From the NCBI GenBank assembly GCA_021647715.1, contig JAKIUE010000010.1:1-37690 (forward strand): a stretch of DNA of 37,690 bases. The letters run 5' to 3'. A model generated the notes under the pieces. The model searched no databases, was not told where the DNA came from, and was given only the letters and a program-made list of their open reading frames with translations. The position numbers were made by a program, and so were the translations under genes. Below are positions 1-37,690 of the stretch, in pieces (position 1 is the stretch's first letter; each line of letters starts with the position of its first letter). This DNA is from Sulfurovum sp. (GTDB lineage Bacteria; Campylobacterota; Campylobacteria; Campylobacterales; Sulfurovaceae).

Positions 1-1043
1 ACTCCTGCTGTACCTATGGAAGCCAGAACTGACATAAGTATCACCGTAAGATAATCAGATATGCTTAGGTCTATCGCGTAAACATTGGCGATAAAAACGG
101 TGGCAACTCCTTGCATAATGGCTGTGCCATCCATATTGATAGTAGCACCAAAAGGTACAGTAAATGAAGCAACAGAGTTGTCAACACCCATACGTTTAGT
201 CACAGATCGAAGTGTGGCAGGTATCGTGGCATTAGAACTTGCTGTTGAAAATGCAAACACCTGTGCATCACGTATCTTGGCTAAAAATATTTTAGGGCTT
301 AACCCTGAAAAGACTTTCAATAAAAACATCAATGTTCCAAAAAGATGGAATATTAAAACGGCCACAAGCACCACGACATACACAACCAACTGCTGTAACA
401 AATCTATACCTAGCTCAGCCACAGATTTTGCCAATAGTGCAAAAACAGCATAAGGGGCTACGGACATAATAATGTTTACCATCTTCATCATCACTTCATT
501 CATCACCTCAATACCTTCTGCAATGTTTTGTGCTTTTTTACCTACCATCAGTAAAGATATCCCTAGTAAAATAGAGAAGAAAATGATTTGTAACATATTG
601 CCTGTAGCAAACGCCTCTACTACATTTTCAGGAATGATGTGTATAAGTACATCTGTCATGGGCGGTGCTTCTTTGGCTACATACGCTTTTTTGCTCGCTT
701 CAGGGGTTGAGAAGAAGGGGAAAACTGCTGCAGCTAAAGCGATGGCTATCGTTATTGCCATAGCAGTTGTCAACATATAAAGTCCAAAAGACTTTAATCC
801 TACAGAACCTAGTTTTCGTATATCCCCAATACCTAGTACTCCAGAGATAAGTGAGAAAAACACCAAAGGTACTACCAACATCTTAAGTGCAGTGATAAAC
901 ATTTTACCCACGACATGAAAGAGACCATTTACAATGTATTCATCGGTGAGACTCCCCTCAATCGCTATACCTGAGAGGTTAATCCCTAGTCCCACTACGA
1001 TACCTAGTGCCATCGCTAAAAGTACTTTTGTTGTGAGTGTCAT
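1..1043 (-). CDS. Dicarboxylate/amino acid:cation symporter (DAACS family), 3' part cut by window edge
   Basis: The minus strand is open from an ATG at 1043 to the window edge (about 347 codons). It translates to a very hydrophobic protein beginning MTLTTKVLLAMALGIVVGLG. Two hallmarks of the sodium- or proton-coupled dicarboxylate/glutamate symporter family (SLC1/DAACS) are visible: a serine-rich ASSNATIPAT segment near codon 270 and an NMDGTA segment near codon 300. The protein would import C4-dicarboxylates or acidic amino acids across the inner membrane. Its ATG overlaps the modC stop codon as ATGA, so it is probably translated from the mod transcript. Family assignment is firm; the substrate is unknown and the C-terminus lies outside the window. 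Confidence 0.88.
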   Translation of the reverse strand, partial: MTLTTKVLLAMALGIVVGLGINLSGIAIEGSLTDEYIVNGLFHVVGKMFITALKMLVVPLVFFSLISGVLGIGDIRKLGSVGLKSFGLYMLTTAMAITIAIALAAAVFPFFSTPEASKKAYVAKEAPPMTDVLIHIIPENVVEAFATGNMLQIIFFSILLGISLLMVGKKAQNIAEGIEVMNEVMMKMVNIIMSVAPYAVFALLAKSVAELGIDLLQQLVVYVVVLVAVLIFHLFGTLMFLLKVFSGLSPKIFLAKIRDAQVFAFSTASSNATIPATLRSVTKRMGVDNSVASFTVPFGATINMDGTAIMQGVATVFIANVYAIDLSISDYLTVILMSVLASIGTAG

Positions 1044-1843
1044 GTTCTCTCTGCCTTTAGTGTAATATATATACTTTGTGATACTTGTGTATCTGGTGAT
1101 ACTTCAACGTTTAAATAGACGCCTAAAAGTGATACCGTTGCGTATGTTTTAGCGCTATCTTTATGAAGTGCTAGCACTTCTACGAGATGTTTTTGTTTTG
1201 TTTTATCTAGCATTTTTTCTATGGCATAGTCTTGTACTATTTTACCTTTTTCAAGTATCACTACACGAGAGCATAGCTGATAGACACCACTTCTGTCATG
1301 GCTGACCATGATAGTCGTCATATTAAAACGTTGATGTAGTGCTTTTATCTCATTTTGCAAGTGTGTTTTCATCTTAGTATCTAGTGCAGAAAGTGGTTCA
1401 TCCATAAGCAAAAGTGTAGGTCTTTTCATCATCGCACGACACAGTGAGATACGCTGTTTTTGCCCGCCACTGAGACCTGTAACGTTTTGTGATTGAAGGG
1501 TACTCAGCCCTGTCATCTCTAAAAGTTCTTTTGCCAACGCAATATCTTTACGTACAAAAAGTAAGTTCTCTAATACTGTCATATTTTCAAAGAGTGCATA
1601 GTCTTGAAATACAAAACCTATCTCTCTTTTTTGTATAGGCGTATGTTTCCAAGAGCTTCCCTCTACAACTATGTCACCTTGTGCATTCTCTAGTCCTGCG
1701 AGTACTCTTAGTAGTGTGGTTTTTCCTGCACCGCTCTCTCCCATCAGCGCTACAAATTCCCCTTTTTGTATCTGTAACTGTACATCTAAATGCATATCTC
1801 CTTGTGCACCATGAAGCTTTTTCCGAATGTCTATTTCTACCAT
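1040..1843 (-). CDS. modC: Molybdate ABC transporter ATP-binding protein ModC (short form)
   Basis: This is the ABC ATPase that powers molybdate (or tungstate) import. Walker A GESGAGKTT, the signature LSGGQKQR and Walker B LLLMDEPLSALD are all present, followed by a switch histidine in MVSHD. It has about 267 residues, against roughly 350 for E. coli ModC, so the C-terminal molybdate-binding (TOBE/Mop) region looks reduced to a short tail. The chosen ATG at 1843 overlaps the modB stop as TGATG; a GTG one codon earlier is possible. It is last of modABC and overlaps the symporter start by four bases. The name rests on its modA and modB neighbours. Confidence 0.88.
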   Translation of the reverse strand: MVEIDIRKKLHGAQGDMHLDVQLQIQKGEFVALMGESGAGKTTLLRVLAGLENAQGDIVVEGSSWKHTPIQKREIGFVFQDYALFENMTVLENLLFVRKDIALAKELLEMTGLSTLQSQNVTGLSGGQKQRISLCRAMMKRPTLLLMDEPLSALDTKMKTHLQNEIKALHQRFNMTTIMVSHDRSGVYQLCSRVVILEKGKIVQDYAIEKMLDKTKQKHLVEVLALHKDSAKTYATVSLLGVYLNVEVSPDTQVSQSIYITLKAERT

Positions 1844-2532
1844 CACACAAAACCTAATTTACGTTTTTGTTTATGATTAAATATGTACACAGCTACAAGT
1901 ACCAAAAAACTCATCGCTAGCATAATAGCTGCATAAATATGGGCTGTACCATACTCCATCATCTCTACCATTTCATAGATAGCTACAGAGGCCACCTTTG
2001 TCTCTTCAGGTATGCTTCCCCCTACCATAAGTACAACACCAAACTCACCCACAGTATGTGCAAAAGTAATAATAAGCGCAGTCATCAGTGAAGGTTTTAT
2101 ATTGGGGATAGCCACTTGTAGCACTGTTTGAAGTTTACTTTTACCTGCAAGGTAAGAAGCTTCTAGCATATGTTTGTTCAATGTCTCAAAGCCACTTTGT
2201 AGAGGCTGTACCATAAAAGGAAGAGAGTAAAAACATGAAGCAATCACTAACCCAGTAAAAGAAAAAACCAGTTTAAGCCCAAAAACCTCTTCAAAAAAAC
2301 CACCCACAGCAGAGTTTGGAGAGAGCACAACTAAAAGATAAAAACCTAGTACAGAAGGGGGTAACACTATAGGTAAAGCTGTCATCGCCTCAATAAATGG
2401 CTTCGCCTTTGATTTGGTTTGTGAGAGCCACCAGGCAAAAGGCAAAGCAATCATAAAAAGTATAAGTGTCGTTAGCCCAGCTAATTTAAAAGAGAGCCAA
2501 AAAGGTGCAAAATCAATAGAAGCTAAGTCCAC
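1843..2532 (-). CDS. modB: Molybdate ABC transporter permease ModB
   Basis: This is a 229-residue inner-membrane permease with about five hydrophobic segments. The conserved ABC-permease loop (EAA motif) appears as EASYLAGKSKLQTVLQVAIP, and the GEFGVVLMVGGSIPEET stretch is typical of ModB/CysT-type permeases. It forms the channel of the molybdate importer with ModC. The start is a GTG at 2532 that shares one base with the modA stop (TAGTG), which implies translational coupling. Length is normal for ModB. Confidence 0.9.
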   Translation of the reverse strand: MDLASIDFAPFWLSFKLAGLTTLILFMIALPFAWWLSQTKSKAKPFIEAMTALPIVLPPSVLGFYLLVVLSPNSAVGGFFEEVFGLKLVFSFTGLVIASCFYSLPFMVQPLQSGFETLNKHMLEASYLAGKSKLQTVLQVAIPNIKPSLMTALIITFAHTVGEFGVVLMVGGSIPEETKVASVAIYEMVEMMEYGTAHIYAAIMLAMSFLVLVAVYIFNHKQKRKLGFV

Positions 2533-3290
2533 TAGTCTACCTTGTATCCATACTGTTTTAAAATAGTTTTTGCTTGTTTACTTAAGATAAAATCATAAAA
2601 CTTTTTTACATCAGTATTCTCGTTTGCATGCTTTAGTATCACTATACCTTGATCTATGGGGTTATAAAATGATTCATCTACCTCTGTCCAATGTATATAC
2701 TCTTTATAGTGTGACATTTGAGGAGACAAAAGTGATGATTTAGCTACCAAACCAATATCTGCTGCTTTGCTTGTAAAAAAAAGTGTTTGGGATATCGATT
2801 CGCCATAAACCAATTTATGTTTTACTTTTTCATAAAGATTTTCATGCACTAATGCTTCTTTTGCAGCTTTTCCATAAGGTGCACTTTGGGGGTTTGCAAT
2901 AGCTATTTTTTTGATAGATACATCATCTAGTATAGGAAGCCCCACGTGGTAATCTCTCTTTTGTGTAGACAACAGTACTAAAGAGCCTTTGGCATACACA
3001 AGCGGTGAAGTAATCGCAATTTTTTCTTTATAGAGCCTATTAGGATACATCATATTTGCAGACATAAAGATGTCATAAGGTGCACCATGTTGTATCTGAG
3101 CAGTCAATTTTCCAGAACTTCCTAAAATAATCTGTACTTTTATCTCAGGGTTTTGTTTGGTAAATGCTTCTTCCAAATCTTTGATGGCATAACTTACATT
3201 TGCCGCCACTGCTACTTTTATCTCTTTTGCACACAGACTACTAAAACCAAATATAACTGCTAGTAAAATGTATCTATATGACCATGTCAT
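2532..3290 (-). CDS. modA: Molybdate-binding periplasmic protein ModA
   Basis: This is the periplasmic binding protein that captures molybdate for ModBC. A signal peptide covers about residues 1-21 (hydrophobic core ILLAVIFGFSSLCA), followed by KEIKVAVAAN. The ModA-type SSGKLTAQIQHGAPYDIFMS segment, which holds oxyanion ligands, is present. I chose the ATG at 3290 because AGGAAG lies just upstream and the signal peptide then has normal length; an ATG at 3308 has no ribosome site. It is first in modABC and is transcribed away from the RNA genes beginning near 3382. Tungstate as ligand cannot be excluded. Confidence 0.88.
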   Translation of the reverse strand: MTWSYRYILLAVIFGFSSLCAKEIKVAVAANVSYAIKDLEEAFTKQNPEIKVQIILGSSGKLTAQIQHGAPYDIFMSANMMYPNRLYKEKIAITSPLVYAKGSLVLLSTQKRDYHVGLPILDDVSIKKIAIANPQSAPYGKAAKEALVHENLYEKVKHKLVYGESISQTLFFTSKAADIGLVAKSSLLSPQMSHYKEYIHWTEVDESFYNPIDQGIVILKHANENTDVKKFYDFILSKQAKTILKQYGYKVD

Positions 3291-3346
3291 TTTTCTTCCT
3301 ATCTTCATGCAACGATTTTAGCGTGATATGCCTTAGGAGCTACCTA

Positions 3347-3375
3347 TTGACAAACTAATCCAAAAGTGTTATCAT
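3347..3375 (+). promoter_or_regulatory. Sigma70-type promoter for the 6S candidate and probably tmRNA
   Basis: TTGACA at 3347-3352 and TATCAT at 3370-3375 are separated by 17 bases, which predicts transcription from about 3382. It lies back to back with modA. No comparable promoter is seen between 3382 and the tmRNA 5' end at 3570. Confidence 0.7.
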
Positions 3376-3381
3376 CCGACG

Positions 3382-3566
3382 AAATTAAACCTACCTGTTT
3401 TGGTTTATGTGGTAGATGTGATGAGAGTAGTGCTTAGATTTGTGGTTAGAGTGCATATAAAAAATTTGAGACTAGCTGCTGGCTAGTCGATGATTTTTTG
3501 TATGTGCTCTAGACTCAAAGATGAATACTAATTTTATCATAACTATCACATACTCCAAAACAAAAA
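3382..3566 (+). ncRNA. Rod-shaped structured RNA, candidate 6S RNA (ssrS)
   Basis: Bases 3396-3476 pair in one constant register with 3482-3562 (each pair sums to 6958). This gives an imperfect hairpin of about 81 pairs closed by a five-base TGCTG loop. The basal stem (3396-3424 with 3534-3562) has only three mismatches, and the upper stem (3446-3465 with 3493-3512) pairs fully. Most remaining mismatches cluster in a weakened central zone at 3425-3445/3513-3533. Several pairs are G-U only when read on the plus strand, which argues for selection on a plus-strand RNA. A single rod with a loosened middle and a length near 180 nt is the architecture of 6S RNA, the regulator of sigma70 RNA polymerase. 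The 6S name is inference from shape; another structured RNA is possible. Confidence 0.6.
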
Positions 3567-3569
3567 AAT

Positions 3570-3969
3570 GGGGGTGACTTGGTTTCGACTGGAGTAGTCG
3601 GGGCTATGTGCATGTCGGACTGAGCAATTCCGTTACGCGGCTCACACGCATTTAAACGCAAACAACACAGATTACCGTCCAGCTTACGCAGTAGCGTAAG
3701 TCATTAACCCCGCTCACGCGGAGGACTGCCCTGCCTGGGAGTGTCATCTTAACAGGAGTCCATTTATTTGGAGTGCTTTTGCATTTTGGGTATCACATCT
3801 GATGACTATGCCCCGTGGAAGCTATGCCACAGGGTGAGAATCTTAGCTCGTCTAGCAAAGTTTTGAGTGTAGTACAAAACTAGATTAAAATTAACAACAC
3901 CGTCTAAGCATGTAGAGTCATAGTTCTAGCTATTTTAGGACAGGGGTTCAATTCCCCTCACCTCCACCA
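3570..3969 (+). ncRNA. ssrA: tmRNA (SsrA)
   Basis: The gene has a classic tmRNA 5' end (GGGGGTGACTTGGTTTCGAC) and a 3' end with a T-arm (GGGGTTCAATTCCCC) and CCA. The 5' GGGGGTG pairs with CACCTCC at the 3' end to form the acceptor stem. The tag frame at 3658-3699 encodes ANNTDYRPAYAVA followed by TAA, close to Campylobacterota tags. tmRNA rescues stalled ribosomes and marks the unfinished protein for proteolysis. Its 3' end is the integration site of the element, and the gene is regenerated intact at the left junction. The 5' end is probably made by RNase P from a longer transcript. Confidence 0.97.
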
Positions 3970-3971
3970 AA
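3947..3971 (+). repeat. attL core: left 25-bp att repeat within the 3' end of ssrA
   Basis: This 25-base segment runs from TTCAATTCCCC of the T-arm through the acceptor strand, CCA and two following A's. It is identical to 27925-27949. Tyrosine recombinases of this type commonly use the 3' end of tRNA or tmRNA genes, and crossover there leaves the gene intact. Confidence 0.95.
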
Positions 3972-4079
3972 GCACAATCTAAAACCATCTAATAAAATCC
4001 ATATAGACCTCATGTAGTCGGATAATAATATACTTTTTTAGTCCAATACAATATAGACAAAAATAACTAAATCTATACC

Positions 4080-4146
4080 TTTTAGGGGGTATTTTAGGGT
4101 ATAATATACTAATTGTATCTTTACTGATATTTCATTACCCCCTAAA
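4080..4146. promoter_or_regulatory. Left integrase arm-type sites and probable int promoter
   Basis: TTTTAGGGGG at 4080-4089 is followed 12 bases later by TTTTAGGG at 4092-4099, and an inverted copy (TACCCCCTAAA) lies at 4136-4146. A TATAAT at 4100-4105 directly abuts the direct copies, so bound integrase could cover its own promoter. The same motif with the same 12-base period recurs at the right end (27860-27881). Such paired sites near both ends fit arm-binding sites of the integrase N-terminal domain; the function is inferred. Confidence 0.6.
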
Positions 4147-4164
4147 TACTAGAAAGGTAAGACT

Positions 4165-5427
4165 ATGGCAAGACTAACACAACCGCTGAGTGCCACAGAA
4201 ATAAAAAATGCTAAAGCTAAAGATAAGAAATACAAGTTATCTGACGGGAGAGGCTTATCTTTACACATCCTTCCAAATGGATCAAAATTATGGAGACTCA
4301 AGTATAGATTCAACAACAAAGAAAAAGAATATGCTATTGGTACCTACCCTACCATTTCTCTTGCTAAAGCTAGAACTAAAAGAGAAGAATTAAAAGAACT
4401 TATTGCAGACAATATAGATCCTAATCAGAGGAAGAAAGAACTTAGGCAAGCTACACAAGATATAGAACTAAAAAAAGAAAATACATTTTATAATATTTCT
4501 CAAAAATGGCTCAAAAGTTACAAGAGTCAGGTCTCTGAGAACTATCATACACGCTTGGGCAGAGCTTTAGAAAATTACTTGTACCCCAGTTTAAATATAA
4601 GCAGTCAAAAAATATCTATCAAAAATAAACCAATCGATGAAATTACACGAAAAGAGATTATTTTCATTTTAGAGCATTTAAAAGATAGAGATTTACTCGA
4701 AACTGCAAAACGTACGGCTATGTTACTTAATAAAATTTACAAATATGCTGTTACTCATGAATATACCCCTCATAATATAATTGCTGATATTGAATTACCT
4801 ATTGTCTTGGGTAAGCGAGAAAAAAAACATTATCCTACCTTGACAAAAGAAAAAGACATTAAGGCTCTACTCTTATCTATAGATGAATATTCGGGGGACT
4901 ACTATACTAAATTAGCACTCAAGGTACTTCCTTATGTGTTTGTCAGAAGTTTTAACATCCGTCATATGGAATGGAAAGAAATCAACTTTAAAACAGAAGA
5001 GTGGATTATCCCTAAAGAAAAAATGAAGACAAAAAAAGAATTTATTCTACCTCTCTCCAGTCAAGCTATAACTATTCTTCAAGAAGCCAAAGAAAACAGC
5101 TTGAGTCATATTTATGTATTTCCAAGTATCATAAACAATGACAAACCCCTTAGTGATAATACCCTCATATCAGCTTTAAGACGTATGGGGTATAGTAAAG
5201 ATGAATTAGTACCTCATAGTTTTAGATCAATTTTTAGTACTATTGCTTATGAAAAAGCAAATGATACTAACGGTCATAACTATACTGGAGAAGTTATAGA
5301 AGCTTGTTTGGCGCATAAAGAACAAAATAAAATAAAAGCTGCATACAACCACTCTACCTACAAAGAAGCTATGCAAGGTCTTATGCAATGGTATGGTGAT
5401 CATTTAGAAAAGATGAAGAATTTATGA
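4165..5427 (+). CDS. int: P4-type tyrosine recombinase/integrase
   Basis: This 420-residue integrase catalyses site-specific insertion and excision of the element. Residues 1-90 form the DUF4102 arm-binding domain (LSDGRGLSLHILPNGSKLWR), about 105-200 the core-binding domain and about 220-410 the catalytic domain. Catalytic residues read as R261, H351 and R354 (HSFR), H384 (LAH) and the nucleophile Y394 in AAYNHSTY. The usual RPGE around the first arginine is RSFN here. The ATG at 4165 has AAAGG upstream. Its position next to the tmRNA 3' end and its orientation away from it are standard for ssrA-integrated islands. The gene looks intact. Confidence 0.95.
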   Translation: MARLTQPLSATEIKNAKAKDKKYKLSDGRGLSLHILPNGSKLWRLKYRFNNKEKEYAIGTYPTISLAKARTKREELKELIADNIDPNQRKKELRQATQDIELKKENTFYNISQKWLKSYKSQVSENYHTRLGRALENYLYPSLNISSQKISIKNKPIDEITRKEIIFILEHLKDRDLLETAKRTAMLLNKIYKYAVTHEYTPHNIIADIELPIVLGKREKKHYPTLTKEKDIKALLLSIDEYSGDYYTKLALKVLPYVFVRSFNIRHMEWKEINFKTEEWIIPKEKMKTKKEFILPLSSQAITILQEAKENSLSHIYVFPSIINNDKPLSDNTLISALRRMGYSKDELVPHSFRSIFSTIAYEKANDTNGHNYTGEVIEACLAHKEQNKIKAAYNHSTYKEAMQGLMQWYGDHLEKMKNL

Positions 5428-5468
5428 ATACTAAAGTTACTTTTATCCTTATTCTATATAAAAATAAG

Positions 5469-5494
5469 TATAATCATTTTTTATACACGGGGAG
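5469..5494 (+). promoter_or_regulatory. Probable dndCDE promoter -10 and ribosome site
   Basis: A perfect TATAAT lies at 5469-5474 in the 73-base gap between int and dndC, and GGGGAG ends six bases before the dndC ATG. No good -35 box is visible at the matching distance, so promoter strength is uncertain. The site suggests dndCDE is transcribed separately from int. Confidence 0.45.
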
Positions 5495-5500
5495 TTATAA

Positions 5501-6823
5501 ATGAGCACATTAGATAATAAAATACAATCCGTTAAATCACGTCTGAAAAAAGAATTTTTAGCCGATACACGCCCATGGGTAGTTACATTCTCTGGAGGAA
5601 AAGACTCTACTACAGTTCTACAGCTTGTTATAGAAATGCTACTTGACCTCAATGAAGAACAGAAAAAATATAAAAAAATATATATAGTAACTTCCGATAC
5701 AGGTGTGGAAATGCCAATCATTGAAGACTATACTACAGATAAGCTAAGTCAACTTCAAGGTTTTATCAAAAACTCAGATCTTAATATATCTGTAAATTTA
5801 TTAAAACCTAAAGTTACTGAAAGCTTCTGGACACTACTTCTGGGTAAAGGGTATCCTTCTCCTAACCAAACATTTCGTTGGTGTACAGACAGAATGAAAA
5901 TCAAGCCTGCAACAAACTTTTTAAAATCACTGACTGAAAAGAATGAATCTATTCTTATGCTCTTAGGTGTACGTTCTGATGAGTCACAAGCTCGTGCAGA
6001 GTCTATCGCAAAAAGAGATGAGAACCATAGAGGTTTTTCTAAACATGGTGAAATACCAAATGCCTTTGTATTCTCTCCCGTTAAAGACTGGACAAATGCT
6101 GATGTTTGGACATATTTAAGTAAAAACCCTGCCCCATGGGGAATTCACAATGATATGATGAAACTCTACGACAAAGGGTCTGGAGAAGCAGATTGTAATA
6201 TTGCTCTTAACCCAGAAGCAGCTTCTTGTGGTAAAACGCGTTTTGGTTGCTGGGTTTGTACGGTGGTTAGTAAAGATAAATCCATGGCAAACATGCTACG
6301 AAATAAAGAAGATAAATGGATGCTTCCACTCAATAACTTCAGAAACAAACTTGAAGAATATCGTTATGATCATTCAAAAAGACAACCACGTAGAAGAAAT
6401 GGACAAAAATCTGTCGGACCATTTTTACTCTCTGTCCGTAAAGAGTTATTAAAAGAATTACTATCTATTGAACAAGAGTTAATTGCCCTTGGTAAGATGG
6501 GTTCTAAAAAGCTCATTTCTGATGAGGAAATCGCACAAATTCAAAAAGAGTGGTTACATGATGGTGACTTCTTTGAAACTGCTATTACTTTAGCTCAATC
6601 AGTAGATAGACTCATTGATTATGAATCTGTAAAATCATTTGATGAGACAGAAAGAACATATATTGACTCTATATGTCAAGAAAACAAAATTCCAACAAAA
6701 CTAATAGAAGACCTTATGCAAAAAGAACATAGCTATAGACACCAAATTAAACGTACAAAAATATTTACAGAGATGGAAAATCTTGTTGAAAACTTTGCCA
6801 ATGGGATAGTAAATGAGATTTAA
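5501..6823 (+). CDS. dndC: DNA phosphorothioation sulfurtransferase DndC (PAPS reductase-like)
   Basis: DndC activates the DNA backbone and helps replace a non-bridging phosphate oxygen with sulfur. The ATP-pyrophosphatase P-loop SGGKDS is at residues 31-36, and the PAPS-reductase-type segments RWCTDRMKIKP (125-135) and GVRSDES (156-162) follow. Cysteines 128, 232, 243, 250 and 253, the last three as Cx6CxxC, are good ligands for the iron-sulfur cluster known in this family. Length (440) is within the DndC range. It starts the dndCDE operon and overlaps dndD by 11 bases. The cysteine desulfurase partner DndA is not in the element, so a host IscS or NifS is presumably used. Confidence 0.94.
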   Translation: MSTLDNKIQSVKSRLKKEFLADTRPWVVTFSGGKDSTTVLQLVIEMLLDLNEEQKKYKKIYIVTSDTGVEMPIIEDYTTDKLSQLQGFIKNSDLNISVNLLKPKVTESFWTLLLGKGYPSPNQTFRWCTDRMKIKPATNFLKSLTEKNESILMLLGVRSDESQARAESIAKRDENHRGFSKHGEIPNAFVFSPVKDWTNADVWTYLSKNPAPWGIHNDMMKLYDKGSGEADCNIALNPEAASCGKTRFGCWVCTVVSKDKSMANMLRNKEDKWMLPLNNFRNKLEEYRYDHSKRQPRRRNGQKSVGPFLLSVRKELLKELLSIEQELIALGKMGSKKLISDEEIAQIQKEWLHDGDFFETAITLAQSVDRLIDYESVKSFDETERTYIDSICQENKIPTKLIEDLMQKEHSYRHQIKRTKIFTEMENLVENFANGIVNEI

Positions 6824-8786
6824 ATCTATTGCTATAGAGAATGTATTTTCCTATCATGGACTAAAACATTTTGACTTTGAGAAAAAAGATGAACCTATTG
6901 CTCTTATTATTGGCGAAAATGGTTTTGGTAAAACATCATTTATTAACTCGGTAAAAATTGCTCTACATGGACTCAATAAAGACATTTTACACATAGGTAA
7001 TCAAACACTTAGCAAAGAAGACTTTGTTGTGGGGAATGTAAAAAAGAACTTCAGTGGTATGTTAAATAGAAAAGCGAAGCTTGCAGGCATTAATGAAGCT
7101 AAAATTACTATTACCATTGATGATGATGACTTGCTCATCGTAAAACGTACCTTTACACTCAGTGGATCCTCATACGTTGAAAGCCTCATGCTTTATGATG
7201 AAGAACAAAACTTGCTTGCACAAGGTGATGATGCCCAAGATATCATCAACCAAAAGATATCTCCAACTATGGCACGTTTCTTTTTCTTTGATGGAGAAAA
7301 GATACAAACTATTGCAGACTTTTCACATGAAGAGTTTACTAAAATGCTTGAAGATGTTTTAGAGTTAGACATTTATGATCAAATGATAGCTGATGCAGAG
7401 CATCTCATACGTAAAATCAATAAAGCAGAGTTAGACAAAAAGCTCATCGCTGAAGTTGAAGAAAAAGAAACTTTATACGACAACATTAAAGCCAAAATAG
7501 TTACCACAGAAGAATCTCTCGCACATGAGAAAAAAGTAATACTCAAAGAGATGGAAGAGGAGCAAAGAGCACTTAACAATAAACTCAAAAAACTCAAAAG
7601 TCGTTTTCAAACCCCACTCTATGAGGCAAAAGAAACTTTAACTAAGACACTTGAAACAAGACAAACACTTATAGCACAAATGAAACAAGTAACTCTTGTG
7701 CAATTACCTCTTCTACTCAATAACAAATTGCATAAAAAACTTTCTAAAGATATAGGTACTAACTATCGAGGAAAAGTACAGATAGACACTTCTTTACTGC
7801 AAACCAAAAAAGAGCAACTCATGCAACTACTAGAAAAGATGAAAGAAAAAGATGCTGTATCTACTGCATTTGATAGTATATTTCAACCCAGTAGTGCAAA
7901 CCAAAGTGTCTCATTTGCAGACCCTTTTAAAATTGAAAAACAATTTGATGCCCTTCCTAAAATAGATTTAAAGAAACTTCTTAGTTCTTTATCATCTAAT
8001 GCCCAAGAGATCAAAGACCTAGAAAATGAAATAGCTTCACTAGAACATAAAATAGCAGAAGATAAAAAAGAGTATGCAGAAGACTTTGTACTTGCTACAC
8101 AAATCAATGAAAACATCATTCGTCAAACAGTGAAATGTGAAAACTTAGAAGAGAAAATACTCTCGCTAAATGTAGAAGAAAAAGTATTGAGAAAAGAGCT
8201 AGCTAAGCTCACCATGCAAGAACATAAAAATGCTCTTGCAAATGCTAAGTTACAAACGTTACGTTCTATCATCACAGTAAGTACTGAGATGAAACAAAAA
8301 ATAAAAAAAGACAAGCGTGAAAACCTAGAAAGATCTATTAACATTAAATTCAAACAACTCAAAAAAGAAGGCTATGAGGCAGACAAAATCATCTTAGATG
8401 AAAACTTCAACATTAACCTCTATGACGCAGAAGGGAATGCGATGGATATCCTATCCAGTTCATCAGGACAGAAACAGATTATTGCGACTGCACTGATCTG
8501 GGGAATTTCAGAATACATCGCAGAAGACATCCCTATGATTATAGATACTCCATTAGGAAGACTCGATGAGAAGAATCAATCACTCATTTTAAATGAGTTC
8601 TATCCAGAGGTTTCTAAACAAGTCATTATCTTACCAACTCCAAGCGAACTAAAGCATGAAGGCTTTAAGACTTTAACTAAATATGTCTCCCAAACTTTCA
8701 TACTTAGTAATGCAGGTTCTGCTACTTCTGTAGAAGAAGCAGATATTCACGATATCATCCATAAAAAATCATCTGAGGTTACCTAA
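6813..8786 (+). CDS. dndD: DNA sulfur modification ATPase DndD (SMC/Rad50-like)
   Basis: This 657-residue protein has the ABC-ATPase halves of an SMC/Rad50-like protein around a long coiled coil. Walker A GENGFGKTS is at residues 34-42, glutamate- and lysine-rich heptads fill about 180-520, the signature SSSSGQKQI lies near 548 and Walker B IPMIIDTPLGRLDE near 573-586. DndD is the ATPase of the DndCDE complex, thought to open or nick DNA during sulfur insertion. It starts inside the end of dndC and its stop shares a base with the dndE start, so the three are translationally coupled. Confidence 0.93.
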   Translation: MRFKSIAIENVFSYHGLKHFDFEKKDEPIALIIGENGFGKTSFINSVKIALHGLNKDILHIGNQTLSKEDFVVGNVKKNFSGMLNRKAKLAGINEAKITITIDDDDLLIVKRTFTLSGSSYVESLMLYDEEQNLLAQGDDAQDIINQKISPTMARFFFFDGEKIQTIADFSHEEFTKMLEDVLELDIYDQMIADAEHLIRKINKAELDKKLIAEVEEKETLYDNIKAKIVTTEESLAHEKKVILKEMEEEQRALNNKLKKLKSRFQTPLYEAKETLTKTLETRQTLIAQMKQVTLVQLPLLLNNKLHKKLSKDIGTNYRGKVQIDTSLLQTKKEQLMQLLEKMKEKDAVSTAFDSIFQPSSANQSVSFADPFKIEKQFDALPKIDLKKLLSSLSSNAQEIKDLENEIASLEHKIAEDKKEYAEDFVLATQINENIIRQTVKCENLEEKILSLNVEEKVLRKELAKLTMQEHKNALANAKLQTLRSIITVSTEMKQKIKKDKRENLERSINIKFKQLKKEGYEADKIILDENFNINLYDAEGNAMDILSSSSGQKQIIATALIWGISEYIAEDIPMIIDTPLGRLDEKNQSLILNEFYPEVSKQVIILPTPSELKHEGFKTLTKYVSQTFILSNAGSATSVEEADIHDIIHKKSSEVT

Positions 8787-9190
8787 TGAGGACTACAGAA
8801 CACACAGAACAACACTTACCTCGTATTGCACGGCTTTTAGGCTTTGAGGGCGAACCTAAGTGGCTTACTATACGTTTTGCTACATCTATCTCTTTGGCAT
8901 TAGAAGAGAAGATTGATTTAAAAGAAAAGATAGACTTTACAAATGGTAAACTATATAATCTAGAAGTCATTACAGGGAAAGGGAAGCTTGACCTCACAGG
9001 AGAGCAAGCAGACTACAATGACTTTATAGCTCTTATGGTAGCTAATGTTCAACAATACACTATTATGTCAGAAAGAGAGTTTGAAAAAACTTTAGAATAT
9101 CACTGCGAAAGAGGTTTTAATGTACTAACCTCTTCACTTCGTGATAATAGTGATATTTTTGAATGGATAATACAAGAGTTTAAAATCTAA
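8786..9190 (+). CDS. dndE: DNA sulfur modification protein DndE
   Basis: This small 134-residue protein matches DndE in length, position and its N-terminal pattern (ARLLGFEGEPKWLTIRFATSISLAL). DndE is a DNA-binding subunit of the phosphorothioation complex. The ATG overlaps the dndD stop as TAATG. The gene ends eight bases before the stop of dptH on the other strand, so the modification and restriction operons converge tail to tail with no visible terminator between them. Confidence 0.88.
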   Translation: MRTTEHTEQHLPRIARLLGFEGEPKWLTIRFATSISLALEEKIDLKEKIDFTNGKLYNLEVITGKGKLDLTGEQADYNDFIALMVANVQQYTIMSEREFEKTLEYHCERGFNVLTSSLRDNSDIFEWIIQEFKI

Positions 9191-9198
9191 AGAATCAT

Positions 9199-12100
9199 TT
9201 AATTTTTCATCATTAATTCCCAAAATGCTAAATCCCGCATTTTAATCATATTTTTATTACCATCTACATAAATACTAAAATGTTTTTCCAATTTTCTTAT
9301 CTGTTCCATTAAACTCTCTGCTTCCTGCTTATTACTAATGTTAAATAAAGAAGTAACATCTTGTGATTTAATACTTGATACTTTATGTACTACCCATGTA
9401 TTTATATACTCTGCATAGTTATCTTCTGAAGTTTTAAAATGTGTTAACTGCTGAGTTGAGAGGATAGTTCCAACTCCAAACTCACGACCTTCCTTTAAGA
9501 TTTTTTTAATACTTGCAAAGTCTTGAGACATGAAATTATCTGCTTCATCGACTAAAACCATTTTTGATATTTGTCTGAAATCACCTTCTATTGTTGATGA
9601 ACCTTGATTATGCATTTGTATGTAAAACTGATCTAACGCTATTGCAACTATAAGGTTTTGAATATTTGAATCATATCCAGAAAGATTGATAACCGTTACT
9701 CCATCAACTACATCATAAAGTGACTTAGTTAAACTTGCATCTGGCTCAAAAATTTCAAAATCAATTAAATCATCAAGTGCTGCGTATAAAGAGTCTGTAT
9801 TGACTTTTTCTTGGTTTATAAATACTTCCCATATATCATTTAAAGTAGGAGCTTCTAAAGACCATGTAGTTTTATCATTACTAGAGATACCTTTTGATGT
9901 ATAAGCTTCTCCAATCAATTGCTTTAAAGTTGCTTGTTGCACAGTACCAAGATTAAATGCTTTTGCTAATGTTGTCGTTAATGTTCGACCAGTGTGTATA
10001 GGTTGTTTTGGTTTATTGCCAAATAGTGCCAATGGATTAAATGGTAATTTTTCTAGTTCATAAACCTTTGCATTTGTGGCATTAATAAACTCATCATCTA
10101 TATAATCGCCTTTATAATCAAAGATGAGTATTCCAATATCAGATTCCGTAACATTACTAGATTGATTTTGATGTAGTTGAGTAATAAGTGATTTGGTAAA
10201 TTGTGTTTTACCTGTTCCCATTGTACCAATGATACCAGTGTTAGTATTTAATGTTTTTGATGTGTCTGTTGGATACCAAAGAATATCATTTTTATTTAAT
10301 ATATTCCTTCCAAACTTTATCTGCATAGGTTCAGAAGATATAACTTTTTCCATTACAGGGTTTTGAACTATTTCTTTTTCTATTTCAGTATCTACTTCTA
10401 TTATTTTTGTTTCTTGAGACGTTATCTCGTCTACTATAGTGTTTTTACATCTTATATTTTGTAATATACTTGGCTTATGAGTTCCATATTCTCCATTCTG
10501 AATTTTTGTTTTTAAATTATCAAATGAATCATTTAGCATATTGCTTAAAAAGTCGTATGGTATTTGACATTCTAATATAGAGTCTTTTAAGGAAATTGAA
10601 GTATCAAGACACACATCTAGAAAAGCTACTACTGAGCCTTCATTATTGTTATCTAGTTCTACTAAAGAATAGTCTCCATCTAGTAAGATTTCTCGTTTCT
10701 CATGTAGATTATCAAAATAATTTTCATCAAAAACATTATAAAGTTCATACTTTTCGACTTGCATAAATAGTTGACGAATAAACAAACCTTTAAGAAGTCT
10801 ACTTTTTAGGGTATCTCCTTCAAAAAGGTGGTTATAAAAGTATGATTTTAACGCTTTAGCTTGTTTTGTAGCTTTTGTTAAACTAGCACTACCAGACTTT
10901 ACTTCTACAGGGTATAGGATGATGTCATCTTTACACAATCCTACCATCAATATATCATCTGAGATAGGACCAAGCTTTAACTCTTCATCTTCTTTACTTT
11001 CATTGTATCGAGAGAAGTCACTTTTACCCATAGATAAACCGACGTTACCAGATACCCGTATCATTTCTGCAACAGATAGTGGAACCCATGTTATTTTATC
11101 TGTATATAAAAGAGCTGTAATATACTTATATGCTGCAATAATTCCATATTTTTCTTTTTTAATTGTCTCTGCTTCTGTGATCATTTTAATGAGCCATTCG
11201 CCATTAAAAGCATTAAATTCACTTATAGTACTTATACTACCTACAATACTAGAGTATAAATTTGTTTTAGCGGTAACGGTTATTGCATCATAATTTGCAG
11301 ATGAACTATACTGATCAGAGTAATGGATCAAAATTAAATCTTTATATCCATCAAAGAAATCTAATGTAACTTTTGGATCAATAATGACTGTCCATAATGC
11401 GCTAGAATATGATTTTTCAAGTAAGGATTTAAAATTATCACTAATCATCAAAGATATCGTGTTATCTTTAATATATTCAGAACCTGATTCATAGATAGGT
11501 CTTTGCATTGCATTATAGATTTTAGCTAACTTTAGATGGCTATTATTTTCAATATCTACACCTTTTAGTCCAAACCCACTATAGTAAAAACCATCTTTGT
11601 TTTCAGCGCTTTCTCCAGATATTAAACCTTTATGAACTAGTCCAGATTTCTTTGCTAGTACATTCTGATTTCTAATTTCAACTTTTTCATTATTTTTAAA
11701 TAATGATAAATGACAATAGTTTTGATCTTCAGTAGTTAAATGTTTACTGTATGTAATATGTGTACGCATGACATCAATAATCGTCTCGGCATCATCATCT
11801 TTAATTTTATACATAGATTTTAGATTTTCATAACTGTCTGTATCTGAAAAGATATCAAATGCTGTTTCTTCAAATTTATCATCATAAAGATTTATAATGA
11901 TTTTAGTTGGTTCATTAAAGGATTTTTTATAGAAATTCACTATACCCTCAAACACCTCTTGATTCATACCATTATTTACACTGTTGATAATTAGAGAAGA
12001 CTTATTCCCAAATGTAAAAAGAGCTGAAAATGATTCTTTAAATTCATTTATTTTTTCTGTAGTTAATTTTGATATATAACTGAATTCATTCTCTTCATTT

Positions 12101-14175
12101 GGAACAAATTCTATCCATAGAGGGTCTTCATCTACTACTTTTGAATATGCATAAGTATCGTTATCAATAAAAAAGTAAGGAAGTAAACCTTTTACGTTTA
12201 GTCTCTTCAGAGTAACATCAAAAATATGTTGATAACTATCATCGATAGAGTTTCTTAAGTATATGACATAAGAAAGTACTAGAGGAGAAAAAGGAGACAT
12301 GAATTTCTTATTTTTATCCTCTACAAAACCTAACTCAAATATTATTTTTTGCTCATTAGTAAATATAGAATTACTTTCTAATTTTGAAAGATATACTAAA
12401 TAGCTATCTATAAATACAGATGCTAATAAAGTAACCTCATCATCCCATGCACATAAAGAAGGAGTAGTCTTTTTTATTAAAAAATAATTTAAGAGTGCTT
12501 TATAAGTATTAGCAATGGGTACATCAATATCATCAAGTATGTCACAAGATTTATAATCAATATTTTCAATTTTGTATGCTTGATTTAAAATAAAATGATG
12601 TTCATATTCTATGTATGTGTTGCGATCACCAACTAATAAAAACTCCCTGTTATCAAGTATTGCTTTTTTCTTAGTGTAGTTATATTCTGCATTTATTCCA
12701 TCTGAGAGTAATCTATCAATTCTTTTTGTATTAAAAAGTAGTGGAAGAGATATCTTGTCTTCAATCTTTTCATTCTCTAATAGTAAATCAATGGAATCAT
12801 CGCCATTTGTAATAGATAACATTACCTCATCATGTGCGTTATAAAAGTTTACTGTATTCAAAGCAGTATGTTCCAAGATATTAACAACATTCTCGTTTTC
12901 AGGTAAAGAATATCTTTTATGAACATTATCAGTAAAGTCTAATTCAAAGGTATCTAGCTTTAATAGTAAACTTTGTTGTTTTGGTTTAATTAAAAAGTGA
13001 TTTTTTATTCCATCTAGATAAAAAGAATCTTTTTGTAAAATCAAAAATTTAAACATATGGGTTTCAGAAGACTTAGCTGTTTGTAACCTTATTCTAAAAT
13101 AACATGGTTTTCTATTAAATGGTATTTGTATATCAAGCTTTCTATGCATATAAGAGAATACACTATCATCTAAATCCTCATTATCTAAAAGGGAGAAGTT
13201 AGTCACAGAAAGTCCATCTCCAATAAACTTTAGTAATAAAGAGACATTATTATCTTCTGCAAATACAATTATATTTTTAGATCTTGTACCTGCAGGAGTT
13301 GTACTATCATCTCGAATAAGATACTTATCTTCCGTAATTTCAAATGATGTATCATATGAAATTCTCTCTCCCGCATTATCTTCAATCTCATTTTTCAATT
13401 GCTTTAGTTTTACATCTTCCCAGTTATCTACCGTGATATACCTATCTATAAATTCTGGGGAAAATTTAGTTAATTTATCTGTAAGCTCATTTGAGAAATT
13501 TATTATGTTGTACTCTATATCTGTGTATAGTTTTTGATTCTCTTCTATTCTTTTTTTTATCTTTTTAGTTGAATCGAAATTTTCTAAATCTGTATCTTCA
13601 AATAAGTTCAAACCTTTAAAGTCAACTACATCATTGATGATAGAGTTATATATGCCTTCGTATCCAAAAGCTGATTGATTATCCATTTCCATTTGCTTTG
13701 TTTGTATATCTAACAAGGCTTCAAAAAGTTTTGCTTTAGTAGATTCTCTACACAATGCTTCTAAATGAATTTTTACAGTTTCGGGATGAAAAGGGGATTG
13801 TTTGGAAGATAAGTTATGTGCACTGTTTAGGAGTGTATCTAGTCTACTTTTATGTATCACAAGAAGGGAACACCCTATAAAACAATCCTCTGGTGTAGAT
13901 ATTGCATCCCTAAGATTTGAGATAAAATGTTCATTCATACTCTCTTCAATATCATTTACAAAAATTAGTTTTGTACTCTTTATACTAATAAATGCTAAAG
14001 AAGTGTTTAAATAGTTAATTGTACCAGTTTTTATATTTTGAAGGGCTCTTAAAATATCCTGTAGTTTATCTGTATCATCAGAATAAAGTCGATATCTATA
14101 TCCTATTTGTAGTTCCTTACCAAACCATTCTACAAGATGTTTAACAAGAAAAGAATTAAATTGTTGATTTAACAT
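9199..14175 (-). CDS. dptH: Phosphorothioation-dependent restriction protein DptH (HerA-type ATPase)
   Basis: This very large protein (1658 residues from the chosen start) is the motor of the Dpt restriction complex, which acts on DNA lacking phosphorothioate. The C-terminal third is a HerA/FtsK-like ATPase with Walker A GTMGTGKT at 1317-1324 and Walker B MVLVDEAD with D1543/E1544. Ahead of it, residues 1072-1105 read ISDDILMVGLCKDD...PVEVKSG...KQ, matching a PD-(D/E)xK nuclease core (D1073 or D1074, E1091, K1093, Q1105). The N-terminal 1000 residues have no motif I recognise. I chose the ATG at 14175 because GGAG lies nine bases upstream; a TTG at 14208 is the longer option. It overlaps dptG by 20 bases. 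Confidence 0.9.
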   Translation of the reverse strand: MLNQQFNSFLVKHLVEWFGKELQIGYRYRLYSDDTDKLQDILRALQNIKTGTINYLNTSLAFISIKSTKLIFVNDIEESMNEHFISNLRDAISTPEDCFIGCSLLVIHKSRLDTLLNSAHNLSSKQSPFHPETVKIHLEALCRESTKAKLFEALLDIQTKQMEMDNQSAFGYEGIYNSIINDVVDFKGLNLFEDTDLENFDSTKKIKKRIEENQKLYTDIEYNIINFSNELTDKLTKFSPEFIDRYITVDNWEDVKLKQLKNEIEDNAGERISYDTSFEITEDKYLIRDDSTTPAGTRSKNIIVFAEDNNVSLLLKFIGDGLSVTNFSLLDNEDLDDSVFSYMHRKLDIQIPFNRKPCYFRIRLQTAKSSETHMFKFLILQKDSFYLDGIKNHFLIKPKQQSLLLKLDTFELDFTDNVHKRYSLPENENVVNILEHTALNTVNFYNAHDEVMLSITNGDDSIDLLLENEKIEDKISLPLLFNTKRIDRLLSDGINAEYNYTKKKAILDNREFLLVGDRNTYIEYEHHFILNQAYKIENIDYKSCDILDDIDVPIANTYKALLNYFLIKKTTPSLCAWDDEVTLLASVFIDSYLVYLSKLESNSIFTNEQKIIFELGFVEDKNKKFMSPFSPLVLSYVIYLRNSIDDSYQHIFDVTLKRLNVKGLLPYFFIDNDTYAYSKVVDEDPLWIEFVPNEENEFSYISKLTTEKINEFKESFSALFTFGNKSSLIINSVNNGMNQEVFEGIVNFYKKSFNEPTKIIINLYDDKFEETAFDIFSDTDSYENLKSMYKIKDDDAETIIDVMRTHITYSKHLTTEDQNYCHLSLFKNNEKVEIRNQNVLAKKSGLVHKGLISGESAENKDGFYYSGFGLKGVDIENNSHLKLAKIYNAMQRPIYESGSEYIKDNTISLMISDNFKSLLEKSYSSALWTVIIDPKVTLDFFDGYKDLILIHYSDQYSSSANYDAITVTAKTNLYSSIVGSISTISEFNAFNGEWLIKMITEAETIKKEKYGIIAAYKYITALLYTDKITWVPLSVAEMIRVSGNVGLSMGKSDFSRYNESKEDEELKLGPISDDILMVGLCKDDIILYPVEVKSGSASLTKATKQAKALKSYFYNHLFEGDTLKSRLLKGLFIRQLFMQVEKYELYNVFDENYFDNLHEKREILLDGDYSLVELDNNNEGSVVAFLDVCLDTSISLKDSILECQIPYDFLSNMLNDSFDNLKTKIQNGEYGTHKPSILQNIRCKNTIVDEITSQETKIIEVDTEIEKEIVQNPVMEKVISSEPMQIKFGRNILNKNDILWYPTDTSKTLNTNTGIIGTMGTGKTQFTKSLITQLHQNQSSNVTESDIGILIFDYKGDYIDDEFINATNAKVYELEKLPFNPLALFGNKPKQPIHTGRTLTTTLAKAFNLGTVQQATLKQLIGEAYTSKGISSNDKTTWSLEAPTLNDIWEVFINQEKVNTDSLYAALDDLIDFEIFEPDASLTKSLYDVVDGVTVINLSGYDSNIQNLIVAIALDQFYIQMHNQGSSTIEGDFRQISKMVLVDEADNFMSQDFASIKKILKEGREFGVGTILSTQQLTHFKTSEDNYAEYINTWVVHKVSSIKSQDVTSLFNISNKQEAESLMEQIRKLEKHFSIYVDGNKNMIKMRDLAFWELMMKN

Positions 14176-15463
14176 ATACTGCATCTCCACTATCACTTTT
14201 TCTATCAATATTCCCTACTCGTTCATATAGCTCAATTAGAGTATTTTTTGATTTTGAATCAAAATAAATTCCTCTCTTATTAAACTCTATTATTAGATCC
14301 TGAAAACGTACTTGAGATTTTTCTCCAACTGCCATATTTGTAATGAGTAAAATCATATCTTGATCTAATACAAGTACTTTACCAAATCTACCGCGACTGT
14401 GTAAAAATGGTTTTGCAGATTGGTTCTCAAATGCACGATTATATTTCTCAAAAACATCTTTTCTTGTACTCTTATCTTGAAACTGTGAAAAAACAGAATT
14501 CAAAAGGCTACTAAGTACATCATCAAGAGTTGAATGGTTCACTAACTGGGGATCAAGTTTTCTTGCAAGTCGAAAATTTACTTCAAACCTAGAAAGTGTA
14601 TCGACTGTTTCTTTATCATCATTTAGTTGTGTTGAAATATCATATAGACGTAACTTGGGATTATTGGTAATTTTTATTAATGTTTCCAAAAAAGATAAAT
14701 AAGGAAATAGATACCTAGCATGATCATATAAGTTTCTATAACCTTCATATCTTATTTGCTTTCGTTCTATAGAAGCCTTTTCATAGTTTAAAATAAAATA
14801 CAATGGTCTCGATTTTGGCTCTTCAAATGTATGGGGATGTACGTTTAATGCTAGTTGCGACGTATATAAAAATAAGTATAGTTCAAGGAACTGTTCTGCA
14901 TGTTGAGTGAAGTAATGTGATTTTTTTGATAAAAAATCTACATCTTTAGTGAACAATGTATCTAAAAAAGGCAAGTATGAAACACTTTGGTCATTATGCG
15001 GAGAACTGATTAGTTCCTCCTCAAACTCTTTTACAATGTATGACTCTAAAAAATTTAACTTTGTGCTAAAACTAATATTGCAATCATCCTGCTTCATCAT
15101 TAATTTAAATACTGAAAATACTTTTTCATCTTTTAGTTCGGCTTTATATGCTTGAAACATTAAAAGTGAAAATAACTGAGGATCATCACTACTAAAAAAT
15201 ACATCTTTTAAAATTGAAACAGCATTAGGGTCACTTAGCTCATTTTGGAATGATGTTAAACATTTTTCTTTAAAATCATCATAACTATAATTTTTTGATA
15301 CTTTTGTTTCACTAATATAAGATACAAGCTGACCAACAATAGCTTTTAAATCAAATGAACGCTTATAAGAGCTGTCTTTATTACTAAATGGGTAGTATGT
15401 AGAGGGTGTAAGGTTTTTTGGACCAATATCTTCAGAAGTAGTATCTTTAAATTTATCTAACAT
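14156..15463 (-). CDS. dptG: Phosphorothioation-dependent restriction protein DptG
   Basis: This 435-residue protein lies between dptF and dptH, the fixed position of DptG in Dpt restriction operons. No catalytic motif is visible; the protein is mixed helical with many charged residues and no membrane segments. DptG is required for restriction with DptF and DptH. The ATG at 15463 is chosen because GAGG lies nine bases before it and it overlaps the dptF end by 11 bases; an upstream start at 15514 would lengthen the overlap to 62. Identification depends strongly on context. Confidence 0.82.
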   Translation of the reverse strand: MLDKFKDTTSEDIGPKNLTPSTYYPFSNKDSSYKRSFDLKAIVGQLVSYISETKVSKNYSYDDFKEKCLTSFQNELSDPNAVSILKDVFFSSDDPQLFSLLMFQAYKAELKDEKVFSVFKLMMKQDDCNISFSTKLNFLESYIVKEFEEELISSPHNDQSVSYLPFLDTLFTKDVDFLSKKSHYFTQHAEQFLELYLFLYTSQLALNVHPHTFEEPKSRPLYFILNYEKASIERKQIRYEGYRNLYDHARYLFPYLSFLETLIKITNNPKLRLYDISTQLNDDKETVDTLSRFEVNFRLARKLDPQLVNHSTLDDVLSSLLNSVFSQFQDKSTRKDVFEKYNRAFENQSAKPFLHSRGRFGKVLVLDQDMILLITNMAVGEKSQVRFQDLIIEFNKRGIYFDSKSKNTLIELYERVGNIDRKSDSGDAVYVKSTI

Positions 15464-17054
15464 GTGATTTAACCTCGATTTCTCCATCACGATTTTTAAA
15501 TTCGTATATATCATTACCTTGAATGATGACTAGTTTTTGTGTCTCTTTTGCTATATCAATTATTTTTTCTATTAACTCTTCAAATAAAATTATTGTATTA
15601 CGATCGTGTTTATTAGGTCTGTAACCCTCGTTAATTGCTTTAATTAACTTGTATGTATTTAAAGATATAGATAATTTACCAATAGGCTGATTATTAACAT
15701 TTAAAAAAGATGGAAATAAGTGCAATGAATGCTCTTCATATTTTTTTATAGCATTCCAGTCAGGATTAAACTCAACCTCTGTACATAAAATATAATTATT
15801 TATTTCAGATAAAGTGATTAAATCTTGTTTAGAAAGATCAGGGAGCTGCTTATTGGCATAAGACATAACGGCTTTTTCTAAATCAGTATAGAACTTACGT
15901 ATTAATACTTTATCTTGTTTTTTATTATATTCTTTATGCTCATACAATAAATTAATAAAATCATTTGTTGTATTATCATAAAAATCACTAATAAAAGCAT
16001 GGTGGTAGTTTGATGCACATTGATCATTTCTGTAAAGATAGAATATACGTATGAGTAAACTTGCATTAGCTTTCGACAAAATATTATCAACAAATATGTC
16101 ATTAAATTGTTCGATAAATTCATTAAGCTTTTGATCAGACTTATTACTTACTCTCTCAAGAATAAAAGAATCTAGCTTAGCTGATCTTTGACTGCATGGG
16201 TCTTCTTTACTAATATTTTTCATAATTGAGTTAGAATTACTTTCAAATAATTGATCTACTAATAATTCAGGTCCTATAATTAATGTATAAATAAAATCCA
16301 ATAAACTTCTTGTAGTTAAAAATTGATCATATTTTAAATGTACTGTAACTAATAGTTCAACGATAGTTTTTTTAATGGCTTCTTGGGATAAAAGTTGAAA
16401 GTTAATATGTTCAATTTTACTTATATCATTATTCTTATCATCATTAAAAGCATTGTAAAATGGATTTAATGATGAATGCATAGTCACTTTATTTAATAGA
16501 CTATGAATAAAGATAGAGCTGATTGAATTATCTGTTATTTCAAATTTTGAATAGTTTTCAAAATTTATAAAATGAGTAGTACCTTTTGAATTGTTAGTTT
16601 TTATATAATGATTAATAGACTCTTTTATGTCAGTATGTTTATCGGATCCTTCTCTCGCATAGTTCAGAAGGATACCTATATTAATTCCAACTACAAGAGA
16701 CTTAGAGTTATTTTTAAAATTATCAAATACTTGATCTAATGCTTCTACTGCTGATTGATCTGGGCTAAAACTGTGCGTAGCATCAATATGTACATCATAG
16801 TATTTTTCAAAAAATTTCTGATTTTGCCCTATTATTGCAGACTTCCCATCCCCACTACTACCACATAAAAATACAATAGCATTTGATTCTCTATAGTCAC
16901 TCAAAACTTTTTTATAATACTTTTCAATTTCAGTTTCTATATACAAGTAATCAAAGATTGTTCCATCACCACTATCAGTTATTTTTTTAGTAGTGAAAAC
17001 TGCCTGGGGGGACGACTTTGATAATTTTTCAACAATATTAACAAGTTGGCTCAT
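15453..17054 (-). CDS. dptF: Phosphorothioation-dependent restriction protein DptF (P-loop ATPase)
   Basis: DptF is the ATPase that opens the dptFGH operon. A P-loop GSSGDGKS is at residues 65-72, preceded by the strand AIVFLC, and a likely Walker B strand (SLVVGINIG) follows near 120. Length (533) fits the family. With DptG and DptH it restricts DNA that lacks backbone sulfur. Its ATG overlaps the stop of a 46-codon ORF as ATGA, so its translation may be coupled to that ORF. The gene is strikingly AT-rich. Confidence 0.86.
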   Translation of the reverse strand: MSQLVNIVEKLSKSSPQAVFTTKKITDSGDGTIFDYLYIETEIEKYYKKVLSDYRESNAIVFLCGSSGDGKSAIIGQNQKFFEKYYDVHIDATHSFSPDQSAVEALDQVFDNFKNNSKSLVVGINIGILLNYAREGSDKHTDIKESINHYIKTNNSKGTTHFINFENYSKFEITDNSISSIFIHSLLNKVTMHSSLNPFYNAFNDDKNNDISKIEHINFQLLSQEAIKKTIVELLVTVHLKYDQFLTTRSLLDFIYTLIIGPELLVDQLFESNSNSIMKNISKEDPCSQRSAKLDSFILERVSNKSDQKLNEFIEQFNDIFVDNILSKANASLLIRIFYLYRNDQCASNYHHAFISDFYDNTTNDFINLLYEHKEYNKKQDKVLIRKFYTDLEKAVMSYANKQLPDLSKQDLITLSEINNYILCTEVEFNPDWNAIKKYEEHSLHLFPSFLNVNNQPIGKLSISLNTYKLIKAINEGYRPNKHDRNTIILFEELIEKIIDIAKETQKLVIIQGNDIYEFKNRDGEIEVKSHVR

Positions 17055-17191
17055 ACTAAAGTATCCCCATAATCAGGATTACTTGTCTTATAGTAACATA
17101 CAAATTCTACAAGACTCCAATATTTTAATGATTCACCAAATAGTTTTTTATTAAACTCTTTATCTACTGCCAAAGTAAAAATCCCACCCAT
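17051..17191 (-). CDS. Unrecognised 46-residue ORF coupled to dptF
   Basis: An ATG at 17191 opens a 46-codon frame (MGGIFTLAVDKEFNKKLFGE then SLKYWSLVEF, ending YGDTLV) whose TGA overlaps the dptF ATG as ATGA. Such overlap normally marks a translated upstream gene. An in-frame TAA lies one codon before the ATG and no ribosome site is obvious. It may be a small leader protein, or the surviving end of a longer gene once upstream of dptF. The sequence resembles nothing I know. It is followed directly by dptFGH. Confidence 0.45.
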   Translation of the reverse strand: MGGIFTLAVDKEFNKKLFGESLKYWSLVEFVCYYKTSNPDYGDTLV

Positions 17192-17206
17192 ATGTTAAGT
17201 GAGTAT

Positions 17207-17248
17207 ATTCTAGCCTAAAAAAGCATAGAGTTTGTCCATAGTTGTCCA
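17207..17248 (-). promoter_or_regulatory. Probable dpt promoter with two GGACAA repeats
   Basis: On the minus strand a TAGAAT (17212-17207) could be the -10 of a dpt transcript. The expected -35 zone holds two direct copies of TGGACAA exactly 10 bases apart (17232-17238 and 17242-17248 as TTGTCCA on plus). The 10-mer TATGGACAAA (17240-17231) also occurs exactly in the alpA operator at 18578-18587. A shared regulator is inferred. Confidence 0.45.
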
Positions 17249-17292
17249 ATAGAGTCTATTAAAGTCTTTTACACTTCATATTTCAAGTATAA

Positions 17293-17350
17293 ACAGCTGC
17301 TCCTAAAAGCAGTTGTTTTATACAGAGTATCTTTATGTAGATACTGTATA
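17293..17350. repeat. Two adjacent hairpins beside the iterons
   Basis: ACAGCTGCT (17293-17301) faces AGCAGTTGT (17308-17316) across a six-base loop, with one wobble. Immediately after, TATAC..AGTATCT faces AGATACT-GTATA (17319-17332 with 17339-17350) with a two-base bulge. They sit between the dpt promoter and the iterons. They could be origin structures or back-to-back terminators; no run of T's follows either in a convincing way. Confidence 0.5.
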
Positions 17351-17383
17351 AGATGTAGAAAACTCCGAATTAAGGGTCATTTC

Positions 17384-17467
17384 TAAGGAAAGAAGGGTTT
17401 TATTTAAGGAAAGTAAGGTCTAATTTAAGGAACTAAGAGTTTTATTTAAGGAAAGAAGGATTAATAT
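17384..17467 (+). repeat. Four 21-bp tandem iterons, candidate replication origin
   Basis: TAAGGAA occurs at 17384, 17405, 17426 and 17447, an exact 21-base period, within units close to TTTAAGGAAAGAAGGGTTTTA. The third unit is the most divergent (GGAACTAAGAG). A period of two helical turns puts all sites on one DNA face, as in iterons bound by plasmid Rep proteins. A probable Rep gene lies 2.5 kb away. The array ends just before the stop codon of the next gene. Confidence 0.65.
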
Positions 17468-17469
17468 TT

Positions 17470-18042
17470 TTACTCCATTGATTTTAAAGTATATTCTCTC
17501 ATCTTACCTAAAAATATATTTCTTCTTTTTTGTAATCGAGCATTCATCTTCAATAAATTTTGGCGTTGACCATGTAACATACCGAACATTTCATTTACCA
17601 AAGCAAGATTTTTCTTTTTAGCTTGATTCAAAGGATCAATATATTTTTTAAGATAATATTCTACTTCTTTGTTAAATCCTATCTTATCAGGGTTATCATC
17701 AAGTTTATTTTTTCTGTAAATATCCTGCATTGCCAAATCAAGAACATATATATCTGCATTATTTAATGCTTTTTCTGAGAAAACAAGAGCATTACCAATT
17801 CTAGAATCATATTCTGCTCTCAAACCTATAAAAGCTGAAAAAGTAACAAACAGAATAATGAAGATTATTATTTTATCTTTGGTCTTAAACCATTGAAAGG
17901 ATTTCCTAGTTGTAGTCTTTCCTTCTGTGTTATGTATATGGATATTTTTAGTCGCCCCACTATGCAACACATCGCCTTCATGTATCCCTGTACCGTTGTC
18001 CTTAACAGAATTTACAAGATTTTCATGATTTAAATTCTCCAC
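17470..18042 (-). CDS. Membrane-anchored protein of unknown function sharing a TGIHxG motif with its neighbour
   Basis: This 190-residue protein has a polar N-terminus, one membrane segment at about residues 52-72 (KIIIFIILFVTFSAFIGL) and a basic helical C-terminal part. The N-terminal stretch VNSVKDNGTGIHEGDVLHSG aligns without gaps to part of the upstream repressor-like protein (VNEVTGNATGIHNGNNYHG). I do not recognise the family. It starts with GTG at 18042, eight bases after the repressor stop, so the two form one operon. It may be a sensor or membrane tether for that regulator, but this is a guess. Confidence 0.65.
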   Translation of the reverse strand: MENLNHENLVNSVKDNGTGIHEGDVLHSGATKNIHIHNTEGKTTTRKSFQWFKTKDKIIIFIILFVTFSAFIGLRAEYDSRIGNALVFSEKALNNADIYVLDLAMQDIYRKNKLDDNPDKIGFNKEVEYYLKKYIDPLNQAKKKNLALVNEMFGMLHGQRQNLLKMNARLQKRRNIFLGKMREYTLKSME

Positions 18043-18049
18043 AATTTAA

Positions 18050-18424
18050 CTAACCTGCTTCAAGTATTTTTCTTCTACATTCGCGCAAACATTCTTCAAG
18101 GATGTCAAGGTTATCTGTTCCTTTTGCAATCATAAGTAATTTATCAAATTTTTCTTGGTAAGAGGATTTATCTTCTGCCTTCCCATGATAATTATTTCCA
18201 TTATGGATACCTGTAGCATTCCCTGTAACTTCATTTACATACTGCAAAGTATCTATTGGGATGTCAAGTTCATATATTTTTTTAGCAATCGAATTTACTG
18301 CATCACGGCTTTTCCAACCAGATATTGTATTACGTGCAACATCAAGTTTTTCCGCTAATTCTTGTAGTGTGCCTACCTTGTAGTATGCCATCAATTCATT
18401 CAATAATGCTGTTGCTTTATTCAT
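18050..18424 (-). CDS. CI-like helix-turn-helix repressor
   Basis: This 124-residue protein starts at the ATG at 18424, six bases after AAGG. Residues 1-60 form a phage CI-type helix-turn-helix (LQELAEKLDVARNTISGWKSR). A glycine- and asparagine-rich linker (NATGIHNGNNYHG) and a helical tail follow. There is no LexA/CI peptidase domain, so it should not be cleaved in the SOS response. It is transcribed divergently from alpA and dnaB, and the gap holds a strong promoter plus a palindrome, the usual layout of a lysogeny-type switch. It probably represses the alpA-dnaB-rep operon. Confidence 0.75.
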   Translation of the reverse strand: MNKATALLNELMAYYKVGTLQELAEKLDVARNTISGWKSRDAVNSIAKKIYELDIPIDTLQYVNEVTGNATGIHNGNNYHGKAEDKSSYQEKFDKLLMIAKGTDNLDILEECLRECRRKILEAG

Positions 18425-18518
18425 AGTTAACCTTATATGTAAAATATAGACATATTCTAACATTTTACATTAAGTAACTCCATTTATTGAAAAATTTGAG
18501 ACAAATTGAAGAAAACTC

Positions 18519-18548
18519 TTGACATTGGTAAACATTTATTGCTATAAT
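18519..18548 (+). promoter_or_regulatory. Strong sigma70 promoter for alpA-dnaB-rep
   Basis: TTGACA at 18519-18524 and TATAAT at 18543-18548 are 18 bases apart, with TGC directly before the -10 (extended -10). Transcription should start near 18555. It is the closest to consensus in the window and would need repression while the element is integrated. Confidence 0.8.
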
Positions 18549-18564
18549 AATAAACATATTGAGA

Positions 18565-18590
18565 CTATTTGGTCATATATGGACAAATAG
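18565..18590. promoter_or_regulatory. Palindromic operator in the alpA leader
   Basis: CTATTTG (18565-18571) and CAAATAG (18584-18590) form inverted arms around a 12-base centre. The site lies about 10-35 bases after the predicted transcription start, where a bound repressor would block the promoter. The right half contains TATGGACAAA, repeated exactly at the dpt promoter. The CI-like protein is the obvious candidate ligand. Confidence 0.6.
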
Positions 18591-18609
18591 AATACATAAA
18601 GGATTAAAG

Positions 18610-18789
18610 ATGAGAACAGAAATGGGGCGCATTCAAAAAGTAATGGAACGTACGGGACTTTGCAAATCAACCATTTGGTTATGGGCGAAAGAAGGCAAAT
18701 TTCCGAAGGCAATAAAATTATCGAGAAGGGTTACGGTCTGGAACATGGCAGAAATCGATGCTTGGCTTAAGTCAAAAGAAGGTAAATAA
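18610..18789 (+). CDS. alpA: AlpA-family excisionase/transcription regulator
   Basis: This 59-residue winged helix-turn-helix protein (TGLCKSTIWLWAKEGKFPKAIKLSRRV...W) matches the AlpA family of small activators and excisionases of P4-like and integrative elements. The ATG at 18610 follows AAAGG by seven bases; a longer TTG-started frame would run back through the operator and is rejected. It is first in the alpA-dnaB-rep operon. It could promote excision with the integrase or act as a DNA-binding regulator. Confidence 0.82.
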   Translation: MRTEMGRIQKVMERTGLCKSTIWLWAKEGKFPKAIKLSRRVTVWNMAEIDAWLKSKEGK

Positions 18790-18792
18790 ATC

Positions 18793-20028
18793 ATGTCAAA
18801 TAACCAAATGCAGAATATTGAACGTGCAGTACTCTCAACAATTATTTTTGAACCTGAACATTCAGACTATTTGCAATCATTAAATGCCGAAGAATTTACA
18901 CTACCTGCGCATCAACAAGTATTTACGGCAATGAGATCTCTCTATAATGATGGAAAACCTATCACAGAAGACTTCATTTTAAAAATTATTGGTAATAGCT
19001 ATGAATATACTGTACTTAATATTCTTTCTGCCCTTCCTGTCCCCAATATAGAGGCTTACATAGTTGATATACAAACTAGCTACAAAAAGAGACTTTTACA
19101 ACAAGGACTGGCTAATTTAGTCAATATTGATGAAGATATGGATATACAGCAAACACTTACTAGTATGGAACTTCTTCTTGATAAAATAGAAAACATACAT
19201 ACTGTAACCACCAACAGAGATTTTACTATCGGGAATCTAGTAAAAGAAAAATTTCCAGACACAGAAAAATTCTTGACAGGTCTAAAATTCGTGGATGATA
19301 TTTTCCATGGATTTGAACTAGGACACTTGATAACTATTACCGGAGAGCAAGAAGCAGGAAAAACACAATTAACAAATCAGATATTACTAAGTATGTCCAA
19401 TCATCATAAATCACTCTATTTCAGCTTAGAATTTAACAAACGGAAACTACATAAGTATATGCAAAATAAAACAAATTATGATTTGGATAATATTTATACT
19501 GTTACCCAAGATATGATTGATGGTGATATAGATGAAATATGTAGACTCATAAAATATCATTATAAAAATAATAGTATCAAGATTGTGGCTATAGATAGTC
19601 AAATGATGATCTGGGATGAAAGTAAAAAATTTAGTACGTCCGAAGAGGAAACTACTTCTCTTTTTCGTAAACTTCACAAGCTCTGCAATACACTAGACAT
19701 TGTTATATTTATAATAGCTCAATCGAGCAAAGCTGACCACAAAAATGTAAGTAGTATCGAAATATTTGGCAGCAAAAAAGCTTCACACATGGCGGACATA
19801 CAGATTCATCTTTTCAACGACAAGAACGACAGCAAATATAGAAATTTATGGGTAGGTAAAAATAAACAAAATGGAACAAGAGAGACAAGAAGAATTGTTT
19901 TTAACAAAACAAACTTAGAATTTAATGAGGTCATGACGGATAAAGAGGGGTTCAAAATAACATCAAATGACTCGAAAACTACAAAGGCAATAAATAATGC
20001 ACGTGCAAAATTTAAATTCTCTGACTAA
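18793..20028 (+). CDS. DnaB-like replicative helicase
   Basis: This 411-residue protein has a DnaB N-terminal domain (IERAVLSTIIFEPEH...F..PAHQQVF, residues 7-100) and a RecA-like C-terminal domain with Walker A GEQEAGKT near 184-191 and Walker B IVAIDSQ near 265-271. The length is at the short end for DnaB, as in phage and plasmid versions. It would act as the 5'-3' fork helicase for element replication. It follows alpA by three bases and overlaps the next gene by 32. No primase or loader gene is visible nearby. Confidence 0.82.
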   Translation: MSNNQMQNIERAVLSTIIFEPEHSDYLQSLNAEEFTLPAHQQVFTAMRSLYNDGKPITEDFILKIIGNSYEYTVLNILSALPVPNIEAYIVDIQTSYKKRLLQQGLANLVNIDEDMDIQQTLTSMELLLDKIENIHTVTTNRDFTIGNLVKEKFPDTEKFLTGLKFVDDIFHGFELGHLITITGEQEAGKTQLTNQILLSMSNHHKSLYFSLEFNKRKLHKYMQNKTNYDLDNIYTVTQDMIDGDIDEICRLIKYHYKNNSIKIVAIDSQMMIWDESKKFSTSEEETTSLFRKLHKLCNTLDIVIFIIAQSSKADHKNVSSIEIFGSKKASHMADIQIHLFNDKNDSKYRNLWVGKNKQNGTRETRRIVFNKTNLEFNEVMTDKEGFKITSNDSKTTKAINNARAKFKFSD

Positions 20029-20887
20029 TGTTGCAAAGGAAGTCATATTTACTGATACAGATTTTTGCGTATCTCTCGAAAACATTGATAGAGCTTGTAG
20101 TACTTACTTTGAAAATAATACAGCAATATTCTTACCTTATACACGATTAGACAAAACAGAGATACAAAAATATTTTTTTAAAAATAATCAAATTTTATCA
20201 ATATATACTGATGATAATAATTTTTCAAAAGTAGAGGTTCACGCTAGACTTCTTGGTCAAATCCATAAAGATATTCTAGAAATACTACTCAGCATGGAGA
20301 AGGAATATTCTCAAAAAAATAAAACTTTTAGCATAACTACTGATATTGCTTCTATCACTAAAATATGGAAACGAAACTATGGGAAAAAGAAATGGATTAT
20401 AAACAAGATAAAAGAAATTATGGATTGCAATATAAATCTTTACTTTAAAACCTCCTCTGGGGAACACATAGATTTAAAATTTAGCTTTATATCATCTTCC
20501 CTTGCTATTAATGGTAAGTATATAACGGTAATTTTTACAAAAGAATATGTATATTTTATGGCAAGAACAGAACTTCTAGATTATCGTCAATTTATACCAG
20601 ATATTGTTCAACTTGAAAATGATTTTACTAAAGCAATTGTTCGGTTTATTTTAAAAGATAATGGTGTTAATACACATTTCAGAATTAATACTATTTTAGA
20701 AAAACTAAACTATAAAAAACTAATGTCAAATATAGAACTTACTCGAGAATTAAAAATACTTAAATCTCAAAAAGTACAAAAAATTCTTCATGACAAATTT
20801 GGTATTTATCTAAGCAACAATAATCAAACTATTAACTTTGATATTAAGTTAATTAATAAAAAACGCTACTTCATTCAAGCTAATTAG
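19997..20887 (+). CDS. Probable plasmid-type replication initiator (Rep)
   Basis: This 296-residue AT-rich protein has two regions resembling the winged-helix pair of plasmid initiators (about 75-160 and 205-290), with the helix-rich stretch LGQIHKDILEILLSMEKEY and a strand-rich middle. The start at 19997 has AAAGG nine bases upstream and overlaps the helicase gene by 32 bases. The 21-bp iterons 2.5 kb away are the natural target. I infer Rep from fold impression and context (helicase partner, iterons, mobilization genes); there is no decisive motif, and another DNA-binding protein is possible. Confidence 0.5.
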   Translation: MHVQNLNSLTNVAKEVIFTDTDFCVSLENIDRACSTYFENNTAIFLPYTRLDKTEIQKYFFKNNQILSIYTDDNNFSKVEVHARLLGQIHKDILEILLSMEKEYSQKNKTFSITTDIASITKIWKRNYGKKKWIINKIKEIMDCNINLYFKTSSGEHIDLKFSFISSSLAINGKYITVIFTKEYVYFMARTELLDYRQFIPDIVQLENDFTKAIVRFILKDNGVNTHFRINTILEKLNYKKLMSNIELTRELKILKSQKVQKILHDKFGIYLSNNNQTINFDIKLINKKRYFIQAN

Positions 20888-21107
20888 TCACATCCAACTT
20901 CCCAATCAAAACATCAAGCTTCAACAATATCTTTTCCATAATTTCATTCAAGCCACTTTTTTTCTTTTCTTCTCTCAATTCTAAAAGTAATTCTTTCAAA
21001 ACCACATAAATTAAATCTCCTTGTTTCCCATTTTCAATCATCAAATTGTTAAATGCAAGTTGCTGTGTTTTAACTGCTTGAATCTCTTTTAATATTTCTT
21101 CCATCAT
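20880..21107 (-). CDS. Small coiled-coil protein downstream of the relaxase
   Basis: This 75-residue acidic and basic helical protein (MMEEILKEIQAVKTQQLAFN and KELLLELREEKKKSGLNEIMEKI) has two short coiled-coil stretches. Its ribosome site AAAGGA overlaps the relaxase stop region and the gap is seven bases, so it is translated from the relaxase message. Its end overlaps the convergent Rep gene by eight bases. It may be a relaxase accessory protein; no homologue comes to mind. Confidence 0.6.
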   Translation of the reverse strand: MMEEILKEIQAVKTQQLAFNNLMIENGKQGDLIYVVLKELLLELREEKKKSGLNEIMEKILLKLDVLIGKLDVTN

Positions 21108-21114
21108 TTTTCCT

Positions 21115-24100
21115 TTAAAAATTTATTGCAATATTTCTTACTGCTTGTTTAGGTTTTGCTTTTTCTGTATCTGATAGCACAGATTTGATATCAGAAGTTG
21201 GGCTTTTTTTATTTTCTAACTTTAACTCTATTTTTTTATTGAGTCCGCTCAATACTATATCTATTTTTTGAAATACATTCTCAAATTTATTTTCCAATGT
21301 ATCTGCAGTTGTTGCCTGCATTTGTTCTTCCTTTTCAGGAAGGCTCAAAAGTATTTCTGACTTTTCTCCTCTCATTTCCATACCTTCCAATACTCTGCCT
21401 GCTCCTCTAACGTTTTTGGCTACTGATTTATTGATTTCATTCTTTCTGGCAATATCATTTCCATTAAGTGTATATTTTAAAGTAGAATGTTGTCTAGTGT
21501 CTTTTTTCAAATTAGCCAACAAGGCTTCTTTGTTATCTGTGTAGACTGTGATGTTCTCTTTGGCACGCGTAACCTGCGTATAAAAAGCATTTAAAGATGC
21601 CATTTGCGTATCGGCTAAGATGGTTACATTTTTTGTGGTGGCACCTTGGGACTTGAAGTCAGTAATCGCATACCCATAATCGATGTAATTCATTTTTTTA
21701 ATGTCTATCTGTTTGCCATTACTGGTTTGAATTATTCCATGTTTTATCTCTTTTATAACTACCCTCTCTCCATTTTTTACTTTAGTGTTTTTGTTAAGAG
21801 AGGCATTTTTGGTGAAGGTGATTGTCTCACCCACAGTAAACTCTTTTTGTATTTCTTTATATAGTTGGCACTGCTGACTGTATTGGTAAAAATTGATGAT
21901 GATACTTTTTCCATTAGGTGCTTCAATTTTTATATGCTTATCATCCATAATACTAGCTATACGGTACTCTGCACCATTTTTAGTTCCTGGAACTTTAGAA
22001 GGAATGAGTATCATGCCTTCTTCAAGGGTTGTGGTAAAGTACCTACTAATGCCACTTTGAGACCATGTCTCTCTAACAATATGCATCTCTCCCTTGCCTG
22101 CTTTACCAAGGTGTTGTCGTATACATTCATTGATATAGATGCAATCTGCATTTTTTGAAGCGATAATAAGTTCATCTTCTAGAGGATTCATAGATGCATA
22201 GGTTTTACTATATTGTTGTGCAATTTCATCTAAGCTCTCTTCTTTATCCATCTCCATAAATGCACTTTTACCTTCCAAAATCTTCATTGCTTTGTCACTC
22301 TGCCTACTTTTGATAGCTTTAACTATCCCTTTAGCATAATCAGATTTTTGACGCATGGTTTCACTCATGTAGACAGTATGTGCCCCATATGTTTGCATAT
22401 CACAAAAGATATTCCCTGCAGCGATGCTAGAGAATTGCTTGGTATCGCCAATAAAGACTACTTTGTCATGGTTATGTTTGGCTATCTTCATGAGTTTTGC
22501 CATTTGTAAACTCCCTACCATCCCTGCTTCATCTACAAGTATTAGCCTTTGTTTTGGAGTATCTATCTGCTTACTCTCTTCTTGGTAGATGAAACTGTGT
22601 AGTGTAGAAGATGCGATACCACTTTCTTCCTCCAAAGACTGTGCTGCTTTACCTGTAAAGGAGAGTCCTATTATCTCTGTTGATTGATTTTTAAGTGCCA
22701 TAAAATCTCTGATTGCTGAGGCGGCATAGGTTTTACCTGTTCCTGCGTCTCCTTGTATGACTATAAACTGATCTTTGGTATCAAGCACACTCTCTACCAT
22801 AGCTCTTTGCCCCTGAGTCATATTCCTATAGACTTGATTGATAAAACCATGTATTTCTTTGTTATTTGAAGTATATGCTCTTTGTGACTCCTTACCTTCC
22901 ATTACTAAACGTATCACATCTCTTTCTGCTTCTACGATTGCCTTGATGGAGTACACATTGTTATCTAACTTAATGAGCCTCCCTTCTTTCATCAATCTCT
23001 CCAGTCCATTGTCATAATCTTTTAATGTAAAACCATACTGCAAACCAAGCTTCAAGGCATTCTTCATCACTTCTTCATAATTAAAGACACTCTGTTGCTC
23101 CTCTATCACATCAAGTGATTTTTCCAGACATTCCCTTGCAAGGTTTTCTTTGTCTTTATCCTCCATGACTAGCATAGATGCTGTGGTATCCTTTTTAGAG
23201 ACTATTTGATTATAAAAAGATTTATCTAAACCCACTTGTTTCATTCGCTTTTGGTTGTGCGCTATCAAGGATGCTCTCTCTATTTTACGTTTACTCTTTT
23301 TTGTTTTGGCATTAATCATGTCTAACATTTTTGCTTTATTTTCTAACTTCAAATCACTATTGGCAAGTTTCTCAAGCAGTTCTTTGTGTCGTCCTGAAAA
23401 TGTATCAAGCTGTTCTTTTGAAAAATCTTTCAGTTCAAAAAATCCCTGCTCTGCATTTGTTACCTCTATCTCTAAACCAAGCCCTCTTATATTTTTTGCC
23501 AAAGCATTACGGTAAAGCTGACCTAAAAACATCTTATTAGTATAAATCTCTTCATTGTTCATAGCATAAGGTTTGAGCTTACCTGTCAGAGGGTCTTCGT
23601 AAAAAGTAAGTGCCATCATAAAGTTATGGGTATGCAGTTGAGGGTCTATCTCTCCTAAGTCTGTTTCTCTCGTAGTGTCATGCTGAAAGGACGCCCATAG
23701 AGCATGACTATGTACTGTTTCTCTTTTCCCTTTCCCTTGACGGATACGTGTCTTGGCATAAGTAGCAGAGACTTTTTTCATAGCGTACTGTACTGCTTCT
23801 TCGTGTGCCATTCTAATGCGTCTTTCAAACATCCTCTCACCTAAACCCTCAGAAAGTTCCATAAGCAAAGAAACGCTCTTAGGTGCAGAGAATGTGATGT
23901 CTATCCCTGCTCGTCTTTTGTCACTGTTGCTATTGGAAAGTAAATGTTTCTTACTTTTAGGATGTACACCATTCAATATAGATGCATAGGTCTTTTTATC
24001 TATGGCATCAGTATTCCCTAACCCTATGTACTTTAATGCCTTAGCACTCCCATGCCATTGTCCTAAAACACCACTTTGCTGATAGTAACTCTCCTTAGAG

Positions 24101-24150
24101 AGATAATCTTTGGCTTGTGAAGCCCCTTGAGGTTTAGAGATAGAAATCAC
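21115..24150 (-). CDS. MobF (TrwC/TraI-type) relaxase-helicase
   Basis: This protein nicks one strand at oriT and unwinds DNA for transfer. The N-terminal relaxase domain has tyrosines 22-23 (KESYYQQSG) as catalytic candidates, the RRAGIDITFSAPKSVSLL segment and the metal-binding DPQLHTHNF with H173 and H175. The C-terminal RecD-like helicase has Walker A GDAGTGKT at 467-474 and Walker B RLILVDEAG near 535. Length (1011) matches TrwC. I chose the GTG at 24150 because AAGGAG ends seven bases before it and the protein then starts like other MobF relaxases; an ATG at 24210 has no ribosome site. No coupling protein accompanies it. Confidence 0.92.
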   Translation of the reverse strand: MISISKPQGASQAKDYLSKESYYQQSGVLGQWHGSAKALKYIGLGNTDAIDKKTYASILNGVHPKSKKHLLSNSNSDKRRAGIDITFSAPKSVSLLMELSEGLGERMFERRIRMAHEEAVQYAMKKVSATYAKTRIRQGKGKRETVHSHALWASFQHDTTRETDLGEIDPQLHTHNFMMALTFYEDPLTGKLKPYAMNNEEIYTNKMFLGQLYRNALAKNIRGLGLEIEVTNAEQGFFELKDFSKEQLDTFSGRHKELLEKLANSDLKLENKAKMLDMINAKTKKSKRKIERASLIAHNQKRMKQVGLDKSFYNQIVSKKDTTASMLVMEDKDKENLARECLEKSLDVIEEQQSVFNYEEVMKNALKLGLQYGFTLKDYDNGLERLMKEGRLIKLDNNVYSIKAIVEAERDVIRLVMEGKESQRAYTSNNKEIHGFINQVYRNMTQGQRAMVESVLDTKDQFIVIQGDAGTGKTYAASAIRDFMALKNQSTEIIGLSFTGKAAQSLEEESGIASSTLHSFIYQEESKQIDTPKQRLILVDEAGMVGSLQMAKLMKIAKHNHDKVVFIGDTKQFSSIAAGNIFCDMQTYGAHTVYMSETMRQKSDYAKGIVKAIKSRQSDKAMKILEGKSAFMEMDKEESLDEIAQQYSKTYASMNPLEDELIIASKNADCIYINECIRQHLGKAGKGEMHIVRETWSQSGISRYFTTTLEEGMILIPSKVPGTKNGAEYRIASIMDDKHIKIEAPNGKSIIINFYQYSQQCQLYKEIQKEFTVGETITFTKNASLNKNTKVKNGERVVIKEIKHGIIQTSNGKQIDIKKMNYIDYGYAITDFKSQGATTKNVTILADTQMASLNAFYTQVTRAKENITVYTDNKEALLANLKKDTRQHSTLKYTLNGNDIARKNEINKSVAKNVRGAGRVLEGMEMRGEKSEILLSLPEKEEQMQATTADTLENKFENVFQKIDIVLSGLNKKIELKLENKKSPTSDIKSVLSDTEKAKPKQAVRNIAINF

Positions 24151-24210
24151 AGAAAGGCTCCTTTTACACCTTGCACCATTAGCAAAATGGGCGTTAGGTG
24201 TGAGTGTCAT

Positions 24211-24393
24211 ATTTTATACACATAGTATTGCATATTGTCATTAAAATACACCTTAATAACGATTTTGATAATTGATTTAAGTTAATTATAGTTTTTATAT
24301 GTCATAATGAAATAATATATATGTCATTTTGTATATATTTTTAGTTTTAACATAAAGAATTATAGAGAATTAAAGAAATTTATAGGAGAAAAG
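24211..24393. promoter_or_regulatory. Candidate oriT/control region with TGTCAT repeats
   Basis: This AT-rich gap separates the relaxase gene from the divergent stb-like genes, where oriT usually lies. It holds TATTGTCAT (24233-24241) and two ATATGTCAT copies exactly 22 bases apart (24297-24305, 24319-24327). A further TGTCAT at 24205-24210 lies just outside, over the upstream ATG. An inverted repeat ATAATT/AATTAT lies at 24268-24289. The repeats could bind the StbA-like protein and the inverted repeat the relaxase. No nick site can be named. Confidence 0.4.
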
Positions 24394-24741
24394 ATGAACT
24401 TAGCCAAAGATATGAAAATGTTACATGCAAAAAAATTTAGAGAAGGTAGCATTAAACAAGCTACGTTTTTAAAAAGTTTTAAAAAAGAGATTTTTGAACT
24501 GATTGCTCTTGACTATAAACCCTCTGAAATTCAAGGGTACCTAGAAGCAAAGCTTGAAGTGACTATCAATATGAATTCGTTTTATGCATGGCTCAACTAT
24601 ACAAAAACAGAATCAACCAGTAAGCCCAATAAACATACTGCACCCATTTCAACTTCAGAATTAGACACACTCTCATCTGAAGTAAAAATGGGTGACTCTC
24701 AAAATACGCTAGATGTTTTAGCCAGTACAGACTTTGATTAA
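24394..24741 (+). CDS. Small helix-turn-helix protein, possible StbA-like DNA-binding protein
   Basis: This 115-residue protein has a basic helical N-terminal half (FKKEIFELIALDYKPSEIQG then a helix ending SFYAWLN) that fits a resolvase-like helix-turn-helix, and an acidic serine- and threonine-rich tail. AGGAG precedes the ATG. It heads a three-gene operon divergent from the relaxase gene. In R388-type plasmids the same position holds stbA, whose product binds repeats next to oriT. The parallel is positional; I do not see clear sequence homology. Confidence 0.6.
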   Translation: MNLAKDMKMLHAKKFREGSIKQATFLKSFKKEIFELIALDYKPSEIQGYLEAKLEVTINMNSFYAWLNYTKTESTSKPNKHTAPISTSELDTLSSEVKMGDSQNTLDVLASTDFD

Positions 24742-24754
24742 ACAGGAGAAAAAT

Positions 24755-25501
24755 ATGAAAATACTTATGATACACAATTCAGGTAACGTTGGTAAAAGCC
24801 TCATCACCCGTGAGGTTTTTTATCAAAATTTTACCAGTGAGAACAAAATGGTTTTAGAGATTGAGTCCCGAAATGCTTCATCCTCTAGCTTCAATATCAA
24901 TGTAGTGCGGATAGATTTTGATAAGCCCACCGCCCTTCAAGACCTTACCCAATACGGCATCATCTACGATGACTATATTTTAGATGTGGGCTCATCAGAG
25001 ATTAAGGACTTCTTACAAGCCATTGAGCAGAGTCGTGAGATACTCGATGAGTTTGACATTATCATTATTCCCACCATTAAAGACCAAAAAATTATACCAG
25101 ATACCAAAAAGACGATGATGATAATGCGATTACTAGGACACGAGAAGAAGGTGCAAGTACTTTTTAACCGTATCACAAATCCATCAACGATAGGAGAGGA
25201 TTTTGAGAGTCTATTTTCTTGGGCAAAAAAAGAGAAGTTTTCTTTGAGCCCAAGTCTCTACCTTTCCGACTATACAGAATCAACCAATGATCTCATCAAA
25301 CACAAACGACTCTCTTCTGAAGTGCTTAAAGACACCACAGACTACCGTGCACTTGCTATCAGGTACCATCAAGAAGGTGATACACTAAAGTCGCGTAAAG
25401 CCTCTAATGCATTACTCACGCAACGCATTGCAAAAAGTCTTCATACTGATGCAGTGACACTCTTTGAGAAGTTCAAAACTATCGTGGAGACTTCCACGTG
25501 A
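24755..25501 (+). CDS. ParA/StbB-like ATPase with an atypical P-loop
   Basis: This 248-residue P-loop ATPase begins MKILMIHNSGNVGKSLITRE. The motif NSGNVGKS at residues 8-15 keeps the catalytic GK[ST] lysine but lacks the extra signature lysine of ParA/MinD proteins. Later segments (YILDVGSSEIKDF and FDIIIIPTIKDQK) match the switch strands of that fold. The ATG at 24755 has AGGAG seven bases upstream. It overlaps the next gene as GTGA. Comparable small ATPases (StbB, MobD, TraL) assist plasmid transfer or placement; this role is inferred from position. Confidence 0.7.
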   Translation: MKILMIHNSGNVGKSLITREVFYQNFTSENKMVLEIESRNASSSSFNINVVRIDFDKPTALQDLTQYGIIYDDYILDVGSSEIKDFLQAIEQSREILDEFDIIIIPTIKDQKIIPDTKKTMMIMRLLGHEKKVQVLFNRITNPSTIGEDFESLFSWAKKEKFSLSPSLYLSDYTESTNDLIKHKRLSSEVLKDTTDYRALAIRYHQEGDTLKSRKASNALLTQRIAKSLHTDAVTLFEKFKTIVETST

Positions 25502-26271
25502 CAGAGAAGAAAATAGAAGTACTCTTTAATGAGTCAATTGTCATTGGGAACCTATTGGAAAAGAACCTCCACGACTTTGACAAAAGTCAACACGCTATCA
25601 ATGCAGTCTATGCAAATGTTGATGCCTTAACGCAGACTATTGAACATCTTTCTCTTTACAGCGAGCAGATCAAACAAGACGAATCCAAGAGGTTTGCTGA
25701 TGAGATAAAAGAACAGGTGAACCGTTATCATAGAGCTCTTCAAGACGTTAATCTTGATACATCCTCCATAGAAGAGATGATTGAAACCTATGATACTACC
25801 GTGAAAGCACAAATAGTTAAGCTTGAAGAAAGTGCTCATATCATTTCGAAGACCATTGATGCAAAGGGTGATGCCATTATTGCTGCTGCAAGCATACTTA
25901 AGCGAAGTAAGATTGGTACCATGTGGAGCCTAACTATGTTTGGTACAGGCTTAGTGGCGGGAGCACTGTTTTTATCTGCTTATCCTATTGCTCAGATTTC
26001 TAAAACATTTTATCTAGACTTAAAGGAGAGAGATGCATCTATACAAACCATAAAAGAACAATATAAAACAAATGCAGAGACCTTAGCTTTCTTAGAAAAG
26101 TACGGTATCACCATAAAGCATAATATAACAGATGACAGTTGGACACAACGCTCATTACGCTTTGCACCCATGGTGCTTTTTTCAAAAGACAGAGTGATTT
26201 TAACGGATGAGATAAAGCAATACACTCGAATTATATTTAACAAACACAAGGAGATAGATGATGATTTTTGA
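25498..26271 (+). CDS. Coiled-coil membrane protein, third gene of the stb-like operon
   Basis: This 257-residue protein has a long helical N-terminal region (about 1-135, heptad-like), a membrane segment at about 141-165 (TMWSLTMFGTGLVAGALFLS), a second coiled stretch and a polar C-terminus. The GTG start overlaps the stop of the ATPase gene. Mobilization proteins of similar build (for example MobE or StbC types) sit after a ParA-like ATPase in some MOB regions. The exact family is not recognised. It may tether the ATPase or relaxosome to the membrane. Confidence 0.62.
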   Translation: MTEKKIEVLFNESIVIGNLLEKNLHDFDKSQHAINAVYANVDALTQTIEHLSLYSEQIKQDESKRFADEIKEQVNRYHRALQDVNLDTSSIEEMIETYDTTVKAQIVKLEESAHIISKTIDAKGDAIIAAASILKRSKIGTMWSLTMFGTGLVAGALFLSAYPIAQISKTFYLDLKERDASIQTIKEQYKTNAETLAFLEKYGITIKHNITDDSWTQRSLRFAPMVLFSKDRVILTDEIKQYTRIIFNKHKEIDDDF

Positions 26272-26521
26272 ATTTAAAAAAGATACTATATACCCAACTG
26301 TTGGGTATATTATTAACACATCCAAAGAGTGTAGTAGAACTATGCACCCCAAAGGTGTCAAAAGTCGTATGACCTATAAGCTCTATGATGCATACGGCAT
26401 CCTTTGCAGTGAGCACATAACCACAACAAAAGGTTGGCTAAAATTAATTGCCAGAGATATGCACAAGATGCAAAGTGGCTCAGTAGAATCGGTTTGCTAC
26501 ACTCATCCTTATCGAAGATAG
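26261..26521 (+). CDS. Small protein of unknown function
   Basis: This 86-residue basic protein (FEFKKDTIYPTVGYIINTSK, later TYKLYDAYGILCSEH) has four cysteines spread without a zinc-finger pattern and no membrane segment. AAGGAG lies seven bases before the ATG at 26261. It overlaps the end of the preceding gene by 11 bases, so it is the fourth member of that operon. No function can be assigned. Confidence 0.6.
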   Translation: MIFEFKKDTIYPTVGYIINTSKECSRTMHPKGVKSRMTYKLYDAYGILCSEHITTTKGWLKLIARDMHKMQSGSVESVCYTHPYRR

Positions 26522-26581
26522 TTGTCACTTTTAGTGAGATATATTTTGAAATATTAAATCTATAAATACAATAATATACCA

Positions 26582-26616
26582 TTAAATTAAACTTGTAAGT
26601 CTAATTTAACTATAAT
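26582..26616 (+). promoter_or_regulatory. 28-bp palindromic operator and -10 box before the AAA-DUF4143 gene
   Basis: Bases 26582-26609 form a near-perfect palindrome: arms TTAAATTA and TAATTTAA plus ACTT and AAGT around a central GT, with one mismatched pair. It ends one base before a perfect TATAAT (26611-26616) and so covers the -35 zone. AAGGAG follows at 26623-26628. This is the layout of a tightly repressed promoter with a dimeric repressor. Confidence 0.65.
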
Positions 26617-26633
26617 GCACCTAAGGAGTTACT

Positions 26634-27824
26634 ATGTTAGATGAACTTAGAGAGTATCAAAGAAAGATATTTCAAAAAAATAATTTTAGTTACGAGAGGT
26701 ACTTTCACCATACTATTGACCTTGAGCAAAAACTTGTTGGGATAGTTGGGGCAAGAGGCGTAGGCAAGACGACATTTTTAATACAGTATCTTAAAAAGCT
26801 TGACCTACCTTTTAGTAAAAAACTTTATATCTCTGCTGATACTATTAATATACCTTCTTTATTTGATGTAGCCGAAGCTTTTTCCAAAGAAGAAGGTGAA
26901 GTTTTAGTTATCGATGAAATACATAAATATCATAACTTTGAAATAGAACTCAAAAAGATTTATGACATTTTAGATTTAAAAGTCATTTTCTCTGGTTCAT
27001 CTGCACTTCAAATAGACCATGCAAAAGCAGACTTGAGTAGAAGAGCCATACTCTATCATGTTTATGGACTCTCTTTTAGAGAGTTTGTAGAACTATCTAA
27101 GGGTATAGAATTACCAAGCTATAGTTTAGATGAGATTCTCTCTAAACATGTAGATATAGCTTACGGATTGTTGGAAAAGTTTAACTTGACACTACTTTTT
27201 AGAGAATATCTAAAGAACGGGTATTATCCTTTTTATTTTGAAGACAAAGAGAACTATCTCGTAAGACTCAATGAGACGATTAATACGGTGATAGAAGTAG
27301 ATATTCCTTCCGTTTTTCCTATAGAGTATGATAGTATAGCCAATATCAAAAAACTTGTCAGGCTGGTATGTATTTCTCATCCCTATACCCCAAATATTAA
27401 AGAGCTACTTGCTCGTATGGATATGGGAGACAACTATAAGGGGCTTTACAGATTTTTAGACTATTTACATAAAGCCAAGGTACTCAATGTTATGCGTGCA
27501 AGTACTAAAGGTGACAACATCTTCACTAAACCAGAAAAGGTTTATTTGAACAATACAAATTTACACCATACATACTGCGAAAGCCACCAAAGTGGTACGT
27601 TAAGAGAAGTATTTTTTGCCAGTATGCTAAATGATAGGTATCGTCTGAGCATTCCTAAAAAAGGAGACTTTTTAGTAAATGAGAAATATTTGTTTGAGGT
27701 TGGAGGAAAGTCTAAAGGGTTCAAGCAAATCAAGGATTTACCAAATTCTTATGTAGTAGCAGACGATATAGAGATAGGTAGCGGCAATAAGATACCCCTA
27801 TGGTTATTTGGGTTTATGTATTAA
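26634..27824 (+). CDS. AAA ATPase with DUF4143 C-terminal domain
   Basis: This 396-residue protein belongs to the large family of P-loop ATPases with a C-terminal DUF4143 region. Walker A GARGVGKT is at residues 39-46 and Walker B VLVIDE at 90-95. An SGSSALQ segment (sensor-like) and the winged-helix region IKELLARMDMGDN...YRFLDYL follow, with a nuclease-like tail containing YLFEVGGKSKGFKQI. The family is common and poorly understood. It is the last gene of the element, behind its own palindromic promoter, the usual place for cargo. A defence or maintenance role is possible but unproven. Confidence 0.8.
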   Translation: MLDELREYQRKIFQKNNFSYERYFHHTIDLEQKLVGIVGARGVGKTTFLIQYLKKLDLPFSKKLYISADTINIPSLFDVAEAFSKEEGEVLVIDEIHKYHNFEIELKKIYDILDLKVIFSGSSALQIDHAKADLSRRAILYHVYGLSFREFVELSKGIELPSYSLDEILSKHVDIAYGLLEKFNLTLLFREYLKNGYYPFYFEDKENYLVRLNETINTVIEVDIPSVFPIEYDSIANIKKLVRLVCISHPYTPNIKELLARMDMGDNYKGLYRFLDYLHKAKVLNVMRASTKGDNIFTKPEKVYLNNTNLHHTYCESHQSGTLREVFFASMLNDRYRLSIPKKGDFLVNEKYLFEVGGKSKGFKQIKDLPNSYVVADDIEIGSGNKIPLWLFGFMY

Positions 27825-27859
27825 GAATAAGTATGAGCTATAAATAAAGTCACTTAAAA

Positions 27860-27881
27860 TTTTAGGGGGTTCTTTAGGGGG
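27860..27881 (+). promoter_or_regulatory. Right-end integrase arm-type sites
   Basis: TTTAGGGGG occurs at 27861-27869 and again at 27873-27881, a 12-base period. The same motif and period occur beside attL at 4081-4099. The pair lies 44 bases inside attR. Arm-site function is inferred. Confidence 0.6.
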
Positions 27882-27924
27882 CTATTGCATTTAGTACCTT
27901 AACGAGTATGACAATAGCGTTATC

Positions 27925-27949
27925 TTCAATTCCCCTCACCTCCACCAAA
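27925..27949 (+). repeat. attR core: right 25-bp att repeat
   Basis: The 25 bases are identical to 3947-3971 in ssrA, including the CCTCCACCA end. No other tmRNA sequence is present here, so it marks the right border of the element and not a second ssrA copy. Confidence 0.95.
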
Positions 27950-28043
27950 AAATACTTCATCAGAATCATTCTTGCTAAAATCTCTTATTTTAAGTAAATA
28001 GAGTATACAATTTGAACCTATAAATAAAAAAAGAAAGAATTTT

Positions 28044-28481
28044 GTGAGAATACAAAGCCCTGATGATGAGAAATATTTTAAAGATATTACATTAAACCAT
28101 ATTCTTGATGAGATTTCTAATGAAACTAAAAAGCATCCAACAAAACCAGCTTACGCTTACGAAGAAGATAAGCCTCAAAAAAGATTTTTTATTCAACTTC
28201 TTTTTTTTGGTATTGTACCCATACTATTATTACTATTTTTCTTTGTACCCATAAAGCAAATAAAAAAGATCGTAACAAAACCTTCTAACACTGCACCTAC
28301 ACAAACAAAAATAGTGTACAAACAAAATAAAAAAGAGCTACCTAATAAAGTAGAACCTAGAAAAGACGTAGCTATTGAAAAATCTAAAATAATTAAGATA
28401 GTTCCTAAAAAAACAAAACCTCCAACAGAGAGCATACGAAAAAAAGCAAAAAATAATTTATTAAAACAAATGAAAATATAA
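28044..28481 (+). CDS. Single-pass membrane protein with lysine/proline-rich tail, unknown function
   Basis: This 145-residue protein has a polar N-terminus, one membrane segment at about 50-70 (FFIQLLFFGIVPILLLLFFF) and a very basic tail rich in lysine, proline and threonine. The topology resembles the N-terminal parts of TonB- or SPOR-type envelope proteins, but no domain is recognisable. A GTG start at 28044 follows a weak AAGAAAG. It is the first chromosomal gene after the element. It is probably genuine, with unknown function. Confidence 0.6.
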   Translation: MRIQSPDDEKYFKDITLNHILDEISNETKKHPTKPAYAYEEDKPQKRFFIQLLFFGIVPILLLLFFFVPIKQIKKIVTKPSNTAPTQTKIVYKQNKKELPNKVEPRKDVAIEKSKIIKIVPKKTKPPTESIRKKAKNNLLKQMKI

Positions 28482-28605
28482 TACTTTAGTGCACCTCTAC
28501 TTTTTTATCCATTTACCTACTTTATCCTTTTGACTTTTTTTGACATAAATACACTACACTTCTGCAAATAAACAAGCACTATTATTGGGCTATTAGGAGT
28601 GTATC

Positions 28606-28854
28606 TTGCAGAAAACAGCATTGGATAGAATCAATGAAAGAGTAAATATACTGAATCAAATGAATCAAATTGAGTCTAAACAAATTAAACTAGAATTAAC
28701 GTATGTCGCCATTGAAAATGATTATGCACAAACAGACAATGCAGCTGACTATAAATACCATGATGCACTACAAGATATTGAATTAAAAATGTCTATATTT
28801 GAAGAACAATATAACTATCTGCAAAGAAAACTCACCAATCTAGGAAGACGTTAA
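28606..28854 (+). CDS. Small coiled-coil protein, unknown function
   Basis: This 82-residue helical protein (LDRINERVNILNQMNQIESK...) has glutamine- and isoleucine-rich heptads, no cysteines and no membrane segment. The start is TTG at 28606, supported by AGGAG six bases upstream; the next ATG would remove 18 residues and has no ribosome site. It converges with alr, leaving eight bases between them. Function unknown. Confidence 0.6.
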   Translation: MQKTALDRINERVNILNQMNQIESKQIKLELTYVAIENDYAQTDNAADYKYHDALQDIELKMSIFEEQYNYLQRKLTNLGRR

Positions 28855-28862
28855 CACAAAGG

Positions 28863-29867
28863 TTATTCCACTCTTCTTTCAATCTTTTCATCTAATGCAG
28901 TCATTATTTCATACGAAATGGTATCTAACTGTTTTGCAGCTGTTTGGGCATTATCCATGATACATACCTCTTCTTTATTTCCCTCTAGAGATATAAAATC
29001 CATAGAGACACGTCCTATAATGGGTTGATTTTGTGCTGTAATATAAGGACTATATTTCACACCTCTGAACCAACCATCACCATAGCCTAAAGCATAAGTA
29101 GAAACTATCATTTCTTTCTTTGTTACAAAATCACCACCATAGCCTATTTGCTGACCAGTCTTTAATTTACGGGTAGATACCTTTTTTGCATGTAGAGAAA
29201 GTACTGGTTTTAACTCTATTTTATCAAATACCTCTGATAATTCATTGTACCCATATGCGCCTATACCTACACGTACCAAATCCTCATCAAACACTTTAGC
29301 TCTCAATATAGAAGCTGAATTGTATGCATGAAAACGTATATCTTTCATTCCTCTAGCTTTTACCTTTTCTTTAATACTTTCAAAGTTTTTCTTTTGCCAA
29401 AACCATTGCGAACCAAGTGCGTCAGCTGATCTGAAATGTGTCATCACCCCTATAAGTTTTAGCCCTTGTTTCTCAATCATCTCTAATGCTTTACCTAATT
29501 CATCTATAGTAATGCCATTTCTATGCATGCCTGTATCAATTTTTAGTTCTACTTTTGCACCTTTTTGTGCACAACTAATATCTTCTAAACTATTAATGGC
29601 ATAAGAAAATTTCTCATGATTGACGATGCTATCACCTAAAATTAGTATGTTTTTAAAATATTTTTCTATTGTTTTAGCTTCACTTGTTTTTCTCACTATT
29701 GCATGCTTTATGCCAAACTCAGATGATAATTCTGCCATGATTTCTAGCCCATGTCCGTATGCATTGTCTTTTAGTACAATCGCTATTTTATCTACTGAGC
29801 CAGTTTGAAGAGCTATTTGGTTAAGATTATGAAAGAAATGTTGTCTGTTTATTTTGATAAATGCCAT
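28863..29867 (-). CDS. alr: Alanine racemase
   Basis: This PLP enzyme interconverts L- and D-alanine for peptidoglycan. The cofactor lysine is K33 in [12 protein letters not shown], and later family segments are clear: [31 protein letters not shown] (catalytic tyrosine region) and GRVSMDF. At 334 residues it is slightly shorter than E. coli Alr (359), as in other Campylobacterota. It is divergent from aguA. Confidence 0.95.
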
Positions 29868-29887
29868 GATTAGGATTATATCCTAAG

Positions 29888-29915
29888 AATTAGAAATTAG
29901 AAATTAGAAATTAGA
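29888..29915. repeat. Four tandem AATTAGA heptamers between alr and aguA
   Basis: AATTAGA is repeated four times without error at 29888-29915, ending just before the aguA ribosome site (AAGGTG) and about 20 bases from the alr start. Two or more inverted copies (TCTAATT) occur near 32550 at the end of the Nudix gene. Confidence 0.85.
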
Positions 29916-29929
29916 AATGAAGGTGAAAA

Positions 29930-30931
29930 ATGCGTAGAATGCCCGCAGAGTGGGAGAAACAACAGTGTGTGCTTATGAGCTTTCCTCATGAAAATACCGA
30001 CTGGGCAGAAGATAACCTCAATGATGCACTCTCTCCTTTTATACGCATCGCCCAAGCTATAGCATACAAGCAAGCTGTTTACATCATATGTCAAGATAAG
30101 GACAAAACTGCTTCACTCTTTTGCTCTACTAGAAATATGACCTTTATAGAGATTCCTACCAATGACACATGGATACGAGACTATGGATACATCAGCATAA
30201 AAGAAAAAGAACAAACAAAACTTCTTAACTTTACTTTTAATGGCTGGGGAGGTAAATTTGAAGCTTCTCTTGACAACAGTGTCAATACTATTTTACACCA
30301 AAAAGGTTACATGGGAACAACTGCTTTAGAAAGCATTGATTTTGTTCTTGAGGGTGGTTCTATAGAGAGTGATGGTGAGGGCACGATACTCACAACCTCA
30401 CAATGTCTTTGTCACACTAACAGAAACAAGGGACTTAATAAGAAAGAGGTTGAAAAAAAACTTCAAGAGACACTAGGAGCACAAAGGTTTCTATGGCTTG
30501 ACTATGGATACTTAGCAGGAGATGATACAGACTCTCATGTAGACACATTAGCTCGTTTTGTCAATAGTCAGACAATACTTTATGTCAAGTGTAACAATAG
30601 TGATGATGAACATTATGTTGCACTACAAAAAATGGAAGCACAATTAAAAACATTTCAAACAAAAGAAGGAAGACCTTATAAACTCATAGCGTTGCCTATG
30701 ACAGATGACATCTATAATACTATGGGCAAAAGACTACCTGCCACCTATGCCAACTTTCTAATATGTAATAATGCACTACTCTACCCTACTTATAATGATA
30801 AAAATGACAAGACTGTTCATGAGATATTTAAAGTATTATTTCCAGATAGGGAGATAATCCCTATCAACTGTTTAAAACTTATAGAAGAAGGTGGTTCTTT
30901 GCATTGTTCTACAATGCAGGTGACATATTAA
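29930..30931 (+). CDS. aguA: Agmatine deiminase
   Basis: The enzyme hydrolyses agmatine to N-carbamoylputrescine and ammonia, the first step of the two-step route to putrescine. Conserved family segments are MPAEWEKQ at the N-terminus, NDTWIRDYGY, FVLEGGSIESDG, the SHVDTLARF histidine segment and the C-terminal GGSLHCSTMQ with the catalytic cysteine C326. Length 333 is normal for the short bacterial form. The ATG at 29930 follows AAGGTG. aguB lies 0.7 kb downstream on the same strand, with one opposite-strand gene between. Confidence 0.95.
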   Translation: MRRMPAEWEKQQCVLMSFPHENTDWAEDNLNDALSPFIRIAQAIAYKQAVYIICQDKDKTASLFCSTRNMTFIEIPTNDTWIRDYGYISIKEKEQTKLLNFTFNGWGGKFEASLDNSVNTILHQKGYMGTTALESIDFVLEGGSIESDGEGTILTTSQCLCHTNRNKGLNKKEVEKKLQETLGAQRFLWLDYGYLAGDDTDSHVDTLARFVNSQTILYVKCNNSDDEHYVALQKMEAQLKTFQTKEGRPYKLIALPMTDDIYNTMGKRLPATYANFLICNNALLYPTYNDKNDKTVHEIFKVLFPDREIIPINCLKLIEEGGSLHCSTMQVTY

Positions 30932-31552
30932 CTATTTAGCTCCAAAGTTTTGTGTCCAATAATGTGTATATCTTGTCCCCTCTTTTTCAACATGAGCCAT
31001 ACCTACATCTTTATATGCTGGGTTCATTAAGTTAGCACAATGTCCATCACTCTTAAGCCATGCATCCACAGCTTCCTGTGCTAAATCCTGATTTGTCCCT
31101 CCTGTAATATTTTCACCAATCGTTTTCCAACTTGAATATCCATTATTTTCAATACGTTCTTTAAGAATACTTTCTCTTCCAAGATTTTTAACTTCTGCTG
31201 TCCAGTCTGAAGAAGTTCCTGAACCATCATGTGAGAAAGTATTACTTTCTGCTAAGTCTTCACTATGTTCATATGCAGCTGCATAAAGTTCATCACTCCA
31301 TACTAACGAATTTACCGCTTTTTTAATACCTTCTTTTCCACAATTTTGTTGCTTAGCTCTTGCATTATTTATAGCTTCTAAATATCCTTGTTTGACACTA
31401 GATTCAATATCTGGTACATCAAAAGTTTTCGTATCATTCGATGAAGCTTCAGCATTTGGAATATGATTAGTTCTAAGAGTATCAAATTCGTCTACACCTC
31501 CACAACCAATTAACGTAAAACAAATGAGACTATAGAAAGCAATTTTTTTCAT
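30932..31552 (-). CDS. CAP/SCP-domain lipoprotein
   Basis: This 206-residue protein has a lipoprotein signal (MKKIAFYSLICFTLIGC, lipobox LIGC with the cysteine at 17). A CAP domain follows at about 55-205: LEAINNARAKQQNCG, the histidine-containing HSEDLAESNTFSHDG, GENITGG and a C-terminal HYWTQNFG. Such proteins are secreted or outer-membrane lipoproteins of mostly unknown role. Its stop abuts the aguA stop with no gap. It separates aguA from aguB. Confidence 0.9.
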   Translation of the reverse strand: MKKIAFYSLICFTLIGCGGVDEFDTLRTNHIPNAEASSNDTKTFDVPDIESSVKQGYLEAINNARAKQQNCGKEGIKKAVNSLVWSDELYAAAYEHSEDLAESNTFSHDGSGTSSDWTAEVKNLGRESILKERIENNGYSSWKTIGENITGGTNQDLAQEAVDAWLKSDGHCANLMNPAYKDVGMAHVEKEGTRYTHYWTQNFGAK

Positions 31553-31660
31553 ATTTTATCCTTTTAAATAGGTTTATTTTTTTCAACATTGTGTATTAAA
31601 TAGCATAACCTAAAAAATGTCAAAAATGTCAAAAGACTTCTAGTGATTTTTTGATACACT

Positions 31661-32545
31661 ATGCCTATGAAAACTGCACTCATCCAACAACAATATCATG
31701 ACAATAAAGAAAAAACTTTGCAAATCACAACAACACAAGTAGTTAAAGCTGCACAAAATGGAGCAACACTTGTCGTACTCCAAGAACTCCACCAAACAGA
31801 GTATTTCTGTCAATGTGAAGATACAAAGTTTTTCAATTATGCCGATAGTTTTCAAGACGACGTAGACTATTGGTCTAGTGTTGCAAAAGAAAATAATATT
31901 GTTCTTGTAACCTCACTCTTTGAAAAACGCACCGCTGGCCTCTACCATAACACATCCGTAATCTTTGAAAAAGATGGCTCTGTTGCAGGGAAATACCGAA
32001 AAATGCACATCCCTGATGACCCAGGCTTTTATGAGAAATTTTACTTCACACCTGGTGATTTAGGTTTTGAGCCTATACAAACATCTGTAGGTAAATTAGG
32101 CGTTCTTATCTGCTGGGATCAATGGTATCCTGAAGCTGCTCGTATCATGACACTCAAAGGTGCAGAAATACTCATCTACCCCACTGCCATCGGCTGGTTT
32201 GATGAAGATAGCATTGAAGAGAAACAAAGACAACTTGATAGCTGGGTAACCATACAACGTTCACATGCAATTGCCAATGCTATTCCTGTCATATCTTGTA
32301 ATAGAGTGGGTTTTGAAGATGATCCTAGTGGTGTTTTAAGTGGTACACATTTCTGGGGAAATAGTTTTATCTGTGGTGCACAAGGTGAGATATTAACACA
32401 AGCGACACAGAGTGAAGAGACTATTCTCTATGCAGAGTTAGCACATGAACGCACAAAAGAAGTAAGAGACATTTGGCCATTTTTACGTGACAGACGTATA
32501 GAAGAGTATGACTGTCTTCTCAAAAGGTATTGCGACAAAAATTAA
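31661..32545 (+). CDS. aguB: N-carbamoylputrescine amidase
   Basis: This nitrilase-fold enzyme converts N-carbamoylputrescine to putrescine, CO2 and ammonia, completing the agmatine route begun by AguA. The Glu-Lys-Cys triad reads E42 (LQELHQTEYF), K114 (KYRKMHIPDDPGFYEKFYF) and C151 (GVLICWDQWYPEAAR). Length 294 is typical. The first ATG (31661) or the second (31667) could be used; neither has a strong ribosome site. Identification is supported by aguA nearby. Confidence 0.94.
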   Translation: MPMKTALIQQQYHDNKEKTLQITTTQVVKAAQNGATLVVLQELHQTEYFCQCEDTKFFNYADSFQDDVDYWSSVAKENNIVLVTSLFEKRTAGLYHNTSVIFEKDGSVAGKYRKMHIPDDPGFYEKFYFTPGDLGFEPIQTSVGKLGVLICWDQWYPEAARIMTLKGAEILIYPTAIGWFDEDSIEEKQRQLDSWVTIQRSHAIANAIPVISCNRVGFEDDPSGVLSGTHFWGNSFICGAQGEILTQATQSEETILYAELAHERTKEVRDIWPFLRDRRIEEYDCLLKRYCDKN

Positions 32546-32550
32546 ATTTT

Positions 32551-33123
32551 CTAATTTCTAATTTTATCAAACCACCACATAAAGGCAAACATAAGTCCAG
32601 GTGTTTTTGCAATACTCTCATCATAAATAAATGCTTTTGCTTCTTCTCTAGAGAGATAAATAACTTCTATTTGCTCATCATCAATACCACCACCATCACT
32701 CGTTTTCATACTCTCTTCTACCTCAGCATAGTAGAGTCCCTGCTTACTCCCTGCAAATCCTACAGAAGTATGAAAAGCTGTAATTCTTTCTATATTCTCT
32801 GAGGCAACGCAAAAGCCACACTCTTCTTCTATCTCTTCTCTGGCTATCTCAAGTAAGGGAATGTCCTTGTCTACAATACCTGCACATAACTCTACTGTTA
32901 ATCCTATATTATTATTGAGATAAACTGCTGGTCTAAACTGTTTTACTAACACAAAGGCATCTTTATCTTTATGGTAAATTAAAATAGCTACAGAGTCATG
33001 AGCCTTAACTATCTCCCAATCTTTATCTATACCATCTTGCGTATAGGTTGCCAAATACGTATCTATATATTCTGAATTTTCTAAAGGATTTAATTTGAAA
33101 TTTTCTATTTTATTTTCGTGCAT
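32551..33123 (-). CDS. Nudix hydrolase (ADP-ribose/UDP-sugar pyrophosphatase type)
   Basis: This 190-residue Nudix protein resembles NUDT14/NudF-like nucleotide-sugar pyrophosphatases (KQFRPAVY, ELCAGIVD). The Nudix helix is AREEIEEECGF, in which the usual arginine of the REUxEExGU box seems shifted or replaced by glutamate while the metal-binding EE pair is kept. The start at 33123 is preferred because AGGAGG lies nine bases upstream; the longer frame to 33147 overlaps the preceding gene. It follows the M23 peptidase gene by 13 bases, probably as one transcript. The substrate is unknown. Confidence 0.88.
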   Translation of the reverse strand: MHENKIENFKLNPLENSEYIDTYLATYTQDGIDKDWEIVKAHDSVAILIYHKDKDAFVLVKQFRPAVYLNNNIGLTVELCAGIVDKDIPLLEIAREEIEEECGFCVASENIERITAFHTSVGFAGSKQGLYYAEVEESMKTSDGGGIDDEQIEVIYLSREEAKAFIYDESIAKTPGLMFAFMWWFDKIRN

Positions 33124-33136
33124 TTTATTATGCCTC

Positions 33137-34333
33137 CTACCAAACAAAAGATGGTTTTTTTACTTTTATGGCTCTAAGTAATTTTGTTTTATACATTTTA
33201 GCACCTTTTATATTTACCGTTTTGTATTTTATTTTTTTCACATCTTCTTTTTCTGTTATGTTTTTTAACTGTGTACTGCCTATTGATTTTTTACCAAGCA
33301 CATCCATAGGGTTTATCCATCTTCCATTTTTTTGTAATCCAAAATGTAAATGTGGGCCTGTACTTCTTCCTGTACTTCCTACATATCCTATGACTTGTCC
33401 TTTTTTTACACGTTGTCCATGCTTCACGGCTATACGACTTTGATGGGCATAAAGAGACTCATATCCACCACTATGTTTTATTTTGACAACATTCCCATAG
33501 GTACCCATACGTGATGCATACGTTATCTTTCCAGAATGAACTGCCAATAATGGCGTTCCTTTACTTGCACCAAAGTCTGTTCCATGATGTGGTCTATTAC
33601 GTTTCAAAATAGGATGATACCTACTATATGAAAAAGAAGAAGTAATCCGTATATTACGTAAAGGCATACCAAACTTTGCACTTTCACTTTCTTTATTTCG
33701 TGCCTGATAGGCAACTGACTCCCCTAGTTTTGTATAGCCATCTCCATCTTTATCTACATATATAAAAGTTTCTTTGTCACGCATTTTTACTCTCACTGCT
33801 TTAACATCTGGCATTAAAACTGGATTACCCATTCGCTTTTCTTGGGTATAAATGAAATTAATTTCATCACCTTTTTTTAACTTTTTCCCATCAATTGCAT
33901 TCTTTATCGACGAACTTAGACGATTGGCAAGATTTTTATTTTTTACTTGTTGGAGTGTATCTGTATAGGGATTATTTTCTATGACTACCTTTGCATAATA
34001 TTCACCTATTGTATATTCAATAGGAATAATGTCAAAAAGGTATTGCTTACTGTCTTTTTGTTTTGCAATATGTATTTGCATTACTTTACTGATGGGTATA
34101 AGTGCTTGCAGTAAAGTATTGTTGTCGTCTTTTAACTCATAGATTAAGTCATTTTTATTAATCTCAGAGAGAAACTTTTGATCTTCTTCAGAGATACTCT
34201 CTATAAAATCTTTGGGAATATTTCTGGAGATTAGGTATTCTTCAAAAGTTTGCTCTTCTTGCCATTTTGACTCTATGACTTTTTGTGCAAATAAAGGCAT
34301 TACTATCATTGAGATTATAAAAATATACTTCAT
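33137..34333 (-). CDS. M23 family peptidoglycan endopeptidase
   Basis: This 398-residue secreted protein has a signal peptide (MKYIFIISMIVMPLFAQ) and a C-terminal LytM/M23 domain with zinc ligands in HHGTDFGA and PHLHFG plus the SLYAHQSR segment. About 250 N-terminal residues may regulate or position the domain. The architecture is close to Campylobacterota cell-shape endopeptidases (Csd1/Csd2 type), which trim peptide crosslinks in the periplasm. It is divergent from the PgbA-like gene and upstream of the Nudix gene. The shape role is inferred. Confidence 0.9.
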   Translation of the reverse strand: MKYIFIISMIVMPLFAQKVIESKWQEEQTFEEYLISRNIPKDFIESISEEDQKFLSEINKNDLIYELKDDNNTLLQALIPISKVMQIHIAKQKDSKQYLFDIIPIEYTIGEYYAKVVIENNPYTDTLQQVKNKNLANRLSSSIKNAIDGKKLKKGDEINFIYTQEKRMGNPVLMPDVKAVRVKMRDKETFIYVDKDGDGYTKLGESVAYQARNKESESAKFGMPLRNIRITSSFSYSRYHPILKRNRPHHGTDFGASKGTPLLAVHSGKITYASRMGTYGNVVKIKHSGGYESLYAHQSRIAVKHGQRVKKGQVIGYVGSTGRSTGPHLHFGLQKNGRWINPMDVLGKKSIGSTQLKNITEKEDVKKIKYKTVNIKGAKMYKTKLLRAIKVKKPSFVW

Positions 34334-34469
34334 TATAGTTCAGCCCTAATCTTAAAATATGACATTATTATAACCGAATTAAGTTAAGATTATTACGTAA
34401 ATGTAGCTATCAATCAAGTTTAACCCTTTTGCTTGTATAATCAGGTTAATTATGATTTAAAGGAAATCT

Positions 34470-35150
34470 ATGCGTAAAATAGTTATTGCTCTACTTATTT
34501 CTCTTCCTCTTTTTGCAGGTTTTTTCCCAAACACTGTATATACTACTGTTTCAAAAGCGACACAAGATTCTATTTCACTAAAGAAACCCTTCCCTGTTCA
34601 AGGTATGTCTGGTGTCATCATTCACAAATATAGTGAAGATCTAAAAGCTATTACACATAGACTTGTTCAACCATCTCACGGCAAAGTAAATCTTCTCAAA
34701 GGTGATATCATTCATCATGACTCACTTCCTACTATCAATACCTCTGTGAAACGTGGTGATAAAGTTATTGGTGGATACTTATATCATAATATCTTGCTTT
34801 TTGCACCTGATGCCAAAACTTATGCTAGAGTGACTTCACGTTATCATAAAAACTGGATTCATCCTGACATTTTTGCACTTTTTCTTGCAAATGAAGGTGA
34901 TACAGTACCTACAAAAGAAAATTTAAAAATATTTGCAAAAAGATACCAAGTAGGACTTATCGCCATTATCACACATGGAAAGCTAAAGCTCTTAGACCCT
35001 ATCTCTGGATATACATTAAAACAAAAATCATTACGTGGCCTTCCTCCAAAAGGACAATCACCATTCTTTATGCGTTTTGAGAAGATAGACGCTGGGTGGT
35101 TTTCTAAAAATACAAAAAATAATTATTATTCTATCATGGATACCCTCTAA
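34470..35150 (+). CDS. PgbA N-terminal-domain protein (plasminogen-binding-like)
   Basis: This 226-residue exported protein has a short signal peptide (MRKIVIALLISLPLFAG) and the domain known from Helicobacter PgbA (FPVQGMSGVIIHKY, VKRGDKVIGG, YHKNWIHPDIFALFLANEG). It lacks the long lysine-rich tail of PgbA, so binding of host plasminogen is unlikely in this environmental-type genome. The surface or periplasmic role is unknown. It ends two bases before glcD and probably shares its transcript. Confidence 0.82.
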   Translation: MRKIVIALLISLPLFAGFFPNTVYTTVSKATQDSISLKKPFPVQGMSGVIIHKYSEDLKAITHRLVQPSHGKVNLLKGDIIHHDSLPTINTSVKRGDKVIGGYLYHNILLFAPDAKTYARVTSRYHKNWIHPDIFALFLANEGDTVPTKENLKIFAKRYQVGLIAIITHGKLKLLDPISGYTLKQKSLRGLPPKGQSPFFMRFEKIDAGWFSKNTKNNYYSIMDTL

Positions 35151-35152
35151 AT

Positions 35153-36541
35153 ATGTTAGATAAAAAACATATTCAACATTTTGAATCTATTGTAAGTAAA
35201 GAGAATGTCTATAGTGACAAAGCACACCTTATTGCCTACTCATATGATGCTACACGTACACGATTTGAACCTGAAGCTGTAGTGTTTCCTAGAGACGAAC
35301 AAGATATTTCTGATATTTTAAAATACTGTGATACACATGGTATTGTCATCACTGCAAGAGGTGCAGGTTCTGGCTTTACTGGTGGTGCACTACCTATCAA
35401 TGGTGGTATTATCTTAGGCCTAGAAAAGCATATGAACAAGATACTCGAAATCGACATGGAAAACATGGTAGCCGTAGTGCAACCTGGTGTCATTAACATG
35501 GATTTACAACGTGCAGTAGAAGCTGTAGGTCTTATGTATCCACCTGACCCGGCAAGTGAAGAGTACTCTACACTTGGAGGCAATGTAAGTGAAAATGCAG
35601 GAGGTATGAGAGCAGCCAAATATGGGATTACAAAAGACTATGTTATGGCTCTTCGTGCAGTTCGTGCTAATGGTGACATCATTCGTGCAGGAAAACGTAC
35701 CATCAAAGATGTGGCAGGCTACAACATCGCAGGTATACTCATCGCATCTGAGGGGACACTTGCCATACTCAGTGAACTCACACTCAAACTTATCCCTAAA
35801 CCTAAATTTACCAAAGGATATATGGGTATTTTTCCTTCAGTAGATGATGCAATGAACGCTGTCTTTAAATCGCTCTCAGCTGGTGCAAATCCAGTGGCTA
35901 TGGAATTTATGGATGCACTTGTTGTACAAGCACTTAAAGAAAAACTTGGCATTGATCTTCCTGCTGATGCAGGTGCACTGCTCATAGGTGATGTAGATGG
36001 TAATGTTCCTGAAGAAGTAGCCTTTCAGCTTGAGACCCTTGAAGCTTCATTTAAAGAAAACAATGCCCAAGAGTTTATCGTCGCCCATGATAAAGAGCAT
36101 AGAGATGAACTGTGGATAGCAAGACGTAATGCCTCTCAGTCGATTACTATATTTGGCTCTAAAAAGCTCAATGAGGACATTTCTGTGCCACGTTCTATGT
36201 TGCCTGAAGCACTCAAGGCCATCTATGCCATAGGTGACAAATATAACTTTAAAGTGCCATGTTTTGGTCATGCAGGAGATGGAAACATTCATGTTAATGT
36301 CATGGTAGATGGTACTAGCCAAGAACAACTAAATAAAGGACATGAAGCCATAGAAGAGATTTTTCAAATGGTTGTTGATATGGGTGGTACACTCTCTGGA
36401 GAACATGGTATAGGGACATCTAAAGCACCATTTATGGGAATTGCCTTTAATGACGAAGAGATACAGCTTTTTAAAGATTTAAAAAACTCTTTTGATCCTA
36501 ACAATATTCTCAATCCTGGAAAAATGGGACTACCGTCATAG
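35153..36541 (+). CDS. glcD: FAD-linked glycolate/D-lactate oxidase subunit GlcD
   Basis: This 462-residue flavoprotein oxidises 2-hydroxy acids such as glycolate or D-lactate. The FAD_binding_4 domain contains EPEAVVFPRDEQDISDIL and the FAD loop GAGSGFTGGALP; SSGGN-like GGNVSENAGG follows, and the C-terminal FAD-oxidase domain ends with FGHAGDGNIHVN, SGEHGIGTSKAPF and DPNNILNPGK. Length is typical of GlcD. glcE and glcF are not nearby. A strong terminator follows immediately. Confidence 0.93.
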   Translation: MLDKKHIQHFESIVSKENVYSDKAHLIAYSYDATRTRFEPEAVVFPRDEQDISDILKYCDTHGIVITARGAGSGFTGGALPINGGIILGLEKHMNKILEIDMENMVAVVQPGVINMDLQRAVEAVGLMYPPDPASEEYSTLGGNVSENAGGMRAAKYGITKDYVMALRAVRANGDIIRAGKRTIKDVAGYNIAGILIASEGTLAILSELTLKLIPKPKFTKGYMGIFPSVDDAMNAVFKSLSAGANPVAMEFMDALVVQALKEKLGIDLPADAGALLIGDVDGNVPEEVAFQLETLEASFKENNAQEFIVAHDKEHRDELWIARRNASQSITIFGSKKLNEDISVPRSMLPEALKAIYAIGDKYNFKVPCFGHAGDGNIHVNVMVDGTSQEQLNKGHEAIEEIFQMVVDMGGTLSGEHGIGTSKAPFMGIAFNDEEIQLFKDLKNSFDPNNILNPGKMGLPS

Positions 36542-36546
36542 ACCGT

Positions 36547-36568
36547 AAAATGAGCACAGCTCATTTTT
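36547..36568 (+). terminator. Rho-independent terminator after glcD
   Basis: AAAATGAGC and GCTCATTTT pair perfectly around a three-base ACA loop, and the 3' arm runs into five T's. It starts six bases after the glcD stop codon. Confidence 0.85.
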
Positions 36569-36637
36569 ACTTATGCTGACACGAAATCAACCTTCAGCAG
36601 TTGGCTCACGCGACTAGTCGCTTTAAGGATACTAAAA

Positions 36638-37471
36638 GTGAAACATAACGTAAAACTTAAAGTCATCTTTAAAAACTATTATCTCTTTTTAAGAGATTTT
36701 TTTAAAGATCTCTTTGACGACAAATTAGGACATTATGCCTCTAGTCTTTCTTGGAGTACGCTGTTTTCACTCATACCTCTTTTGGTTGTTTTACTAGCTG
36801 TTTTCACCTCTTTGCCACTCTTTGACAGTGTGTATACTAAGATAGAAAAACTTATTTTTTCAAATCTTATGCCTACCGACTCTAAAATAGTTATATCCTA
36901 CATAAATGACTTTATGTCAAGTACCGATAAACTAGGACTTATCGGTGCAGGCTATGTTTCATTTGCTCTTTTTATGTTTTTTAAAAACTATGACTACATT
37001 GTAAATGATGTATTTAATACAGACAATAGAGGTCTCTGGAGTGCACTAAAAATATATACACTTCTTTTATTCATTATTCCTATCCTTATAGGAAGTTCTT
37101 TTTACCTTAGTACGTTTATACAAACATATCTTGACAAAAACAGTATTACATCTATCATACACCTCTACTCTTTTTTACCCTATTTAATCGTATGGATGAT
37201 GTTTTATATCGCCTATCAACTCTCACCCAATATCAAAGTAGATGTCCAAGCTGCGGTCATTAGTTCTTTTATATCCTCACTTGTATGGTATGCATCTAAA
37301 AGTGCTTTTATCTTCTATGTTGTTCATAACAAAACCTATACGAGTATTTACGGGTCAGTGGCTACTTTACTCTTTTTCTTTTTATGGATTTATATCTCTT
37401 GGGCTATTTTCATACATGGTTTAAAGTTTTGTGATTTACTCAATAGGGATGAAGAGATAGAACAGATATAA
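36638..37471 (+). CDS. YihY/BrkB (RbnA) family inner-membrane protein
   Basis: This 277-residue protein has about six membrane segments and the family's SSLSWSTLFSLIPLLVVLLA stretch near the N-terminus and SIYGSVATLLFFFLWIYISW near the C-terminus. The family was once called ribonuclease BN, but that activity is not its own; the function is uncertain. A GTG start at 36638 follows AAGGAT. Its 3' end overlaps the convergent gene by 36 bases. Confidence 0.9.
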   Translation: MKHNVKLKVIFKNYYLFLRDFFKDLFDDKLGHYASSLSWSTLFSLIPLLVVLLAVFTSLPLFDSVYTKIEKLIFSNLMPTDSKIVISYINDFMSSTDKLGLIGAGYVSFALFMFFKNYDYIVNDVFNTDNRGLWSALKIYTLLLFIIPILIGSSFYLSTFIQTYLDKNSITSIIHLYSFLPYLIVWMMFYIAYQLSPNIKVDVQAAVISSFISSLVWYASKSAFIFYVVHNKTYTSIYGSVATLLFFFLWIYISWAIFIHGLKFCDLLNRDEEIEQI

Positions 37472-37690
37472 CACTGCAATAAAAAGCAGCAGATAAAAAA
37501 CTTTTCTAGAAAAAATAGCCCCTATAGATACTCCCACATATCCCAACATCATCCATGAAGGTAGTAACTTTTCCCTACTCTCTACAGGAAGAGAAAATAA
37601 CCACTGAAGTGCTCCATCCAAAACATCACCTATCCCTAAGAGATGTAAACACATGACTAAAGGATAAAATGGAACAAAAAGTATTGACAA
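37436..37690 (-). CDS. Membrane protein C-terminus, probably ComEC/Rec2 (partial)
   Basis: The last 84 residues of a membrane protein run in from the right edge. They include ILFVPFYPLVMCLHLLGIG and two further hydrophobic segments. The VPFYPL stretch after a membrane helix resembles the competence domain of ComEC, the inner-membrane DNA-uptake channel, which in Campylobacterota is a short form ending without a metallo-hydrolase domain. The true start lies outside the window. It overlaps the convergent YihY-family gene by 36 bases. Confidence 0.5.
   Translation of the reverse strand: MSILFVPFYPLVMCLHLLGIGDVLDGALQWLFSLPVESREKLLPSWMMLGYVGVSIGAIFSRKVFYLLLFIAVLYLFYLFIPIE

Follow-up and report, generated by a model that had tools for sequence, protein, structure and literature searches.

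A rod-shaped RNA element in the ssrA leader of a Sulfurovum genome is related to a dispersed family of mobile palindromes

The ssrA transcription unit

The window analysed here (the whole stretch of 37,690 nucleotides from Sulfurovum sp.) carries near its beginning a tmRNA gene, ssrA, preceded by a promoter and by a long hairpin that we call the rod (Table 1). The tmRNA gene is recognized by its RF00023 match, its tRNA-like ends and the reading frame of its tag. The near-consensus promoter described in a first-pass annotation of this DNA is indeed there, with 11 of 12 consensus matches, a spacer of 17 nucleotides and a TG ahead of the −10 box. The same annotation had placed ssrA only seven bases past the rod, in agreement with the linker listed in the table, and had seen no second good promoter for ssrA; our own reading of positions 3495-3570, which include the linker between the rod and ssrA, likewise yielded no promoter-like site.

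Table 1. Features of the rod-tmRNA unit, in window coordinates.
Feature	Position	Strand	Basis
Sigma70-type ssrA promoter, TTGACA-17-TATCAT	3347..3375	+	Pattern; same promoter in most rod-free relatives
Presumed region of the start site, with a short unpaired leader (inferred)	3376..3395	+	Distance from −10; unpaired in precursor fold
Structured rod, copy of the dispersed family at the ssrA locus	3396..3562	+	Fold, blastn, alignment, covariation
Core with homology to every other copy (model R1)	3420..3538	+	Model R1; blastn to non-ssrA loci, independent of the model
Best conserved segment, AAAAAATTTGAG - hairpin - TCGATGATTTTTT, with 3x3 internal loop	3458..3500	+	
7-nt linker from rod to mature tmRNA 5′ end	3563..3569	+	
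tmRNA (ssrA), tag ANNTDYRPAYAVA	3570..3969	+	Rfam RF00023, 134.6 bits; ARAGORN

In most Sulfurovum genomes, the promoter TTGACA...AGTGTTATNATCC lies 39-48 nt upstream of ssrA and no rod is present, so that transcription normally starts close to the first base of ssrA. Because these relatives carry the same promoter at that distance, the rod and the tmRNA of our genome are very probably parts of one precursor, and in the predicted fold of the whole precursor the two form separate domains. A rod stands directly 5′ of ssrA in four genomes, namely G000 (the genome of the window), G010, G013, and G081; the distance from the −35 box to ssrA is 218-223 nt in rod-bearing G000 and G013, while the stretch read upstream of ssrA in G081 contains no TTGACA and the promoter there is left unassigned.

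Other sequences have entered the same place. Upstream of ssrA in L025, L026, L030, L042, and L053, the leader that follows the promoter contains insertions with short hairpins, for instance AAAATGCTATGCATTTT; these insertions, found in a few other genomes, are unrelated to the rod. Since rods and unrelated inserts both occur there, the ssrA leader is a spot that tolerates insertions.

On the other side of the gene, window positions 3945-27947 make up a genomic island of about 24 kb integrated at the ssrA 3′ end, with a tyrosine integrase (4165-5427) and, at 27923-27947, an att-like sequence that repeats the end of ssrA in 23 of 25 bases. Between 5501 and 17054, this island holds a DNA phosphorothioation defence set made of DndC, a DndD/PbeC-like protein, DndF, DndG, and DndH, with an unassigned 134-aa ORF in the place of DndE.

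The fold of the rod and the 6S RNA question

The first-pass annotation had described a rod of about 81 pairs with a weakened middle. The very stable hairpin is confirmed: positions 3375-3569 reach a folding energy of −81.9 kcal/mol against a mean of −35.0 for shuffled sequences (z −11.9). The count of pairs has to be lowered, as the minimum free energy (MFE) structure of the 167-base rod has 69 of them, and the middle is weakened only in the sense that it consists of a series of small internal loops, the largest about 3x3 in both the MFE and the consensus structure, and not of an open bubble. The remark that wobble pairs fit plus-strand RNA only is borne out, with 11 G-U pairs against 1 A-C in the register of the rod and a minus strand that reaches only −46.5 kcal/mol.

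These properties had prompted the idea of the rod as a 6S RNA that is made together with tmRNA as one precursor; its rod shape, its length of about 170-185 nt, the strong promoter and the strand-specific structure speak for it. An Rfam covariance scan of the window, however, returned no 6S family either at gathering thresholds or at a permissive E ≤ 10, RF00013 has no match in this genome, and the large single-stranded central bubble was looked for in the rod and not found. The genome has a better candidate. Indeed, RF01069 (the purD motif, 76 bits) lies directly upstream of purD on contig C118, and in C. jejuni and H. pylori it is the RNA transcribed immediately ahead of purD that is 6S RNA (PMC3847290). 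Judged by its position, RF01069 would be that same RNA, and by position and family together it is the epsilon-type 6S RNA of this genome. The rod resembles RF01069 in length, but the two share neither sequence nor structure nor locus. One has to add that the homologues of the rod are multicopy and flanked by target duplications, as described below. The rod is thus not 6S RNA, and a precursor joining the two RNAs is left with next to no probability; since the relatives of the rod are dispersed repeats and 6S lies on another contig, 6S and tmRNA have no common precursor.

Two further Rfam matches were set aside, a MIR7996 match of 37.5 bits (cut-off 119), which is a generic match to a long hairpin, and tmRNA_permuted matches in the window, which correspond to partial tmRNA.

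The tmRNA and 6S genes of this genome nevertheless each carry a relative of the rod, without being joined. The one beside 6S is shorter (L102:2367-2483, + strand) and abuts the 3′ end of the 6S gene (2483-2613, − strand), the two lying on opposite strands. About 15 other genomes have a rod relative at the corresponding position beside 6S.

A dispersed, MITE-like family

A blastn search with the rod against 78 Sulfurovum genomes found homologues outside ssrA in G070, G100, G003, G023, G033, and G010; it is on this search that we base the homology of the copy in the window, because the window rod is one of the training sequences of model R1, whose E-values are rough. The core covariance model has matches in 59 of the 78 Sulfurovum genomes, where a single genome yields as many as 25; across the order, 21 of 150 genomes contain matches. 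Some matches duplicate one another, the same copy being hit on both strands. We fetched the 73 strongest or best-per-genome matches and read them by eye; nearly all of them contain TTTGA(A)G...TCGATGA-like and GCTTG...CAATGA-like motifs. The family that emerges is made of imperfect palindromes of about 160-170 bp, found mainly in Sulfurovum, together with shortened copies of about 50-120 bp. None of the 60 sampled copies lies inside an ORF, all being intergenic. In named contigs, the exact core occurs in MAGs labelled Sulfurovum, Nitratifractor, and other Campylobacterota, and the core pattern had no match in viral contigs.

Some copies deserve separate mention. In three genomes (L091, L093, and L094, at about 2990-3160), rods devoid of mobile termini occupy one orthologous site (MFS-type transporter gene/phosphatase-kinase gene); the rod hairpin of L163:1501-1655 contains a further inserted G+C-rich short repeat; and L095:2868-2942 (− strand), next to one rod copy, gives a match resembling a c-di-GMP-I-GGC riboswitch (58.9 bits for a cut-off of 59).

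The dispersed copies end in terminal inverted repeats, CCC(A/G)AAT...ATT(T/C)GGG. Counts of this terminus pattern in three genomes are 55, 62, and 81, whereas the reversed control gives 0-2. Direct repeats of 5 bp flank the copies, exactly so in 25 of 47, with an identity of 0.75 against 0.52 for shuffled pairings (z 10.4); duplication lengths of 3, 4, and 6-9 in the same register were not significant. In our own genome, the contig C10 copy is bracketed by two TTTAA repeats, and its flanks, once joined with a 5-bp overlap, match an uninterrupted stretch in G008, G027, G003, G100, and others, in other words an empty site. Termini, target duplications, and an empty site in relatives are the reasons why we call the dispersed copies MITE-like, and they are mobile.

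As for the mobilizer, CC ends and 5-bp duplications suggested IS1380, but the IS1380-type domain PF13701 is absent from most copy-rich genomes, and no mobilizing transposase or other autonomous partner with the same ends was identified. Integron attC sites, suggested by the palindromes, do not fit the 5-bp duplications and the varied flanks.

The copies at ssrA are different. The one in the window has the ends TGTTTTG/CAAAACA and is homologous to other copies in its core only, and the CCC...GGG termini and a clear target duplication, both looked for, are absent from the ssrA copies; insertion at the ssrA site itself is, for this reason, something that we only infer.

Short mobile palindromes are not new in bacteria. 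The Correia (NEMIS) elements of Neisseria are likewise short and mobile, consist of inverted repeats, and undergo co-transcription and RNase III cleavage (PMC10969869, PMC2649163). The rods have different termini and no sequence relation to them that we could find, and they are set apart by 5-bp duplications, a more complete rod, one RNA strand on which selection can be measured, and a copy that is fixed in a tmRNA unit. The ERIC/RU-2-type repeats of enterobacteria (127-168 bp) are, like the rods, intergenic, multicopy and MITE-like (PMC2759123, PMC10969869). They differ from the rods in sequence, host phylum, and duplication length. The target duplication of ERIC is TA. Finally, GTAG/CGTC REPs have been reported also from Sulfurovum sp. 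NBC37-1 (PMC3733652), and are thus dispersed palindromes of the same genus; they measure 20-40 bp, whereas the rods measure about 165 bp and have 5-bp target duplications and conserved internal loops. That mobile palindromes can be processed as RNA is, therefore, already known. The family is absent from Rfam and no description of it was found in the literature searched; neither source yielded the family itself, nor its duplications of 5 bp, the strand-specific conservation of its RNA, or its presence in a tmRNA unit.

Selection on the RNA strand and the ssrA copy

The rod strand folds better than the opposite strand in all 73 copies. In a register set by those base pairs that the folds of the two strands share, dispersed copies have 385 G-U for 19 A-C oppositions, and the 6S-adjacent copies 55 for 1. 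Palindromic DNA by itself would not produce this asymmetry, which argues for selection on RNA and not on DNA. Pairs changed on both sides number 48 of 67 consensus pairs in an alignment of 13 copies. As dispersed copies may have inherited the asymmetry from a master copy, the comparison of ssrA orthologues is the stronger evidence for selection at ssrA. The compensatory changes that the first-pass annotation proposed to look for are found there: in the four orthologues, which share one locus, 95.7% of the cells pair and 17 pairs are changed on both sides. Neither value is reached in any of 500 shuffles, and structures slid by 1-3 columns pair at 33-47%. The RNA structure of one strand is thus kept by selection, the ssrA locus included.

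It could be argued that the rod is neutral MITE debris, its pairing reflecting palindromic DNA (a cruciform or a need for inverted repeats) rather than an RNA function. Mobile copies with inverted repeats and duplications, the intergenic position of all sampled copies, and the lack of an ssrA copy in several relatives would all suit such debris; a palindrome in DNA does not explain the one-strand excess of G-U, however, nor neutral decay the compensatory changes in four fixed ssrA copies, and we regard this reading as very unlikely.

If RNA is what is selected, the rods might be stand-alone genes for a trans-acting regulatory RNA, some of them amplified by a transposase, with the copies at ssrA and beside 6S being functional. 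Selection on the RNA strand would be expected of such genes, as would the conservation of the core in fixed copies without mobile termini at ssrA, 6S-purD, and narK-like loci, and the constant position of the 6S-adjacent copy. Yet detectable copies are absent from many genomes, the dispersed ones resemble MITEs, neither a promoter nor a terminator of their own was identified, and close sisters have no copy at ssrA, which makes this proposal unlikely. Quite unlikely, in our opinion, is a related one in which a structured RNA gene would have turned mobile, as a bacterial analogue of SINEs, with fixed copies recruited beside 6S and tmRNA to control their maturation or level.

We consider it probable that the rod at ssrA is an old, fixed copy of the MITE-like palindrome family that lies within the ssrA leader, is processed off the tmRNA, and is dispensable. 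Close sisters of this genome have no rod at ssrA, which is why we call it dispensable and which suggests that it is not essential. On a tmRNA tree, rod-bearing genomes do not form one clade, G000, G013, and G081 standing apart, and losses, gains or recombination have therefore occurred. This scatter weighs against the explanation, as do the absence of mobile termini from the ssrA copies and the failure to identify a mobilizing transposase. According to this preferred explanation, a mobile palindromic element would have been captured between the ssrA promoter and ssrA, and transcription from the ordinary ssrA promoter would give a leader of about 180 nt folding as a long duplex, independently of the tmRNA fold. 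RNase P would then release the mature tmRNA 5′ end, as it does for tmRNA in general (PMC3985003). RNase III probably cuts the rod duplex, by analogy with Correia elements, and the rod may act in cis on tmRNA processing or stability.

Mobile palindromes are usually seen as DNA repeats, and the rods offer a measurable case of selection on an RNA strand, with one copy that is very probably now part of the precursor of an essential stable RNA, the tmRNA. A tempting but false 6S call is corrected here, and one has to keep in mind that other rods near ssrA or 6S in Campylobacterota could be misannotated. Campylobacterota thereby gain a structured RNA family that Rfam lacks.
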